A DNA stretch of 64,000 nucleotides. Source: Halobacteria archaeon HArc-gm2. GTDB lineage: Archaea; Halobacteriota; Halobacteria; Halobacteriales; Haloarculaceae. The position numbers and the translations under genes are program-made. Positions 1 to 64,000 of the stretch are shown piece after piece. Under the pieces are notes generated by a model. The model saw nothing but the letters and a program-made list of their open reading frames with translations. It was not told the DNA's origin and did no database searches. How positions within the stretch are numbered: position 1 is the stretch's first letter; each line of letters starts with the position of its first letter. The stretch is from contig JAOPKE010000001.1 in assembly GCA_025517465.1 (NCBI GenBank), positions 897,657 to 961,656 of the forward strand, read 5' to 3'.

Positions 1-514
1 AGTTCAGATGGGGTTCCGGGTCGTCGTCCCACCACTCGAAGTCGTAGACGCCGGCGTAGCCGACGACGGCGTGGAGCTCCGAGGAGGCGCCGGGGTACAC
101 CTCGGGCTCGAAGCCCGGTTCGTCCGCCGTCACCGCGGCCAGCGACGCCAGGTTGGCGCCTGCCGACCAGCCCACGGCACCGATTCGACGTCCGTCCACG
201 GCGTGGCCCTCGCCCTCCGACCGGAGCCACTCGATGGCCGCCTTCACGTCGACGAGCGCCGCCGGGAACGTCGCCTCGTCGGCCAGCCGATACTGGCACG
301 TGGCGGTGACGTACCCGCGCCCGGCGAACTCGCGTGCGTACCGCTCTAGCTGGTCCTTGTCGCCCTCCACGAACGCACCGCCGTGGACGAACAGAATCGT
401 CGGACGCGGTCCCGATTCGACGGGCTCGAACAGGTCGATGTGGAGCGTCCGCTCTGGCGTCTCGTGAAACGGGAGGTCGCGATGAACCGTAATTTCGTCC
501 GGTGGCGGACTCAT
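1..514 (-). CDS. alpha/beta hydrolase (esterase/lipase-like), 3' end outside window
   Basis: About 171 residues are visible; the gene runs off the left edge. The ATG at 514 opens a reading frame with an HGG oxyanion-hole motif at residues 44-46 and a GWSAG nucleophile elbow at 115-119, the pattern of the hormone-sensitive-lipase/acetyl-esterase (BD-FAE) branch of the alpha/beta hydrolases. The catalytic Asp and His would lie in the missing part. No signal peptide is seen, so it is probably cytoplasmic. The substrate cannot be told. It lies 8 bp downstream of gltX on the same strand and may be read through from it. Confidence 0.8.
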   Translation of the reverse strand, partial: MSPPPDEITVHRDLPFHETPERTLHIDLFEPVESGPRPTILFVHGGAFVEGDKDQLERYAREFAGRGYVTATCQYRLADEATFPAALVDVKAAIEWLRSEGEGHAVDGRRIGAVGWSAGANLASLAAVTADEPGFEPEVYPGASSELHAVVGYAGVYDFEWWDDDPEPHLN

Positions 515-522
515 CTGTGGGA

Positions 523-2253
523 TCAGGGATGTGCGTAGTAGGCGACGGCGGGGTCGCTCTCGAGGTCGTCGAGCCGTGCGAAACCGATCCGGACGAACTG
601 GACCACGTCGTCGACGTCCGCGTCGACGATTCCGGGTTCGGCCACGCCGTCGACGTCCCCCTCCATCGTCCTGAGCCGAAGTCGGGGGCCGTCGGCCGGT
701 GCCCAGTGGACGACGTCGACGTCACCGTCGCGGACGACGTCGATGTCGTCACCGGTGAACTCCAGGGCGTCGCGAGTGTGCCGGACGCAGCCGTACCCTT
801 TCAGCCAGACGCGCTCGTCGTGGGCCGGCAGGTCGTCGCCTTCCAGCACCACGGCGCCCTCGACCGGGATCTCGCGAGTGCCGCGGTCCTCGTGGTCCGG
901 GTGGACCGGTGGTTCGGCGACGTCGGGACCGCCGACGACCTGCCGCTCGACGAGGCCCCCGGTGTCGGGGTCGTCACGGACGAAGAACGCCCGCGGAGCG
1001 GCGTCGTCGACGAGCTCCCTGTTGTTCGCGTAGATGGCGGACATCGCCAGATCGACGTTCGACGTCGACGTGCCGAGTTCGACCATCGCGTCGACGATGG
1101 CCTCGCCGCGGATACCCCGGCGGCGGAGGCTGGCGATGGTCGGGGCGCGCGGGTCGTCCCAGCCGGACAGATCGCCAGCCTCGATCAGTTCGATGATGGA
1201 CGAGGTCGACATCGGCACGTCGTAGGCGTCTATCTGGACGTGGCCCCAGTGCATGACCTCGGGGTACTCCCAGCCGAAGTAGTCGTAGACGAATCCCTGG
1301 CGTTTGGCGGAGTCCTGTAGGTCGATGCCGCGGATGATGTGGGTGACGCCGGTGAGGTGGTCGTCGACGCCGCTCTGGAAGTCCAGCATCGGCCAGCAGC
1401 GGAACTCGCTGGCTTCTTCGCGCGGGTGGGGCGTGTCGATCATCCGGAAAGCGACCCAGTCCCGCAGCGCGGGGTTCTTGTGCTCGATGTCGGTCTTCAC
1501 CCGGAGCACCATCTCGCCGGAGCTGTACTCGCCATCGACCATCGCCTCGAACTCCTCGCGGATCGTCTCCTGGTCCTTGTCCCGGTGCGGACACGGTTCA
1601 GCGGAGTTCTTCAGCTCGGAGAAGGTCTCTCCGGAACAGGAGCAGGTGTACGCCCCGCCCATGTCGATCAGTTCGCGGGCGTGCTCGTAGTAGGTCTCGA
1701 CGCGGTCGCTCGCCTTCAGGACCTCGCTCGGTTCGAAGCCGAGGTAATCGATGGCGTCGAGGATCTGGTCGTAGGCGTCCAGGTCCGGCCGCTTGGTCTC
1801 CGGGTCGGTGTCGTCGAACCGGCAGACGAACGAACCGTCGTAGCGCTCGGCGTAGGTGCCGATGACCGCCGGCATCCGGGCGTGGCCGACGTGCCAGGGG
1901 CCGTTCGGGTTCGGCGCGACGCGCATCTTGATCTCGTCGTACGCCTCGACGTCCGGGAGGTCGGGCAGCGGGTGGTCCTCGCCCTCGTCCTCGCTCTCGA
2001 GTTCTTCGAGGCGCTCGGGTGCGAGTTCGGCGAGGCGGTCGCGGCGTTCATCGGCGGACATCCCGTTGACGCGCTCGATGACCGGCGAAATGATCCCGGG
2101 AATCTGGTCGCCGTGCTCGCGAAACTCGGGGTTCTGGCCCATCAGCGGCCCCATTATCGCCCCGACCTGCGCCTCACTGTCGTGTTTGACCGCGTTGAGG
2201 AGCGCGTCGGCCTCGGCGGCCTCGCGCACGCGGTCTTTGAGATCGTCGTCCAT
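523..2253 (-). CDS. gltX: glutamate--tRNA ligase, archaeal type
   Basis: 576 residues. Charges tRNA with glutamate; archaeal enzymes of this type usually also charge tRNA-Gln, which GatDE then corrects (gatE is in this window). The class I HIGH signature appears as HVGH at 121-124 after a Pro-Asn-Gly-Pro stretch, and the KMSKS-type loop as MSTSS at 348-352, as in archaeal GluRS. A Cys/His cluster (204, 206, 221, 223) looks zinc-binding. The start at 2253 is chosen over an upstream in-frame start because the additional 46 residues are basic and unlike the family, and a TATA-like stretch lies about 28 bp upstream of 2253. Confidence 0.95.
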   Translation of the reverse strand: MDDDLKDRVREAAEADALLNAVKHDSEAQVGAIMGPLMGQNPEFREHGDQIPGIISPVIERVNGMSADERRDRLAELAPERLEELESEDEGEDHPLPDLPDVEAYDEIKMRVAPNPNGPWHVGHARMPAVIGTYAERYDGSFVCRFDDTDPETKRPDLDAYDQILDAIDYLGFEPSEVLKASDRVETYYEHARELIDMGGAYTCSCSGETFSELKNSAEPCPHRDKDQETIREEFEAMVDGEYSSGEMVLRVKTDIEHKNPALRDWVAFRMIDTPHPREEASEFRCWPMLDFQSGVDDHLTGVTHIIRGIDLQDSAKRQGFVYDYFGWEYPEVMHWGHVQIDAYDVPMSTSSIIELIEAGDLSGWDDPRAPTIASLRRRGIRGEAIVDAMVELGTSTSNVDLAMSAIYANNRELVDDAAPRAFFVRDDPDTGGLVERQVVGGPDVAEPPVHPDHEDRGTREIPVEGAVVLEGDDLPAHDERVWLKGYGCVRHTRDALEFTGDDIDVVRDGDVDVVHWAPADGPRLRLRTMEGDVDGVAEPGIVDADVDDVVQFVRIGFARLDDLESDPAVAYYAHP

Positions 2254-2700
2254 TAGCGGTACCGTCGCCTGCCGGAGTGAAAACGGGTTCGGGTTCCGAC
2301 GCGGGTCGAACGGTTCGTCAAATCTCCGGAAACCGACGCTCGTGAACGGCTTAGCATCCCCGTAACGATCGAAACGGTCGCCGAACCGCACGTGAAACAG
2401 TCGAAACTGTAGTGGAGGAACGAAACGAACGCCGTGAACTGATGCAACGACGTCCCCCGTTTATCTCGTCCCAACGTGTCTATTGGAATGCGACCGGCGG
2501 TGGCCTTCCCACCCTGGGCCACCCTGCCGGACGCACGTGAGAGCGGATCGACCACCGCTGACGACATCGACCCTCCATCGACGCAGGGGTGAGTGATCTC
2601 GCTCGCAACGGGTACGGACGCTGCCGGACGACGCCAGCGTGACCACTGACGAACACGACGGACCCGCAGAAAACGAGAGAGAACGGAACGACCGGGTGCT
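2254..2700. other. 447-bp intergenic region between idsA and gltX
   Basis: No credible gene is seen. A T-rich stretch near 2279-2287 (minus reading CGTTTTCAC) sits about 28 bp before the gltX start and is the probable gltX promoter, implying that gltX can be transcribed apart from the upstream isoprenoid genes. Short open frames here are Arg/Ser-rich and look like frame shadows. Confidence 0.5.
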
Positions 2701-3741
2701 TCAGTACTCGCGCTCGACCAGGTAGTCCGCGATACCTTCGAGCAGCCGTCGCGATTCGTTGTCGGGGAGCACTTCCAGCCGACCCTTCCCGTTGTCGATG
2801 AGGTCGTGGGCCGTCTCCCGGGCGAACGCGATGCTGCCAGCGTCTTCGAGTTCGGCAACGGCGTCCTCGACCGCTTCCTCCGAGACCGTCTCGACGGAGT
2901 CGGCGTCGACCAGCGAGTCCACGTCGACGCCCTGCTGGCGCGCGTGGAGCGTGATGATCGTCTGTTTGTTCTCGACGAGGTCCGATCCACGCTGCTTGCC
3001 GAGTTTCTCCGAGGGCGTCGTCAGATCGAGCAGGTCGTCCTGGATCTGGAACGCGCGGCCGACGTCGAGGCCGTAGCCGTGGACCGCCTCGACCGTCTCG
3101 TCGTCGGCGCCGAGCAGCATCGCCGGGATGGCCGCCGATGCACCGTACAGAACGGCGGTCTTCAGTTCGACCATCTCCAGGTACTCCTCGGTCGTCACCT
3201 CGTCGGCCTGTTCGAACGCGATGTCGAACGACTGGCCCTCGCAGATCTTGGTACACGAAGAGGCGAGTTCCGAAACGGCCGCCACCGAGCGCTCGGGCTC
3301 CGCCCCGGTCTCCAGGATGTTCTCGAAGGCCTTCGAGTACAGCGTGTCGCCGGCCAGTATGGCCGTCGAGAGGTCGTATTCGCGGTGGACAGACGGAACG
3401 CCCCGGCGCAAATCGTCGTCGTCCATGATGTCGTCGTGGATCAGCGTGAACGACTGGATAGTCTCGACGGCGACGGCCGCGGCCATCACGTCCACGTCGT
3501 CCCCGTCCAGCGTCGGGAACGAACGGTAGTCCTCGGAGAGCGGTTCCACGTCGGCCAGCGCCTCGGCGACGAGCAGGAACATCGTCGGTCGGAGCCGCTT
3601 CCCACCCGCGTCCAGCAGGTAGCGCGCCGCTTCGTAGAGTTTCTCCGGTCGCGTGACCGGGAGCTCCTCCGGGATGGCGTCGTTGACCCGGTCGCGACGG
3701 GCGACGATGGCGTCTTCGACCTGCTGTTGAAGTTCTGTCAT
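2701..3741 (-). CDS. idsA: short-chain isoprenyl diphosphate synthase (farnesyl/geranylgeranyl-PP synthase)
   Basis: 346 residues. Condenses isopentenyl diphosphate with allylic diphosphates to make the C15/C20 chains used for archaeal ether lipids and carotenoids. The first Asp-rich motif is DDIMDDDD from residue 103, followed by LRRG; the second, DDLLD, is near residue 230, preceded by the conserved FQIQ. GGKRLRP near residue 46-52 binds substrate. It follows RNase J by 1 bp and sits downstream of mvk and ipk, completing the route from mevalonate to prenyl chains. Chain-length specificity is not decided here. Confidence 0.93.
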   Translation of the reverse strand: MTELQQQVEDAIVARRDRVNDAIPEELPVTRPEKLYEAARYLLDAGGKRLRPTMFLLVAEALADVEPLSEDYRSFPTLDGDDVDVMAAAVAVETIQSFTLIHDDIMDDDDLRRGVPSVHREYDLSTAILAGDTLYSKAFENILETGAEPERSVAAVSELASSCTKICEGQSFDIAFEQADEVTTEEYLEMVELKTAVLYGASAAIPAMLLGADDETVEAVHGYGLDVGRAFQIQDDLLDLTTPSEKLGKQRGSDLVENKQTIITLHARQQGVDVDSLVDADSVETVSEEAVEDAVAELEDAGSIAFARETAHDLIDNGKGRLEVLPDNESRRLLEGIADYLVEREY

Positions 3742-3742
3742 C

Positions 3743-5089
3743 CTACTCGGTGAGCTTGATCATGTTCCCGTTCTGGGTCACGTGGAGGTCCCGGCCGAGT
3801 TCGTAGCCCTGACTGGAACAGAGGTCCACGTAGGGCGCGAACCCTTTCATGTCCTGGTGGGCCGGGATGATGTTCTGGGGCTGGAGCGCGTCGATCATCT
3901 CGTAGTGACCCTCCTCGCGGAGGTGGCCCGAGACGTGGATGTCGTCGTAGATGCGGGCGCCCTGCATGCCCAGCAGTTTCTCGGACTGGTAGCGCTGGCC
4001 CTCGTTCGTCGGCTCCGGGATGACCCGGGCGGAGAAGATGACCTTGTCACCGTTCTCGAGTTCGTACGGCGTCTCGCCCCGTCCCATCCGGGTGAGCATG
4101 GCGCGCGGTTCCCCCTGGTGGCCGGTGACGATGGGCAGGAAGTTCTCCTTGCCGTCGTTCATGATCCGCTTGAACGTCCGGTCGACGGACTTCCGGTGAC
4201 CGTACATTCCCAGGTCCTCCGGGAAGTCGACGAAGTCGAGGCGCTCCGCGGTACCGGAGTACTTCTCCATCGACCGACCGAGGAGCACGGGCTGGCGGCC
4301 GATGTCGTCGGCGAACTCGACGAGCGACTTCACACGAGCGATGTGGGAGGAGAACGTGGTGGCGACGATGCCGCCGTCGTAGTCCTCGACGCTCGTCATG
4401 ACGTCCTTGAGGTGGCGACGCGCGACGGACTCGGAGGGCGTGCGGCCCTTCCGGCCGGCGTTGGTACAGTCCTCGATGTAACAGAGGACGCCCTCGCCCT
4501 CGCGACCGATCTCGCGGAAGCGTTTCATGTCGATGGGGTCGCCGATGACCGGCGTGTGGTCCATGCGCTTGTCCAGCCCGTAGACGACGGCGCCTTCGGG
4601 CGTGTGGAGGACCGGGTTGATCGCGTCGATGATCGAGTGCGTGACGTTGACGAACTCCAGTTCGGTCCGCTCGCCGATCTGCATCGTCTCGCCGGCGGAC
4701 ATCTTCTGGAGGTCGTTCTGGACGCCGAACTTCTCCTCGCCCTTGATCTGCTGTTTGACGAGTTCGATGGTGAACGGCGTCGCGACGATGGGCGCGTCGT
4801 AGCGGTGTGCCAGCTTGGAGATGGCGCCGATGTGGTCCAGGTGACCGTGGGTCGGCACGATGGCCTTGACGTCGCCCTCCAGTTCGGACATGACGCGGTC
4901 GTCCGGGATGGCGCCCATGTCGATGAGGTCGAGCGAGTGCATTCGCTCGGTCTCGACGTTGTCGTGAATCAGTACCTTCGAGAGGTTCAGGCCCATGTCG
5001 AAGACGACCACGTCGTCTCCGGCACGGACTGCCGTCATCTGTCGGCCGACCTCTTCGTACCCGCCGATTGTTGCGATTTCGACTTCCAT
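3743..5089 (-). CDS. rnj: ribonuclease J, archaeal beta-CASP metallo-nuclease
   Basis: 448 residues. A metallo-beta-lactamase/beta-CASP nuclease; archaeal members are 5'-to-3' exoribonucleases acting in mRNA and rRNA turnover. The HxHxDH metal site is HGHLDH at 81-86; a later His in the '[12 protein letters not shown]' stretch and the C-terminal 'IPAHQD' complete the expected ligand set. Start ATG at 5089. idsA follows 1 bp downstream. The best upstream TATA-like element (5339-5349) would give an unusually long leader of over 200 nt. Confidence 0.9.
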
Positions 5090-5453
5090 GGTTGTAGGTC
5101 CGAGGGAAGCCGTCCGCCTGCGGGGGAGTCCGACGCTACGACAGTGGACGGGTCGGTGCGCGTTGCACGCGACGCGTCCACCGAACTCGGAGGCCGTCCG
5201 GGTCGACCCGTAGCCCCCGAGTCGTTCGCTTGGGCCGGGGATCCGGTGATCCCCGTGACGGAAGCGTCCGTCGTCCGCCGGCCGTCTCCCGCATCCACGG
5301 ACGGCCGTGCGCTCGGTTACGAGGGGCTACGTGGCCGGGTGATAAAAACGCTGGTGGTTCCGGCGACGGGGAGTTCCACCGGCCAGTAGCCGCCGTATTC
5401 GACGGGACAGATTCGGAAAACAGCGAACCGTCGTGTGGTTCAGTCGCCGCCCG
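5090..5453. other. 364-bp region upstream of rnj
   Basis: No coding gene is supported. A minus-strand TATA-like element (CGTTTTTATCA, 5339-5349) is the clearest promoter candidate for rnj-idsA. If real, the rnj leader would be about 220 nt. I see no known riboswitch fold in it by eye. Confidence 0.4.
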
Positions 5454-5820
5454 ATAGTGGTGGTTGTAAGCCCGTACCGGCGTCCACGCGAACGAAGTGA
5501 GCGTGGGCTCGTTGGACGAGAGGAACGAGTCCAACGGCGTCCAGCCGAACTGCGTGAGGCCGGGCTCGATAGACGAACGGAGTGAGTCTATCGGCGTCCT
5601 GTCGAGCGTAGCGAGACAGGGCTCATCGGATGAGCAGCGCGAATCCGATGGCGTCCCGACGAGCATGGCGAGTCGGGGCCCGGGAGACGAGTGCAGCGAG
5701 TCTCCCGGCGTCCACGGGAACGGAGTGAGCGTGGGCTCGATAGACGAACGGAGTGAGTCTATCGGCGTTCGACGTGGCCGGTGCCGGCGAACGTCGGTAA
5801 AAAGTTACAACCACCACTAT
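5454..5820. repeat. ten-hairpin 57-bp array enclosed by a 16-bp perfect inverted repeat
   Basis: The ends are exact inverted repeats: ATAGTGGTGGTTGTAA at 5454-5469 and its complement at 5805-5820. Inside, 5480-5764 is exactly five 57-bp units. Each unit is GCGT, a 6-bp-stem hairpin, GCT (once GCC), and an 8-bp-stem hairpin. Hairpin centres are near 5495, 5523, 5552, 5580, 5609, 5637, 5666, 5694, 5723 and 5751. All ten loops are 11 nt of the form GA(N7)GA. Stem sequences differ between units, yet eight pair perfectly and two have one mismatch (5543/5561 and 5717/5729). It lies between rnj and the upstream membrane protein, whose stop codon falls in the right inverted repeat. Whether it acts as DNA or RNA is unknown. 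Confidence 0.9.
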
Positions 5821-7097
5821 GAGAGGCGGTCACCGAGCGGGTCGTCGTCGCCATCGACTTCGAAGGACGACACGCCCTCGTCGGCGAGGGTCAGGTCGTC
5901 GTCTTCGTCGTCTTCGTCGTCTTCGGGAGTGGCGCCGTCGTCGTCGCCGGTTTCGTCCGGCTCCGGGTCGGTAAAGTTCGGTTCGTCCTGCGCGAACAGA
6001 TCGTCCGAGCCGTCGTCGTCAGGCAGGTCGACAGCGTCCGTCGACTCGCTGGCGGCGGGTTCGGTCTGGCCGACGTCCGTCGTCTCGCGTTCCGTCTCGA
6101 TGCCGTTTCCGTCGGAGGCGCTCTGGACGTCGTCCCACGTCCTGACGGCGTCGTCGGAGCTAGAGTCGGCGTCCACCGCACCGACTGGCTCGTCCGTAGC
6201 AGTCTCGGCCCTCCTGTCGGGAGCCGGGTCCTCCGCCGGCTCGGACGACTGTTCGAACTCGGCCGGGTCCGGCGGCGTCCACTCGGCGCGGTCCTGATCC
6301 GCCGTCTCCGACACGGCGTCGCCGGTATCGTCGCCGGGGCTCCCAGAGTCAGTGGACGCCGCCGGTTCCTCGACGTCTCCGGCCTGGGTGCCGGTGGCGT
6401 ACTTCGAGTCCGTCCAGTCGTCGGCGGCCGAGGATTCGTCCACGAAGTCGTCGGCGTAGGGATGGCTCTCGACGTCAGTCCGGGACGGCGACGGGCCGGC
6501 ACCGTCCATCGCCTGTTGGTCCGGTCCCTCGGCACCGGACGGCGGTCCCCCGTCGGGCTGTCCGGCAGACGGCGCCGGCTCGCTCGTCGGTGGTTCCGGT
6601 GGGTCCCGGTGGGCCGCGTCGTCTACCGGGCGATCCGTCGCCGGTTCCCCGGTCACGGTCCCCGTGGTGTCTTCGCCGTCGAGCGGCGTTTCGTCCGCCT
6701 CGGGGGCCGCCGCGGGCTGGTCGGCGTCGGGAGACTCGTCGTCCGCCGCCGCTTCGTCCGCGTCGACGTCGCCCTCGCCCTCGATCGAGGTGTCAGTCAC
6801 CGTCGTTCCAGTCGTCGACGCGACGGCGACGGCCGCCGCGTCCGCGAGCAGTTTATGCACAAGGCCGAACAGCCCCGACAGGCCGACGACGACACCGAGC
6901 AATGCGAGTAGCGCACCCGCGATGGCGCTTCCCGTCGCGAGAGACGCGAGTGACGGAGCCGCCAGATTCAGGCCGCCGGTCGCCGCGACCGCGACGCCGG
7001 CGACGACGAAAACGCCGGCCACCACGACGACGGCGACGAGATATCCCAGAAATTTGGCCCCGTACTTGAACACGCCGGGGAGCCCTACAGCTACCAT
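5817..7097 (-). CDS. membrane-anchored protein with long acidic disordered tail
   Basis: 426 residues; not recognised as a named family. Two hydrophobic segments at about residues 12-38 and 50-85 are followed by some 330 residues rich in Asp, Glu, Ser, Pro and Thr with no globular pattern, ending DDPLGDRLS. The ATG at 7097 is preferred over in-frame starts at 7112/7115 because a TATA-like ATATTTGAC lies about 30 bp upstream, fitting a leaderless mRNA. It sits between ipk and rnj. The stop codon (5817-5819) is supplied by the inverted repeat of the adjoining hairpin array, so the true C-terminus may once have been different. Confidence 0.7.
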   Translation of the reverse strand: MVAVGLPGVFKYGAKFLGYLVAVVVVAGVFVVAGVAVAATGGLNLAAPSLASLATGSAIAGALLALLGVVVGLSGLFGLVHKLLADAAAVAVASTTGTTVTDTSIEGEGDVDADEAAADDESPDADQPAAAPEADETPLDGEDTTGTVTGEPATDRPVDDAAHRDPPEPPTSEPAPSAGQPDGGPPSGAEGPDQQAMDGAGPSPSRTDVESHPYADDFVDESSAADDWTDSKYATGTQAGDVEEPAASTDSGSPGDDTGDAVSETADQDRAEWTPPDPAEFEQSSEPAEDPAPDRRAETATDEPVGAVDADSSSDDAVRTWDDVQSASDGNGIETERETTDVGQTEPAASESTDAVDLPDDDGSDDLFAQDEPNFTDPEPDETGDDDGATPEDDEDDEDDDLTLADEGVSSFEVDGDDDPLGDRLS

Positions 7098-7122
7098 GTC
7101 TGTGACAATCATCAACGTCGGT

Positions 7123-7130
7123 CAAATATG
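7123..7130 (-). promoter_or_regulatory. TATA-like box for the acidic-tailed membrane protein
   Basis: The minus strand reads CATATTTG about 30 bp before the ATG at 7097, the archaeal TATA spacing for a leaderless transcript. Confidence 0.45.
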
Positions 7131-7149
7131 TTACGCCCGCTCGACCGAC

Positions 7150-7923
7150 TTACCGTGTCTCGATGGTCGTTCCCGGCGACTCGCCCGCGACGAAGGCGTC
7201 CAGGGCGTCGGGAGCGAAAATCTGGGCCGGGACCCCCAGGTCAAGTAGAGCGCGGACCTTGCCCGCCATCCCGCCGGTGACGTCCGTCGCCTCACTCGCA
7301 CCGAGGAGATCGGCCACCTCGTCGAAGGCCCCGATCCGGTCGACGACGGCGTCGTCACCGTCCAGCACGCCGGGTACGGTCGAACAGACGCCGACGCGGG
7401 TCGCTCCCACTGCTGGCGCGAGTTCGACGACGAGTTCGTCCCCCGAGAGGACGGTGACGCCCTCGCCAGCGTGGACGACGCCGTCGCCGTGGAGGACCGG
7501 GACGAACTCCTCGTCGAGCATGCCCGTGATCTGCGCCGTCGGGAGTGAGAGTTGGCCGTCGTTGTCCCTGGACGCGGCCGAGAGCGGGTGGACGGGCAAC
7601 GCCGGGACGCCTTCGTCCTGAAGCGCGTCCACCACGACCCGGTTCAGTTCGACCATCGCGCCGTGGATGGCCAGTGCACTGCTCGCGTCTCGGGTTCCCT
7701 CGTCCGTACTCACTCCGTGTTGCGCCGCGTGGTGGTGCCCGAAGCTCCCACCGCCGTGGACGACGACCAGCGATCCGTCGAACGCGGCGAGGGCGCGCGC
7801 CGCGTCCGCGAGCGCGTCGTCGTCGACGGTCTCCCGTTCCGTCTTCTCCGTGACGACGCTCCCGCCGAGTTTGACGACGAGCGTCTCGTTCTCGGTGGAC
7901 CGGCCGGCGTTCGGCCCACTCAT
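7150..7923 (-). CDS. ipk: isopentenyl phosphate kinase
   Basis: 257 residues, amino-acid kinase fold. Phosphorylates isopentenyl phosphate to isopentenyl diphosphate, the last step of the archaeal modified mevalonate pathway. N-terminal VVKLGGS (residues 16-22) and VVVHGGGSFGHHH (53-65) carry the nucleotide/phosphate-binding glycines and the histidines typical of IPK. The ATG at 7923 overlaps the mvk stop by 4 bp (ATGA), showing translational coupling with mevalonate kinase; longer in-frame upstream starts lie inside mvk and are rejected. Confidence 0.94.
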   Translation of the reverse strand: MSGPNAGRSTENETLVVKLGGSVVTEKTERETVDDDALADAARALAAFDGSLVVVHGGGSFGHHHAAQHGVSTDEGTRDASSALAIHGAMVELNRVVVDALQDEGVPALPVHPLSAASRDNDGQLSLPTAQITGMLDEEFVPVLHGDGVVHAGEGVTVLSGDELVVELAPAVGATRVGVCSTVPGVLDGDDAVVDRIGAFDEVADLLGASEATDVTGGMAGKVRALLDLGVPAQIFAPDALDAFVAGESPGTTIETR

Positions 7924-8903
7924 TCGATCCGGACCCCTTCCGTATCGAGTTCGGCTCTGAACGCGTCCTCGCAGCCCGGCGTGTAGCTCAGCGCGGTCAG
8001 GGCGTCCTCGCTCTCGTCGAGGGCGACGATGCAGCCACCGCCGCCCGCGCCCGTCAGTTTCGCCCCGAGCGCGTCGGCGTCGCGAGCAGCCCAGACCATG
8101 CTGTCGAGCGAGCGCGAGGAGACCCCCAGCGCGGAGAGCAACCCGTGATTGAAGTTCATCAACCGGCCGACTTCTTCGACGTCTCCTTCGACGAGTGCGC
8201 GTTCGCCCTGCCGGACGAGGTCGCCGATGGCGGTGACGGTGTCCGCCGCGAAGTCGTAGCGGTCTTTGACGTCTCGAACCCCGGCCACGAGCGCTCCCGT
8301 GTCGCCGGCACCGCCGTCGTATCCCACGACGAGCGGGAGGTTGTCCACGCCGTCGATGGTCCGGCAATCGTCCCCCTCGACGCGGACGGCGCCACCCATC
8401 GCCGAGCAGAACGTGTCCGCTCGCGAGGCCTCGCCCTGCTGGACGGCGTGTTCGACCTGATACGCCCGTGCAGCGACCTCCCGGCCATCCAGTTCGATGC
8501 CGAGTTCAGCCGTCGCGGCCCTGATGGCGGCCACGGCGACGGCCGCGGACGAGCCCAGCCCCGCCCCGAGCGGAATGTCGCCCTCGACGGTGATGTCGAA
8601 GCCCGCGTCCGGCGCGCCCGCGGCTTCCCGGGCCTGTTCGATGGCCTCGTTGACGTACCCCATGCCCGCGTCCACGAGCGAGTCCGAGACGTCGACGTCC
8701 GGTCTGTCGTCGTCCGAACTGTCGTACTCGACGGTGAAGCCGTCGATGGTGAGGTCCTGCAGGTTGACGCGGACCCCCTCGTCGCGTTCCTCGACGGTCA
8801 CCTGCGCCCGACGTTCGATGGCGCAGGGCACCGCCGGTTCCCCGTAGACGACCGCGTGCTCCCCGAACAGATACACTTTGGCGGGAGCGCTCGCTGTTAC
8901 CAT
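7920..8903 (-). CDS. mvk: mevalonate kinase
   Basis: 327 residues, GHMP kinase family. Phosphorylates mevalonate at C5. PLGAGLGSSA at 111-120 is the ATP-binding GHMP motif; the N-terminal 'APAKVYLFGEH' and C-terminal 'LTGAGGGG' are the other family signatures. ATG at 8903. Coupled to ipk by a 4-bp overlap. In many haloarchaea mvk follows rps2 directly (general knowledge); here a repeat tract, a P450 and two membrane proteins intervene. Confidence 0.95.
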   Translation of the reverse strand: MVTASAPAKVYLFGEHAVVYGEPAVPCAIERRAQVTVEERDEGVRVNLQDLTIDGFTVEYDSSDDDRPDVDVSDSLVDAGMGYVNEAIEQAREAAGAPDAGFDITVEGDIPLGAGLGSSAAVAVAAIRAATAELGIELDGREVAARAYQVEHAVQQGEASRADTFCSAMGGAVRVEGDDCRTIDGVDNLPLVVGYDGGAGDTGALVAGVRDVKDRYDFAADTVTAIGDLVRQGERALVEGDVEEVGRLMNFNHGLLSALGVSSRSLDSMVWAARDADALGAKLTGAGGGGCIVALDESEDALTALSYTPGCEDAFRAELDTEGVRIE

Positions 8904-8947
8904 GGGCGGTGCTGTGTTGCGAGGGGGTTAGGCGTTTTCGGGTGCAG

Positions 8948-9173
8948 GTCGGGGCGCGAGCGAAGCGAGCGGCCCGACGTTTGAGCGAACGGCGACCAGC
9001 GGGAGCCGTGAGCAGGTCGGGCTCGAACGAAGTGAGAGGCCGACAAATGTGCGAGCGGGAGCCGAGCGGGCGCGAAGCGTCCGCGTTGCTCGAACGGGGA
9101 GGAACGACCCGTGAGAGCGACCGAAGGGAGCGACACGCGAGCAGGTCGGCGCCGAGCGCAGCGAGGGGGCGAC
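8948..9173. repeat. hairpin-repeat tract between P450 and mvk
   Basis: This fills most of the 302-bp gap. Clear hairpins are 8948-8978 (10-position stem, one mismatch), 9016-9044 (9-position stem, one mismatch) and 9145-9173 (two mismatches). Each has an 11-nt loop of GA(N7)GA; the loop at 9025-9035 is identical to the first loop of the 5.5-kb array. Spacing is near 65 bp, with GAGCAGGTCGG recurring before stems. The tract starts about 33 nt past the P450 stop codon on the minus strand, so it may lie in its 3' untranslated region or in the mvk leader. Confidence 0.75.
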
Positions 9174-9205
9174 GTTTGATTGAACGGCAACACGTCGAAC
9201 TACCC

Positions 9206-10549
9206 CTACGAGTCGCGTTCTTCGACCCGCATCCGCATCGTCTGCCGGGGATGGATAGTCAGGGACGGCTGGAGCTCCAGCGGTGTCTCCCCGAGAAACT
9301 TCAGGGAGTAGTCGCTCGCGATGGTCGCGAGAATGAGTTGCGCTTCGAGCATCGCGAGGTGTTTCCCGATACAGTGGCGCGGGCCGCCGCCGAACGGGAA
9401 GTAGGTGAAGCGGTGTCGATCCACCTGCCGCTCCGGCCGCCAGCGGTCGGGGTCGAACGTCTCCGGATCGTCCCAGAAGCGGTCCGAACGGTGGACGGCC
9501 CACTGGGGTAGCATGATCGACGCCCCCTCCGGGATCTGATAGCCCGACAGCTCCACCGGCTCCGTCGGCGTCCGGAAGAGCGTATACACCGGCGGGTAGA
9601 GCCGCATCGCCTCGTTGATCACCCGCTCCACGTACTCGAACTCGCGTACGTGCGCCATCGCCGGCCGCTCACCTGCGAGGACGTCGTCGACTTCCTCGTG
9701 GACTCGCCGCTCGACGTCCGGGTGCTCGGAGAGGAGGAACCACGTGTACGTCAGGGTCAGCGCCGTCGTGTCGTGGCCGGCGAGCAGCATCGTCATCAGT
9801 TCGTCGCGCAGTTGCTCCGGGGACTGCTCGCCCCGGTCGCGAGCCCGGAGCAGGACCGACAGGAAGTCCATCGGGCCGTCGTCCTCCGTCCCCGTCTCCC
9901 TCTCGCGCTGTGCAATGATATCGTCGAGCACGTCCTCGAGGTTCGCTATCGCCGTGGAAAACTCACCGTCGCCGGGTAGCGGCATCCACGACGGGGCCGC
10001 GAAGCGGAACGGATTCGGTTCGAAGCGCCGACCCAGCGGGACGAGCTGGTCCTGGATGGTTCGAACACGCTCCTCGGGGAGTTCGACCCCCAGCATGAGG
10101 TCGAGGATGACGTCGAGCGTGACCGTGGTCATGGCTCGCTCGACGTCCATCTCGTCGCCGGGCACCCAGTGCGCGACGAGATCCTCGGCGTGATCGGTGA
10201 TACGGTCGCCCACGCCCGCCAATCTGGACATGCTGAACGCGGGATTCGCCAGCGTTCGCTGGCGTTCCCACGTCTCACCCTCGCTGAGCAACAGGCCAGA
10301 GCCGAGCAGGTCGCCGAGCGCGTCGTTCTGGAAGTCCGGCTTCCGGAACCGGTCGGCCTCGGAGACGAGGACCTGCTCGATGGCGACTGGATCGGCGAGC
10401 ATGTACGTGTCGAGGGGGCCCATGTCGAACCTCGCGACGTCGCCGTAGGCCGACTCCACTGCCTCCACGAAGCGAAACGGATCGCGGGAGTAGGTCCGGC
10501 TGCTCCCGAAGAGCGGTTCGCCGTTCGGTCCCGGCGGAGTGTGACGCAT
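9206..10549 (-). CDS. cytochrome P450
   Basis: 447 residues, full-length soluble (prokaryotic-type) P450. The heme-ligand motif FGGGPRHCIG places the axial Cys at residue 393. The I-helix oxygen-activation motif is AGHDTT; the ExxR of the K-helix is in EAMRLYPP. No transmembrane anchor is present. Substrate unknown; no ferredoxin or reductase partner gene is adjacent. It separates rps2 and mvk in an otherwise housekeeping gene block, with hairpin-repeat DNA on its 3' side. Close neighbours upstream are two DUF5518-like membrane proteins. Confidence 0.95.
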   Translation of the reverse strand: MRHTPPGPNGEPLFGSSRTYSRDPFRFVEAVESAYGDVARFDMGPLDTYMLADPVAIEQVLVSEADRFRKPDFQNDALGDLLGSGLLLSEGETWERQRTLANPAFSMSRLAGVGDRITDHAEDLVAHWVPGDEMDVERAMTTVTLDVILDLMLGVELPEERVRTIQDQLVPLGRRFEPNPFRFAAPSWMPLPGDGEFSTAIANLEDVLDDIIAQRERETGTEDDGPMDFLSVLLRARDRGEQSPEQLRDELMTMLLAGHDTTALTLTYTWFLLSEHPDVERRVHEEVDDVLAGERPAMAHVREFEYVERVINEAMRLYPPVYTLFRTPTEPVELSGYQIPEGASIMLPQWAVHRSDRFWDDPETFDPDRWRPERQVDRHRFTYFPFGGGPRHCIGKHLAMLEAQLILATIASDYSLKFLGETPLELQPSLTIHPRQTMRMRVEERDS

Positions 10550-10603
10550 CGGACGTCCTTCGTGCTGTACAGGTATGAACGGCAGGCCGGACTGATCCGG
10601 TTC

Positions 10604-10990
10604 TCAGATCCGTTCGAGCGGGTCGAGGTCCCACGTCGTGTTCGCGCGTATCCAGACGCCGACGACGCCGCCGAGCGCGCTCAGACCGACCGTGTACAGC
10701 AGGAACAGTAGCGCGACGATGGTCAGATAGAGGTCGTACGCCGGCGAGGACGGCGGGACGCCGAAGCCCAGAAACGCCACGACTGCGAACGCGGCCGCGA
10801 AGAGAATTCCCAGCGGAAGCGCCGCGGCGACGCCGGCGGCGGTCCCGATCCCGAGTCCCCACAGATAGCCGTCATTGCGACGCGAAGCGGCCGCGATGCC
10901 GCCGAGCACCGACGAGAACGGGACGAACGAGAATGCGACGGTGATCGCCGCGCCGACACCGACGGCAACGAGCGCGCTATCGCGGTCCAT
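10604..10990 (-). CDS. DUF5518-like small membrane protein
   Basis: 128 residues, about four hydrophobic segments, with glycine-rich 'VLGGIAAA' and 'LGGVVGVWI' stretches like the haloarchaeal DUF5518 family. Function unknown. The start codon directly abuts the stop of the upstream paralogue (TGA then ATG), so the two are likely co-translated and could form a hetero-oligomer. Family assignment is by pattern, not by a search. Confidence 0.75.
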   Translation of the reverse strand: MDRDSALVAVGVGAAITVAFSFVPFSSVLGGIAAASRRNDGYLWGLGIGTAAGVAAALPLGILFAAAFAVVAFLGFGVPPSSPAYDLYLTIVALLFLLYTVGLSALGGVVGVWIRANTTWDLDPLERI

Positions 10991-11380
10991 TCACAGGTCG
11001 ACGTCCGTGTCGTACTTGATGTAGTTACCGACCCAGCCGCCGAGCGTGCTGAGACCCACCATGACGACGGTGACGGCGAGTACGAAGACGGCGACGAAGG
11101 TGAAACTGAACAGTCCCAGGCCGATACCGTCCATTCCGGGACCCATCCCGAGCAGAAGCGATCCGAAGATGCCGAAGACGAGCATGCCCAGGAGCGCCCC
11201 GGGAACGACGGCGATGAGGCCAGAGATGAGTCCGACCCGGAGCCCGTCCGAGCGCGTCCCGCCCTGGAGGTAGCCCGCGACGGCGCCGCCGAGGAACGGC
11301 GCGACCGGGACCACCGTGCTGCCCACTACGGAGACGACGGCACCGACGACGGCGTTGACGAGCGTCGCGCCTTCTTCCAT
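10991..11380 (-). CDS. DUF5518-like small membrane protein, paralogue
   Basis: 129 residues with four predicted transmembrane helices. The 'PFLGGAVAGYLQGG' and 'LSTLGGWVGNYI' motifs match those of the following gene, so the pair looks like a tandem duplication. It is probably the first gene of a unit with the downstream paralogue and perhaps the P450. Function unknown. Confidence 0.75.
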   Translation of the reverse strand: MEEGATLVNAVVGAVVSVVGSTVVPVAPFLGGAVAGYLQGGTRSDGLRVGLISGLIAVVPGALLGMLVFGIFGSLLLGMGPGMDGIGLGLFSFTFVAVFVLAVTVVMVGLSTLGGWVGNYIKYDTDVDL

Positions 11381-11606
11381 GGCGTACTGTTGCCGTGGCA
11401 GGCAGAAATGCGTTCCTCCCTCACCAGCGGCTCCTCACTCGCGTTCGATGCACCGGCGAGTCGTTCGGGAGGGACGTACCAGGCGCTCGTCGGCGAGCGG
11501 CGGGGCTAAAAGTGGTCGCGGAGCGACGACTCATCGAACCATCGGGACGAACGTACCGGCTGGTCGGCGGACGCGTACCGGGAAAAGTGACGAAGTTGCG
11601 CGCGAA

Positions 11607-12398
11607 CTAGAGGTCGCTCTCGAAGTCCTCGAGGCCGTAGACGGTGTCGGAACCGCGGCGGTCGAGGGTCTCGTTGGCGAGCAACCAGTAGACGACGGAG
11701 AGGGCCTTTCGACCCTTGTTGTTCGTCGGGACCACGAGATCGACGTTCGACGTCGTGTTGTTGGAGTCGCACATCGCGATGACCGGGATGCCGACCGTGA
11801 TGGCCTCCTTGACGGCCTGGGAGTCACCGATGGGGTCGGTGACGACCACGACGTCCGGTTCGATGTAGCCGTCGTAGTCGGGGTTGGTCAGCGTGCCCGG
11901 GATGAAGCGGCCGGTGCGGGCGCGGGCGCCCACGGACTCGGCGAACTTCTCGGCCGGGAACCGACCGTACTGGCGCGAGGAGGCGACCAGAATCTGTTCG
12001 GGCTGGTAGTTGGCCAGGAAGTCCGCGGCGGTGCGGATTCGCTGGTCCGTCATCGAGACGTCCAGCACGTAGAGACCGTCGGTCCGGACGCGGTGGATGA
12101 ACCGCTCCATGTCCTTGGTCTTCTGCTGGGTCCCGATGTGGACCCCGGCGCCGAGGTACTCCTCGACGGGGATGAGGAGGTCCGCCTCTTCGTCGGGCAT
12201 GACGTCCTCGTCCAGGCTGGGGCCTGACTCGGGCTCCTCGATCTCTTGTTCGGCCTCGGCGTCGGCCTCGTCGGCGTCGGCGTCGGCGGGCGTTTCCTCG
12301 GTGTCTGGGGTCTCCTCGGCGTCCGGCGTCTCCTCGACGACCTCGTCCTCGTCGTCGGGTTCTGACGCGTCGAGACCCTCGTTTTCGTTGCCGCTCAT
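11607..12398 (-). CDS. rps2: 30S ribosomal protein S2
   Basis: 263 residues. The conserved S2 core begins near residue 75 ('[18 protein letters not shown]') and includes '[12 protein letters not shown]' and '[11 protein letters not shown]'. Residues 1-72 are an added acidic extension with repeated E-E-T-P-D/A-E-like units and Asp/Ala runs. Start ATG at 12398 overlaps the eno stop by 4 bp. It is the last gene of the ribosomal/RNA polymerase operon before the P450 insertion. Confidence 0.95.
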
Positions 12399-13600
12399 AC
12401 AGCGTTGTCCTCGATTCGGATCAGTTCGTTCAGCTTGGCGGTGCGCTCGCCCCCGACCGCGCCCGTCTTGATGAACGGGGCCGCGGTCGCGGTGGCGAGG
12501 TGTGCGATGGTCGTGTCCTCCGTCTCGCCAGACCGATGGGAGACGACGGGCTCGTACCCGCTCTCCACGGCGAGTTCGATGGCGTCGACCGTGTCGGTCA
12601 GCGTGCCGATCTGGTTGGGCTTGATGAGGATGCTGTTGGCCGCACCCTGCTGGATGCCCTGGGAGAGCCGTTCGACGTTCGTGACGAACAGGTCGTCCCC
12701 GCAGACCAGCGTCTGGTCGCCGACTCGTTCCGTGAGGTCGGCGAACGCCTCGTAATCGTTCTCGTCGAGCGGGTCCTCGACGTAGACCAGGTCGTACTCC
12801 TCGACGAGATCGGCGATGTAGTCGATCTGCTCCTCGGTGGAACGGACCTCGTCGCCGTAGACGTAGCCGTCCTCGTCCTCGTCGTACAGTTCGGCGCCGG
12901 CGACGTCCAGGCCGAACTGGATGGCGAAGCCGACGTCGTCCGCGACGGTCTCGACTGCCTCGTCGACGATCTCGAACGCCTCGGCGTCGTCGATGGACGG
13001 CGCCCAGGCACCCTCGTCGCCCTTGCCGGCGGCGATGCCGCGCTCGTTCAGGACGTCGTGGACTTCCTGGTGGACCGCGGCGTTGGCGAAGATGGCCTCG
13101 GAGACGCTCGGTGCCCCGATGGGCGCCGAGAGGAACTCCTGGATGTGCGTCGCGTCCGCGGCGTGTTCGCCGCCGCCGACGACGTTACCCAGCGGGGTCG
13201 GGAGCTCGTTGCCCCGGAAGGTCCCGCCGAGGTGCTGGAACAGTGGCGCGCCGAGTACGTCGGCGCCCGCCTTCGCAGCGGCCATCGAGATGGCGACGGC
13301 GCTGTTGGCGCCGATGCCGGAGAAGTCGTCCGTGCCGTCGGCGGCGTGAAGCGCCGCGTCGACGTCGCGCTGGTTACCGGCGTGAACCTCGCCGACGAGT
13401 CGCGGGATGGCGTCCTCGCGAGCGTTGGCGATGGCCTCGCTGGCCGGCAGTTCGATGGCTTCGTACTCCCCGGTACTCGCGCCGCTCGGGGCCTTGCCGC
13501 GTCCGAAGCCGCCCGATTCCGTCAGCACGTCGGCCTCGACGGTCGCGTTGCCGCGTGAGTCGAGGACGCGACGGAGCCGGACGTCGGTAATCAGCGTCAT
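12395..13600 (-). CDS. eno: enolase (phosphopyruvate hydratase)
   Basis: 401 residues. Converts 2-phosphoglycerate to phosphoenolpyruvate. 'GASTGEYEA' near residue 41 is the active-site loop; metal ligands are in 'FGLDVAGAE', 'YVEDPLDE' and 'VCGDDLF'; the signature 'SHRSGETED' is near residue 360. Overlaps rpoK (4 bp) and rps2 (4 bp), so glycolytic and translation genes are coupled, an arrangement common in archaea. Confidence 0.96.
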
Positions 13601-13776
13601 TGGTTCTCGCCTCGTCGGACGGTGAAGGGCAGGACGCCAGCGTCGTACTCCTCGGCCGCGATGAGGATCGGCTGGGTCTGATCGGAGTCGATGAGGACGG
13701 GCGCACCGTAGGCGACCTGCAGCGCTCGCGCCCCGATGATCCGCGCCTTCTCGTAGCGATTTTCCTGCGCCATCAT
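13597..13776 (-). CDS. rpoK: DNA-directed RNA polymerase subunit K (Rpb6-like)
   Basis: 59 residues. Matches the RPB6 core: '[21 protein letters not shown]' carries the conserved E-x-A-R-x-x-G-x-R-A-x-Q pattern. Start is ATG at 13776 or the next ATG at 13773; either overlaps the rpoN stop. It overlaps eno at its 3' end. Part of the rpoD-rpoN-rpoK operon. Confidence 0.92.
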
Positions 13777-13973
13777 TGATACGGTGCCACGATGTCGACC
13801 AGATCCTTGTGCGAGACGAGCATCCGGCGACAGCAGTGTCGTTCGACGCCGAGTTCGTCGAGGACCATCTCGGGGTCCTCCGGATCCTCGGCCTCGCGCG
13901 TCCGTGCCTTGAATTCTTCCCAGTGCTCGCCGACGACGTTGCCGCACGTGAAACACCGGACCGGTACCATCAT
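13773..13973 (-). CDS. rpoN: DNA-directed RNA polymerase subunit N (Rpb10-like)
   Basis: 66 residues. The zinc site is 'PVRCFTCG' near the N-terminus and 'RHCCRRM' near residue 47, the CX2C...CC signature of RPB10/RpoN. Two adjacent ATGs (13973, 13970) are possible starts. Lies between rps9 and rpoK. Confidence 0.94.
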
Positions 13974-13984
13974 ATCATATCACC

Positions 13985-14383
13985 TTAGCGGTAGGATTTC
14001 TGGTAGCGGGCCCGCGCGCCGGGGCCGCCCCACTTCTTGGATTCGGACTGGCGAACGTCGTTGACCAGCAGCGAACGGTCGAACTCCATGAACGCGTCGC
14101 GGAGTTCGGCGTCGTTCGTGTGGTCGACGAGCGCACGTGCGATGGCGGTGCGGGCCGCGTCGGCCTGCCCCATCACGCCGCCGCCCTCGACGTCGACGTC
14201 GACGTCGACCGTCTCGCGGAGCTCGTCGTCCGCGATGCGGAACGGTTCCAGCATCTTGAGCTGTGCCAGCTCCGGCTCGACCAGTTCGACCGGCCGGGAG
14301 TCGACGCGTACGCGGCCCTCGCCGTCGCTGATCGTCGCGCGGGCGATGGCCGTCTTCTTCTTGCCAGAGGTGTTCGTTACCAT
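13985..14383 (-). CDS. rps9: 30S ribosomal protein S9
   Basis: 132 residues. '[12 protein letters not shown]' at the N-terminus, '[19 protein letters not shown]' in the middle, and the basic C-terminal tail '[17 protein letters not shown]' are S9 signatures. Overlaps rpl13 by 7 bp. Confidence 0.96.
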
Positions 14384-14826
14384 GTTACGTTCGCTCCGAT
14401 AGATTCGCTGACGTCTCCCAGCGAGACGAACTTGATGTTCGACAGTCGGTCGAGCGAGGTGTCTTCGAGGACCTCCGCCTCGTGGTCGTCGTCGCCCTCG
14501 TAGGGGTTGCCGACGTAGACGCGGACGTTCTCGAAGGCCTCGCGGCCGCGGGGTTTCTTGTGTGGCACCATGCCGCGGATGGACCGCTTGAAGATGCCGT
14601 CCGGTCGCTTCGGGTAGTACGGTCCGCGGTCGGAGCCGATTTCCCGTCGCTTCTGGAACTTCGCGACGACGTCGTCCTCGTTGCCCGTGATGACGGACTG
14701 CTCGGCGTTGACCACGGCGACGCGGTCTCCGTCGAGGGCGCGCTGGGCGACGTTCGAGGCGACGCGACCGAAGATGCAGTCGCGGGCGTCGACGACGAGG
14801 TCGGCGTCGAATTCGGCGACGCTCAT
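14377..14826 (-). CDS. rpl13: 50S ribosomal protein L13
   Basis: 149 residues. '[21 protein letters not shown]' and '[21 protein letters not shown]' are typical archaeal L13. Starts within the rpl18e stop (4-bp ATGA overlap) and overlaps rps9 downstream. Confidence 0.96.
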
Positions 14827-15173
14827 CGGATCACCCGTACCTGTGAGCCTTCGGGGTTGTTTTCGATTGCCTGTTCGAGTGATACGGCATCTCCGACCTG
14901 GTCGATCTTCTGCTCGGCGGTACCGGAGAAGTCGACGGCTGCGACGGTGACGTCCTTCTGCAGGACGCCGGAGCCGAGCACCTTGCCCGGCACGACCACG
15001 GTCTCGTCCTCCCGGGCGTAGCGCTCGATGCGCCCCAGGTTGACTTCCGCGTGGGTTCGCCGCGGCTTTTCGAGCCGCTGTGCGATGTCGCCCCAGACGT
15101 CGCCGCCCTGACTGCGGGCGGCCGACTTCAGGTCGGCGATGAGACTACTGAGTCTCGGATTGGTCTTGCTCAT
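14823..15173 (-). CDS. rpl18e: 50S ribosomal protein L18e
   Basis: 116 residues. '[18 protein letters not shown]', '[28 protein letters not shown]' and the C-terminal 'GSQVRVIR' identify L18e. The start is about 20 bp downstream of the tRNA-Leu 3' end, so both are probably one transcript. Confidence 0.95.
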
Positions 15174-15194
15174 GACGTTCCTCCTGTGGAAAAG

Positions 15195-15279
15195 TGCAGG
15201 GAGCAGGATTTGAACCTGCGGACCCCTACGGGACAGCGCCCTGAACGCTGCGCCGTTGGCCAGACTTGGCTATCCCTGC
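15195..15279 (-). tRNA. tRNA-Leu (anticodon CAG)
   Basis: 85 nt on the minus strand. Acceptor stem GCAGGGA pairs with TCCCTGC. The anticodon stem CAGCG/CGCTG encloses loop TTCAGGG, giving anticodon CAG. A long variable arm (type II tRNA) and a T-arm GCAGG-TTCAAAT-CCTGC follow. CCA is not encoded. It lies between rpoD and rpl18e inside the ribosomal operon, as is usual in haloarchaea. Confidence 0.96.
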
Positions 15280-15385
15280 GCGTAGTAGTTCGTTCTGGAT
15301 GCCCCCTAAAACCGCTTTCGGTCCTCACGCTAGAGCCGTGGGGCGTCGCGGTCATCGGTGCGGTGGGGGCAGGGGTCATTCTCGC

Positions 15386-16132
15386 TTACAGTTGGACTGC
15401 TTCGCGCAGTTCGTCCGCGCGGTCGCGAATCGACTCGACGGCGCGGAGGGTCAGTTCGTCCACGGTGAAGGATCCGTCAGTCTCGACGTGGAACACGAAC
15501 GCGTTCTCGACGTCGGTGACTTCCAGTTCCTTCCCGGGATAGCGGTTCGTGAGGTCGTTGCCGAACTCGTCGGTGAGGATCAACTCACCGTCGTCCTCGA
15601 TAACGCCTCGCAGGATGTGGGGTTCCTCGTCCTCGAACTCGCCCGTGTCGCCGACGACCTCCACCTGCTGGAGGTGCCGGTAGCCGACCGCGACGCCGCC
15701 CTGATGCTTGGCGTGTTCGCGGCCGCGGTCGAGGACGGCGTCGGCCTCGACTTCGAGGCGCTGGCCGTCTTTCAGGTCGATGATCGGGACGTTTTCGTCG
15801 GCCGGCTGGACGTAGTCGTCGCTGGTGACCAGGTCACCCGAGTAGGCCGTCTCCGGCCCCTCGACGTCGATGGACAGCGTGACCTCGTCGCCGACCTCGA
15901 AGTCGCCGAGATCGGTCGTCAGCGGGACGAGCCCCAGCCGAAGGCCGATCTGTTCGTCGAACATGACGCTCGAGTTCTCGATGACGCGGACCTGGTCGAC
16001 GCTGAACGTCGGCACGTCCGCGACCATCGCCCGGCGGATGCCGTTGGCGAACGCGGGCGTGATGCCGCGCACGAGGAACCGGGCCTCGCGGTCGGTGCGT
16101 TCGACGAACTCGACTTCGTATTCTCCAGCCAT
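15386..16132 (-). CDS. rpoD: DNA-directed RNA polymerase subunit D
   Basis: 248 residues. Archaeal counterpart of bacterial alpha N-terminal domain/Rpb3; scaffolds assembly with subunits L, N and P. '[26 protein letters not shown]' near residue 25 is the dimerisation signature. I see no cysteine in the whole protein, so the ferredoxin-like cluster domain present in some archaeal RpoD cannot hold an Fe-S cluster here. Follows rps11 by 3 bp. Confidence 0.95.
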
Positions 16133-16135
16133 AGG

Positions 16136-16525
16136 TCAGAATCCTGCGTTCTTGGGACCGCGGGTCCCGTCGTGGGGGATCGGGGTCACGTCCTCGATGC
16201 GGCCGATCTCGAGGCCGGCACGTGCCAGCGCCCGGATCGTCGCCTGTGCACCGGGGCCGGGGGACTTCTGCTGGTTCCCACCAGGTCCGCGCACGCGAAC
16301 GTGCACGCCCTCGACGTTCTGGGCCTTGGCCTCCTCGGCCACGACCTCGGCCATCTGCATCGCCGCGTACGGCGACGCCTCGTCACGGTTCTGCTTGACG
16401 ACCGTCCCGCCGCTGGACTTGGCCAGCGTCTCGGCGCCCGTCTGGTCCGTGATGGTGATGATGGTGTTGTTGAACGATGCGTACACGTGGGCGATGCCCC
16501 ACTTGTCGTCTTCAGATTCGCTCAT
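16136..16525 (-). CDS. rps11: 30S ribosomal protein S11
   Basis: 129 residues. '[21 protein letters not shown]' and '[16 protein letters not shown]' near the C-terminus are S11 signatures. Overlaps rps4 by 4 bp. Confidence 0.97.
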
Positions 16526-17043
16526 TCTTGGTCCTCCGCCCGGGCGGGGTGCAGTTCGTCCGCCAGCGAGCTGTTTTCGTCGAAGCCGAGTTCGCCTTCC
16601 TCGTCGACCTCGACCGTCTTGCCCGGTCGCGTGACGCGGGCGTCGCCGACCGTGATGTGGCCGTGCGTGATGAACTGCCGCGCCTGGTCGGGCGTGTTGC
16701 CCAGCCCCTTGCGGTACGCGACGGTCTGGAGACGGCGCTCCAGGACGTCGGTCACGTCGAGCGACAGGACGTCGTCGAGCGCGTCCTGCTCGTCGAGGAC
16801 GCCGTAGCGCTGGAGACGGGCCAGGAACTCCGCGGCCTCGTCCGCTGCGCCCTCGCCCTCGGCACGACCCAGAAGCTTCCGGGCCTCGCGGCGGTAGCCA
16901 CGAAGCTCGGACTGGGCGCGCCAGAGCTCTTCCTTGTTCTTCAGGCCGTAGCGCCCGACGAGGTTGGACTCGTCGGCGATGCGCTCGCCCTGGTAGGGGT
17001 GGTTCGGCGTCTCGTAGAACTTGGTGTTGCTACCGAGCGCCAT
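16522..17043 (-). CDS. rps4: 30S ribosomal protein S4
   Basis: 173 residues. '[18 protein letters not shown]' and the S4 RNA-binding domain '[20 protein letters not shown]' near residue 121. The start codon shares one base with the rps13 stop (TAATG). Short acidic C-terminus is typical for halophiles. Confidence 0.97.
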
Positions 17044-17579
17044 TATTCGTCACCCTCCTCGCCGGCGGCCTCGTCCTCGGCCATGTCCTCTTTGATGGCC
17101 TCGACGTTGACGCCGATGGTGCCTTCGGTACGACCGGTGGACTTGGTGCGCTGCCCGCGGACCTTCTGGCCGCGCTGGTGGCGAACGCCCTTGTAGGAGT
17201 CGATCATCTGCATCCGGTTGATGTCCTGCCGACGCTGCATCTGCAGGTCGTTACCCACTTCGTGGGTCGTCTCACCGGTGTAGAAGTCGTTCTGGTGGTT
17301 AGCGAGCCATTCCGGGACCTCGTCAGCGTAGCCCTGCACGAGGTCGACGATCGTGTCGATCTCGTCGTCCTCGAGCCGGCCGAGCGTTGCCTGGCGGTCG
17401 ATCCCCGACTTGTCGGAGATGATCCGCGCGGCGCGTCGCCCGATGCCGTTCATATCAGTGAGGGCTCGCTCGACACTCTTCGTGCCGTCGAGGTCCGTCT
17501 GTCCGATACGGACGAAGTAGCGGATGTCCTCCTCCTCATCCGCTTCCTCTTCCGTGTTCTCGGGTTCTTCTGCACTCAT
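17043..17579 (-). CDS. rps13: 30S ribosomal protein S13
   Basis: 178 residues. An acidic Glu-rich N-terminus precedes 'YFVRIGQTDLDGTKSVERALTDMNGIGRRAA'. The C-terminal 'GVRHQRGQKVRGQRTKSTGR' is the S13 signature. ATG at 17579 is chosen because upstream in-frame sequence runs into tRNA-Ser, which is probably co-transcribed. Confidence 0.96.
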   Translation of the reverse strand: MSAEEPENTEEEADEEEDIRYFVRIGQTDLDGTKSVERALTDMNGIGRRAARIISDKSGIDRQATLGRLEDDEIDTIVDLVQGYADEVPEWLANHQNDFYTGETTHEVGNDLQMQRRQDINRMQMIDSYKGVRHQRGQKVRGQRTKSTGRTEGTIGVNVEAIKEDMAEDEAAGEEGDE

Positions 17580-17597
17580 GTGTTGTTGTGTTGTGAG

Positions 17598-17682
17598 CGT
17601 CGTGGCGGGGATTCGAACCCCGGAGGCTGTACGCCACAGAGTTAGCAACCCTGCGCCTTGGGCCAGGCTTGGCTACCACGAC
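17598..17682 (-). tRNA. tRNA-Ser (anticodon GCT)
   Basis: 85 nt, minus strand. Acceptor GTCGTGG pairs with CCACGAC. Anticodon loop TTGCTAA gives GCT, reading AGC/AGU. It has a long variable arm and T-arm CGGGG-TTCGAAT-CCCCG. First element of the ribosomal operon, just upstream of rps13. Confidence 0.96.
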
Positions 17683-17790
17683 ACTTCGGCGTGCGTCCAA
17701 CGGACACACAGTCGGTTGTACTCGCGCCCGCTCGTACGGACTCGGGACCCGACGCCCCTACACGAGTTGTATCTGTGACTCCACGCCCCC

Positions 17791-17800
17791 CATATTTAAA
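17791..17800. promoter_or_regulatory. AT-rich TATA-like element between divergent genes
   Basis: CATATTTAAA is nearly symmetric. On the minus strand it would start the tRNA-Ser/rps13 operon about 80 nt before the tRNA. On the plus strand it lies about 27 bp before a GTG at 17824 and so may drive the small gene there. Confidence 0.5.
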
Positions 17801-17859
17801 CGCAACGAAACGCCGGATCGGGCGTGAACCACTTGCACGCGGCGGGACTATACTCCGGT

Positions 17860-18144
17860 ATGGCACCCACCGTGGTCGACCCCACAGACAGAGCGGCACT
17901 CGCCGAAGCACTCGAACAGTTCGCCGACCTCGTCACGGAACGAGGCGACGGGACGCTCGTCGCCGAGTTCGGTGCCACCGCGCACTTCGCCGTGGAACCT
18001 GACGGCAGCGTCGACGCCGGAATGCCGCTGCACGACTTCGACGGACCCGCCGACAGGCTCGCCTTCGACCACGACGGCGGATCCGTCGACGTCGAGTTCG
18101 ACGCCGACTCGCAGACCGTCGTCTACACCTTCCGTCGACCCTGA
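17860..18144 (+). CDS. small acidic haloarchaeal protein, unknown function
   Basis: 94 residues from ATG 17860; 106 if the in-frame GTG at 17824, which has ideal TATA spacing, is used. An N-terminal helix ('DRAALAEALEQFADLVTE') is followed by beta-strand-like segments ending 'TVVYTFRRP'. It resembles small helix-plus-sheet domains of the amphi-Trp kind, but this is only an impression. Divergent from the ribosomal operon; mrp follows on the same strand. Confidence 0.65.
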   Translation: MAPTVVDPTDRAALAEALEQFADLVTERGDGTLVAEFGATAHFAVEPDGSVDAGMPLHDFDGPADRLAFDHDGGSVDVEFDADSQTVVYTFRRP

Positions 18145-18234
18145 GTGGCATCGGCCTGTCGACACCATCGCCCCACCGACGTCGTCGTACGCACGTCACA
18201 ATCCTTTTCGCCGGCCGACTACCTACCCTACTCC

Positions 18235-19290
18235 ATGAACGAAGCGGACGTACGCGAGCGCCTGCGCGTGGTCGACGACCCGGACCTCGGGGACGACATC
18301 GTCTCTCTCGGTCTGGTCAACGAGGTCGAAATGGGGGACGACAGCATCGACATCGACCTCGCGCTGGGCGCACCCTACTCCCCCACCGAGAGCGCCATCG
18401 CCGCCGACGTGCGGCAGGCGCTCGACGACACTGACAAACAGATCAACCTCACCGCCACGGTCGACCGGGGCGTCGACCCCGAAGACCAGGTCCTTCCGGG
18501 CGTCAAGAACATCATCGCCGTCGCCTCCGGCAAGGGCGGGGTCGGCAAGAGTACCCTCGCCGTGAACCTCGCGGCGGGCCTCTCCAAGATGGGTGCCCGT
18601 GTCGGCCTCTTCGACGGCGACATCTACGGTCCGAACGTCCCCCGGATGGTCGACGCGGACGAACACCCGAAGGCCACCGAGGAAGACGAGATCGTCCCGC
18701 CCGAGAAGTACGGGATGAAGCTGATGAGCATGGATTTCCTCGTCGGCGAGGACGACCCGGTCATCTGGCGCGGCCCGATGGTCCACAGCGTCCTCACCCA
18801 GCTCTGGGAGGACGTCCTCTGGGGGAGCCTCGACTACATGATCGTCGACCTGCCGCCGGGCACTGGCGACACGCAACTCACCCTGCTCCAGAGCGTCCCG
18901 GTCTCCGGCGCGGTCATCGTCACGACGCCCCAGGACGTCGCGCTCGACGACGCCCGGAAGGGGCTCCAGATGTTCGGCCGCCACGACACGCCGGTCCTCG
19001 GCGTCGTCGAGAACATGTCGACCTTCCACTGCCCGGACTGCGGCTCCGACCACGACATCTTCGGCAGCGGCGGCGGCCGCGACTTCGCCGAAGAGACGGA
19101 GATGCCGTTCCTCGGCGAGATTCCCCTCGACCCGTCGGTCAGGGAGGGCGGCGACGACGGGAAACCGATGGTCCTCGACGAGGACAGTGAGACGGGGGAG
19201 GCCTTCCGCCAGTTCGTCTACCGGACGGCGAACAACCAGGGAATCGTCCATCGCAAGCGACACTCCGACCGCGCTAAAGTCGAACAGTAG
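18235..19290 (+). CDS. apbC: Mrp/ApbC (NBP35-type) P-loop iron-sulfur carrier ATPase
   Basis: 351 residues. N-terminal MIP18/DUF59 domain (about 1-80) followed by a P-loop ATPase with the deviant Walker A GKGGVGKS at 99-106. 'HCPDCGSD' in the C-terminal half provides the CxxC for a bridging Fe-S cluster. Family role: scaffold/carrier for Fe-S cluster delivery. The ATG at 18235 follows a CTTTTCG-type promoter stretch. Confidence 0.92.
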   Translation: MNEADVRERLRVVDDPDLGDDIVSLGLVNEVEMGDDSIDIDLALGAPYSPTESAIAADVRQALDDTDKQINLTATVDRGVDPEDQVLPGVKNIIAVASGKGGVGKSTLAVNLAAGLSKMGARVGLFDGDIYGPNVPRMVDADEHPKATEEDEIVPPEKYGMKLMSMDFLVGEDDPVIWRGPMVHSVLTQLWEDVLWGSLDYMIVDLPPGTGDTQLTLLQSVPVSGAVIVTTPQDVALDDARKGLQMFGRHDTPVLGVVENMSTFHCPDCGSDHDIFGSGGGRDFAEETEMPFLGEIPLDPSVREGGDDGKPMVLDEDSETGEAFRQFVYRTANNQGIVHRKRHSDRAKVEQ

Positions 19291-19365
19291 TCGCGGTCAG
19301 ATCGACCGAGAGAGCCGCCACTCGCCGAGATTCGCACGAACGAGCGAACTGCGAGAAGACAGAAC

Positions 19366-19557
19366 TTACGCTTCGACCGTCGCGCCCTGCTTGCTGGTGA
19401 CGTAGCCCGCGATGCGGTTGCGAACGCCCTTGGACTCGATGTTGGTCAGTTCGGTGACGACGTCCTTGTTGTGCTCGAAGTCGTCGCCGAACGCGTCGGG
19501 GTATCGCTCCATCAGGATCTTGGCCGTCTTCTTGACGTATGCCGGTTTGATTGCCAT
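19366..19557 (-). CDS. rps17e: 30S ribosomal protein S17e
   Basis: 63 residues. '[29 protein letters not shown]' and '[15 protein letters not shown]' identify the archaeal/eukaryal S17e. A TATA-like TCCTTTTAGG sits about 28 bp upstream of the ATG, fitting a leaderless monocistronic mRNA. Confidence 0.95.
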
Positions 19558-19580
19558 GCGGGAGAGTTTCCTCGTTGGCC

Positions 19581-19590
19581 CCTAAAAGGA
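19581..19590 (-). promoter_or_regulatory. TATA-like box for rps17e
   Basis: Minus strand TCCTTTTAGG, centred about 28 bp before the rps17e ATG. Confidence 0.5.
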
Positions 19591-19760
19591 TTCGAATCGG
19601 ACTGGCCGAGTGCGGACGTTTATCACGGAAGACGGGGCCAGCACGCGACGTGAGCTGAGAATTGCTCCGCAGTGGCCAGCGATAGCGCGACACACCACTG
19701 CGGAGTACCGAACATCGTCGCCTGTTCGCCCCAAACCCATACACAGTCACACCGCTGACG

Positions 19761-20360
19761 TCACCACTCGGCGTCGACGTGGTCGGTGAGCACCGCGAAC
19801 GCTGCCTCCTCACGCTCGCCGCCGCAGGTCTCGACGACCGACTCCAGATGGGCGAGTCGTTCGAGCAACGCCGCGGTGTCGTAGGTAGGGACGTCCAGCC
19901 GTGAAGCCGCCACAGTCGCCTCGATTACGGCGTTGAACCCCCGGTTGATCGTCGGGACGATCTCGCGCTCGATGGCGGATTCGATCGGTCGGAGTTCCCA
20001 CTCGACCCACTGCGTCTCTCCGTCGGTCCCCTCGTCCCGACGGGACACGTCGACGCGAGCCCAGGCGTCCGCGCTCGCGAGCACTGGGTCGTCTTCTTCC
20101 CGAACGGTCATCGCTGCCTCGACGAAGTCGACGGGGTCGGCGACGAACTGGACGTACCCTTCGCCGCGCTCGCGGAAGTTCCGCCAGGTCCGCGTTCGTC
20201 CCCACGTCCGCGCCGTCACAGACCCGGCGCCGCCGTCGGGGGCGTGGAGACCCAGCGCGGCGACGTTCCACCGTTCGTTCGGCCCGAGCGTCGTCACGAC
20301 GGACTCGGTGACGCCACGCAGTTCGACCGGCCAGTCCGCGTCGCCATCGAGCTCCGTCAC
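19761..20360 (-). CDS. DUF447 family protein (flavin-reductase-like barrel)
   Basis: 199 residues. 'RGVTESVVTTLGPNERWNVAALGLH' opens the protein, with 'TRTWRNFRERGEGYVQFVADPVDFVEAA' following; this is the DUF447 pattern, a split-barrel fold related to FMN-binding proteins. No enzymatic activity is established to my knowledge. GTG start overlaps the stop of the CitG-like gene by 4 bp. It is the last of four genes coupled by identical 4-bp overlaps beginning with cofD. Confidence 0.82.
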   Translation of the reverse strand: MTELDGDADWPVELRGVTESVVTTLGPNERWNVAALGLHAPDGGAGSVTARTWGRTRTWRNFRERGEGYVQFVADPVDFVEAAMTVREEDDPVLASADAWARVDVSRRDEGTDGETQWVEWELRPIESAIEREIVPTINRGFNAVIEATVAASRLDVPTYDTAALLERLAHLESVVETCGGEREEAAFAVLTDHVDAEW

Positions 20361-21190
20361 ACCTGGAGCCCCCGTTCGAGCGCGATGAACAACGCTGCGG
20401 CGATTATGTCGGCCGTCGTCCCCGGGTTGACGTCGCGTTCAACGAACTCGTCGGCCAGGTCGGCAGCAGCTTCCTCGCCGTCGAGGACCGCCCGGGCCCG
20501 ACGCATCACTTCCTCGGCCGTCTCGCGGTCGTTCCGGGTCACGACGAACGTGTCGACCTCCTCGGCGAGCAATTCGAGGAAGACGTGTGCCGCGCGGTCC
20601 GGGACCGGTCCGTCGCGTCGCTCGATGGCAGCGGCCGCCTCGAAACTCCGGGTGAATCCGTCGACCCACTCGGCCGCCACACCGTCGACGTCCGAACTGA
20701 GTTCCATCACGTCTTCGAGCGTGAGGCGTCGGGCTTCGAGTTCCGGGATAGCGTCGGTTCCGCGACGGACGTCCAGCCCGTCGAGGTCGTCTGGCGGTTC
20801 GTCGACCGCGACGTCGACGTGCTCGAACGCCCGGTAGAAGTTCGCCGCGTCTTCGACGGTCGTTCCCGAGACGACGTCGCTGGCCCGCTCGGGAGTTAGT
20901 TCACCGGACGCCCCGGTCGCGACGAGCGGCGTCACCAGCAACAGCGCTCCGAACTGGGTGTTGCCGCCCTCCTGGTCGGCCATTCCCTCGACGGATCGTT
21001 CGAAGGCTTCGCCGACTGGGCCACCGTCGGCGGCGAGCCGAAATCCCGACTGCGCGCCGACCGCGCCGGCGACGAAGTGCTCGAATCGCAGGTCGTCGTA
21101 CTCGTGGCGACGGTCGACGTTACCGGGTTTCGGCGTGCTCGTCACCTCCAGCAGGAGGGCCAGTTCGGCGTTCTGGGCGAGGGACCTCAC
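20357..21190 (-). CDS. CitG/MdcB-like triphosphoribosyl-dephospho-CoA synthase family protein
   Basis: 277 residues. 'LLLEVTSTPKPGNVDR' near the N-terminus, 'FEHFVAGAVG' and 'GGNTQFGALLLVTPL' are characteristic of the CitG family. Classical members build the prosthetic group of citrate lyase, but no citrate or malonate lyase genes are here and haloarchaea are not known for them, so the substrate probably differs. GTG start overlaps the Dus-like stop (GTGA), and the stop overlaps the DUF447 start. Confidence 0.85.
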   Translation of the reverse strand: MRSLAQNAELALLLEVTSTPKPGNVDRRHEYDDLRFEHFVAGAVGAQSGFRLAADGGPVGEAFERSVEGMADQEGGNTQFGALLLVTPLVATGASGELTPERASDVVSGTTVEDAANFYRAFEHVDVAVDEPPDDLDGLDVRRGTDAIPELEARRLTLEDVMELSSDVDGVAAEWVDGFTRSFEAAAAIERRDGPVPDRAAHVFLELLAEEVDTFVVTRNDRETAEEVMRRARAVLDGEEAAADLADEFVERDVNPGTTADIIAAALFIALERGLQV

Positions 21191-21948
21191 GGCGGTGCCT
21201 CCTCTCGGAACCACGCGTCGGTCGCCTCGCGGACGCGCCGGAGAACCCGTGGATCGTCGCTCGGTCGGCCGACGCTGACGGCGTCGGCACCGTATTCCAG
21301 GTACTCCCGCACCGACGCCTCGTCCCGAACCTCGTTGTTTGCGACGACGAAGGCGTCCACCGCATCGGCGACGTCGGCCACGACTGGCTCGGAGTCCATC
21401 GCGTCGACGTGAATCAGGTCGGCGCCAACCGCGTCGAGGTCCGCGGCCAGCGCCGGCAGATCGACACCGTCGACCTCGGCGCGTACCTTGACGCCGACCG
21501 TGGCGCCGGTCGCCGTGGCGGCCTCGACCTGCTTGCACAGCCGACCCGGCTGGTGGAGCAACGCTTCGCCCGCGCGTGCGTCGCACATCTCCTCCTGGCG
21601 ACAGTGGGCGTTTATCTCAAGGATCGCATCGTGGTCGCGACAGAGGTCGGCCGCGTCCTCCAGCGGAACCAGCGTCGAACTGCGCACGTTCACCGCCGGC
21701 CGGATCGGGACGTCGTCGAGGGCCCGGAGCTGTGAGTTGACGAAGTGGTGCGGGTCGGCCGGGAGGAACTCCTCGCGGTCGCGGTCGACCAGCTGCCTGG
21801 CCGCCCGACGAGTCGGCTCGTCGAGGGCGACGCCACCGAGGAACGCACAGCCGACGTAGTCGGCGGCTGCCTCGGCCCATTCGGCGTCGGAGGCCCCGCT
21901 GAGACTGGCCGCGGCGACGCGGGGCTCGAACAGGGGCCGGGAGTTCAC
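21187..21948 (-). CDS. Dus-like TIM-barrel flavoprotein (tRNA-dihydrouridine synthase related)
   Basis: 253 residues, shorter than typical Dus (about 310-330). '[21 protein letters not shown]' resembles the substrate/FMN-binding 'NxGCP' region, and '[12 protein letters not shown]' plus 'VVANNEVRD' fit the FMN-binding barrel. Because of its operon it may act on a small molecule rather than tRNA. GTG start overlaps the cofD stop by 4 bp. Confidence 0.75.
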
Positions 21949-22937
21949 GAAGCCACCTCCAGCGCGTCGGCGGCCGCTCGCGCGACGCGCTCGGCGTCGG
22001 CAGCGTCGTCCATCGTCGTGTCGGACCTGACGACGGGCCGGTCGAGGTCAGTCCCGTCATCGTCGTCGAGGACGAACGCGTCCGCAAAGGGGTACGCCTC
22101 CGCGACGCCGGCCGTGCTGGGTTCGCGTCCCGTCGCGGCCATCAGGTCCGCGGCCGGGCCGGAGAACACCTCGTCCTCGACGAACGGGGAGACGGCGACG
22201 ACGGGCGTTTGCTGAAGACGCTCCTCGAACCCCGGCAGCGCGAGCATCGGCCCGATGCTCGTGACGGGGTTCGACGGACCGACGACGACTGGATCGTCGA
22301 GTGCGGTCAGCACGGCGTCGGTCGGCCGGGCCTCGTCGGCGCCGCGGAACTCGACGCGCTCGACGGCGGGGTCGCCGCCGCGGGCGACCCACCACTCCTG
22401 GAAGTGCTGAGGGCCGTCTGGCGTGTGGACGATAGTCGCGACGGCGTCGTCGGCCATCGGCAGGAGCGTCCGTTCGAGGCCGAACGCGTCGGCGAGCGAC
22501 CCCGTCGCTTCGGTGAGCGAGTGGCCTTCGTCGACGAGTCCGGTCCGGGTGAGGTGGACCGCACGGTCGCGGTCGCCGATGTGCATGAACTCCGCCACGC
22601 CGGAGAATCGGCGCCATCGCGAGAGAGGGCGTCCGGCGGTCTGGGCGTCCTCCGGGAGGTATCGCGGTCCGGCGTCGAGGCCGGCTGTTTCGGCCAGCCG
22701 GTGGAGTTCGTCGTGCGTGGCAGCCGTGTCGTCCGCGATGCCCCACCAGCGGTTCCGGTCGATGACCTCACCGTCGAGAAAGAGGACGGTGTCGAGGTCC
22801 GGACAGACGAGGTGGCCCGCGAGTTCGACGTCGTCACCGGTGTTGCCGACGACCGTCGTCTCGGCGGGCGGGAAGACCGGGGCGGCGCCGGCGAGTAGCT
22901 TGGGGGTCCCCGTGCCACCGGAGAGGAACGTCACCAT
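21945..22937 (-). CDS. cofD: 2-phospho-L-lactate transferase (coenzyme F420 biosynthesis)
   Basis: 330 residues. Transfers a phospholactyl-type group from its guanylyl donor to the deazaflavin Fo. '[12 protein letters not shown]' at residues 4-15, '[22 protein letters not shown]' and '[13 protein letters not shown]' are CofD hallmarks. ATG 22937 is preferred over an upstream in-frame start because GTTTTATCAC lies about 28 bp upstream (leaderless). First gene of a four-gene coupled operon. An LLM-class oxidoreductase at 51.8 kb is a possible F420 user. Confidence 0.94.
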
Positions 22938-22960
22938 AGAGCGACGTAGGGGGTAGCGTC

Positions 22961-22970
22961 GTGATAAAAC
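22961..22970 (-). promoter_or_regulatory. TATA box of the cofD operon
   Basis: Minus strand GTTTTATCAC, centred about 28 bp upstream of the cofD ATG. Confidence 0.6.
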
Positions 22971-23070
22971 GTTACACAATCGGTCGGCTATCCCCACCGT
23001 CCAGCCCCAGTTGTCAGGCTTGAGAACTGCGGTGTTACCTTCAAGTCAGTCGAGGGAGACTTTCGCCCTA

Positions 23071-23622
23071 ATGCCCGACGCACGAAACGGGTCCCCCACC
23101 GACGTCCACCGGTTCGCACCGGCGGCGCCCGAAGAGGAACACGTCTATGGCGCCTGTTGCCCCGGCTGGCACTCGACGGCGGACCACGACCACGCCGTCG
23201 ACGAGTGGGCCGACTTCATGCTCGAACGGGGCATCGACCGGGTGTGCTATCTCCTCTCGGGCGATCAACTCGACAGCTCCGACGCGGACCAGGGGCGATA
23301 CGAGCGAGCGTTCGATCCGGAGAACGTCCGACACGTCCCGATAGCGGACCACCACCTCGCCGATGCGAAGACGCTGGAGACGGAGTTGTTTCCCTTCCTC
23401 GACGACGCCGTCGCGAACGACGAACGGGTGGTGGTCCACTGTCTCGCCGGTATCGGTCGCACCGGCCACGTCCTCGCCGCGTGGCTCGTCCACGGCCGGG
23501 ATTACGACCCAGTCGACGCCATCGAGACGGTCGAGGAGATGGGGCGCTCGCCCGCGGAAGCCGAGGAGAAGGGCAACGCGCGCCGCGGTGAACTGTACGA
23601 ACTGCTCGCACACTTCGCCTGA
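23071..23622 (+). CDS. dual-specificity/cyclin-like protein phosphatase
   Basis: 183 residues. The Cys-phosphatase loop HCLAGIGRT (near residue 128) has the HCxxGxxR signature; 'VPIADHH' upstream supplies the likely general-acid Asp region. Substrate could be phospho-protein, phosphoinositide-like or phospho-sugar. ATG 23071 chosen; an upstream in-frame extension of 20 residues lacks family similarity. Confidence 0.87.
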   Translation: MPDARNGSPTDVHRFAPAAPEEEHVYGACCPGWHSTADHDHAVDEWADFMLERGIDRVCYLLSGDQLDSSDADQGRYERAFDPENVRHVPIADHHLADAKTLETELFPFLDDAVANDERVVVHCLAGIGRTGHVLAAWLVHGRDYDPVDAIETVEEMGRSPAEAEEKGNARRGELYELLAHFA

Positions 23623-23692
23623 TCCGGGTGGGATCGGGCGGTCACGGGGCCGGCCAGTCAGGGGGCGAGCAATCGCAGGCCGTTCGAGGAAC

Positions 23693-23703
23693 GCATTTTA
23701 AAG
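23693..23703 (+). promoter_or_regulatory. TATA box for HD-domain hydrolase
   Basis: GCATTTTAAAG about 28 bp before the ATG at 23727, consistent with a leaderless transcript. Confidence 0.55.
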
Positions 23704-23726
23704 CGAGACGGCCCGAACGACCAGCC

Positions 23727-24950
23727 ATGACCACCATAAAGGACAGCGTGCACGACCACATCGAACTCGATGGGGTCGCCGAGGCGCTGCTCGACACCGC
23801 GCCCATCCAGCGGTTGCGCCACGTCAAGCAACTGGGGACGGTGACACTCGTCTATCCGTCGGCCAATCACACGCGCTTCGAGCACTCGCTGGGGGTGTAC
23901 TACCTCGCCGACCAGGCACTGACCCACCTGGGGATCGAAGGCCAGCAGGCCGAACGCGTCCGCGCGGCGGCCATCCTCCACGACGTCGGCCACTCGCCGT
24001 ACAGCCACAACATCGAGGAACTCGTCTACCGCGAGACGGGGCTGTACCACGACGACGTCGACGAACTGCTCGGGACGGGCGACGTCGCCCGCGTCCTCTC
24101 CGAGCACGGCCTCAACCCCGACAGCGTCGCCGGTCTGGTCGCTGGAGAGGGCGAACTCGGCCAGCTGGTCTCCGGCGAACTCGACGTCGACCGGATGGAC
24201 TACCTCGTCCGAGATGCCCACCACACCGGCGTTCCTTACGGGACCATCGACCACGAGCGGCTGGTCCGTGAACTCCGCTTCGTCGACGGTGACCTGGTCC
24301 TCGACGAGGGGAACGTCCAGACGGCCGAGTCGCTCCTGCTCGCACGCGCGCTGATGAACCCCACCGTCTACCAGCACCACGTCGCACGCATCGCGAAATC
24401 GATGCTGCGACGGGCGACGGAACGGTTGCTCACAGAGACCCAGACTGACGCATCGGAACTTCGCCGCTGGGACGACAGCGACCTCCTCGTCGCGCTCCGG
24501 AACTGCGAGGCGACGGCCGACCTCGCCGGCCGATTGAGCCGGCGAACCCTCTACAAGCGCTCCGTCTGGGCCGAGATGGACGCCGTCCCGGACCCGCTGC
24601 TCGAAAGCGACCACGAACGAGTGCGGTCGCTGGAGCGCGAGGTGGCGGACTCGGCCAACGTCGACCCCGAACACGTCGTCCTCGACGTCCCGGACGAACC
24701 GTCGATGACGGAGTCGACGAGCCGCGTCGTCGTCAACGGGCAGGTCCGCCCGCTCGCGGAACAGTCGACGCTCGTGAGCGCGCTCCGGGCCGCACAGCAC
24801 GACCAGTGGCGCCTCGGGGTGTACGCGCCACCGGACGTCGCCGACCGGGTCGGTGACGCGGCCATCCGTGTACTCGGGCTGGAACTGGAGGGAGCTCGCG
24901 TGCGCGACGTACGTCCGGGCATCCACGCCACTCTCGACGAGTTCAACTGA
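23727..24950 (+). CDS. HD-domain phosphohydrolase (dNTPase/YdhJ-like)
   Basis: 407 residues. Metal ligands of the HD fold are visible: H in 'NHTRFEHSLGVYYL' (near 52), HD in 'AAILHDVGHSPYSH' (near 90) and D in 'VDRMDYLVRDAHHTGVPYG'. This layout is that of SAMHD1/dGTPase-related proteins, suggesting nucleotide hydrolysis; activity not proven. The C-terminal third is less conserved and may be regulatory. The amidohydrolase starts within about 20 bp. Confidence 0.88.
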   Translation: MTTIKDSVHDHIELDGVAEALLDTAPIQRLRHVKQLGTVTLVYPSANHTRFEHSLGVYYLADQALTHLGIEGQQAERVRAAAILHDVGHSPYSHNIEELVYRETGLYHDDVDELLGTGDVARVLSEHGLNPDSVAGLVAGEGELGQLVSGELDVDRMDYLVRDAHHTGVPYGTIDHERLVRELRFVDGDLVLDEGNVQTAESLLLARALMNPTVYQHHVARIAKSMLRRATERLLTETQTDASELRRWDDSDLLVALRNCEATADLAGRLSRRTLYKRSVWAEMDAVPDPLLESDHERVRSLEREVADSANVDPEHVVLDVPDEPSMTESTSRVVVNGQVRPLAEQSTLVSALRAAQHDQWRLGVYAPPDVADRVGDAAIRVLGLELEGARVRDVRPGIHATLDEFN

Positions 24951-24970
24951 CCGTGACGGGAACCACGACT

Positions 24971-25996
24971 ATGGAACTCGAAGGGACGATTCTACGCGGG
25001 CGATCGTTCGAACCGATGGAGGGACGCGTCGTCGTCGAGGACGGCGAGATAGCGGCTGTCGAGGCCGCCGACGTCGATAGCGACCGGATAATCCTGCCTG
25101 CGTTCGTCAACGCGCACACGCACGTCGGTGACTCGATCGCCAAGGAGGCGGGGGGCGGCCTCTCGCTGGAAGAACTCGTCGCGCCGCCTGACGGGCTCAA
25201 ACACCGGCTGCTCCGCGAGGCGAGCCACGAGGAACTCGTCGCGGCGATGGAGCGGTCGTTCGCGTTCATGGAGCAGTCCGGGACGGGCTCGTTCGTCGAG
25301 TTCCGCGAGGGCGGCGTCGAGGGCGTCCGGGCCATCGAGGACGCGCTGGCCGGGTCGGAACTCGAATCGGTCGTCCTGGGACGCGAGACGGTCGAGGCGA
25401 TGGACGCCAGCGACGGCTTCGGCGCGAGCGGCGCGAACGACGCCGAGTTCGGCCGAGAGCGCAAGGCGACGGCTGACGCGGGGAAACTGTTCGGCATCCA
25501 CGCCGGCGAGGTCGACCCGTCGGACATCAACCCCGCGCTGGACCTGGACCCGGACTTCCTGGTCCACATGGTGTACGCCGACGACGTCCACCTCGACCGC
25601 GTCGCGGACAGCGAGATTCCGGTCGCGGTCTGCCCGCGCTCGAACCTCGTCACCGGCGTCGGCGTCCCGCCCATCGCCGAACTCGCCGAACGGACGACCG
25701 TGGCGCTGGGGACGGACAACGTGTTCCTGAACAGCCCGTCGATGTTCCGCGAGATGGAGTTCACCGCGAAACTCGCCGACGTTCCGGCCGCCGAAGTTCT
25801 GCGGATGGCCACCGTCAACGGAGCCGAGATGGCGGGGTTGAACTGCGGTCTCGTCGAGGAGGGCCGCGACGCCCGCCTGCTCGTACTCGACGGCGACTCC
25901 CACAACCTCGCCGGTGCGCGCGAGGTCGTCCGCGCGGTCGTCCGTCGCGCCGGTGTCTCCGACGTGGACCGCGTCGTCGCCCCCGGCAACGCTTAA
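24971..25996 (+). CDS. amidohydrolase-family (SsnA/cytosine-deaminase-like) metal-dependent deaminase
   Basis: 341 residues. 'PAFVNAHTHVGDS' gives the HxH ligands, 'FGIHAGE' the third His with the HxxE-like general base, 'CPRSNLV' and 'LGTDNVF' the final Asp. The pattern fits aminohydrolases acting on purines, pyrimidines or thioadenosine-like compounds. ATG 24971 is used; a GTG at 24953, 2 bp after the HD gene's stop, would add six residues. Likely co-transcribed with the HD hydrolase, hinting at a nucleotide-salvage role (inference). Confidence 0.85.
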   Translation: MELEGTILRGRSFEPMEGRVVVEDGEIAAVEAADVDSDRIILPAFVNAHTHVGDSIAKEAGGGLSLEELVAPPDGLKHRLLREASHEELVAAMERSFAFMEQSGTGSFVEFREGGVEGVRAIEDALAGSELESVVLGRETVEAMDASDGFGASGANDAEFGRERKATADAGKLFGIHAGEVDPSDINPALDLDPDFLVHMVYADDVHLDRVADSEIPVAVCPRSNLVTGVGVPPIAELAERTTVALGTDNVFLNSPSMFREMEFTAKLADVPAAEVLRMATVNGAEMAGLNCGLVEEGRDARLLVLDGDSHNLAGAREVVRAVVRRAGVSDVDRVVAPGNA

Positions 25997-26029
25997 CCGC
26001 TCCCCCGCGTAACTTGTTAGCATAGGACG

Positions 26030-26512
26030 ATGTACGACCGCATACTGCTCCCGACGGACGGCTCCGCGGGGATGACGCGGGTGATAGACCACGCGGGTGA
26101 ACTCGCCCACATCCACGACGCGTCGGTTCACGCCCTCTACGTGGTCGACACGGCGAGCCTGACGACGATGCCGATGGACGTGTCGCTCGACAGCCTGCAC
26201 GGACTGATGCAAGAGGAAGGGGAGAACGCCGTGGCGGAAGCTCGGCGTCGCATGCCCGACGGCGTCGACGTCGACCGGACGATCACCGATGGCGCGCCCG
26301 CGACGCAGATCATCGATTGCGCCGACGAGGCCGACTGCGACGTCGTCGTGATGGGAACACACGGCCGCGGCGGCCTGAACCGCCTGCTACTGGGTAGCGT
26401 CGCCGAGCACGTCGTCCGCCGTTCGTCGGTCCCCGTCGTCACCGTCCGCGTCGGCGAAGAGGTGGACCCGGAGTCCGGCGAAGAATCGCCGCTCCAGCAG
26501 GTCGAGAACTAG
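26030..26512 (+). CDS. universal stress protein (UspA family)
   Basis: 160 residues, one Usp domain. 'YDRILLPTDGS' at the N-terminus and the ATP-binding 'GTHGRGGLNRLLLGS' followed by 'SVPVVTVR' match the ATP-binding UspA class. Short acidic tail after residue 145. Likely monocistronic. Confidence 0.93.
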   Translation: MYDRILLPTDGSAGMTRVIDHAGELAHIHDASVHALYVVDTASLTTMPMDVSLDSLHGLMQEEGENAVAEARRRMPDGVDVDRTITDGAPATQIIDCADEADCDVVVMGTHGRGGLNRLLLGSVAEHVVRRSSVPVVTVRVGEEVDPESGEESPLQQVEN

Positions 26513-26527
26513 TCGCGTCGGGGGAGA

Positions 26528-27460
26528 TTAGACCGGACGCAGGTGTTCGCAGTCGCCGGCGGTGACGCTCACTCGTTCGTCGCCCGTCTCGATAACCAGG
26601 GCACCGGGGAACTCGACGTCGACGGCCTCCCCCTCGACGGTCCCACCGGGCGTCTCCACGCGGACTCGCTTGCCCAGCGTCGACGCGTACTCGGTCCACT
26701 CGTCCACCGCGCCGGGAAGGTCCCCCTGCAATTCGTCGAGCGCTTCGAGCACCCGCTGGGTGAACACCCGCCGGTCGACGTCGCCGACCTGCTCTCTGAT
26801 GCTCGTCACGCCCCGCTCCGCCGGGAGTGCAGACACGTCGACGTTGGCGTTGATTCCGACGCCGACGACGACCCACGAGACCCGGTCGGCCTCGCCCTGC
26901 GTTTCGGTGAGAATCCCCGCGAGTTTGTTCTCGTCGTCATCGACCACGACGTCGTTTGGCCACTTGATCCGTGCGTCGACGCCCGCCTCGCGGGCCGCGC
27001 GGGTGACCGCGACGGCGGTCGCGAGCGTGAACGCCGGCACGTGAGCGGCGGGGACTTCGGGCTCGAGAACCAGGCTGAGCCAGATTCCACCGCTCGGCGA
27101 GGACCAGGCCCGGTCGAGTCTGCCCTTCCCGCCGGTCTGCTCGTCGGCGAGGACGACCACGTCGCCGGCGCCGTCCTGGGCCAGTTCACGAGCGCGCCGG
27201 TTCGTGCTGTCGATGCTGTCGTGGTACTCGACGTCGAACGGCGCGTCCAGGCCGAACTCCACGGCCTCGGCGCCGAACTCGGGGACGCCGTCGAGCACGT
27301 AGCCCGCGTCGTCGCTCACTATCGTGAATCCGGCCTCGCGGAGCGCCTCGACGTGTTTCCACACCGCCGCCCGCGAGACGTCCAGCGAGTCGGCCAGTTC
27401 GGGGCCCGTGACGGGCCCGTCAGCGAGGGCGTCCAGCACGCGGCGGCGCGTTGCTTGCAT
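26528..27460 (-). CDS. birA: biotin--[biotin carboxylase carrier] ligase with HTH repressor domain
   Basis: 310 residues. N-terminal winged HTH (about 1-60: 'TGPELADSLDVSRAAVWKHVEALREAG') plus ligase domain with GGKGRLDR at 110-117 (the GRGRxGR-type biotinyl-AMP loop) and 'KWPNDV'. It should biotinylate PccA encoded at 28.2-30.0 kb and may repress biotin genes. The ATG at 27460 has a TATA-like GTTTTTGG about 27 bp upstream; longer upstream frames are rejected. Confidence 0.93.
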   Translation of the reverse strand: MQATRRRVLDALADGPVTGPELADSLDVSRAAVWKHVEALREAGFTIVSDDAGYVLDGVPEFGAEAVEFGLDAPFDVEYHDSIDSTNRRARELAQDGAGDVVVLADEQTGGKGRLDRAWSSPSGGIWLSLVLEPEVPAAHVPAFTLATAVAVTRAAREAGVDARIKWPNDVVVDDDENKLAGILTETQGEADRVSWVVVGVGINANVDVSALPAERGVTSIREQVGDVDRRVFTQRVLEALDELQGDLPGAVDEWTEYASTLGKRVRVETPGGTVEGEAVDVEFPGALVIETGDERVSVTAGDCEHLRPV

Positions 27461-27520
27461 ATCAATCGGTGTTCGCCCGACGACCAAAAACGCATCCAAG
27501 GCGGGCTGGCGAACGGGTGG

Positions 27521-27611
27521 GATGGTTCTGTTGAAATTCACCTGGTTCACCCACTCTGTCGTGAAATGACTGTTAGGTTCGTTTGCTTCTGTAACGATCA
27601 GATGGTTCTGT
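27521..27611. repeat. 11-bp direct repeat bracketing an AT-richer 69-bp patch
   Basis: GATGGTTCTGT occurs at 27521-27531 and 27601-27611. The stretch between them is clearly AT-richer than its surroundings. GGTTCTGTTGAAAT recalls termini of IS6-family elements, so this could be an insertion-sequence scar. No transposase fragment is seen. Weak evidence. Confidence 0.35.
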
Positions 27612-27654
27612 GATTTGAGTGCTGGACGGGACTGTGGGGACAACAACCAGAAAA

Positions 27655-28020
27655 CCCTCGGCGCGCTGGAGTCGCGCGGACCACGCTGCGCGCCGTGGGT
27701 ACTTGCGGGTCCGTGCTTCCTCCACCCCGCCTCGCCCTTTCATCCACCAGGCCCGCACCGCAGCCCTGCCCTTCCCCTGGTCGGCCGACGGGACGGCCTC
27801 CCGGCCGAGCGGTTGCGGGGCGGTCAGGACGCGTGTCGCTCGCCGGACGGCGAGCGACCGGGGAGGGGTGGCGGAGTCAATCGTGAGTGCGTTTCATCGC
27901 ACGAGCGAGGCTGCCCTGGAGGAATGAAAGGGCGAGGCGGGCTCCGGGAACCCCGGACCGATAAGCACCGCAGCGGAGCCAGGAGCGCAGTCGGTCCGCG
28001 GGACCGGAGCGCGCCGAGGG
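27655..28020. repeat. long imperfect inverted repeat (palindromic element, about 100-bp arms)
   Basis: The left arm (about 27655-27752, starting CCCTCGGCGCGCT and ending near CTCGCCCTTTCATCCACCAGG) is the imperfect reverse complement of the right arm (about 27915-28020, CCTGGAGGAATGAAAGGGCGAGG to GCGCGCCGAGGG). The 162-bp centre contains a perfect 10-bp hairpin at 27835-27858. It occupies the 732-bp gap between birA and the pccA 3' end, which holds no credible gene. It looks like a MITE-like or structured dispersed element; no open frame encodes a transposase. Confidence 0.75.
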
Positions 28021-28192
28021 CTTTCGACGTGTTCGCGTCGTCATTGGCACCAGTCTCACTGAGACACCAAATCGTTACAGACACGCCCTATATCGAACGA
28101 ATAGACGTCCCGAACCGAGCAGTCGCTTGCAGTCTCAAAACAGCCGGCACGAAGAGAGAAACACACTACAGCGCACACCCGACGACTTCCCG

Positions 28193-30031
28193 TTACTCGA
28201 TCACGACGAGTCGGTCGCCCATGTCGACGGAGTCGCCCTCGCCGACGGCGACGTCGGTGACGGTGCCGCCGCGTTCGGCGACGATGTCGTTCTCCATCTT
28301 CATCGCCTCCAGAACGCAGAGGACGTCGCCGGACTCCACTTCGTCGCCCTCGGCGACGTTCACTTCGAGGATAGTGCCCTGCATCTCAGCGGCCACCTCG
28401 TCGCCGGCAGCGCTCGACCCGCCGCCACCGCCAGAGTCACCACCGCCGCCGGGCCGGTCGGGTCGCTGGGCGCCGCCGGACTGGTCGAGATCGCCGACGG
28501 GAATGGCGGGCGCGCCGCGCTCTTCGAGTTCGACCTGGAAACGCTTGCCGTTGACCTCGACGGTGAACTCGCGCTCGACGACTTCTTCGTCGTCGCCGTC
28601 GGCGGGTGCGGGCTCGGTGCCCCACTGTTCCTGGGCCTCCTCGATGCGTTCGGGGTCGAGGTTCTCGTCGAGGTACTTCGTCGTGTGCCGGCCCGCGAGG
28701 AACTCCTCGTCGGTGAGCATCAACTGGTGGAAGGGGATGATGGTCGGGAAGCCCTGGATGTCGTAGTCGGGGAGGGCCCGCTTCCCGCGGGCGATGCACT
28801 CGCCGCGGTCCGACCCGTAGGTGATGAGCTTCGCGATCATCGAGTCGTAGTCGGTCACGAGCGAGTCGCCCTGTCGGGCGGCGTCGTCGACGCGGACGCC
28901 GATACCGCCCGGCGGGTCGTACACGTCGAACTCGCCGCCCGTCGCAGGCGCGAAGTCGTTGGCGGCGTTCTCCGCGTTGATGCGGAACTCCATCGCGTGG
29001 CCCTCCAGTTCGACGTCGTCCTGGGCGAAGGTGAGTTCCTGGCCGGCGGCGACCCGGATCTGCCACTTCACGATGTCGATGTCCGTCAGTTCCTCCGTGA
29101 CGGTGTGTTCGACCTGGATGCGCGTGTTGACCTCGAGGAAGTAGAAGTCCGAATCCGCGTCGAGCAGGCCCTCCTCGTTCCGGTCCTCGTCCTCGACGAG
29201 GAACTCGAAGGTGCCGGCGTTGTAGTAGTTCCCGGCGTCGGCGCCGCGACGGGCGGCCTCGCCGATCTTCTCCCTGAGTTCGTCGGTTATCGCGGGGCTG
29301 GGGCCCTCCTCGATGACCTTCTGCTGGCGGCGCTGGAGCGAACAGTCACGTTCGCCGAGGTGGCGCACGTTGCCCTGCCTGTCCCCGAGGATCTGCACTT
29401 CGATGTGGCGCGGGTTGTCGAGGAACCGTTCCAGGTAGACCGAGGCGTTCGAGAAGTACGCCTCACCCTCGCGCTGGGCGGTCTCCAACTGCTCTTCGGC
29501 CTCGTCGGGGCCCTCGACGACTTTCTGGCCCATCCCGCCGCCCCCGCCCTCGGCCTTGATCAGAATCGGATAGCCGTGTTCCTCGCCGAACGCCTTGATC
29601 TGGTCGACGTCCTCGACTGGTTCGGTCGTCCCCGGGACGATGGGGACGTCGGCCTCCCGCATGATCGTCCGGGCCTTGGTCTTCTCGCCGAGGGACTCCA
29701 TCGCGTCGCTCGCGGGCCCGATCCACGTGATCCCCTCGGTCTCTTCGACCCGGCCGGCGAACTCGGCGTTCTCGGCCAGGAAGCCGTATCCGGGGTGGAT
29801 CGCGTCCGCGTCGGCCTTCTGTGCCGCCTCGATGATCGCCTCCTGGTCGGTGTAGGAGTCGGCCGCCCGGGCGGGGCCGACGTTGTAGGCCTCGTCGGCG
29901 TACCGCACGTGCCCCGAGTGTTTGTCCGCCTCGGAGTAGACGGCGACCGTGCCGACTCCGAGTTCCTCGCAGGCCCGCATCACGCGAACCGCGATCTCGC
30001 CCCGGTTGGCCACGAGCACTTTGTCGAACAT
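28193..30031 (-). CDS. pccA: acetyl/propionyl-CoA carboxylase alpha chain (biotin carboxylase + biotin carrier)
   Basis: 612 residues. Biotin carboxylase domain (about 1-450) with '[12 protein letters not shown]' at the N-terminus and ATP-grasp glycine loop '[11 protein letters not shown]'; C-terminal biotinyl carrier domain with EAMKM, biotinylated Lys near 578. A Gly/Ser-rich linker precedes the carrier. Works with PccB and the small PccX to carboxylate acyl-CoA (propionyl-CoA to methylmalonyl-CoA). Its ATG shares a base with the stop of a short leader ORF (TGATG). Confidence 0.95.
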
Positions 30032-30141
30032 CAGACCGACCTCCTCGGTGTGTTCGGACGTGGACGGTCGGGCGACCCAGCGCGAGGGGTCCGACGTCGT
30101 CCGTACAAATCCGCACGTCCAGTCCGGGATTTGTCAAACAT
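30031..30141 (-). CDS. possible 36-residue leader peptide upstream of pccA
   Basis: An ATG at 30141 lies about 28 bp downstream of a good TATA box (30164-30173), the spacing expected for a leaderless start. The frame runs 36 codons (MFDKSRTG... ending PRRSV) and its TGA overlaps the pccA ATG as TGATG. It begins with the same four residues as PccA (MFDK). The Arg/Pro-rich composition is unlike a normal haloarchaeal protein, so it may be a regulatory or coupling ORF, or chance. Confidence 0.35.
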
Positions 30142-30163
30142 ACCACTCTGTACCGACAGTCCG

Positions 30164-30173
30164 ACCTTAAAAC
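30164..30173 (-). promoter_or_regulatory. TATA box upstream of pccA leader
   Basis: Minus strand AGTTTTAAGG. Implies pccA has its own promoter, separate from pccB-pccX, with a leader of about 110 nt that contains a short ORF. Confidence 0.55.
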
Positions 30174-30264
30174 TATGCGGAGCGGCGTCGTCGAAACGGC
30201 CGCTCTGTGGTCCAGAACCGGTGCCTTCGCCTGACGTTGTGTCCTCGGTCATAGTCGATTGGAT

Positions 30265-30567
30265 CTACATTCGGTCCGTCCGCCCTGCTGCCGTCCATTC
30301 GTCGCCCGGTGCGTCGTCTCGAATCCGGATCGTTCGCTGCTGGGTCGCCTCGATGCGGCCGGCGAAGGTCCACTCCCGACCGTTCCAGTCCGGTTCCTCG
30401 CTGCCCGACGAGGCGGCGGCCGCCGCGGCCGCCAGTTCCCCGTCTCGCACGTGGGCGCCGATAGCGACGGCGATAGCGGCCGCCTCGTCGGGACTCGCCG
30501 ACGGCACTGCCCGCGTGACGGCGTCGACGAGCGCCGGTTCGACGGCGCCTGCACTGTCCGTCGACAT
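30265..30567 (-). CDS. pccX: small third subunit of propionyl-CoA carboxylase (PccX-like)
   Basis: 100 residues, Ala-rich helix-forming N-terminal half ('[30 protein letters not shown]') and a conserved 'W...[15 protein letters not shown]' segment. In Haloferax mediterranei a small PccX is reported to be needed for carboxylase activity; size and position (1 bp after pccB, before pccA) fit. Resembles the epsilon subunits of actinobacterial acyl-CoA carboxylases. Confidence 0.8.
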
Positions 30568-30568
30568 G

Positions 30569-32119
30569 TTAGAGCGGGATATTTCCGTGTTTCCGGTCCG
30601 GGCGGTCCGTTCGTTTGCCCCGGAGCGTCTCCAGGTCGCCGATCAGACGCGAACGGGTCTCCCGCGGTTCGAGCACGTCGTCGACGAACCCGCGCTCCGC
30701 CGCCGTGTAGGGGTTGGCGAAGGCGTCGCGGTACTCCTCGATGAGCTCCGCGCGACGCTGTTCGACGTTCTCCGCCGCGTCGAGCTCGTCGTCGTAGAGG
30801 ACGTTGACCGCGCCCTGTGGCCCCATCACCGCGATCTCGGCCGACGGCCAGGCGTAGTTCACGTCCGCGCCGACGTGCTTCGATGCCATGACGTCGTACG
30901 CCCCGCCGTAGGCCTTCCGGGTGATGACGGTCAAGAGCGGCACCGTCGCCTCCGAGTAGGCGTACAGCAGCTTCGCGCCGTGCTTGATGATGCCACCCGT
31001 CTCCTGGTCCTTGCCGGGCATGAACCCGGGCACGTCGACGAAGGTGACGATGGGGATGTTGAACGCGTCGCAGAAGCGAACGAAGCGCGCGCCCTTCATC
31101 GACGAGTCGATGTCGAGCGTCCCGGCGTTGACCCGGGGCTGGTTGCCGACGACGCCGACGCTGTGACCGTCCAGTCGGGCGAAGCCGGTGACGATGTTCC
31201 GGGCGAAGGAGTCGGCCACCTCGAAGAAGGATCCCTCGTCCATCACCCCCTCGACGACCCGGACGATGTCGTAGGGCTTCTGTGGCTCGTCCGGAACGAC
31301 GTCGATCAGTTCCTCGTCGGCTCGGTCGGGGTCGTCCCAGGGCTCGACGCGCGGGGGGTCCTGGACGTTGTTCTGCGGGAGGTACGAGAGGAGGTACCGG
31401 ATGTCGTCCATCGCCGCCTTCTCGTCGTCGGCGGTGAAGTGGGCGACGCCCGATTCGGTGGCGTGGGTCTGGGCGCCGCCGAGTTCGTCGAAACCGACTT
31501 CCTCGCCGGTGACCGTCTCGATGACGTCCGGGCCGGTGATGAACATGTGGCTCGTCTCGTTCACCATGTAGACGAAGTCGGTGATGGCTGGGGAGTACAC
31601 CGCACCACCGGCGCAGGGCCCCATGATGGCAGAGATCTGGGGGACGACGCCGCTGGCCTGCTGATTCCGGTGGAAGATGTCGGCGTAGCCCGCCAGCGAG
31701 TCGATTCCCTCCTGGATGCGGGCGCCTGCAGAGTCGTTGAGTCCGATGATCGGTGAGCCCGTCTCGACAGCCTTGTCCATCACCTTGCACACCTTCTGGG
31801 CGAACACTTCACCCAGCGACCCACCGAAGACGGTGAAGTCGTGGGCGAAGACGAACACCTTGCGCCCGTCGACTTCGCCGTAGCCCGTGACGACGCCGTC
31901 GCCGGGCACCTTCTTCTCGGCCATGTCGAAGTTGGTGCTCCGGTGTTCACGCAACTGGTCGAACTCGACGAAACTGTCGTCGTCGAGAAAGTAGTCGATG
32001 CGCTCGCGCGCGGTCAGTTTGCCCTTCTCGTGCTGGGACTCGATGCGTTCCTCGCCGCCACCCCGCTCCGCTGCCGCCTTGCGTTCGCGGAGGTCATCGA
32101 CGCGGTCTTCGTGAGTCAC
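30569..32119 (-). CDS. pccB: acetyl/propionyl-CoA carboxylase beta chain (carboxyltransferase)
   Basis: 516 residues. Crotonase-like carboxyltransferase with N-lobe ('[13 protein letters not shown]') and C-lobe ('[34 protein letters not shown]', '[13 protein letters not shown]') oxyanion loops. Takes CO2 from biotin on PccA to propionyl/acetyl-CoA. Starts with GTG at 32119. Operon order pccB, pccX, pccA. Confidence 0.95.
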
Positions 32120-32352
32120 GACACACCAGCCCTCCTGCGCTCGTCCATGTACCAGGCCAGGGGAGGGGACGAGAAAAGCGTTATCGGAAACCGAACGATC
32201 AAAAATGTAAAATACGGTTCCACCCCCTCCGCCACCACCTATATTGAACTAGTGATTCCCGCAATACTGTCGCAGTCGTCGCCGAGCGCCTCCGATGCGT
32301 GGACCAGCACCAGACCGTCGGAGTTTTGACGCCCAGTCGCCTCAGTCCGTGC

Positions 32353-32979
32353 GTGAAGAACGTCGCAGAGTCCCTCTCGAACCCCTTCGGCTTCGACCCC
32401 GGCTGTGACCGGTTCGTCCCCGGATACGGCGACGCCAACGCCCACTTCCACGTCGTCGGCGACCACCCGGGCGTCCACGGCGGCGTCGACTCCGGCATCC
32501 CGTTCACCGGGTCCGAGAGCGGCGAGCGACTCCAGCGAGCACTCGCCGACGCCGGCCTGCTCGACGCCGCGGGGTCACCCCCGGAAGTGGGCAAGACCTA
32601 CCTCTCCTACCTCCACATGTGCGGAGCCGACGGAACGCCCTCGCAGACGTCCTACGACGACCTCGAACCGCTGTTCGACTCGGAGTTCCGCGCCATCACC
32701 GCCCACGTCATCCTCCCCGTCGGCGAGCGGGCGACGCGTCACGTCTTTTCCGTCGCGACGGCCGAGTCAGCGGACGACGTCGACATGGACGCCCTGCACG
32801 CGACCGAGGTGATGGGGTCGGGGTGGCTCGTCTACCCGATCAAGGAACCGATGGCGTGGACCGACGAGGACGAGACCGCACTGGTCGACGCACTCGTGGC
32901 CCTCCAGGAAACGGATTACCGGCGCGAGGCCGACCTCGGCCGGTTCGGGCCCACCGGTGAGTCGTACCTCGTGAGGTAG
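32353..32979 (+). CDS. uracil-DNA glycosylase superfamily protein
   Basis: About 208 residues from a GTG at 32353, which follows a TTTTG promoter-like stretch by about 28 bp; an in-frame ATG at 32299 would add 18 less convincing residues. 'VVGDHPGVHGGVDSGIPFTGSESGERLQRAL' fits the motif-1 region of family 4/5-type UDGs (GExPGxxE...GxPFxGxxG), with Asp/His changes. Cysteines ('DPGC', 'YLHMCG') are few, so a 4Fe-4S cluster is uncertain. DNA repair role inferred. Confidence 0.75.
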   Translation: MKNVAESLSNPFGFDPGCDRFVPGYGDANAHFHVVGDHPGVHGGVDSGIPFTGSESGERLQRALADAGLLDAAGSPPEVGKTYLSYLHMCGADGTPSQTSYDDLEPLFDSEFRAITAHVILPVGERATRHVFSVATAESADDVDMDALHATEVMGSGWLVYPIKEPMAWTDEDETALVDALVALQETDYRREADLGRFGPTGESYLVR

Positions 32980-33053
32980 CCCGGGCCGCGAGTCGGGACG
33001 GCGCACCTCGCGCACCGATAGAATTTTGACGGACTGCCGAGGACACGTCGTCT

Positions 33054-33500
33054 ATGCGACGTATCGTCGAGCGATACGGTCCGAACTCCCCGCGCGGCCG
33101 CGCCGTCGCGTCGGCCGTCTTCGGGTCCATCGGCTTCACCGCGCTGTTCACGGTCCTCGCGCACCTGTTCGCCGTTCAGTTCCAGTTCACGGAGTCGGCG
33201 TCGTTCCTCCTGACGCTGACCGTCGGCCTCGTCTTCACGACGCTCGCCTACTGGGAGGCGGAAGCGGTCGTGCGTCGCGCGGAAGCGGCGCCCGAACCGG
33301 CGCGAGACTCGACGCGTGAGACCGGGTACGGGCAGGCGTCCACCGACGGCGACGCGGATCCTATCGCCGACCTCCAGCACCGATACGCTCAAGGAGAACT
33401 ATCCACGGAGGAGTTCGAGGAGCGCGTCGAACGACTGGTCGAGACTGACAACCGGGTCGAGGCGAGCGACGTCCGTGATCTAGAACTGGACCGGGCCTGA
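33054..33500 (+). CDS. SHOCT-domain membrane protein
   Basis: 148 residues. Two transmembrane helices (about 17-40 and 45-66), then a polar linker and a C-terminal SHOCT motif ('DPIADLQHRYAQGELSTEEFEERVERLVE', about 101-130). SHOCT domains are short oligomerisation modules; function unknown. TATA-like GAATTTTGAC is about 30 bp upstream. Confidence 0.85.
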   Translation: MRRIVERYGPNSPRGRAVASAVFGSIGFTALFTVLAHLFAVQFQFTESASFLLTLTVGLVFTTLAYWEAEAVVRRAEAAPEPARDSTRETGYGQASTDGDADPIADLQHRYAQGELSTEEFEERVERLVETDNRVEASDVRDLELDRA

Positions 33501-33534
33501 GACCACGGTCCCCGTTCCAGAAAGACCGATCGGG

Positions 33535-33543
33535 TACTTTATA
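33535..33543 (+). promoter_or_regulatory. TATA box for CPBP protease gene
   Basis: ACTTTATAC, about 28 bp before the ATG at 33567. Confidence 0.6.
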
Positions 33544-33566
33544 CAATTCTCGTTGACATTACCGGC

Positions 33567-34469
33567 ATGGCTCAACTATCGAGCGGTGAGGGGGCGTCCC
33601 GGCGAATCACCTTCGAGGGCGGGGTGACGTGGCTCGCGTTCTTCCTCGTCGTTGCTGCTCTAGAAGTGGCAGCAGGTAACCTGATCGCGAACGTCTGGGC
33701 CATCGGTCCCCCAATTCCGGTCGTCGAGTCCAACGCCATCACGACCGGGCAGTCCATGCTGTTCGTCGGATTCGTCTGGTGGGTGCTTCGATCCGAAGGG
33801 GTAGCATTCGGCGAGATCGGTCTCTCACCACGGCTCCTGGTGCCAGCGACCGTCGCCGTCGCCGGATCCTACGTCGCTATCAACGCCCTCGGTATCGGAC
33901 TCGCATTCGCGACGGAGAGACTCGCGTCGGTCGGGTACCACTGGACAGTCCCGCCGGGAGAGGCCGTCGTCGAGTTCCTGCTCCAGCTCGTCACCGTCGC
34001 GTTCGTCGAAGAACTGACCTACCGCGGGTATCTCCAGACCAAGGTCGTCGGCCTCCTCACGGACGCGACCAGGAAGCGAATCGCGCTCGGAATCGGTCTC
34101 GCGGGCGCTCTCTTCGCGCTGGCGCATATACCGCGAATACTCACGGACGGGTCACCGGGGGGGATGACGCCGCTGGTCTACCTCGTCACGCTCACCCTGA
34201 GCGGGATGACCTACGGGGCCCTCTACGAAGCGACCCAGAACCTGTACGTCCCAATCATATTCCACGCCGCGGGGAACATGCCGGGAACCGCTGGCATTCT
34301 CTTCTACGACACCGGCGGGTGGCCGGCGTGGGCTACGGCCGTCGATTCGCTCGCGTTCCTGGTCATTCTGGTCGCGATGATCGTCGTCTATAGACGGTGG
34401 GCGTCCGTGGCCGAGACGTTGCCAGTGTGGACGAAGCGAGAAGACACCACGGCGACCGTCGCGAGATAG
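33567..34469 (+). CDS. CPBP-family intramembrane metalloprotease (CAAX protease-like)
   Basis: 300 residues, about eight hydrophobic segments. Catalytic motifs: E148-E149-x3-R153 in 'FVEELTYRGY', a His in 'LAHIPRI', and 'HAAGN' near the C-terminus. Family members cleave or bind substrates within the membrane. Substrate unknown. A second CPBP gene lies at 45985. Confidence 0.88.
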   Translation: MAQLSSGEGASRRITFEGGVTWLAFFLVVAALEVAAGNLIANVWAIGPPIPVVESNAITTGQSMLFVGFVWWVLRSEGVAFGEIGLSPRLLVPATVAVAGSYVAINALGIGLAFATERLASVGYHWTVPPGEAVVEFLLQLVTVAFVEELTYRGYLQTKVVGLLTDATRKRIALGIGLAGALFALAHIPRILTDGSPGGMTPLVYLVTLTLSGMTYGALYEATQNLYVPIIFHAAGNMPGTAGILFYDTGGWPAWATAVDSLAFLVILVAMIVVYRRWASVAETLPVWTKREDTTATVAR

Positions 34470-34590
34470 CGGCTGTCCGTCAGGACGTACCGGCGCGGGA
34501 ACCGACGGACCCCGGGGTCGACCGGGAACCAGCAGGCTACGCCTCACTCGGCTTGATACGCTGCTCGCGCCGTCGCGCTCGTTGGGACTG

Positions 34591-35298
34591 TCACGTCTCC
34601 CCGTACACCGGCACCGCAGCCCCACTCGTCACCGTCGCGGCGTCCGAACAGAGGAACATAACGACCTCGGCGATGTCGGCCGGGTCGACCCACTCGGAGT
34701 GGTCGGCGTCGGGCATCATCTCCCGATTCATCGGCGTGTCGATGACGCTCGGCATGACGGCGTTGGCCCGCACCGTCCCCAGGTTCTCCTCGGCGATGGT
34801 CTCGGTGAGCAGTCGGACGCCCGCCTTCGTCGCGCGGTAGATGCCGTCGCCCTCGCCGCCTTCGAGCGAGGAGCGGGCCGAGACCGACAGGATCGCTCCT
34901 TCGCTCTCCCGGAGGTGAGGGAGTGCGTGTTTCGACGCCAGGAACGTGGTTTTCAGGTTGACGTCGAAGAGGAAGTCGAACGTGTCGACGTCAGTCTCGT
35001 GGATGGGGTCGCCGCCGCGCCAGGTTCCGGCGATGTTACACAGCGCGTCCAGGCCGCCGTGGTCCGCGACGACGTCGTCGACGACGCGCTTGACCTCCGA
35101 CTCCGCGGTGAAGTCACCCTGGTAGAAGTCGACCCGGTCGGGGTCCAGCGCGAACTCCTCGCTATCCGGGGCGACAACGTCGGCACCGCAGACTGTGGCG
35201 CCCGCGTCGTCGAACGCCCGCGCGACAGCACTGCCCAGCGCCCCGCCGACGCCCGTGATCAGTACGACGTCGCCGCCGAAATCGAAGTCGACGTTCAT
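34591..35298 (-). CDS. short-chain dehydrogenase/reductase (SDR)
   Basis: 235 residues, classical SDR. 'ITGVGGALGSAVARAF' is the nucleotide-binding loop, 'CNIAGTWRGG' the NNAG-like motif, 'LSVSARS' the Ser and 'YRATKAGVR' the YxxxK. Asp after the second strand ('CGADVV') suggests NAD preference. Start ATG 35298 has ACTTTATCTC about 28 bp upstream. Substrate not inferable. Confidence 0.92.
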   Translation of the reverse strand: MNVDFDFGGDVVLITGVGGALGSAVARAFDDAGATVCGADVVAPDSEEFALDPDRVDFYQGDFTAESEVKRVVDDVVADHGGLDALCNIAGTWRGGDPIHETDVDTFDFLFDVNLKTTFLASKHALPHLRESEGAILSVSARSSLEGGEGDGIYRATKAGVRLLTETIAEENLGTVRANAVMPSVIDTPMNREMMPDADHSEWVDPADIAEVVMFLCSDAATVTSGAAVPVYGET

Positions 35299-35320
35299 GC
35301 CCGAACTGTCGGCCGGATAA

Positions 35321-35330
35321 GAGATAAAGT
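35321..35330 (-). promoter_or_regulatory. TATA box for SDR gene
   Basis: Minus strand ACTTTATCTC, about 28 bp before the SDR ATG. Confidence 0.6.
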
Positions 35331-35394
35331 TTCGTCGGGCTGTCAGGGCTGCGAGGACGGGAAAGCACTTTACCCGCCCCGGCGACGAACCACC

Positions 35395-36054
35395 ATGCGC
35401 TGTATCGCCCACCGCGGCTTCGCGGGGGAGTTCGCCGAGAACACCGTGGGAGCGGTCGCGAGCGCCGCCGAGATCGCCGACTGGGTCGAGGTCGACGTCC
35501 GTCGCTGTGGCTCCGGCGAACTCGTCGTCGTTCACGACGAGACGGTCGACCGGGTGACCGACGCCACCGGCGAGGTGGCGGAGCTATCGCAGGCCGAACT
35601 GGCCCAGCTGAACGTCCTCGGCAGCGGTGAGGGGATTCCCACGCTCGCGGAGGTGCTGGAGGTCCTCCCGCCGTCTGTCGGGATCAACGTCGACCTGAAG
35701 GAGAACGGCCTCGCGACCGACGCCGTCGACGTCCTCGGCGCCCACGACGGCGGCGTGCTGGTCTCCTCGTTCGACGCCGGCGTGCTGGCGGAAGTGACCG
35801 TGCTCGCCGACTACCCGCGCGCGCTCCTCGTCGAAGCCGACCCGGAGGAGCGACTCGCCCGGGCCGCCGACCTCAACTGCACCGCCATCCACCCCCACTG
35901 GGACATCTGCGACGAGCGGTTCGTCTCGCGGGCCCACGACGCCAACCTGACGGTCAACGCCTGGACCATCCGGGACAGCGTCGGCGCCGTCTCGGCCCGG
36001 AACGCCGGCGTCGACGGGTTCATCACCGATCACAGCGAGTTCTGCGCGGAGTAG
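35395..36054 (+). CDS. glycerophosphodiester phosphodiesterase
   Basis: 219 residues, GDPD TIM barrel. 'AHRGFAGEFAENTVGA' gives the first catalytic His and the E/N pair, 'VEVDVRR' the metal ligands, 'VVVHDE' the second His. C-terminal 'VNAWTIRDSVGA' and 'DGFITDHSE' are typical. Hydrolyses glycerophosphodiesters to glycerol phosphate. Small, single-domain, no signal peptide. Confidence 0.92.
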   Translation: MRCIAHRGFAGEFAENTVGAVASAAEIADWVEVDVRRCGSGELVVVHDETVDRVTDATGEVAELSQAELAQLNVLGSGEGIPTLAEVLEVLPPSVGINVDLKENGLATDAVDVLGAHDGGVLVSSFDAGVLAEVTVLADYPRALLVEADPEERLARAADLNCTAIHPHWDICDERFVSRAHDANLTVNAWTIRDSVGAVSARNAGVDGFITDHSEFCAE

Positions 36055-36063
36055 GACGGTCGC

Positions 36064-36798
36064 TCAGAGGCCGGCCAGGTTCTGCCGGAGTTTGATGGTC
36101 GCCGTCATCAGCGCCGTCGCGGTCATGATGACGAACACAACCTGGATGTGGAGGACGACGACCTGGTCCAGGCCGGCGACGACGGCGAGTTCGGCGATGG
36201 GGATCAGCGACGCGAACAGCAACACCGGCAGCAGGTGCCGGAGGAGCGTGTCGACGACTGTCCCCTGGACGCGCGAGGCCGACGTCCCGCGCCGGCCGAC
36301 GACGAAACCCACCGTGAGGAAGACGAGTGCAGCGATGCCTTCCAGGGCGGCGACGGCGTGGTGGTCCGCGTTCCAGGCAGTCCCGACGGTGACGGCGACG
36401 ACGACGACGGCGCCCGCGAGCCAGAATGGACGGCCCGGACCGACTGCGCCCGACCCCGGTGTCCCGGTCGGCACCGAATTACGGTACAGCGACTGGAGCA
36501 CGAGTGCGAGCAACAGGACGTGGGCGAGCATGACCCCGCGGCGGTACGACGTCTGGAGCGAACTCACGATGTCGACGACGCCGAGCAGCGCGAAGAGGAC
36601 GGCCGTGACACCGACGAACGCCAGCGTGCGCCACAGCGCGTCCTGACCGGCCAGTTCCGCCACGCGGTCGTTGCGGTACGCGTAGAACGTGAATCGCAGG
36701 CCGAGCACGCCGAGCAGGACCAGCGCGATGAAGAAGATGAACGTGAGGTTCGGGTTCCCACCGACCAGGTCGAGCCCCAGTTCGACGGCAGCGATCAC
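36064..36798 (-). CDS. seven-transmembrane protein of unknown function
   Basis: 244 residues with seven evenly spaced hydrophobic helices and short loops, reminiscent of 7-TM sensor domains, but no family recognised. GTG start at 36798 overlaps the stop of the upstream kinase-like gene (GTGA), so the two are translationally coupled and may act together at the membrane. No soluble output domain of its own. Confidence 0.78.
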   Translation of the reverse strand: MIAAVELGLDLVGGNPNLTFIFFIALVLLGVLGLRFTFYAYRNDRVAELAGQDALWRTLAFVGVTAVLFALLGVVDIVSSLQTSYRRGVMLAHVLLLALVLQSLYRNSVPTGTPGSGAVGPGRPFWLAGAVVVVAVTVGTAWNADHHAVAALEGIAALVFLTVGFVVGRRGTSASRVQGTVVDTLLRHLLPVLLFASLIPIAELAVVAGLDQVVVLHIQVVFVIMTATALMTATIKLRQNLAGL

Positions 36799-38285
36799 GT
36801 CTCGTCCTCCATCCCTATCCGGCGTAACTCCTGTTCCATGTGCGTGACCGCCTCGTAGCGCTGCAGTTTCTGGCGCGCCATTGCCTTCGTTACCACGTCG
36901 TCGAGGCCCTCCGGCACGTCGGCGACGTCGCTCGGCCGCGGCGGTGGGTCCGACAGGACGCGGTCCCTGATTCGTCCGTACTCACCGTCGTAGGGCGGGT
37001 CCCCCGTGAACAGCAGGTACACCAGTGCGCCGAGGTGGTAGACGTCGGTGGCGTGGTCGATTCGCCCGAAGCGCCGGTCGAAGTACTCCGGCGCGGCGTA
37101 GCGCGGGTCCAGCCGCGAGGTCGGATCGAAGTAGTTTCGCACGACGTGGAGCAGACCGACGTCGTCCAGCAGCGGCGGCTGGACCTCGTCCTCGTCGATG
37201 ACGTTGCCGGAGTAGACGACGTTCCCGGGGTCGATACCACCGTGGACGACGCCGTTCTCGTGGAGGTGGGTGACGGCCGCCGCGAGTCCGCGGGCGTTGA
37301 AGAGCGCCTCGGAGCGGTCCAGTCGGTCGCGGTCGGCTAGACTGAAACCCATGTACTCCGTTGCCGTCCACGGTCGCGGGTCGAGGCCCCAGTCGTAGAC
37401 GGCGACGACGTTGTCGTGGTCGTCGACGCCGGCCCACCGCGCGAGCCGCTCGTCGATGGCTGTCGCGAACGCGTCGGCCCCCTGCGACGGTCGGTGAAGG
37501 AGCGACAGTCCGACGGGGAGCTGTTCGCCGTCGACGACGCCCAGCGTCCGGTAGACGTCGGCGTACCGGCCCCGGCGACGTTTCGCGAGGACCGTGAGCT
37601 GGTCGAAGCGGCTGTCGGCGACGATAGTTGGGATATCGTCCGCCGGTTGCCAACCTGGGCCGTCGATCGACTGTCCGTCGCTATCGTTCGCGGACGCCGA
37701 CTTCGCGTCTGGACTCTCGTTAGACACGTCGCCGTCGTCGGCCTCGTCTTCGTCCATCGGATCGCCGGTCGCACCATCGGTCCCCCGTTGCAAGCGGTCG
37801 TGGGACGACCCGTCGTCGGTGTAGACGCGCTGTGGCCCGGACGAGTTCCCCTCGCCCGCGAGTCGCGTCCGCCCGACGTCTCGCTCGCCGACGGCCGGCC
37901 GGTGGTAGTTCGCCCTCGCCAGGCTCCCCTCGACCGGCCAGTACCGCGGTCGGCTCTCGGCTTCGGTCTCCATCGCCGCGAGTTCCTCGGTGACGGCCTC
38001 CGGGTACCGCGCCGCGACGTAGTCGAACGCCAGTTCGGCTTCGAGAGACGGCTCCTCGTCGTCGATCCGGTCGGCGAGACGGCGCGTCAGGTAGGCGGCC
38101 GTGTCCGGGAGGTGGGCCGCGACGTGACAGATGGCCCACGCGGCGCCGAGACGCACCGACTCCGCCTCGGCGTCGAGTTTCCCGACGAGCCCGGGGAGCC
38201 GACGACGTCCCGTGGTCGGGTCGTCGAACACCGCGAGTAACGACGCGATCGGCTCGTCGCGGCCAGAAGCGGCGTCCTCGGTCAT
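36795..38285 (-). CDS. kinase-like protein, predicted pseudokinase with HEAT-like N-terminus
   Basis: 496 residues. Residues about 10-110 look like HEAT-type helical repeats; 115-220 is an acidic, low-complexity linker; 225-485 is a Ser/Thr kinase fold. Structural landmarks remain: APE at 398-400 and the F-helix Asp at 414. Catalytic ones are lost: the HRD motif is HGG (348-350), the Lys two residues later is Asp352, DFG is DVG (375-377), and no VAIK-type Lys is seen near 258 ('PVGLSLL'). Asn355 is kept. Likely a scaffold or nucleotide sensor coupled to the 7-TM protein downstream. Confidence 0.85.
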   Translation of the reverse strand: MTEDAASGRDEPIASLLAVFDDPTTGRRRLPGLVGKLDAEAESVRLGAAWAICHVAAHLPDTAAYLTRRLADRIDDEEPSLEAELAFDYVAARYPEAVTEELAAMETEAESRPRYWPVEGSLARANYHRPAVGERDVGRTRLAGEGNSSGPQRVYTDDGSSHDRLQRGTDGATGDPMDEDEADDGDVSNESPDAKSASANDSDGQSIDGPGWQPADDIPTIVADSRFDQLTVLAKRRRGRYADVYRTLGVVDGEQLPVGLSLLHRPSQGADAFATAIDERLARWAGVDDHDNVVAVYDWGLDPRPWTATEYMGFSLADRDRLDRSEALFNARGLAAAVTHLHENGVVHGGIDPGNVVYSGNVIDEDEVQPPLLDDVGLLHVVRNYFDPTSRLDPRYAAPEYFDRRFGRIDHATDVYHLGALVYLLFTGDPPYDGEYGRIRDRVLSDPPPRPSDVADVPEGLDDVVTKAMARQKLQRYEAVTHMEQELRRIGMEDET

Positions 38286-38447
38286 CGATTCGTTCCTGCG
38301 TATCGACTGGCCCCCGCCATGACTGTTGCGGTGAGTATCGTCGCCGAGAACTGCTGCAGTCGCTGGTCGCGAATGAACGGACCAAAGAAAACTGGTCGGT
38401 CTGCGCCAGCCTGCTCGCGTGTCGCTTCGCTCCCCGTTCGTGTGTTC

Positions 38448-38542
38448 GTCGGCCCCTCACTGCGTTCGGTGCCGACCTGCTCGCGGTTCGCTTCGCGCAC
38501 CGCTCGCACAAAAGCTGGCCCCTCACTGGGTTCGGTGCCAGC
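38448..38542. repeat. two-hairpin repeat directly after the tfb stop codon
   Basis: Hairpins at 38448-38476 and 38514-38542, both 9-position stems with 11-nt loops; on the minus strand the loops read GAACGCAGTGA and GAACCCAGTGA. Spacing is 66 bp. The second begins 3 nt after the tfb stop, so it would form in the tfb 3' untranslated region and might act in termination or stability. Same family as the tract at 8948-9173. The rest of 38286-38447 shows no gene. Confidence 0.75.
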
Positions 38543-38545
38543 CTG

Positions 38546-39499
38546 TCAGTGAATCCCCATCGCTTCGATCTGCTCCTGATACCGGTTGCGGATGGTGACC
38601 TCGGTGACCTGGGCGACGTCGGCGACTTCGCGCTGGGTCTTCTTCTCGTTACAGAGCAGCGACGCGGCGTAGATGGCCGCCGCGGCGTACCCAGTCGGAG
38701 ACTTGCCCGACAGCAGTCCCTGCTCGGCGGTGACGTCGATTATCTCGTTTGCCTTGGACTGGACTTCTTCGGAGAGTTCGAGTTCGCTCGCGAACCGCGG
38801 GACGTACTGCTTGGGGTCGACCGGCTCCATCTTGAGCTTGAGTTCCTGGGCGACGTATCGATACGTCCGGCCGATCTCCTTTTGCTCGACGCGGGAGACG
38901 TCCGAAACCTCCTCCAGCGAGCGCGGGATACCCTCCTGTCGGCAGGCGGCGTAGAGACACGAGGTCGCGACGCCCTCGATGGACCGGCCGCGGATCAGGT
39001 CCTCGTTGAGCGCCCGTCGATAGATGACGGAGGCGACTTCTCGTACCGATCGTGGTACCCCGAGCGCGCTGGCCATCCGGTCGATCTCGGAGAGCGCGAA
39101 CTGCAGGTTGCGCTCGCCCGCGTCCTTGGTTCGGATGCGTTCCTGCCACTTGCGCAGGCGGTGCATCTGGCTCCGTTTCTTCGAGGATATCGACCGACCG
39201 TAGGCGTCCTTGTCCTTCCAGTCGATGGTCGTCGTCAGCCCCTTGTCGTGCATCGTCTGCGTCGTCGGTGCACCGACGCGGGACTTGCTTTGCCGTTCCG
39301 AGTGGTTGAACGCGCGCCACTCCGGCCCGCGGTCGATGTTCTCGTCCTCGATGACCAGGCCGCAGTCCTCGCAAATGAGCTCCCCGCTCCCGTCAGAGGT
39401 GATCTCCGTCGAATCACACTCCGGACAGGTGCGCTGGGACTCCTCTGTTTCCTGCTCCTGCGTCCCCTCCTGCTCGCGCGTGCGCGTGGGCCGCTCCAT
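38546..39499 (-). CDS. tfb: transcription initiation factor IIB (TFB)
   Basis: 317 residues. N-terminal zinc ribbon 'CPECDS...CEDCGLVI', B-finger region with 'DRGPEWRAF', then two cyclin repeats ('[25 protein letters not shown]' and '[23 protein letters not shown]'), ending with the HTH '[20 protein letters not shown]'. Recruits RNA polymerase to TBP-bound promoters. ATG 39499; a TATA box lies about 33 bp upstream. Haloarchaea usually carry several TFBs; this is a standard full-length copy. Confidence 0.96.
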
Positions 39500-39527
39500 G
39501 TGTTCTTTTAGGGAGAACGATTTCAGA

Positions 39528-39535
39528 CATATAAA
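39528..39535 (-). promoter_or_regulatory. TATA box for tfb
   Basis: Minus strand TTTATATG about 33 bp before the tfb ATG, the most canonical TATA in this stretch; implies a very short leader. Confidence 0.65.
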
Positions 39536-39588
39536 TGTTTGGTTGGTAAGCGGTAACACTCGAATCGGGGGCGGGCGGCCCGGGTCGC

Positions 39589-39600
39589 AAAAGCTTATCC
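39589..39600 (+). promoter_or_regulatory. TATA-like box for 3-hydroxyacyl-CoA dehydrogenase
   Basis: AAAAGCTTATCC about 29 bp before the ATG at 39624. Confidence 0.5.
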
Positions 39601-39623
39601 GGTCACGCGACCGGGTACGTCGC

Positions 39624-40541
39624 ATGGAAGTTGCCGTACTTGGCGCCACTGGGGACGGCCGAGCCATCGCGAGCCAGTGCGCGCTCGCTGGCCACGCCGT
39701 CGGCCTCCACGACGGGGACGCGAACGTCGTCATGGACGCCATCGACGCTATCGAGCAACGCCACGGCGACGAGGCGCTGGCAGCGATCGACGGGACGACG
39801 GGCCTCGACGCCGCGGTCGGCGACGCCGACGTGGTGGTCGACGCGACCGAGGGTGACGAGCGGACGCGACGCGAACTCGTCGCCGACGTCGAGGAGACCG
39901 TCGGTGACGAGACGCTGATCGCGACCAGCGGCGCCGCCGTGTCGGTGACAGGCGTGGCCGCCGGCCTCCGCAAACCCGGCCGGGCCGTCGGCCTCCACTT
40001 CGTCGACCCGGACGAATCGTCGCTCGTGGAGGTCGTCGTCGCCGACCAGACCGCCGAGACGGCCCGCGAGCGCGCTGTCGAGTTCGTCGAGGGCCTCGAC
40101 GGCACGCCGCTGGTCGTCCGCGACGTCCCGAGCTTCGCGAGCACGCGCCTGGATCTGGCGCTGATCGTCGAAGCCGTCCGCATGGTCGAGGAGGGCGTCG
40201 CCAGCGTCCCCGACGTGGACCGGGCGCTCGAACTGGGCCGCGACCATCCCGCCGGTCCGCTCGCGCTGGCCGACGAGATAGGACTCGGGAACGTCCTCGA
40301 AGCCCTCGAAGACCTGGCGAACCGGGTCGGCGGACGGTTCGACCCACCTGGACTGCTCCGCGAGAAGGTGAACGACGGCTCTCTCGGCGTCACGACCGGC
40401 GAGGGGTTCTACGAGTGGGAGAACGGCGAGCGTGTCGGTCCAGCCGACCCGAACCCCGTGGTGCGCGGCCGTCCCGATCCGGAGAGTGACGCGGGAACAC
40501 CGCCCGAGCCGGGCGGGCCGATGGGCTCGGACGACGGATGA
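39624..40541 (+). CDS. 3-hydroxyacyl-CoA dehydrogenase
   Basis: 305 residues. Rossmann domain beginning '[28 protein letters not shown]' and the 3HCDH C-terminal domain ('[18 protein letters not shown]', '[11 protein letters not shown]'). 'GLHFVDP' contains the catalytic-type His. Oxidises 3-hydroxyacyl-CoA in beta-oxidation. A Gly/Pro-rich tail follows residue 275. Overlaps the DUF2391 gene by 4 bp. Confidence 0.9.
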
Positions 40542-41140
40542 GTTCCCGGCGTTCCGGGCGCAGCGCCGACAGGGACGCGCCAGCACCCGAGGACGAGGAG
40601 TCCCCGAACATGGGCGACCTCTTCGACGAACTGGCGGAACTCGAAGAGTTCGTCGACGACCCCGACGAGCGCGCGCGAGTTCGCGAGGCGATGCGGACCG
40701 CGACCGAAGCCCAGGACGACGCCGTGTTCGGCCGCGTCGTCTGGGGGTTCGACCGGGCCGACCTCTCCGAAGCGATCCTCGGCGCGCTCCTCTTCGGCAT
40801 CCCGATGGCCGTCGAGGGCGGGACCAACGAGGCCGGCGAGTTCCTCTCGACGCGTCCGGCCCTCCTGGCGGGAACGGTCGGCGCCACCGTCGCCCTGGTC
40901 GTCGGAATCCTCTACGTCGCCGACATCCAGGACGTGCGCGTGCGTCGCCGAATACTGGGCGTAATTCCCCTCCGGCTCGCTGGAGTCCTCGGCACGGCGC
41001 TCGTTACGTCGGTGTTGCTGCTGACTGCCTGGGGACGGGTCGACTGGGCGGATCCGACGGTCGCCCTGAGTACGTGTCTCGTCGCGCTCTTGCCGATGAG
41101 CATCGGCGCCGCGCTCGGCGACATCCTCCCCGGGAGCTGA
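40538..41140 (+). CDS. DUF2391-like membrane protein
   Basis: 200 residues. Acidic soluble N-terminus (about 1-70), then four to five transmembrane helices ('ILGALLFGIPMAVEGG', 'LLAGTVGATVALVVGILYVADIQD', and two near the C-terminus). The pattern fits DUF2391, a family of putative integral membrane proteins of unknown role. Starts in the ATGA overlap with the dehydrogenase. Confidence 0.78.
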   Translation: MSSRRSGRSADRDAPAPEDEESPNMGDLFDELAELEEFVDDPDERARVREAMRTATEAQDDAVFGRVVWGFDRADLSEAILGALLFGIPMAVEGGTNEAGEFLSTRPALLAGTVGATVALVVGILYVADIQDVRVRRRILGVIPLRLAGVLGTALVTSVLLLTAWGRVDWADPTVALSTCLVALLPMSIGAALGDILPGS

Positions 41141-41196
41141 CCGGGTGAGCCGGGCCTAGACAACGACTCGCACGACTGCGACGCGGTTTGGTAACC

Positions 41197-41204
41197 GTTA
41201 AAAG
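41197..41204 (+). promoter_or_regulatory. TATA-like box for zinc-finger microprotein/aEF1-beta unit
   Basis: GTTAAAAG about 27 bp before ATG 41227. Confidence 0.5.
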
Positions 41205-41226
41205 CGGCGGTCCGATAGAGAGTGGT

Positions 41227-41406
41227 ATGAGCGAGAGCCAGCAAAAGCGGGCGCAAAAGTGCGTCTCCTGTGGCATCAACATCGCCGGGACGAACGCGGC
41301 GGCGTTCAAGTGCCCGGACTGTGGCCAGCAGATCTACCGCTGCGCCAAGTGCCGGAAGCAGAGCAACCTCTACGAGTGTCCCGACTGCGGGTTCAGGGGG
41401 CCCTGA
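41227..41406 (+). CDS. 59-residue double zinc-finger microprotein (HVO_2753-like)
   Basis: Four CPxCG-like motifs are visible: CVSCG, CPDCG, CAKCR and CPDCG, enough for two zinc sites. Length (59 residues) and motif order match the haloarchaeal protein HVO_2753 of Haloferax volcanii, described as a two-zinc-finger microprotein. Located 2 bp upstream of the aEF1-beta start, so almost certainly co-transcribed. Role probably RNA- or ribosome-related (inference). Confidence 0.9.
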
Positions 41407-41408
41407 TC

Positions 41409-41675
41409 ATGGGGAAAGTCGCAGCCAAGATCAAGGTCATGCCCCAGAGCCCCGACGTCGACCTCGACGCGCTTCAGGAGCGCCTCGAAGGGGCTCTCTC
41501 CGAGGGCGCGAAGATCAACGGCTTCGAGCGCGACGACGTCGCGTTCGGGCTCGTCGCGCTGTTCCCGACGGTCATCGTCCCCGACGACTCCGGCGGAACC
41601 GAGGCCGTCGAGGAGGCCTTCACCGAGGTCGAGGGCGTCGAGTCGGTCTCCGTCGAGAACGTCGGCCGCATCTGA
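41409..41675 (+). CDS. ef1b: elongation factor 1-beta (aEF1B)
   Basis: 88 residues, the archaeal single-domain exchange factor for aEF1-alpha. '[21 protein letters not shown]', 'EDVAFGL'-like '[19 protein letters not shown]' and the ending '[12 protein letters not shown]' match the family. Follows the zinc-finger microprotein by 2 bp. Confidence 0.95.
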
Positions 41676-41756
41676 GCGGTCACACTTTCTCCGGTTCGTT
41701 TCCGATACCACCAGTCGTGACCGACGAGTCCCGCACGTGAGAAGACAGGAACGGAC

Positions 41757-41765
41757 GTTTTATTA
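41757..41765 (+). promoter_or_regulatory. TATA box for rpl21e operon
   Basis: GTTTTATTA about 32 bp before ATG 41793. Confidence 0.6.
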
Positions 41766-41792
41766 GGGCGAGCGGACAAGCGAACCGCACGA

Positions 41793-42083
41793 ATGCCGAG
41801 TTCAAACGGACCCAAAAAAGGAACCCGGAACAAGCTCAAGAACAAGCCCCGCCAGCGGGGTACCAGCCCGCCCCAGCGCGCCATCGAGGAGTTCGAGACC
41901 GACGAGAAAGTCCACCTCAAGACGGACCCCTCCGTGTCGGACGGTCGATTCCACCCGCGCTTCGACGGCCAGACCGGTACCGTCGTCGGCAAGCAGGGTG
42001 ACGCCTTCAAGGTGCAGATCAACGACGGCGGCAAGGAGAAGACGATCATCGTCACCGCGGCGCACCTCCGACACCAGGAGTAA
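41793..42083 (+). CDS. rpl21e: 50S ribosomal protein L21e
   Basis: 96 residues. Basic N-terminus ('[25 protein letters not shown]') and '[22 protein letters not shown]' are typical of L21e. Rpb4-like gene follows after 3 bp. Confidence 0.96.
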
Positions 42084-42086
42084 GGG

Positions 42087-42443
42087 ATGACCATCTTCAA
42101 AAAGAAGCTCGACGAGGAGTACCTGACCCTCGCCGAGACGAAGGAGATCCTCGAAGACATCGAGGCCGACCGCGCGGTCGACGAGGAGCGTGAGATGCGC
42201 TACGAGCTCGCGCGCGCCATCGAGCACGTCAACCGCTTCGCCGAACTCGACGTCGAGGAGGCCGACGAGTTCGTCGACCAGCTCCGGGAACTGGAGAAGG
42301 TCGACGAGGCGACGGCCTACAAGATTGCGAACCTCCGGCCCCTCGACCGGGACGAGCTTCGAGCCGTCTTCGCCCAGGAGCGTTACTCCCTGTCCGGCGA
42401 CGAACTCGACGATATCCTCAACATCGTCAAGCAGTACGCGTAA
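42087..42443 (+). CDS. rpoF: DNA-directed RNA polymerase subunit F (Rpb4-like)
   Basis: 118 residues. 'YLTLAETKEILEDIE' at the N-terminus and the C-terminal HRDC-like helices ('NLRPLDRDELRAVFAQERYSLSGDELDDILNIVKQYA') match archaeal Rpb4/RpoF, which forms the stalk with RpoE. Conserved after L21e in archaea. Confidence 0.92.
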   Translation: MTIFKKKLDEEYLTLAETKEILEDIEADRAVDEEREMRYELARAIEHVNRFAELDVEEADEFVDQLRELEKVDEATAYKIANLRPLDRDELRAVFAQERYSLSGDELDDILNIVKQYA

Positions 42444-42674
42444 CCGACTCGACCCGCTTCCGTCCGACACGTCGGCCCGGGTCCGTTCGCGTTTTGCCCG
42501 CTGATCGCGACGTCCACAGTTCCGTCAGCGGTAGCGTCACCCCTCGAAACCGGCCAGGTCGACGCTCGCCGTACGGCGCCCCCGTCGACGCGGACGACGA
42601 ACGGCGAGACGCACGATTCCGTCGTCGGCCGGTTCCCCGGAAGCCATATCGGCGCTGACGGCTAGTCTCTCGCT

Positions 42675-43664
42675 ATGACCGCGGACGTGTCGCTCGGGCG
42701 CGGCATCACGCTCGATTTCGCCGACGGCGAGACCATCGTCTTCGACGGGAGCGACGAGGCCGACGTCACCGTCCTGAGTCACGCCCACGGCGACCACACC
42801 ACCAGCGCGAATCCCGAAGGACTCGTCTGTTCTCCCCTCACGGCGGCGCTCGCGACCCAGCGCCGGAATCTCGCGAATCCGCTCGAAGCCGGGAGCCATC
42901 CCGACGTCGACCTCCGGCCCGCCGGCCACGTCGCCGGATCGCGAGTCGCGTACGTCACCGACCCGGCCAGCGGCCGAACGGTCTGCTACACTGGCGACGT
43001 CTGCACCCGCGACCGACTGTTCCTCGACGGGTTCGACCCGCGCCCAGCGGACGACCTGATACTCGAAACGACGTACGGAACTCCCGAGTACCGGCTGCCG
43101 CCCACCGAGGAGGTGTTCGCAGAGATCCGAGGCTGGCTGCGGGAGACGATGGACCGGGTCGTCCTTCTCTACGGGTACGCCCTCGGGCGAGCGCAGAAAC
43201 TCCAGGTGCTGGCCAACGAGGCCGGCCGTGACCGCGTCTTCGTCACCGACGCCGTCGCCGACGTCAACCAGGTGGTCGAGGCCCACCGGGACCTCTCGTT
43301 CGCGGTCGATCGACTGGACGCGGACGTCGACCTCCAGGCGGGCGACGCCGTCGTAGTGCCGCCCCACGAGAAGCACCGGGGCTTCGTCGACGGTCTCGTC
43401 GGCGAGTCCGAGTCCGTGGACGCCGGCTTCTCGGGCTGGGCTGTGGACAGTTCGTACCGGTACCAGCGGGGGTACGACGTCGCGTTTCCGCTCTCGGACC
43501 ACTGCGACTTCGGCGAACTGGAAGCGCTCGTCGAGTCCGTCGACCCCGAACGGGTCTTCACTCACCACGGCTTCGCCGACGAGTTCGCGCGACACGTCAC
43601 GTCGGCGTTCGGCGTCGAGAGCCGGGCCCTGAAGCGCGACCAGCACACGCTCGCCGACTTCTGA
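42675..43664 (+). CDS. metallo-beta-lactamase nuclease, mRNA 3'-end processing factor-like
   Basis: 329 residues. HxHxDH metal site is 'LSHAHGDHTTSA' near residue 36; 'YTGDVCTRDR' gives the bridging Asp and 'PLSDHCDFGEL' the later ligand. Shorter than beta-CASP nucleases and without KH domains, as in SNM1/ligase-associated exonuclease-like proteins. Nucleic acid processing is inferred. Likely leaderless from a CATATC element near 42645. Confidence 0.82.
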   Translation: MTADVSLGRGITLDFADGETIVFDGSDEADVTVLSHAHGDHTTSANPEGLVCSPLTAALATQRRNLANPLEAGSHPDVDLRPAGHVAGSRVAYVTDPASGRTVCYTGDVCTRDRLFLDGFDPRPADDLILETTYGTPEYRLPPTEEVFAEIRGWLRETMDRVVLLYGYALGRAQKLQVLANEAGRDRVFVTDAVADVNQVVEAHRDLSFAVDRLDADVDLQAGDAVVVPPHEKHRGFVDGLVGESESVDAGFSGWAVDSSYRYQRGYDVAFPLSDHCDFGELEALVESVDPERVFTHHGFADEFARHVTSAFGVESRALKRDQHTLADF

Positions 43665-43768
43665 CGGGGAACGGCGCCGTCCGTTTGCGCACAGCCGGGT
43701 TCGAGAATCGCTGAGGTCCCGTTCCCCGGACCCTCGCCATTAAGTGGGTTCTAGACATACCATCCGCC

Positions 43769-44344
43769 ATGAACGACTCCGAGGGGGCCGACAGTGGCGA
43801 GACGGTGGTCCTGCTGGACTTGCTGCCACACGGGAAGGCAGACGACGACCGTCCGCAGTACCAGAAACAGCCGCTGGCATACGCGATGGGGATCGAGGAT
43901 TTCCGTCTCTACGAGGCCGTGGTCGCCGAGGACGCCGGCGTCAACATCGGGGACCGGCTCGGTATCGAGAGCGACGCTTTCGACCGGATCCACGAGATCG
44001 AGTACGAGGAGCTCTCGGGCGGCGCCCAGTCCGAACTCGACTACGCCGTCGAGGACGTCGTCGCCGGAGAGGAACAGCGCTTCGTCGACTTCTACAACGA
44101 CGCCCAGCCCATCACCCTGCGGCTCCACCAGCTGAATCTCCTGCCCGGGATCGGGAAGAAGCTCCGGAACACCATCCTCGACGAGCGAAAGCGCAAGCCG
44201 TTCGCCAGCTTCGACGACATCGAATCGCGGGTCAGCGGCCTCCACGACCCCTCCGAGGTGCTCGTCGAGCGGATCCTCGAGGAGCTCCGCGAGGACGACC
44301 TGAAGTACCGGACGTTCGCCCGCCGCGAGGGGGAAGACGAGTGA
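43769..44344 (+). CDS. DUF655 protein (HhH nucleic-acid-binding)
   Basis: 191 residues. 'EEYAIVLDxLPxG'-type start ('VVLLDLLPHGKADD') and the helix-hairpin-helix 'LNLLPGIGKKLRNTILDERKRKPF' identify DUF655, conserved next to the rRNA dimethylase in archaea. Probably binds RNA or DNA. Stop overlaps the rsmA GTG by 4 bp, implying a shared role in rRNA maturation. Confidence 0.88.
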   Translation: MNDSEGADSGETVVLLDLLPHGKADDDRPQYQKQPLAYAMGIEDFRLYEAVVAEDAGVNIGDRLGIESDAFDRIHEIEYEELSGGAQSELDYAVEDVVAGEEQRFVDFYNDAQPITLRLHQLNLLPGIGKKLRNTILDERKRKPFASFDDIESRVSGLHDPSEVLVERILEELREDDLKYRTFARREGEDE

Positions 44345-45315
44345 CCGGCCGGGCCGGAACCACGGACGACCGCGACTTCCGGGACCCCGACGGGCTCAGG
44401 CGACGCGCCGGCGTCCGCGGCGACCCGAACAAGGACCAGCACTTCCTCGTCGACGACCGCGTCCTCGACCGGCTGCCCGGCTACGCCGCCCCGGACAGCG
44501 GCGACGACGGCTCCGACGGCACCGTCGACGACAACACCTCCGACGGCACCGTCGACGACAACACCTCCGACGACGACGGCCACCCAGACCCGGCAACCCT
44601 CGACCTCGGGCACGTCCTGGAGATCGGCGCCGGGACGGGAGCGCTCACGGACCGACTACTCGCGGCCGCAGACCGGGTCACGGTCGTCGAGCGCGACCGG
44701 AAGCTGGCACAGTTTCTCCGCGAGGAGTTCGCCGACGCCATCGACGCCGGCGACCTCACCGTCGTCCAGGGCGACGCGCTGGACGTCGACCTCCCCGACT
44801 TCGACGTCTCCGTCTCCAACCTTCCCTACGGCGCATCCAGCGAGATAGCCTTCCGGTTGCTCCCCCTCGGCAAACCCCTCGTCCTGATGTTCCAGAAGGA
44901 GTTCGCCGAGCGAATGGCCGCCGACCCGGGTACGGACGACTACGGCCGGCTCTCCGTGACGGCGGGCCACTACGCCGACGTCGAAGTCGTCGAGATAGTT
45001 CCGGCGGAGGCCTTCGATCCGAAGCCTCGCGTCGAGAGCGCCGTCGTCCGGACGACGCCCCGTGATCCGGATTACGAGGTGCCCGACGACGAGTTCTTCC
45101 TCGACTTCCTGAAGGCGATCTTCACCCAGCGCCGGAAGACGATGCGCAACGCCGTCCGGAACACCGCCCACATCTCCGGGCTCGGAGATCCGGATGCCGT
45201 GGTCGACGCCGCGGACGGAGAGTTGATGAGCAAACGGGCCGGGGAACTTCCACCGGCGACCTTCGCCGACCTGGCGTCGCTGGCCCACGAGGTCGGTGAC
45301 CCGGGCGGGTACTGA
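44341..45315 (+). CDS. rsmA: 16S rRNA A1518/A1519 dimethyltransferase (KsgA/Dim1)
   Basis: 324 residues from GTG 44341. 'NKDQHFLVDD' near residue 30, SAM-binding 'LEIGAGTGALTDRLL' (94-108), and the catalytic NLPY motif in 'VSNLPYGASSEI'. C-terminal 'FTQRRKTMRNAV' is typical. Residues about 51-84 are an additional acidic insert between the first helix and the SAM strand, containing two identical 9-residue repeats; this loop is normally short. Coupled to DUF655 by overlap. Confidence 0.93.
   Translation: MTGRAGTTDDRDFRDPDGLRRRAGVRGDPNKDQHFLVDDRVLDRLPGYAAPDSGDDGSDGTVDDNTSDGTVDDNTSDDDGHPDPATLDLGHVLEIGAGTGALTDRLLAAADRVTVVERDRKLAQFLREEFADAIDAGDLTVVQGDALDVDLPDFDVSVSNLPYGASSEIAFRLLPLGKPLVLMFQKEFAERMAADPGTDDYGRLSVTAGHYADVEVVEIVPAEAFDPKPRVESAVVRTTPRDPDYEVPDDEFFLDFLKAIFTQRRKTMRNAVRNTAHISGLGDPDAVVDAADGELMSKRAGELPPATFADLASLAHEVGDPGGY
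44515..44568 (+). repeat. two perfect 27-bp tandem copies inside rsmA
   Basis: Unit begins GACGGCACCGTCGACGAC and is 27 bp, repeated exactly at 44515-44541 and 44542-44568, with a further partial echo (GACGACGAC) after. It encodes Asp-Gly-Thr-Val-Asp-Asp-Asn-Thr-Ser twice, in frame. Perfect identity at the DNA level suggests a recent duplication. Confidence 0.92.
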
Positions 45316-45319
45316 TTCG

Positions 45320-45913
45320 ATGACGGACCGCGACCGACCGTCACTCGCCGACCGCCGCGAGACACCCGACGTCTACCAGCCCGCGGAGGACTCGCACTTG
45401 CTCGCCACGGCCGCTCGCGAGGGCGTCGCAGCGGGCGACCGCGCGCTCGACGTCGGCACCGGGTCGGGCTACGTCGCCGACGAACTGGCCGCGGCCGGTG
45501 CCGACGTCGTCGCCTCGGACCTGAACCCCGCCGCCTGCCGGCAGGCGCGCGAACGGGGACTCCCCGTAGTTCGGGCCGACCTGCTCGACCCGTTCCGCGA
45601 CGGCGCGTTCGACGTCGTCACCTTCAACCCGCCGTACCTCCCGACGGACCCGGACAACGAGTGGGGCGACTGGATGGAGACGGCGCTCTCCGGCGGCGAG
45701 GACGGCCGCGCCGCCATCGACCCGTTCCTCGACGACGTCGACCGGGTGCTCGCCCCGGACGGCGCCGCCTACCTCCTCGTGAGTTCGCTCACCGACCCGG
45801 ACGCCGTCCGGGAACGTGCGGCGGCGAACGGACTCGACGCCACCGAAGTCGAGCGGGAGGCCTATCCGTTCGAGCGACTCCTCGTGCTTCGGCTCTCGGT
45901 CTCCGGGGAGTAG
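45320..45913 (+). CDS. HemK2/MTQ2-type protein N5-glutamine methyltransferase
   Basis: 197 residues. 'VYQPAEDSHLLATAA' start, SAM motif 'ALDVGTGSGYVADEL', and the glutamine-binding NPPY in 'FNPPYLPTDPDNEWGDW'. Archaeal/eukaryal HemK2 methylates the GGQ of release factor aRF1 and related targets. It follows rsmA by 4 bp. Confidence 0.9.
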   Translation: MTDRDRPSLADRRETPDVYQPAEDSHLLATAAREGVAAGDRALDVGTGSGYVADELAAAGADVVASDLNPAACRQARERGLPVVRADLLDPFRDGAFDVVTFNPPYLPTDPDNEWGDWMETALSGGEDGRAAIDPFLDDVDRVLAPDGAAYLLVSSLTDPDAVRERAAANGLDATEVEREAYPFERLLVLRLSVSGE

Positions 45914-45984
45914 GAGTCGGACAACGGCCATCGCGTCGCGTTCGACACGCAATTTGATGACAGTTCCCCGCGACGTTCCAGGCG

Positions 45985-46800
45985 ATGACCGACCGAGACC
46001 GCTCGACGTCCGCGACGTTCGGCGTCTTTCTGTTGATCGCCTTCGGCTGGTCGTGGGCGTTCTGGGGCCCAGAGGCACTGGTCGCGACCGGGTACCTCCG
46101 GCGTTTTCCGACCCTGCCGGCCCTCGGCGCGTTCGGTCCGTCGATAGCCGGCGTGGTCGTGATCGGCTGGCGACGCGGTCGATCCGGGCTGGTCGAACTG
46201 GGGCGGCGGGCGGTCGCCGTCGACTTCCCCGGGCGCCTCTGGCTGGCGATACTCGGCCTGTTTCCCGCGCTCGCACTCGTCGCTGCGCTGGTCGCGCGAT
46301 CCTCGGGCGCCGACCTCCCGACCCCGCCCTGGGCCGGACAGCCCCTTGCCGTTCCCATCGCCTTCGCGTACATCCTCTTCCTGGGTGGGCCCCTCCAGGA
46401 AGAGTTCGGGTGGCGCGGATACGCCCTCGACCCGCTGGTCGACCGTATCGGCGCCCTCGGCGGGAGCGTCGTTCTCGGTCTGATCTGGGGGTTCTGGCAC
46501 CTGCCGCTGTTCTACGTCCCCGGCATGACGATCTACTACCAGAAGCCGATCTGGGGGTTCGTCGCGTCCATCGTCATGGTGTCCGTGGTGATGACCTGGC
46601 TCTACGACCGGACCGGCGGAAGTCTCCTCGCGATGCTCCTCGTGCACACGTCGTTCAACTGGACGACGTGGTTGATCCCGGTGCTGGAGACGGATCCAGG
46701 CTCGCTCACATTCGTCGTCGGGCAGTTCGTCGTCACCGCAGCCGTCGTCGCCGCGTGGCGCCCATCGCGGCCGATTCGGTGGCCGCTCGGAACGGCGTGA
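45985..46800 (+). CDS. CPBP-family intramembrane metalloprotease
   Basis: 271 residues, seven to eight transmembrane segments. Catalytic motif E139-E140-x3-R144 in 'LQEEFGWRGYAL', then 'FWHLPLFY' His and 'LVHTSFN' His/Asn. The 'EEFGWRGY' form is close to the large prokaryotic CPBP branch and distinct from the gene at 33567, so they are distant paralogues. Substrate unknown. Confidence 0.9.
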   Translation: MTDRDRSTSATFGVFLLIAFGWSWAFWGPEALVATGYLRRFPTLPALGAFGPSIAGVVVIGWRRGRSGLVELGRRAVAVDFPGRLWLAILGLFPALALVAALVARSSGADLPTPPWAGQPLAVPIAFAYILFLGGPLQEEFGWRGYALDPLVDRIGALGGSVVLGLIWGFWHLPLFYVPGMTIYYQKPIWGFVASIVMVSVVMTWLYDRTGGSLLAMLLVHTSFNWTTWLIPVLETDPGSLTFVVGQFVVTAAVVAAWRPSRPIRWPLGTA

Positions 46801-46828
46801 ATAACTGCTGTGCATCAGATCGAATGGC

Positions 46829-46838
46829 AAATATTAAA
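46829..46838 (+). promoter_or_regulatory. TATA box of the methionine synthase operon
   Basis: AAATATTAAA about 30 bp before ATG 46864, a strong AT-rich element. Confidence 0.65.
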
Positions 46839-46863
46839 GCCCGTCATTTCGTACGATTTTCCA

Positions 46864-47856
46864 ATGACGCAGGTAGTCTCCACGACGCCCGGCCTGTTCC
46901 CGTTACCCGACTGGGCGAAGGACGAACTGTCCGACCTGAAAGGACACCAGAAGACCGACCTCATCAGCGGCGACGAGTCCGCCGAGATAACGGACGCGTA
47001 CGACCGCGCCCGCCGTGAGGTCCTCGACGTACAGACCGACGCCGGCCTCGACCGCGTCGTCGAGGGGCAGCTCCGCTGGGACGACATGATCGCCCATCCG
47101 CTGGCCGTCGCCGACTCCGTCGACACCCGCGGCATCGTCCGCTACTACGACAACAACAACTTCTACAGGGAGCCGGTCGTCACCGGCGACCTCGAAGCGA
47201 CGGGCGACGTCGCCGCCGAACTCGACGCTGCCGCGGAACACGTCGATTCGGGACTCCAGGCCGTCCTCCCGGGGCCGTACTCGCTGGCCGACCTGGCGAC
47301 GGACGAGCACTACGGCGACGAGGCCGCGTTCCTCGACGCCATCGCGGCGTTCCTGGCCGACGAGGCCGGGCAGTTCCCCGACGTCGAGACGCTGTTCCTG
47401 CTCGAGCCCTCGCTCGTCGAGAACGCGCCGGGCGACGGCGCGGACGAACGGGCGAGCGAGGCGATCGACCAGGTCGCGAACGCAGTCGACGCCGACGTCG
47501 TCGCCCACACCTACTGGGGCGCCATCGAGGAGAAGGTGTACGCCCACCTCATGGACGCCGACGTCGACGCCATCGGCTTCGACCTGATCGCCGACCACGA
47601 GCAGACCGTCTACAACGTCCAGGAGTACGGGACCAAGGACTCGGTCGCGCTCGGCCTCGTCGACGGGCAGAACACGCTCGTCGAGACGCCCGAGACCATC
47701 CGCGAGCGCATCGACTGGTTCGCGGACCAGACGACCGACTACGACACCGTCTACGCAACGGCCAACACGGAGCTGTTCTACCTGCCCGTGAACAAGTTCG
47801 AAGCCAAGCTGTCTGCCCTCGCAGACGCCGCGGAACTCGAGGAGGTGCAAGCCTGA
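46864..47856 (+). CDS. MetE-like protein lacking the zinc cysteines (methionine synthase partner)
   Basis: 330 residues, UROD/MetE-like TIM barrel. I find no cysteine in the protein, so the catalytic Cys/His zinc site of cobalamin-independent methionine synthase is absent; 'LPGPYSLADLA' and 'YFIPLNxFEAKL'-like 'FYLPVNKFEAKL' preserve barrel features. It overlaps the catalytic MetE-like gene by 1 bp (TGATG), so it is likely a non-catalytic subunit or folate/corrinoid-side partner. Confidence 0.8.
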   Translation: MTQVVSTTPGLFPLPDWAKDELSDLKGHQKTDLISGDESAEITDAYDRARREVLDVQTDAGLDRVVEGQLRWDDMIAHPLAVADSVDTRGIVRYYDNNNFYREPVVTGDLEATGDVAAELDAAAEHVDSGLQAVLPGPYSLADLATDEHYGDEAAFLDAIAAFLADEAGQFPDVETLFLLEPSLVENAPGDGADERASEAIDQVANAVDADVVAHTYWGAIEEKVYAHLMDADVDAIGFDLIADHEQTVYNVQEYGTKDSVALGLVDGQNTLVETPETIRERIDWFADQTTDYDTVYATANTELFYLPVNKFEAKLSALADAAELEEVQA

Positions 47857-48923
47857 TGACTGGACCACGAGAGCAATTCAAGCCGGCGGACCACCCGAAC
47901 GACCACTTCCTGCTGACGACCGTCGTCGGCTCCTACCCCAAGCCCAAGTGGCACGACCGCGCCCGCGAGCTGTTCGAGGACGAGGACGCGGACTTCGGGA
48001 GCGACGAGTGGGAAGAGGCCAAGGACGACGCCGCCCGACTCATCACCGAAGAGCACGAGCGCTCGGGCCTCGACGTCGTCGTCGACGGCGAGATGCGCCG
48101 CAACGAGATGGTCGAGTACTTCGCCGAGCGCATCGACGGCTACGAGTTCAACGGCCGCGTGAAGGTGTGGGGCCACAATTACTACGACAAGCCCAGCGTC
48201 ACCGACGAGGTCGAGTACGACGAGGAGTGGCTCGTCAGCGAGTACGAGTTCACCAGCTCCGTCGCGAGCCGACCCGTCAAGGTCCCCATCACGGGTCCCT
48301 ACACGCTGGCCAACTGGGCGTTCAACGAGGTCTACGAGGACGAGGAGGCGCTGGCCTACGACCTGGCCGACCTGGTCAACGAGGAGATAGAGGCGCTCGT
48401 CGAGGCCGGCGCGCGCTACATCCAGATCGACGAACCCGCCCTCGCGACGACGCCGGACGACCACGCCATCGTCGGCGAGTGCCTGGAGCGGATCGCCGAC
48501 GAAGTCCCCGACGACGTCCGCCTGGGACTCCACGTGTGCTACGGCGACTACTCCCGCATCTACCCCGAGATTCTCGACTATCCCGTCCACGAGTTCGACC
48601 TCGAACTCGCCAACGGCGACTACGAACAGCTCGACGTGTTCAAAGAGCACGAGTTCACCAAGGACTTCGCGATGGGCGTCACCGACGTCCACGTCGCCGA
48701 AGTGGAGTCCGTCGAGGAGATCAAGGAGAACATCAAGAAAGGCCTGGAGGTCGTCCCACCGGAGCGACTCACCGTCTCGCCGGACTGCGGCGTGAAACTG
48801 CTCCCCCGGGAGGTCGCCTACGGCAAGATGGCGAACATGGTGCAGGCCGCCCGAGAAATCGAGGAAGAACTCGACGCCGGCGAGATCGACCTCGTCGCCG
48901 GTCCGGAAGCCAGCGCCGACTGA
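47856..48923 (+). CDS. metE: methionine synthase, cobalamin-independent type (catalytic domain)
   Basis: 355 residues, comparable to the C-terminal half of bacterial MetE. 'VGSYPKPKWH' start; zinc ligands expected in 'LGLHVCYGDYS' and 'VSPDCGVKLLPREVA'; 'YIQIDEPALATTPDD' is the substrate-binding DEPA motif. Methylates homocysteine; the methyl donor in archaea may be a methyl-corrinoid rather than folate. Second gene of a two-gene unit. Confidence 0.9.
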   Translation: MTGPREQFKPADHPNDHFLLTTVVGSYPKPKWHDRARELFEDEDADFGSDEWEEAKDDAARLITEEHERSGLDVVVDGEMRRNEMVEYFAERIDGYEFNGRVKVWGHNYYDKPSVTDEVEYDEEWLVSEYEFTSSVASRPVKVPITGPYTLANWAFNEVYEDEEALAYDLADLVNEEIEALVEAGARYIQIDEPALATTPDDHAIVGECLERIADEVPDDVRLGLHVCYGDYSRIYPEILDYPVHEFDLELANGDYEQLDVFKEHEFTKDFAMGVTDVHVAEVESVEEIKENIKKGLEVVPPERLTVSPDCGVKLLPREVAYGKMANMVQAAREIEEELDAGEIDLVAGPEASAD

Positions 48924-49019
48924 GCGACCGGTCGACGGTTCGAACCGCCAGACTCCGCGCCGTTCTCGCGGTGGTAGAAAGTATTAATAGCGCGTCACGT
49001 CTTCGTCAGCGTGAGAACC

Positions 49020-49529
49020 ATGCCAGCGCTAGCCACCCAGAGCCGGGCCGAACTGTACCTCCGCGGAGACACCTACGGGACGTTCGACGCCCAGCAAGAC
49101 GTGTTGAACCGCGTCCGCGCGCTGGAGGGCGAGGGCGTCCTCGACGAGGCCGCGGTGGCCGGCGAGTGGCAGCGGATCCGGACGCTGAACGAGGACACCA
49201 GGGACGGGGCGATCGAGACGTATCTCGAGTTTGCAGCGTGGGCCGACCGGAACGGTCACTCGCTGGGGCCGGCGTTCGAACGACGGACGCGTTCGTACCT
49301 GGGCCTCGACCAGGTCGACGACGTCGTCGTGTTCCCCGTCGTCTCGCTGGCCGTCTACGAGGACGAGCGACTACAGGCCGTCTTCCCGTGTTCAGACGGC
49401 GACCGGGCCTACACCGTCCGCGACTGCCTCGACGCCTTCGAACGCGACGACGCCGAGTGGCTCGACCAGTTCGACGCCGTCACCGTCGACCGGGCGGAGC
49501 CCCGCCTCGACGCCGGACTGCAGGCCTGA
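49020..49529 (+). CDS. HTH-domain-type haloarchaeal protein
   Basis: 169 residues. Matches a widespread haloarchaeal family annotated as HTH-containing: 'SRAELYLRGD', 'FERRTRSYLGLDQVDDVVVFPVVSLAVYED' and 'YTVRDCLDAFE'. True DNA binding is unproven. TATA-like GTATTAATAG near 48981-48990 favours transcription starting about 49011-49020; a GTG at 49011 would add three residues. Confidence 0.75.
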   Translation: MPALATQSRAELYLRGDTYGTFDAQQDVLNRVRALEGEGVLDEAAVAGEWQRIRTLNEDTRDGAIETYLEFAAWADRNGHSLGPAFERRTRSYLGLDQVDDVVVFPVVSLAVYEDERLQAVFPCSDGDRAYTVRDCLDAFERDDAEWLDQFDAVTVDRAEPRLDAGLQA

Positions 49530-49646
49530 ATCGCGCAGTCCCGACGACTCGTCTTCCGGAGCCACTTCGCCGTCGGCTCGCGGCACTGCGGAGTCGAGGC
49601 GACGCCGCCCGGAACTATTTACCGGCGGGCGGCCGACTTCTGGACA

Positions 49647-50567
49647 ATGCCGCGGGTCATCTGCGCGGGCCACGTCAACTGGGACGTCACCCTCCGGGTC
49701 GACGACCTGCCGCCCGTCGACGGCGAAGCGACCATCTCTGAACAGCGACAGTCGGGTGGCGGGAGTGCCTCGAACGTCGCCGTCGTCCTCGCCGGCCTCG
49801 GCGTCTCGACGCACCTGCTGGGGAGCGTCGGCGACGACGAGCACGGCCAGCTGGCTCGCGGGGAACTCGAGGGCGTGGGCATCGACACCACTCTCGTGGA
49901 GGCGCCCGACGCCGCCACGTCCGTGAAGTACCTCGTCGTCGCCGACGACGGCGAGGTGATGGTGTTCGGGAACGACGGCGCCAACGAGACCTTCGGCCCC
50001 GGCGACCTGCCCGATGGCGCCCTCGCCGAGGCCGACCACCTTCACCTCACGGGCCAGGATCCGGACACGGCCGCCGCGTTCGCGCGGCTGGCGAACGACG
50101 TCGGGACGCCCGTCAGTTTCGACCCCGGGCGACGGCTAGGGGACCGGACCTACGAGGAGACGCTCGCCAGCGTCGACGTCGTCTTCCTGAACGAGCGCGA
50201 GGGTCGCGTTGCCGCGAGCGAGGACCTGCTCGGCGACGTCGCCGCCGTCGTCGTCAAGCGCGGCGCCGGTGGTGCGGAGCTCCGAACCGGGGGAAAGACG
50301 GTGACCCACCCGGGGTACCCCGTCGACCCCGTGGACACCACGGGCGCCGGCGACGCCTTCGCGGCGGGGTTCATCGCCGGCCGGTTCGAGGGGGGCGACG
50401 AACGCGCGCTGTCGGTCGGGAACGCCTGTGGCGCGCTCGCTGCGGCCCGGACCGGTGCGCGTCTGCAGGTCGACCGCGAGGCGGTCGAGGCGCTACTCGA
50501 CGGAGAACAGACCGACTCGACCGACCCGTCCGCCGCGGACGGGGTCGCGTCGGGTTCGGAGGACTAG
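49647..50567 (+). CDS. PfkB-family carbohydrate kinase
   Basis: 306 residues, ribokinase fold. 'CAGHVNWDVTLRVDDLPPVDGE' start, 'GGGSASNVAVVLAGLG' substrate region, and signature 2 'DTTGAGDAFAAGFIAG' with the catalytic Asp. Sugar or nucleoside substrate not defined. Acidic tail after residue 290. A CTATTTACC element is about 30 bp upstream. Confidence 0.92.
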   Translation: MPRVICAGHVNWDVTLRVDDLPPVDGEATISEQRQSGGGSASNVAVVLAGLGVSTHLLGSVGDDEHGQLARGELEGVGIDTTLVEAPDAATSVKYLVVADDGEVMVFGNDGANETFGPGDLPDGALAEADHLHLTGQDPDTAAAFARLANDVGTPVSFDPGRRLGDRTYEETLASVDVVFLNEREGRVAASEDLLGDVAAVVVKRGAGGAELRTGGKTVTHPGYPVDPVDTTGAGDAFAAGFIAGRFEGGDERALSVGNACGALAAARTGARLQVDREAVEALLDGEQTDSTDPSAADGVASGSED

Positions 50568-50595
50568 CGGCGAAGAAGATTAGCGGGAAGGAAGA

Positions 50596-51612
50596 TCAGG
50601 GCCGGGGAAGCGACTCGACGAGCCGCTCGAACTGCTGGCGGTACTGGGCCTCGGCGCGAGCCCGGGCGAGTCCGGAATCGTCGGCGAAGGCGTCCTCGAA
50701 CCCACCCATCCGCCAGAGCAGCGTCGAGAGCTGGTACAGCGGTCGGCGTTCCTCGTACCCGTCGTCGAAGGCGAACGCCCGTTCCTCGCGATAGCCGTCG
50801 TGGAGCGTCTCACGGAGGCGGTCGCGGATAGCCGGGTCCTGGAAAGCCGAATCGATGAAGAGGAACTCCGTCTGGGCGAGGTGGTACTCCGGATGGGCGG
50901 CCAGCACGTCCTGCCAGTCGAGCACGGCCGTTATCGGTTCCTCGAGACTGGCATCGAACAGCAGGTTCGCGGGTCGGAAGTCGTCGTGGACGAGCCGCGG
51001 GACGCCGTCTTCGGGGACCAGCGCGAGCGCCGGTTCGATGCGCTCTCGGGCTCGCTCGGCCACGTCGGCGAAGGGCGTCTCGGCCAGCGCGTCGACGTGG
51101 CCCCCGATCAGCTGTTCGAAGTACTCCCGCCAGCTTCCGGTGAGGTCGCGGACGATGATCCGCTCCTGCCAGAGGTCGAGCCAGCCGAAGGCCTCGAAGG
51201 CGATTTCGGAGTGGAGGTCACCGAGCATCCGCCCCACCTGGGCGACGGCCCGCTGGCGGACGTCCATCGAGAGGTCGCCGAACCCCTCCGCGAGGTTCTG
51301 TCCCTCCAGTCGCGCGGTGATGAAGTACGGCGGCACGTCGTTGACAGGGTCCTGCTCGAAGACGAGTATCTCCGGGACGGGGACGTCGCTGCGCTCGGCG
51401 ACGAAGTCGTGAATCTTCGGTTCGACCGCGAAGGAGGCCATCTCCGGGGGCTCGAACTTCACGACGACCTCGTACTCCTCGCCCGCGTACTCGAGCGTCA
51501 CCATGAAGACGTCACTCTGGTGGCCACCGGTCGGCCGCTCGAACGTGAAGTCCGTGTAATCGGGGCCTGACTCCGCGAGCACGGCCTCCAGATCCGCTAC
51601 TGGCGACGACAC
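50596..51612 (-). CDS. aminoglycoside phosphotransferase-like (APH) small-molecule kinase
   Basis: 338 residues from GTG 51612. 'VFMVTLEYAGEEYEVVVKFEP' gives the ATP-binding Lys; 'RLVHDDFRPANLLFD' is the HxDxxxxN catalytic loop and 'AVLDWQDV' the metal-binding Asp. Typical of the APH/ACAD10/choline kinase group; real substrate unknown and antibiotic resistance should not be assumed. Upstream in-frame extension is rejected; a T-rich CTTTTTCCC lies about 30 bp upstream of the GTG. Confidence 0.88.
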   Translation of the reverse strand: MSSPVADLEAVLAESGPDYTDFTFERPTGGHQSDVFMVTLEYAGEEYEVVVKFEPPEMASFAVEPKIHDFVAERSDVPVPEILVFEQDPVNDVPPYFITARLEGQNLAEGFGDLSMDVRQRAVAQVGRMLGDLHSEIAFEAFGWLDLWQERIIVRDLTGSWREYFEQLIGGHVDALAETPFADVAERARERIEPALALVPEDGVPRLVHDDFRPANLLFDASLEEPITAVLDWQDVLAAHPEYHLAQTEFLFIDSAFQDPAIRDRLRETLHDGYREERAFAFDDGYEERRPLYQLSTLLWRMGGFEDAFADDSGLARARAEAQYRQQFERLVESLPRP

Positions 51613-51818
51613 AGGAGACGCTAATCGGGGGGAGGGGAAAAAGTTGTCAGTTCCCGTTGCCCGGTACCGGGCGCGACGGACCGTGAGACTGTCATTTTCG
51701 ATTACACGAACGGAACGTTCGGCCCCACGGCGCACGCTTCGAGACGGGGGGACAGAGGTCGCGCCACCCACGAAACTAACAACCCCGGGCTCGTTTGTAC
51801 GGGCGAGGACCACTCACG

Positions 51819-52823
51819 ATGACCGTTCCACGCGACGTCTACCTCCCCGTTGCCGCACAGCCCAGCGTCGATACGCTGGTCGAGTTGACCCGCCGCGCCG
51901 AAGGGCTGGGCTACGAGCGGGCCTGGCTCCCCGAGACCTGGGGTCGGGACGCGGTGACCACGCTGACGGCTATCGCCGAACGCACAGAATCGATCGGTCT
52001 CGGCATCTCCATCGCGAACGTCTACTCCCGGTCGCCCGCGCTGCTGGGCCAGACGGCCGCGACGCTCCAGGAGGTGTCGGACGGCCGGTTCCGCATCGGG
52101 CTCGGTCCATCAGGCCCCATCGTCGTCGAGGGGTGGCACGGCGTCGACTTCGAACAGCCGCTCAAGCGCACGCGCGAGGCCGTCGAGATAGTCAAGACGG
52201 TCCTGCGGGGGGAGCAACTGAACTACGACGGCGACGTCTTCCAGCTGTCGGGGTTCAGACTCCGTCACGAGGCGCCCGAACCCAGGCCCGGCGTCGACGC
52301 GGGCGGGCTTGGGCCGAAGTCGGTCGAACTGGCCGGCCGGTTCGCAGACGGCTGGCACGCGCTCATGCTCACCCGCGACGGACTCCGTGACCGGCTGGAC
52401 GACTTCGACCGGGGCGCTGAACTGGGCGACCGCGACCGATCCGAACAGCGCGTCACGCTCTCGGTCCCCTGCTGTGTCCTCCCGGACGGCGAACGAGCGC
52501 GTACCCTCGTCAGCCAGCACGTCGCGTTCTACGTCGGCGGCATGGGGACGTTCTACAGGGATTCGCTGGCCCGCCAGGGCTACGAAGAGACCGCCCACAC
52601 CGTCGCCGAACGGTGGGCCAACGGCGACCACGACGGCGCGACGGCCGCGATCGACGACGACCTGCTCGACGAACTCGCCGTCGCCGGGACGCCCGAGGAG
52701 TGTCGTGGCCGAATCGAGCGATTTGCAGAAATCGACGGCGTCGACGCACTGTCCGTATCGTTCCCGCGGGCCGCCGAGCCCGACGACGTCGACGCGACGA
52801 TGGCCGAACTCGCGTCCGAGTGA
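51819..52823 (+). CDS. LLM-class (luciferase-like) F420/flavin-dependent oxidoreductase
   Basis: 334 residues, luciferase-like TIM barrel. 'YLPVAAQPSVDTLVELTRRAEGLGYERAWLPETWGRDAVT' and 'GLGPSGPIVVEGWHG' match the F420-dependent branch, plausible because cofD is present. 'PRPGVDAGGLGPKSVELAGRFADGWH' follows. Substrate unknown. Confidence 0.88.
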   Translation: MTVPRDVYLPVAAQPSVDTLVELTRRAEGLGYERAWLPETWGRDAVTTLTAIAERTESIGLGISIANVYSRSPALLGQTAATLQEVSDGRFRIGLGPSGPIVVEGWHGVDFEQPLKRTREAVEIVKTVLRGEQLNYDGDVFQLSGFRLRHEAPEPRPGVDAGGLGPKSVELAGRFADGWHALMLTRDGLRDRLDDFDRGAELGDRDRSEQRVTLSVPCCVLPDGERARTLVSQHVAFYVGGMGTFYRDSLARQGYEETAHTVAERWANGDHDGATAAIDDDLLDELAVAGTPEECRGRIERFAEIDGVDALSVSFPRAAEPDDVDATMAELASE

Positions 52824-52867
52824 CTGACCGGCCAATCTACTTACCGCGCTGGCGCCTAGGACGTCCC

Positions 52868-52990
52868 ATGGGAGATTCGATGGACGACGGGACAGTCGAC
52901 CGCCCCGTCCGGTGTTCTGTCTGCGGCCGTGAGTTCGAGGACGAGGCCACGCTCGAACATCACGTCCGCGACCAGGGACTCCTCTGGTAG
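52868..52990 (+). CDS. 40-residue C2H2-type zinc-finger microprotein
   Basis: A single finger is visible: CSVCG followed by EATLEHHV, i.e. C-x2-C-x12-H-H, after an acidic N-terminus. ATG at 52868 lies about 27 bp after a CTACTTACC promoter-like element. Haloarchaea carry several such single-finger microproteins. Too small for most gene callers but the composition and motif are convincing. Function unknown; DNA or protein binding is possible. Confidence 0.75.
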   Translation: MGDSMDDGTVDRPVRCSVCGREFEDEATLEHHVRDQGLLW

Positions 52991-53026
52991 TCGCTGTGAT
53001 CGAACGGTCCCGTCCCCCTCGCACGT

Positions 53027-53725
53027 TCACTCCATCGGGAGCCCGGTCGGGTCGATGCCCGACCGACGGCCGTCGAGGAGTGCGAACCGGTCACCCCGGC
53101 GACGTTCCAGCCAGTAGAGCAGGCGCTCGGCCCAGCGGAGTTTCCGCGCTTTCTCCGAATCGACACTCGAGTCGTCGAAGTCCCACCCGGGGAAAACGAG
53201 GGCATCGGCGCCGAGGTGGTCGGCCAGGAACGCCGCGCGGTCGCCGTCGGTGAACCCGCCGAAGTTCCGGACGGGGCCGACGGGCGCCGCCTGGGTGGTC
53301 GGTATCAGCCGGTCGGCGTCGCACTCGGGGACGTGCTCCTGGATGAGGTCGATATTGTCTCCGTGAGCGTGGACGGCTGCGGGCGTCCCGCCGTGGGTCA
53401 CCGCTTCGATAGTCTCCGGATGTTTGTCCAGGTCGGTGACGACGCAGTCGACGGCGATTCCACGGTCGAACAGGCGATCCGCCGCCGTCGAGGCGGCGAA
53501 CACCGCGTCGGCACCTTCGACGAGTGCGAGGTCGTCTTCGAGTGACGGCCCGGCCCCCGCGACTGCGACCGTCTCGGAGTCACTACCGAACGTCGGGAGG
53601 GCTGCCTCGAAGCCCGGCGGCAGTATCTCTGCGAGGACGTCGCGAGCCCGCTCGTCGCCCGTCCGGTCGTAGCCGAAGTCCGCGAGGACGGCCTCGTAGA
53701 CGGGTTCCCACTCGTCGAACTCCAT
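53027..53725 (-). CDS. mptE: 6-hydroxymethyl-7,8-dihydropterin pyrophosphokinase, MptE type
   Basis: 232 residues. DUF115/COG1634 pattern: 'VAVAGAGPSLEDDLALVEGADAVFAASTA' and 'DCVVTDLDKHPE', 'VHAHGDNIDLI', 'NFGGFTDGDRAAFLADH'. Archaeal MptE makes 6-hydroxymethyl-dihydropterin diphosphate for folate/methanopterin. folP-like gene is the next gene upstream on the same strand, supporting the role. ATG 53725 is chosen; CTTTATCG about 30 bp upstream fits a TATA box. Confidence 0.88.
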   Translation of the reverse strand: MEFDEWEPVYEAVLADFGYDRTGDERARDVLAEILPPGFEAALPTFGSDSETVAVAGAGPSLEDDLALVEGADAVFAASTAADRLFDRGIAVDCVVTDLDKHPETIEAVTHGGTPAAVHAHGDNIDLIQEHVPECDADRLIPTTQAAPVGPVRNFGGFTDGDRAAFLADHLGADALVFPGWDFDDSSVDSEKARKLRWAERLLYWLERRRGDRFALLDGRRSGIDPTGLPME

Positions 53726-54070
53726 AGCAGTCACTGGACGGTTCGGTCCACGATAAAGCGAAGTTTGAGCCGAAATGGCATAACCGTGTACCCCTACCCG
53801 GTTGCCCTTTCGGCCTTCATCGGTTCTTTTCGGGGCATCCGGTATAAGCTTTCTCTTACTCACACCGTCCGAGTATCAGATCGAAGACGTCAGGGAAGCG
53901 AGTAGAACGGCCCGCTTGAGACCCGAGACAGGCGATCTGCTGTAACGTTCCAGAATTCAGGGACGTTTCTCCGCCGTCTGACGCGGCACGTCTCGATTTC
54001 AGGAGAGATGCGAAGACCGTCGAGAGAGCGGGTGACGCCGTCGTGGTCGAGTGATGCGGGGATTCAGTGC
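53726..54070. other. 345-bp region between folP and mptE
   Basis: Two minus-strand TATA-like elements are seen: CTTTATCG (53752-53759, for mptE) and GCTTATACC (53841-53849). The second is 26-28 bp before an ATG at 53820 that opens only an 8-codon frame (ends 53794). A 16-codon frame at 53731-53781 ends 5 bp before mptE. These could be leader ORFs or chance. No larger gene supported. Confidence 0.4.
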
Positions 54071-54940
54071 TCACCGACGGTCGGTAGCGAAGGCGTCACC
54101 GACGCGGGCGGCGTCCACCGTCTCGGCCACGTCGTGAGTCCTGACGACGTGGGCGCCGCGGTCGATAGCCATTGACGTGGCGGCCAGCGACACCGGCAAG
54201 GCCTCCTCGGTGGTGCGGCCCGCCAGGTCGCGGAGGAAGTTCTTGCGGTTGATCGAGACGAGCATCGGCTGCCCGAGTTCGCGAAACTCCGACAGACGGC
54301 GGAACGTCTCCCGGTCGTCCTCGAGAGTCTTGGCCTCGGACCAGCCGCCGAAGGCCGGGTCGACGATGGTCTTGTCGGTGAGGCCGTTCTGCGTGAGCGC
54401 CTCATACACCTGGTCGACGTAGTCGGCCTCGTCGGCCCACGCCTGCGACCGTCGCTCTGACCACGACGTCTCCTCGACTGCGCCAGGACGCTCCAGATCC
54501 GGCGGGCTGGCCATCTTCGCCACGGCGACGTCGTACTCGCGACAGACGTCGGGCATCTCGGGGTCGGCGAAGCCGCAGATGTCGTTGACCATGTCGAACC
54601 CGCGGTCGATGGCCGCCTCGGCGACGTCGGCGTAGCGCGTCTCGATCGAGAAGACGGCGTCACCGCTCACCGACTCCATGGCTTCGACGGCGGTGTCCAG
54701 CCGGTCGAGCTCCTGTTCGGCCGAGAGGACGTCGAAGCGCTTGTTGGCGGATTCGAGCCCCACGTCGACGATGTCGGCGCCCTCGCCGACCAATTCCTCG
54801 TCGACGTAAGCGGCGGCCTCGCCCGAGTCGTCGAAGACGCTCGGGTCGTACGGCGACTCCCGGCTGACGTTGAGGACACCCATGATCCGCGTCGGATAGT
54901 CGTCTCCGATGCCCAGCCCGGCCGCGTCGACGGCGTTCAT
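54071..54940 (-). CDS. folP: dihydropteroate synthase, archaeal-type
   Basis: 289 residues, pterin-binding TIM barrel. 'RIMGVLNVSRESPYDPSVF' corresponds to the NVTPDSF motif in a divergent form; 'GADIVDVGLESANKR' matches the GA-x-I-DVGGES region; 'FDMVNDICGF', 'DPAFGG' and 'SINRKNFLRDL' are further DHPS signatures. Couples the pterin diphosphate made by MptE to an aminobenzoate. No FolC fusion. Confidence 0.88.
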   Translation of the reverse strand: MNAVDAAGLGIGDDYPTRIMGVLNVSRESPYDPSVFDDSGEAAAYVDEELVGEGADIVDVGLESANKRFDVLSAEQELDRLDTAVEAMESVSGDAVFSIETRYADVAEAAIDRGFDMVNDICGFADPEMPDVCREYDVAVAKMASPPDLERPGAVEETSWSERRSQAWADEADYVDQVYEALTQNGLTDKTIVDPAFGGWSEAKTLEDDRETFRRLSEFRELGQPMLVSINRKNFLRDLAGRTTEEALPVSLAATSMAIDRGAHVVRTHDVAETVDAARVGDAFATDRR

Positions 54941-55052
54941 GACTCGCCACTCGGACCGGGACCTGTTAAGCGACCGGATATCGACGGTTCATCCGGCGAC
55001 ACGCTGAAGGCGCATCATCGCGCTTTTATCCGGTTCTATCCTACCGTCGGCC

Positions 55053-55580
55053 ATGGGCAAGGTCAACATCGGACTCCGGGGCTGGCGGTTCGACGAGGAC
55101 GAGGTCTTCGACGACGAGGGCCGCATCCGCCCGCTCGGAGTGATGGACCCCGACGCGCGTGACCGGATCCTGCGGCTCACCGAACGCGTCGGCGATCCGT
55201 GTGACGCCTGCTGGCTGATCCACGGCGAGGAGAACCTCGAGGAGTGTAACCCCGCCGAGGTCATCTACGGCGAACCCCAGGGCGAGGTCGTCCTCTGCAG
55301 CGACCACGAGCGCGACTTCGTCTACTGGTTCCGGAACGAGGCCGACGAGGACCTGGTCGGCCACCCCGAACTGGGTGACGCCTTCCACGAGTGGTTCATG
55401 GACGGCGGGCGCGCGCCCGACGCGTTCCCGCCGCTCGACCACGTCGACGAATCCCCCGACGAGGTTCCCGACGCCGGGGATCTGCACGACGAACTCCCCG
55501 GTCTCGAACAGGAACTGCGCGAGATGGACGACGAGGACCTGGAGGCCCTCGACGTGAACCTCGACGACCTCGACGTATGA
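55053..55580 (+). CDS. conserved haloarchaeal protein, unknown function
   Basis: 175 residues. N-terminal globular part has '[36 protein letters not shown]' and a possible metal site '[16 protein letters not shown]...VLCSDH'; C-terminal 60 residues are strongly acidic. TATA-like CTTTTATCC is about 28 bp upstream. Overlaps trmJ by 4 bp, so it may assist RNA modification (inference). Confidence 0.78.
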
Positions 55581-56293
55581 CCGACGTCAGCGTCGCCGTC
55601 GTCGACGCGAAAACCCCGGGAAACGTCGGAACCATCGCTCGCGCGATGAAGAACTTCGGGCTCTCCGACCTGCTCCTCGTCGACCCGCCGGAACTCGACC
55701 CGGACGGGGAGGCCTACGGCTTCGCCGGGCAGGCGCGGGAAGACATCCTCCCGAACGCACGCGAGGTCACCTTCGACCACCTCGTCGCAAACTACCACAC
55801 CGTCGGCTGCACCGCGGTCACCAACGAGGACGAGGACAGCCACGTCCGCTACCCGTTCCGGACGCCAGCCGAACTCGCCGACAGCCTCGCCGGCGTCCAG
55901 GGGGACACCGTCGTCGTGTTCGGCCGCGAGCGCGTCGGGCTGACCAACGACGAACTCGCCCGCCTCGACGAGATCTGTTCGATCCCGGCGAGCGCCGACT
56001 ACCCCGTGCTCAACCTGGGCCAGGCCGCGACCATCGTGCTGTACGAACTCCGCGACCTGACCCTCGACGAGACACAGCTACCCGAAACCGTCAACGAGCG
56101 CGCGAGCGAACGGGAGATCGAGGGCCTGTACGACCAGTTCGACCAATTCGTCGCCGCGGCGGGCCACCCAGAGGAGAAACACGCCAAGGCTGGCCGGCTC
56201 TTTCGCCGGGTGATGGGACGCGCACACCCGACGGGGCGAGAGACCGTGACGCTCCGCGGGATTCTGCGACGGGCGACGAACAAGCTGGAATAA
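55577..56293 (+). CDS. trmJ: tRNA (cytidine/uridine-32-2'-O)-methyltransferase TrmJ
   Basis: 238 residues, SPOUT family. '[29 protein letters not shown]' at the N-terminus, '[14 protein letters not shown]' and '[14 protein letters not shown]' form the SAM knot. C-terminal helical tail after 165 as in TrmJ. Methylates position 32 in the anticodon loop (archaeal TrmJ targets C32). Confidence 0.93.
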
Positions 56294-56344
56294 TGGGGTT
56301 CGGTCGCAGTGACGTTAAAATCGGACCTGGGAAATCACCGGGCG

Positions 56345-56728
56345 TCACATCGAGTGCTCAGTGCTTCGCTGAATGTCGATGTTGCCACGAACGATTTCGA
56401 TCCCAACACCGACGAGGGAGAATGCACCGACGATGACGGCCGCGTAGTACGCTACTCTGGCCGGATACGTTCCCAGATCGACGAAAATTTGGTATCCTCC
56501 CACGACAACTGCACCTTCTAACATCGTGGCGACTCCGGCCGCTCTCCGGATATTACCCAAATCGTCGAGAATAGTTCCGGCGAGGATTGTGAGGAACGCG
56601 CTACAAAGCAGTAAAAGAACGACAGCGACCGATACGAGACGAATCTGGTGGCCACTAATCGCCAACAGTAGTAATCCACAGATGGCGAGATGGCCTACTC
56701 CAACCCACGTTAAATTCCGTTGTTTCAT
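56345..56728 (-). CDS. small four-helix membrane protein, AT-rich gene
   Basis: 127 residues with four hydrophobic helices (about 10-28, 31-52, 65-85, 92-112). No family recognised. Base composition is visibly lower in GC than its neighbours and Ile content is higher, suggesting a recently acquired or unusually drifting gene. Flanking intergenic DNA (56729-56847) is also AT-rich. Confidence 0.6.
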   Translation of the reverse strand: MKQRNLTWVGVGHLAICGLLLLAISGHQIRLVSVAVVLLLLCSAFLTILAGTILDDLGNIRRAAGVATMLEGAVVVGGYQIFVDLGTYPARVAYYAAVIVGAFSLVGVGIEIVRGNIDIQRSTEHSM

Positions 56729-56847
56729 CGTATCATTCGCACTGGTTCTATTACGGATTGTTAATCCTCAGCATCAAATATGACTGGCGTATCTATCCTC
56801 TCGTTGGGTAATTAAAAGTTCCAGCGGTCGCTTCGGAGAAGCGAACG

Positions 56848-57498
56848 ATGTCACTCGCCCGCGCCGACGTGCGCGACGTCTGCTTTGCCCACTGGCCAGT
56901 CGAGGCCGGCGAACTCGCTGCCCGGTTGCCGGCGGCGCTCGCGCCGGCCACCCGTGACGGCTCGGCGTGGGTGTCGGTCCTCGGACAGCGAACGGGCGCC
57001 GGCATCCGGGGGGTTCCCTGGCGCTACGAGTACGCGCAACTCGCCGTCAGAGCGTACGTCGTCCCCGCGGAACCGGAAGAACGGTTTCCCCAGGTCGGCG
57101 TCCACTTCCTCGACGTCGAGTCGGGCAGCCGGTTCGCCAGCCTCGGAGCCCGGCTGCTGTACGACATCCCGTTTCGGCACACCAGCGTGAGGCACCGTCG
57201 GTCTGGGAACACGTTCGAGATAGACGGCGACGCCTTCCGCGCTCGATTCGAACCGCACGGCGAGACGGCCGTCGCGGACCCAGACACCCTCGCCGGCTGG
57301 CTCACCGACCGCTACCGGTACTACCTCCCCGACGGGAGCCACGGCGTCACCGAGCATCCGCCCTGGAAGCTCGCCAAAACGGCGGTGAGTATCGAAGAAA
57401 ATCGCGTATTAGACAGACTGGACCTGCCCGAGCCGGTCGGTGACGCCGTGTTCCGGTACTCGCCGGGTGCGGAATTCCGGTTGAAGCGCAGACCGTGA
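56848..57498 (+). CDS. DUF2071 (YqjF-like) protein
   Basis: 216 residues. 'VCFAHWPVEAGELAARLPAALAP', 'PWRYEYAQLAVRAYVVP', 'PQVGVHFLDVESG', and 'RYRYYLPDG' match DUF2071, an acetoacetate-decarboxylase-like fold. Activity unknown. ATTAAAAG about 33 bp upstream is a promoter candidate. Confidence 0.85.
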   Translation: MSLARADVRDVCFAHWPVEAGELAARLPAALAPATRDGSAWVSVLGQRTGAGIRGVPWRYEYAQLAVRAYVVPAEPEERFPQVGVHFLDVESGSRFASLGARLLYDIPFRHTSVRHRRSGNTFEIDGDAFRARFEPHGETAVADPDTLAGWLTDRYRYYLPDGSHGVTEHPPWKLAKTAVSIEENRVLDRLDLPEPVGDAVFRYSPGAEFRLKRRP

Positions 57499-57522
57499 GC
57501 GAACAAGTGCGGACTGGCGGAG

Positions 57523-59391
57523 TCAGGCCCGCTTCTGGATCTCTTCTCGCAGCACGTCGCTGACGGTGTCGCCGTCGGCCTTCCCGCGCAGTGCGCCCAT
57601 CGCCTCGCCCATCAGGCCGGAGAACGCGCCCATGCCCTCGGTCTCGACCTGGTCGGCGTTGCGCTCGACGACTTCGGCGACAGCCTCGCGGACCTCGCTC
57701 TCGTCGACGCCGCCCAGGTCTTCCTGCTCGACCGCTTCCTCGGCGGTGAGCGTGGGGTCCTCGGCGAGTGCAGTGAGGAGGTCGTTGACGCCCTCGCGCG
57801 GGACCTCGCCCCCGTGGACCAGCAGGATGGTCTCGCGGAGGTGATCGTCGGTGAGGTGCGCGACGGGGACGTCGTCGCGCCGGAGTTCGGTGAGCGTCGA
57901 CTCCAGGGTGCCGGCGGCGAGGTTCGGGTCGACGCCCTGGCCGACCAGTTCCTCGAAGAGCCGCCAGCGCTGGCCGTAGGCGACCTGTTCGGCCAGGCCC
58001 TCGCCCAGGTCGAACTCGGCCTGATAGCGATCGGTCTTTTCGGTCAGCAACTCGGGGGGTTCGACCTCAGTCGGGTCGGGGCGCACGGGCGGGACGTCCG
58101 TCTCGGGATACATCCGCGCCGCGCCGGGGAGCGGGCGGAGGTACCGTGAGGTGGCGTCGTCGTTCGCGCCGCGGGTCTCCTCGGGGACGCCTTCCATGGC
58201 CGTCTTCGCCCGGTCGGCGACGGCCTCGATGGCCAGGTCCGCGGTCCGGGAGTCGTCCGCGACGATGGCGACGGCGTCCTCGGGCTCGGCGTCGACGGCG
58301 TCGCGCAGGGCCTCGACCTCGTCCTCGGTGACACCGTAGGCTGGCAGTTCGTCTGTGTGGAAGATGCCGCCGGCGCCGTGGCGCTTCGCGTGGTCGGAGA
58401 ACTCCGTCCCGAGGCGGCGGTCCGGCTGAATCTCCCGGCCGACCAGGCCGTCGAACCCTTCGAGGCGGACGGCCTCGACCTCACCGCCGGAGGAGAGCGC
58501 GCCACCGATGACGCCGGAGTCCGTGTCCTCGAAGACGTCGGTGACGTTCTGCGGGTCGTGGACGACGGCCTCGCGCTCGGCGAGTTCGCTCTTGATATCC
58601 AGCAGTTCGACCTGGCGGCGGACCTCGTTGCGAACGATGTCGTCGATGTCGTCGAGGCTCTGGACGCCCTTCAGCTCGATACGGGCGCCCTCGGCGATGG
58701 AGACGTTGACGTCCTGGCGGATGGTGCCCAGTCCACGCTTGACGTGGCCGGTCGAACGCAGGAGCATGCCGATCTGTTCGGCTGCCTCGCGGGCCTGTTC
58801 GGGCGAGCGGATGTCGGGTTTGGTCCCGATCTCGACGAGCGGGATGCCGAGTCGGTCCAGGGAGTACCGGACGCCGTCCTCGGTCTCTTCGACGCGCTGG
58901 GCGGACTCCTCTTCGAGCATCATGTCCTCGACGCCGACCGGGCCCTCGCTGGTCTCGATCTCTCCCTCGTTGGCGACGAGCATCGAGCGCTGGAACCCGG
59001 TGGTGTTCGAGCCGTCCACGACGATCTTTCGCATCACGTGGACGACGTCGACCAGCGTCATGTCCAGCAGCTGGGCGATCTCCATGACGACGTCCATCGC
59101 CTCGCGGTCGACCCGGTGGGGCGGTTCGTCGTCCTCCTCGACGAGGCAGGTCGAGTCGTAGCCCAGGTACTCGAACTCGCGGTCGACCATGCTCTCCTCG
59201 AGGGCGGCCTGGTCGATCTCTCCCAGTTCGCTCTTCGTCGGGTGGAGGTAGCGGGTGAACGTGCGCGTCGCCTCTCCGGGGTCCCGAATATCGGTCGGAC
59301 ACTCACAGAAGAGTTTGGTGTCCGTGTCGAGCTGCTGGTGGATCTCCAGGCCGGCCACGAGGCCGAGATCCTCGTAATCGTACTCCGTCAT
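57523..59391 (-). CDS. gatE: glutamyl-tRNA(Gln) amidotransferase subunit E
   Basis: 622 residues. Archaea-specific GatB relative that, with GatD, converts Glu-tRNA-Gln to Gln-tRNA-Gln. 'VAGLEIHQQLDTDTKLFCECPT' at the N-terminus, 'IVVDGSNTTGFQRSML', 'GIPLVEIGTKPD' and 'TGHVKRGLGTIRQDVNVSI' are GatB/E kinase-like motifs; a GatE-specific insert and the C-terminal YqeY-like tail follow. gatD is not in the window. Confidence 0.96.
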   Translation of the reverse strand: MTEYDYEDLGLVAGLEIHQQLDTDTKLFCECPTDIRDPGEATRTFTRYLHPTKSELGEIDQAALEESMVDREFEYLGYDSTCLVEEDDEPPHRVDREAMDVVMEIAQLLDMTLVDVVHVMRKIVVDGSNTTGFQRSMLVANEGEIETSEGPVGVEDMMLEEESAQRVEETEDGVRYSLDRLGIPLVEIGTKPDIRSPEQAREAAEQIGMLLRSTGHVKRGLGTIRQDVNVSIAEGARIELKGVQSLDDIDDIVRNEVRRQVELLDIKSELAEREAVVHDPQNVTDVFEDTDSGVIGGALSSGGEVEAVRLEGFDGLVGREIQPDRRLGTEFSDHAKRHGAGGIFHTDELPAYGVTEDEVEALRDAVDAEPEDAVAIVADDSRTADLAIEAVADRAKTAMEGVPEETRGANDDATSRYLRPLPGAARMYPETDVPPVRPDPTEVEPPELLTEKTDRYQAEFDLGEGLAEQVAYGQRWRLFEELVGQGVDPNLAAGTLESTLTELRRDDVPVAHLTDDHLRETILLVHGGEVPREGVNDLLTALAEDPTLTAEEAVEQEDLGGVDESEVREAVAEVVERNADQVETEGMGAFSGLMGEAMGALRGKADGDTVSDVLREEIQKRA

Positions 59392-59414
59392 TACGCGTAG
59401 GTCGGCCCTCCGAC

Positions 59415-59425
59415 GGTAAAAAACC
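59415..59425 (-). promoter_or_regulatory. TATA box for gatE
   Basis: Minus strand GGTTTTTTACC, about 29 bp upstream of the gatE ATG. Confidence 0.6.
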
Positions 59426-59461
59426 GTCCAGTTCCCGGTAGCGGCCTCCCGGCAGGACCCA

Positions 59462-59470
59462 CCTTTTTGC
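59462..59470 (+). promoter_or_regulatory. TATA-like box for first lipoprotein
   Basis: CCTTTTTGC about 27 bp before ATG 59493. Confidence 0.5.
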
Positions 59471-59492
59471 GCCCGGCCCCGAATGCTCGGCT

Positions 59493-60359
59493 ATGCGCTG
59501 GGGGCTGCTCGCCGTCCTCGTCCTCGCGGTCACCGCCGGCTGTGGGACGTTCACGACCGCGAGCGAATCGACGGAGACCGTGACGCCCGTGCCAGTCACC
59601 GGCGTCCCGACGGAGGAACCGACACCCACGGGTATCGCGCCGGGGCTATTCGGTGGCGGCGTCCGGGACGTCAACCGCCTGGCCGAGGCCCACACGAACG
59701 CCATCGAGGGCGAGCGCTACGTCTGGCACTCGATCCGCCGGACTGATTCCCTGCCGAACGTCTCCGGGCAGGAACACGTCGTCCGCCAGAATCTCAGCGT
59801 CGAGAGCGAACAGCGGTATCAGTTCTACACCAACCGACGTGACCTCGCTCAGCGCGGTGACGAACGGCTCCTGAACGACGTCAGCGAGTTCGCCGACGGA
59901 GAGACCGTGTATCGCCGATTCATCCCGTTCTCTCAACAGGAGTTCACCTACGCCCGACAGCCCGCCGAGGCGGCGAGCGTCCGGTACGAGAGCGAGATGG
60001 CCGGGCCAGTCCGCCGGTACCTTGCGGTCCCGAACGCCACCGTCGCCGAGGCACGTGTCGACGGGGAGCCCTACTACCGCGTCCACTCCGAGCGCGAGAT
60101 GGTCCCGGGATTCACGAGGGGACGGAACTTCTCGGCCACCGCGCTGGTCTCACCCGAGGGCTTCGTCAGGGCGATGAACGTCTCGTACGTCGTCGACCGA
60201 CCCGATCGAGCCGTCACCGTCGAGTACTCTTTCCGGTACGAACGGCGTGACGACGTTTCTGTCGACCGACCTGGCTGGGTCGACGAGCAGTGGCCCCAGG
60301 CAGCGACCGAGAGCGAACGACGACTGTCCCGCCCGCGGGTGGACGACAACGGTGAGTAG
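59493..60359 (+). CDS. haloarchaeal lipoprotein
   Basis: 288 residues. Signal peptide with lipobox TAGC (Cys17) directs it to the outer face of the membrane as a lipid-anchored protein. After a Thr/Pro-rich linker (about 20-50), a conserved domain of unknown function follows with many Tyr/Arg and an N-terminal 'VRDVNRLAEAHTNAIEG'. Tandem paralogue follows 49 bp downstream. Confidence 0.85.
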   Translation: MRWGLLAVLVLAVTAGCGTFTTASESTETVTPVPVTGVPTEEPTPTGIAPGLFGGGVRDVNRLAEAHTNAIEGERYVWHSIRRTDSLPNVSGQEHVVRQNLSVESEQRYQFYTNRRDLAQRGDERLLNDVSEFADGETVYRRFIPFSQQEFTYARQPAEAASVRYESEMAGPVRRYLAVPNATVAEARVDGEPYYRVHSEREMVPGFTRGRNFSATALVSPEGFVRAMNVSYVVDRPDRAVTVEYSFRYERRDDVSVDRPGWVDEQWPQAATESERRLSRPRVDDNGE

Positions 60360-60408
60360 AAGCCCGACTCCAGCATTTATTGCTCCAGGACCCGCCAGTA
60401 CACAGGTA

Positions 60409-61242
60409 ATGGGCTGGCAGTTCCTCGGTTCAGTCGGTCTGGTCGTCCTCGTGGTCACCGCCGGCTGCGGGTCGCTGACCGACAGCCCCACGGAGACGAC
60501 GACGGTGACGCCGGCACCGGTGCCGACGCCCTCACCGAGCCCCGAGGAACCGGGCGGATCTCTCGCCCCCGGACTGGACGCGTCTGGCGTCACCGACCCC
60601 GGTTCCCTCGCGCAATCTCACGGCGAAATCACGGACAGAACGAGCTACCGGATGGATCGGACGAGTTCCGTCGTCCACCGGTTCGGAAATACGACGGCCG
60701 AGAGCGCCGTGGTCCGACGGCTCACGTACGAGAACGCGTCGAGGTATCACCTGGCGGCCGACCCGTACGAGACGGTGATCGACGGCCGCATCCAGAGCCT
60801 CGACGACTACGAGGCCTACGTCGACGGCGACGTCGCCTATCGGACCTGGCGGACTGACGACGGCCGAACCGTCCGTGAAAACGCGTCCGCGGGCGAGCGC
60901 CCCGCCGAAGCCGACCTCGTGACCGTCGCGATACGACGATATCTCCGCCTCGAGAACGAGACAGTCTCGCGCATCGACGTCGGTGACGCCCCTCACTACG
61001 AAGTCGTCGGGACGCGCCCGACGTTGCCGCGGTACGGTGCCCTCGACTCCTATCGTGCGCGTGCCGTTGTGCGATCAGACGGGTTCGTCCGGAGCCTGAA
61101 CGTCACGTTCACCGTCCGGCGGAACGACGAACGGATCGACGTGCGCGACAACTTCACGTACCGGCAGGTCGGGGCGGCGACGGTCACCGAACCGGAGTGG
61201 GTCGCCGACGACGCGAACGAGTCGAAGAGGACCGACGCCTAG
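60409..61242 (+). CDS. haloarchaeal lipoprotein, tandem paralogue
   Basis: 277 residues, same plan as the previous gene: lipobox TAGC (Cys20), Thr/Pro linker, then 'VTDPGSLAQSHGEITDRTSYRMDRTSSV' parallel to its neighbour and a shared C-terminal 'VVRSDGFVRSLNVTFTV' strand pattern. GCATTTATTG about 30 bp upstream suggests its own promoter. Its stop overlaps the convergent fumC stop by 4 bp. Confidence 0.85.
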   Translation: MGWQFLGSVGLVVLVVTAGCGSLTDSPTETTTVTPAPVPTPSPSPEEPGGSLAPGLDASGVTDPGSLAQSHGEITDRTSYRMDRTSSVVHRFGNTTAESAVVRRLTYENASRYHLAADPYETVIDGRIQSLDDYEAYVDGDVAYRTWRTDDGRTVRENASAGERPAEADLVTVAIRRYLRLENETVSRIDVGDAPHYEVVGTRPTLPRYGALDSYRARAVVRSDGFVRSLNVTFTVRRNDERIDVRDNFTYRQVGAATVTEPEWVADDANESKRTDA

Positions 61243-62645
61243 TCGTCGCCGAGGATGACGCGCTCGGTCATCTTCGCCGGGTCAAGGACTTCGTCGACCT
61301 CGTCCTCGTCGAGGTACCCTTCCTCGAGGACCACTTCGCGGATGGTCTTGCCCTCGGCGAGGGCCTGCTTCGCGACCTTGCTCGCCTTGTCGTAGCCGAT
61401 GGCGGGGTTGAGGGCGGTCGCGAGTGCCATCGACTGCTGGACGCGCTCTGCGCAGTGTTCGCGGTCGGCCTCCAGTTTGGCGACGAACTTCTCGGCGAAC
61501 ACCTCGCTCCCGTTGGCGATCAGCCGCGCGGACTGGAGGAAGTTGCTCGCGAGGACTGGCTTGTAGAGGTTGAGGTCTATCTGGCCCTCGGCCGCGCCGG
61601 CCGACACCGCGGCGTCGTTGCCGACGACCTGCTTGTGGACCTGGTTGACGGCCTCGGCGACGACGGGGTTGATCTTCCCGGGCATGATGGAGGAGCCAGG
61701 CTGATTCTCCGGCTGGTCGACTTCGCCGAGGCCGTTCCGGGGGCCGGAGGCCAACAGGCGCAGGTCGTTTGCTATCTTGTTGAGGCTCCCGGCGACCGTC
61801 TCCAGGGCGCCGTGGGCCTCGTTCATCGCGTCGTGTGCGGCCTGGGCCTCGAAGTGGTTGTCGGCCTCGCGGAACTCGACGCCAGTCTCCTCCGACATGT
61901 ACTCCGCTGCCTTCGCGGGGAACTCGGGGTGGGTATTGAGCCCCGTCCCGACAGCAGTCCCGCCCAGCGCCAGCTCGGCGAGGTGGTCCCGGGTCCCCTC
62001 GACACGCTCGATTCCCTTCTCGATCTGGGTCCGGTAGCCCGAGAACTCCTGACCGAGCGTGATGGGCGTCGCGTCCTGGAGGTGCGTTCGCCCCGTCTTG
62101 ACGACGTCGTCGAACTCGTCTTCCTTCTCGGCGAGCGCGTCGCGAAGCGTTGCCAGCGCGGGGAGGACGTCCTTCTCGACGGCCTCCAGGGACGCGACGT
62201 GCATCGCGGTCGGGATAACGTCGTTGCTGGACTGGCCGAAGTTGACGTGATCGTTGGGGTGGATCTCGCGCGTCCCGATCTCTCCGCCGTAGATCTCCGT
62301 GGCCCGGTTGGCGATGACCTCGTTGGCGTTCATGTTCGATGACGTGCCCGACCCGGTCTGGAACACGTCGACGGGGAACTGGTCGTCGTGTTCGCCGGCG
62401 ATGACCTCGTCGGCAGCCTCGACAATGGCCTCGGCCTTGTCGTCGGGGACCGTCCCGAGGTCGCTGTTGGCCAGCGCGGCCGCCTTCTTGACGACCCCGA
62501 GCGCGCGCACGAAGCGCCGCCCGAAGGTGACGTTCGAGATGGGGAAGTTCTCGACGGCGCGCTGGGTCTGTGCACCCCAGTAGGCGTCCGCCGGCACCTG
62601 CATCTTGCCGAGACTGTCGCGTTCGGTCCGGAACTCGTCGCTCAT
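61239..62645 (-). CDS. fumC: fumarate hydratase, class II
   Basis: 468 residues. 'VFQTGSGTSSNMNANEVIANRA', 'KTGRTHLQDATPITLGQEFSGY' and the superfamily signature 'GSSIMPGKINPV' mark class II fumarase (fumarate to malate, TCA cycle). ATG 62645 has a TATA-like GCTTTTACG about 30 bp upstream; the longer in-frame extension is rejected. Confidence 0.95.
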   Translation of the reverse strand: MSDEFRTERDSLGKMQVPADAYWGAQTQRAVENFPISNVTFGRRFVRALGVVKKAAALANSDLGTVPDDKAEAIVEAADEVIAGEHDDQFPVDVFQTGSGTSSNMNANEVIANRATEIYGGEIGTREIHPNDHVNFGQSSNDVIPTAMHVASLEAVEKDVLPALATLRDALAEKEDEFDDVVKTGRTHLQDATPITLGQEFSGYRTQIEKGIERVEGTRDHLAELALGGTAVGTGLNTHPEFPAKAAEYMSEETGVEFREADNHFEAQAAHDAMNEAHGALETVAGSLNKIANDLRLLASGPRNGLGEVDQPENQPGSSIMPGKINPVVAEAVNQVHKQVVGNDAAVSAGAAEGQIDLNLYKPVLASNFLQSARLIANGSEVFAEKFVAKLEADREHCAERVQQSMALATALNPAIGYDKASKVAKQALAEGKTIREVVLEEGYLDEDEVDEVLDPAKMTERVILGDD

Positions 62646-62671
62646 GACACGTGAGACGTCGCTCGCATGCG

Positions 62672-62680
62672 CGTAAAAGC
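62672..62680 (-). promoter_or_regulatory. TATA box for fumC
   Basis: Minus strand GCTTTTACG, about 31 bp before the fumC ATG. Confidence 0.5.
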
Positions 62681-62750
62681 CACCGTTTCGCCGCCGATGG
62701 CAGGTGCGCCGGCTACCGAAACTTTTGCGTGATGCGGTCGTCGTTCGCGT

Positions 62751-63302
62751 ATGAAAACGGTCGCAATCGACCGGATCGAACCCGCCGACGTCGGGAGCGA
62801 CGCCGAAAAGCAGTCGCTCGGGGAAGGCCTCGGAACCAGCGACATCGCGATCAATCGCTACCGCGTCGAACCCGGGACCCGACTGGCGGGGCTGCACGCC
62901 CACGCCGACCAGGAGGAGATATTCGTTGTGCTCGACGGGACGCTCACCTTCGAAACGCTCGACGGAGAAGTCACCGTCGCCGCTGGCGAAGCCATCCGGT
63001 TCGAGCCCGGCGAACACCAGTCCGGCAAGAACGACGCCGACGGCGACGCGGTGGTGCTCGCACTCGGTGCCCCCCGGGACACGAGCGAGTTGCTGATTCC
63101 GGTCGCCTGTGCGGACTGTGGCCACGACGAGCAGCGTCTGGTGGGGACTGGGACCGGCGGTGCGCTCGTCTGTACCGACTGCGGAACCGAGTCCCGGCCC
63201 AGGTGCCCGGAGTGCGACGGGCAGGACTTGCATTCCGTGCTCGGTGAGGACGGCGAAACGCCGGTCTCGAAGTGCAAAACGTGCGGTACGGAGTGGAAGT
63301 GA
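62751..63302 (+). CDS. cupin domain fused to C-terminal zinc ribbons
   Basis: 183 residues. Cupin motif 1 is 'HAHADQEEIFVVLDGTLTF' (near 44-62); motif 2 'FEPGEHQSGKNDADG' near 84 keeps one His. From about 120, four CxxC pairs (CADC, CTDC, CPEC, CKTC) form one or two zinc ribbons. The fusion suggests a ligand-sensing or nucleic-acid-linked role. TATA-like ACTTTTGC is 27 bp upstream. Confidence 0.85.
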   Translation: MKTVAIDRIEPADVGSDAEKQSLGEGLGTSDIAINRYRVEPGTRLAGLHAHADQEEIFVVLDGTLTFETLDGEVTVAAGEAIRFEPGEHQSGKNDADGDAVVLALGAPRDTSELLIPVACADCGHDEQRLVGTGTGGALVCTDCGTESRPRCPECDGQDLHSVLGEDGETPVSKCKTCGTEWK

Positions 63303-63346
63303 TGGGTACGGAAACAGTCGTGACTGCACGGCAGAAATGACGAAAA

Positions 63347-63376
63347 CCCCCGAACAGCGCAGTGGCTGTTCGAGGG
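63347..63376 (-). terminator. rRNA operon hairpin terminator
   Basis: Minus strand: a 12-bp G:C-rich stem (CCCTCGAACAGC / GCTGTTCGGGGG, one G-T pair) with a 6-nt loop, then TTTTC. It lies 40 bp past the 5S 3' end. A second hairpin, GGCGTCC/GGACGCC at 63386-63404, lies between it and the 5S end and may be a processing site. Confidence 0.65.
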
Positions 63377-63415
63377 TTGAAAGTGGGCGTCCGATAGGGA
63401 CGCCGAGTATGAATG

Positions 63416-63537
63416 GCAGGCGGCGAATCGAGTTTCCCAGAGGTTCGCACACTCCAGTACTCACCGAAACGCAGGCGGGCTTATCTTCCGTGTTCGGGAT
63501 GGGTACGGGAGTCGCCCCGCCGCTATGGCCGCCTTAA
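63416..63537 (-). rRNA. rrf: 5S ribosomal RNA
   Basis: About 122 nt, minus strand. The sequence starts TTAAGGCGGCCATAGCGG, contains CCCATCCCGAACACGG (loop B/helix III region), and ends with GCCGCC pairing to the 5' GGCGGC. Follows the 23S gene as usual; ends are accurate within 2-3 nt. Confidence 0.95.
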
Positions 63538-63669
63538 CGCCGACTCGCGGAATCGAACCGCGATATTCCGAACTCGTGTTCGGGTACCAATGTCGGTGGT
63601 AAGATCATCGTGTGTACGTGCAATCCAGTTTACGCCTGGACCCGTTTCAGCGGGTCAGTGCGTCCAGTA

Positions 63670-64000
<331 letters not shown>

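Follow-up and report, generated by a model that had tools for sequence, protein, structure and literature searches.

What is the 367-bp insert at positions 5454-5820, between a ribonuclease J gene and the gene of an acidic protein, in the 64,000-nucleotide stretch of haloarchaeal DNA analysed here (the window)? The source genome (G000) comprises 4.25 Mb in 18 contigs, and the window corresponds to G000:C1:897657-961656; its rRNA is archaeal, and its acidic proteins, together with a named match in Halovenus, suggest a haloarchaeon. An initial annotation described five 57-bp units within a perfect 16-bp inverted repeat, and both were found exactly where it had placed them—five 53-nt double hairpins (5484-5536, 5541-5593, 5598-5650, 5655-5707 and 5712-5764) recur with a period of 57 bp between the arms of the repeat (5454-5469 / 5805-5820). 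We consider it likely that the insert is a MITE copy, inserted with a 3-bp duplication and carrying five tandem copies of a separate 57-bp double-hairpin cassette that probably moves by itself. The features are as follows.

3743..5089, minus strand: ribonuclease J gene, first gene past the element
5452..5454: target duplication of 3 bp, left copy, CGA (a single CGA at the empty site in the congener G006)
5454..5469, plus strand: left terminal inverted repeat of the MITE, ATAGTGGTGGTTGTAA
5454..5483, plus strand: left part (30 bp) of the 82-bp MITE; its last bases, CCGGCGT, mark the cassette position (82-bp copies join it straight to the right 52 bp)
5484..5540, plus strand: cassette 1 (hairpin A 5484-5506, linker, hairpin B 5510-5536, GCGT; covariance model 69.7 bits)
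5541..5597, plus strand: cassette 2 (hairpin A with one mismatch; 72.3 bits)
5598..5654, plus strand: cassette 3 (70.2 bits)
5655..5711, plus strand: cassette 4 (linker GCC; 67.5 bits)
5712..5768, plus strand: cassette 5 (hairpin A with one mismatch; 68.7 bits)
5769..5820, plus strand: right 52 bp of the 82-bp MITE
5805..5820, minus strand: terminal inverted repeat on the right side of the MITE
5820..5822: target duplication of 3 bp, right copy, TGA, one base different from the left CGA
5817..7115, minus strand: acidic protein gene without a Pfam match at E 0.001; the MITE end provides its stop codon, TAG (5817-5819)

Both hairpins of a cassette carry their GA loops on the same strand. The stems and fixed linkers reported initially hold for most of the array: eight of the ten stems are perfect, but the first hairpins of units 2 (5541) and 5 (5712) contain one mismatch each, and the linker of unit 4 reads GCC rather than GCT. 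What was described as an 11-nt loop is structured inside—a tandem GA/GA mismatch, two base pairs and a triloop, in the order GA, two pairs, triloop, two pairs, GA—and the outer of these pairs covaries. Predicted folding of the 367-nt stretch is strong in every setting (z of -6.0 and -8.0 for the plus and minus strand as DNA, -10.4 and -9.4 as RNA), with none of 100 shuffles folding equally well in any of the four runs. A CRISPR array was rejected on anatomy, in agreement with the initial annotation, the cassette arrays having neither a constant repeat nor a spacer. Elsewhere in the window, a lone type B hairpin, i.e., half a cassette, lies on the plus strand at 8949-8976, just past the gene at 7920-8903 (18.9 bits, E 0.01). 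The ribonuclease J gene region has a second copy in its own genome (G000:C13:180655-181444, 87% identical), and further copies in G006 and G004.

The inverted repeat had been taken for an outer stem closing the array, a view that found no support because the same repeat also bounds 82-bp copies free of any array. Allowing up to three mismatches, the 16-bp terminal word was found in its own genome at 62 places in forward and 63 in reverse orientation, against 9 and 1 for a reversed-pattern control. Among the loci fetched from this genome, we counted 49 distinct two-ended copies, 28 of which measure 82 bp and others 60 to 109 bp. Copies that bear cassettes are 138, 139, 167, 196, 310 or 367 bp long; 139, 196, 310 and 367 bp equal 82 bp plus 1, 2, 4 and 5 times 57 bp. 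The two ends are identical in 34 of the 49 copies, and mismatches between ends average 0.59 within a copy versus 1.25 between copies. One 82-bp copy, folded as DNA, pairs along almost its whole length (z of -10.0 and -11.5 for the two strands). With terminal inverted repeats, small size, no coding capacity, many copies and a target duplication, the outer element has the features of a MITE. Some copies share only the MITE ends around another core (L069 and L073, 108-109 bp), the pattern that a transposase working on the ends in trans would produce. This second core, about 108 bp long and sharing the terminal repeats, lies at L069 1501-1609 and L073 1501-1608 and near position 2431 of L101, where one end only is clear; in its middle it is unlike the 82-bp core.

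The MITE family is narrow: an 82-bp copy with its flanks found matches in 9 of the family's 116 genomes, of which only those in G000 and G006 were strong, and the exact pair of terminal repeats gave no match in a genome contig collection, a search restricted to exact ends in a collection that possibly leaves out near genomes. By eye, no gene-enclosing pair of terminal repeats that could mark an autonomous element was seen among 100 of the 125 places bearing the word in the 18-contig genome. Likewise, the word has no facing partner with up to three mismatches in eight viral contigs; in two of them (L140 and L141), a word with four mismatches faces it at a distance of 1.8 kb, which may be chance.

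The flanks of the 49 copies record how the MITE inserts. The base next to the element is equal on both sides in 48 of them (24 C/C and 24 G/G), position -2 is T in 47 and position +2 is A in 45, and the 3-bp duplication is identical in 39. This pattern is consistent with a duplication of three bases, TGA or TCA, at C-TSA-G targets. By eye, all 12 two-ended copies from 13 loci of G006 obey the base rule as well; G006 is a congener that is 97% identical over 791 bp of the next gene and that lacks the whole window insert. In this relative, the site of the insert is empty and reads CGA once, in place of the CGA and TGA of the window; the duplication of the window copy is thus imperfect. A clean empty site (CTCAG) was found in G006 for the 82-bp copy L028 and, conversely, the G000 site of a G006 copy is empty as well, but with base differences in the target word. 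The duplications at the ends and the empty sites bear out the suggestion, made in the initial annotation, that the insert could be a mobile non-autonomous element.

A further property of the MITE is its position relative to genes, which were called with a codon-usage gene caller written for this analysis and trained on the window. In 34 of the 49 copies, and in 7 of 12 in G006, the duplicated TGA coincides exactly with the stop codon that ends a called gene. As a control, CTSAG was located in the window and in 50 fetched stretches: of 166 such words, 19 were stop codons, 86 coding sites and 61 others; the excess of stop codons at MITE copies is significant against all 166 words (Fisher p 8e-15) and against the 80 non-coding sites (4e-7). 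Because a frame ending at this TGA already ended there before the insertion, the duplication keeps the gene intact. This location may reflect either targeting or survival. The window copy is an exception to the stop rule: judged by eye from the empty site in G006, the acidic protein now ends in ...DRLS, not ...DRLSGGD, such that the MITE cuts three residues off its neighbour and itself supplies the TAG.

If the outer element is a MITE, what is the 57-bp unit that it carries? Units were collected with a regular expression that fixed only the GA..GA loops and the linker and left the stems free. The fetched loci yielded 87 units (46 in G000, 25 in G006, 13 in G004 and 3 in G026), in which all six hairpin A pairs form in 67 and at least 9 of the 14 pairs in 85. 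The two units with fewer than nine pairs were dropped; of the 78 distinct units, 74 were aligned, one having been removed for fewer than 10 pairs and three others, a pair of overlapping half-units from L019 and one from L024, by choice. Across these 74, 94.3% of the cells are paired, as opposed to 77.0% after shuffling and 23-37% with the partners slid by one to three columns. The covariation score reaches 0.517 versus 0.175 in shuffled alignments, and pairs changed on both sides number 13 versus 9.9, a value reached by 2 of 500 shuffles. A further one of the five measures, the number of additional pair types, shows no excess (38 versus 36.2, reached by 121 of 500 shuffles). At pair 3 of hairpin A, all four Watson-Crick types occur. 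Within the loop, 93 of 110 distinct hairpins have A-T, G-C or C-G as their first inner pair, against 64 in the best of 5000 shuffles.

The cassette extends far beyond the MITE. Of 59 relatives, 30 have matches to array DNA from the window, and a covariance model of the unit—the check that the initial annotation had proposed—found it in 155 of 194 genomes of the class and in 56 of 65 genera (E 1e-5 or better). Searched over the phylum (E 0.001), the model matched 13 of 100 genomes, i.e., 13 of the 15 from the order of the window and none of the 85 outside it. Among the distant best matches, 33 of 40 fit the gapless geometry, and in 30 distinct distant units the stems pair: 177 of 180 cells in stem A (shuffled mean 58%) and 208 of 240 in stem B (66%), in a set biased towards pairs by a model that rewards pairing. 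Most of the distant stems are new relative to the genus (14 of 17 for A, 15 of 18 for B). The architecture is therefore found in other genomes with its pairing kept, and the outcome named in the initial annotation as its own refutation did not occur.

The loop word GARCGNAGYGAG occurs 439 times in its own genome against 117 for the reversed word, by eye the largest gap among 145 genomes, and lone dispersed hairpins may be far more numerous than arrays. In phage and plasmid collections, no phage record with a cassette was found, and one plasmid match was obtained, a 37-bp segment of a Halovenus salina plasmid (L167 1501-1537). There, a hairpin unit lies in frame and antisense within a gene annotated as a transposase, beside tnpA and just before a GVDIGE motif; we take this gene to be TnpB. 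No description of the cassette was found among the titles and abstract openings listed, and the papers listed for words of the loop motif bear titles unrelated to archaeal repeats.

Two groups of loci deserve mention beside this survey. At L201, L210, L215, L216 and L225, cassettes lie by eye in partial duplicates of tRNA-Phe or tRNA-Leu beside an intact tRNA gene, a setting that resembles the integration sites of islands. Insertion into functional tRNAs was ruled out by eye, the cassettes sitting in the partial duplicates beside the genes; Rfam searches at 20 cassette loci returned only tRNAs beside cassettes. At L199, L202, L204, L206 and L213, from five genomes, the flanks on both sides of the cassette are much alike while the stems differ; with no Rfam match, this region is possibly a conserved RNA of a new type.

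Although most cassettes are intergenic, some reside inside protein genes, and two of these point to single insertion events. In G277, a cassette lies in frame in a Kae1/TsaD gene (Pfam TsaD); all five congeners compared lack exactly those 57 columns, and one of them, G367, has GACGGCGT at the empty site. The methionyl-tRNA synthetase gene of G278 contains an exact 57-bp in-frame cassette that is absent from 14 of 15 aligned relatives, the remaining one keeping a decayed copy (the alignment took in 15 of 20 relatives). By eye, reading frames also run through cassettes in genes that presumably encode histidine kinases in G269 and G006 (three units in the latter), and in one from G077 that we take to belong to the beta-lactamase fold. 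A coding-score test placed a cassette inside a gene at 4 of the 40 distant loci and at 1 of the 39 near ones; both kinase cases fell below its cut-off, and one of the four distant calls, at L197, is doubtful because it depends on a reverse frame. As a separate observation, two cassettes at L164 (G004:C1:1866400-1869600) score in frame in a called gene, with about 227 codons open before and 263 after them.

How, then, do arrays of exact 57-bp steps arise? The word in front of the cassette offers a lead. Of 77 first units, 43 are preceded by GGCGT, and positions -5 and -1 are G and T, respectively, in 74 each; of 40 inner units, 37 follow the word; among distant first units it stands in 8 of 35. 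A fixed target is not proven in the distant genomes, because the left and right cassette words agree only partly. Each cassette ends in GGCGT, and the left arm of the MITE carries this word too. Comparison of the same loci in G000 and G006 revealed differences of one 57-bp unit (L011/L148 and L023/L119), lengths of 167 versus 253 bp within the same MITE copy and the same flanks (L019/L149), and, in L015/L151, an equal number of units but other hairpins. A search for relatives without the L015 array reached only G006 and apparent paralogues at 69-73% identity. Arrays thus turn over by units and by modules.

This turnover changes how the stem contrasts of the window are to be read. Pairing partners that change together between units had been interpreted as covariation within one locus and as a sign that folding is kept. 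That argument is weakened: the same hairpin types are found at numerous loci, and orthologous arrays differ by whole modules, so the contrasts within an array are probably imported modules for the most part, and, given turnover by units and modules, they are by themselves no record of compensatory mutation. Compensatory changes are seen instead between cassette types, across loci and genomes.

The same data invite an explanation in which the cassettes do not move at all. They could form a hairpin minisatellite that changes by slippage or unequal exchange, its stem arms matched by template switching without selection for folding; template switching can perfect imperfect palindromes. Both the 57-bp steps and whole-module differences between orthologous arrays and a 140-bp piece that two arrays share at 99% identity would follow naturally from such a process. 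However, an insertion step is needed to account for clean additions of one 57-bp cassette to conserved genes at unrelated sites, and copying of one arm from the other should erase the GA/GA mismatch, which is kept while the pair inside it covaries (in 93 of 110 hairpins, against at most 64 on shuffling). We therefore consider this explanation unlikely and retain a mobile cassette as the preferred reading.

A function at the RNA level—a transcribed structured RNA, or a switch or terminator between genes—would agree with the strong predicted RNA folding, which is found on both strands, and with the mostly intergenic position of the cassettes. The arrangement of the loci argues against it. The GA strand runs opposite to both neighbouring genes in the window but, by eye, along the neighbours in L015, the whole insert is missing from a close relative and unit numbers differ, and cassettes occur inside reading frames. 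Moreover, a known Rfam RNA was rejected: no family scored above its gathering threshold on the array, the only Rfam matches of the window being 23S, 5S and one tRNA elsewhere. We regard an RNA function as very improbable.

Returning to a mobile cassette, we start from what the loci display, namely MITE insertion with duplication, presence or absence of single 57-bp cassettes in genes, unit-wise differences and conserved pairing with free stems. The cassette would be recognised as a folded single strand, with the constant GA/GA mismatch, the inner pairs and the triloop serving as a putative recognition mark and the stem sequence being free to vary, and it would join behind GGCGT. Since each cassette ends in GGCGT, the target would be rebuilt and arrays could grow by re-use of the word; serial insertion or unequal exchange at GGCGT could then produce arrays of exactly 57-bp steps. 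The MITE, for its part, offers GGCGT in its left arm and would carry the cassettes along on moving. In its widest form, for and against which we see about equal weight, the proposal is that haloarchaea harbour a class-wide family of mobile 57-bp double-hairpin cassettes, an archaeal counterpart of REP and RPE elements, that spread as folded single strands, enter behind GGCGT in frame even in universal genes, rebuild their target so as to build up exact arrays and ride in a MITE specialised on TGA stops, each of which is restored by the duplication.

Which enzyme would move such a cassette? A Y1 single-strand transposase (HUH, IS200/IS605-type), using the word before the hairpin as a guide, suggests itself, and the cassette would then be a REP-like element. 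Its anatomy agrees in three points with that given for E. coli REPs in the available part of the source—a conserved short 5' word, a free stem and conserved stem mismatches (PMC8266576)—and, within the genus, GGCGT stands at both cassette ends. Yet 4 of 10 cassette-bearing genomes lack any match to PF01797, and no cassette was found in the 16 scanned of 18 Y1 loci, the two unscanned ones being pieces of broken genes. We rate a Y1 mover as improbable, although a diverged or lost Y1 enzyme may have played this part.

If the proposal is right, a whole archaeal class possesses a REP-like family of DNA that adds to proteins in frame and whose mover enzyme is still to be found, while a second element uses a harmless place in the gene, the stop codon. 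Hairpins with a fixed GA/GA mark and free stems would also be a ready substrate with which to fish for the enzyme.

Among known systems, the nearest composite appears to be the BrickBuilt MITE of Porphyromonas gingivalis, as characterised in the accessible portion of its description (PMC4596501). It likewise bears terminal inverted repeats around a tandem array predicted to form stem-loops, and it is multicopy and intergenic. Its array, however, repeats a 23-nt sequence in tandem, whereas the units described here are two hairpins with different but pairing stems, and the cassette unit also occurs outside the MITE and across a whole class; the terminal repeats look unlike by eye. The small mobile repeats (SMRs) and MITEs of Haloquadratum walsbyi, also a haloarchaeon, are comparable—likewise inverted-repeat elements of 80-110 bp without a transposase, in many copies and nested—but, in the part of the source available, SMRs have no target duplication (PMC3119063), whereas the outer MITE duplicates TGA/TCA, often on stop codons.

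The cassette itself invites comparison with the REP/BIME elements of bacteria and with the palindromic elements of Rickettsia. According to the section of the source at hand, REPs are similarly short palindromes behind a conserved word, with a stem mismatch in E. coli, tandem multiples and a mostly intergenic location (PMC8266576). In contrast to them, the cassette follows GGCGT or a similar word instead of GTAG, its hairpins share one orientation and do not form inverse pairs, no linked TnpAREP (Y1) gene was found, and the hosts are archaea. E. coli REPs have a conserved stem mismatch that, in the same section, is needed by their transposase (PMC8266576), and the constant GA/GA mismatch of the cassette is reminiscent of it. 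RPEs, as presented in the available part of PMC10969869, are likewise palindromic cassettes that form in-frame additions in unrelated protein genes, as some of our cassettes do; they measure about 150 bp rather than 57 bp, and the GA-mismatch double hairpin, the exact tandem arrays and the domain of life set the archaeal cassette apart. We thus read the cassette as a REP/RPE-like mobile palindrome that would rebuild its own target. By the features tested, the outer element is classed as a MITE, and the cassette, compared with RPEs by features and not by sequence kinship, appears to work like a REP or an RPE while fitting the definition of neither.
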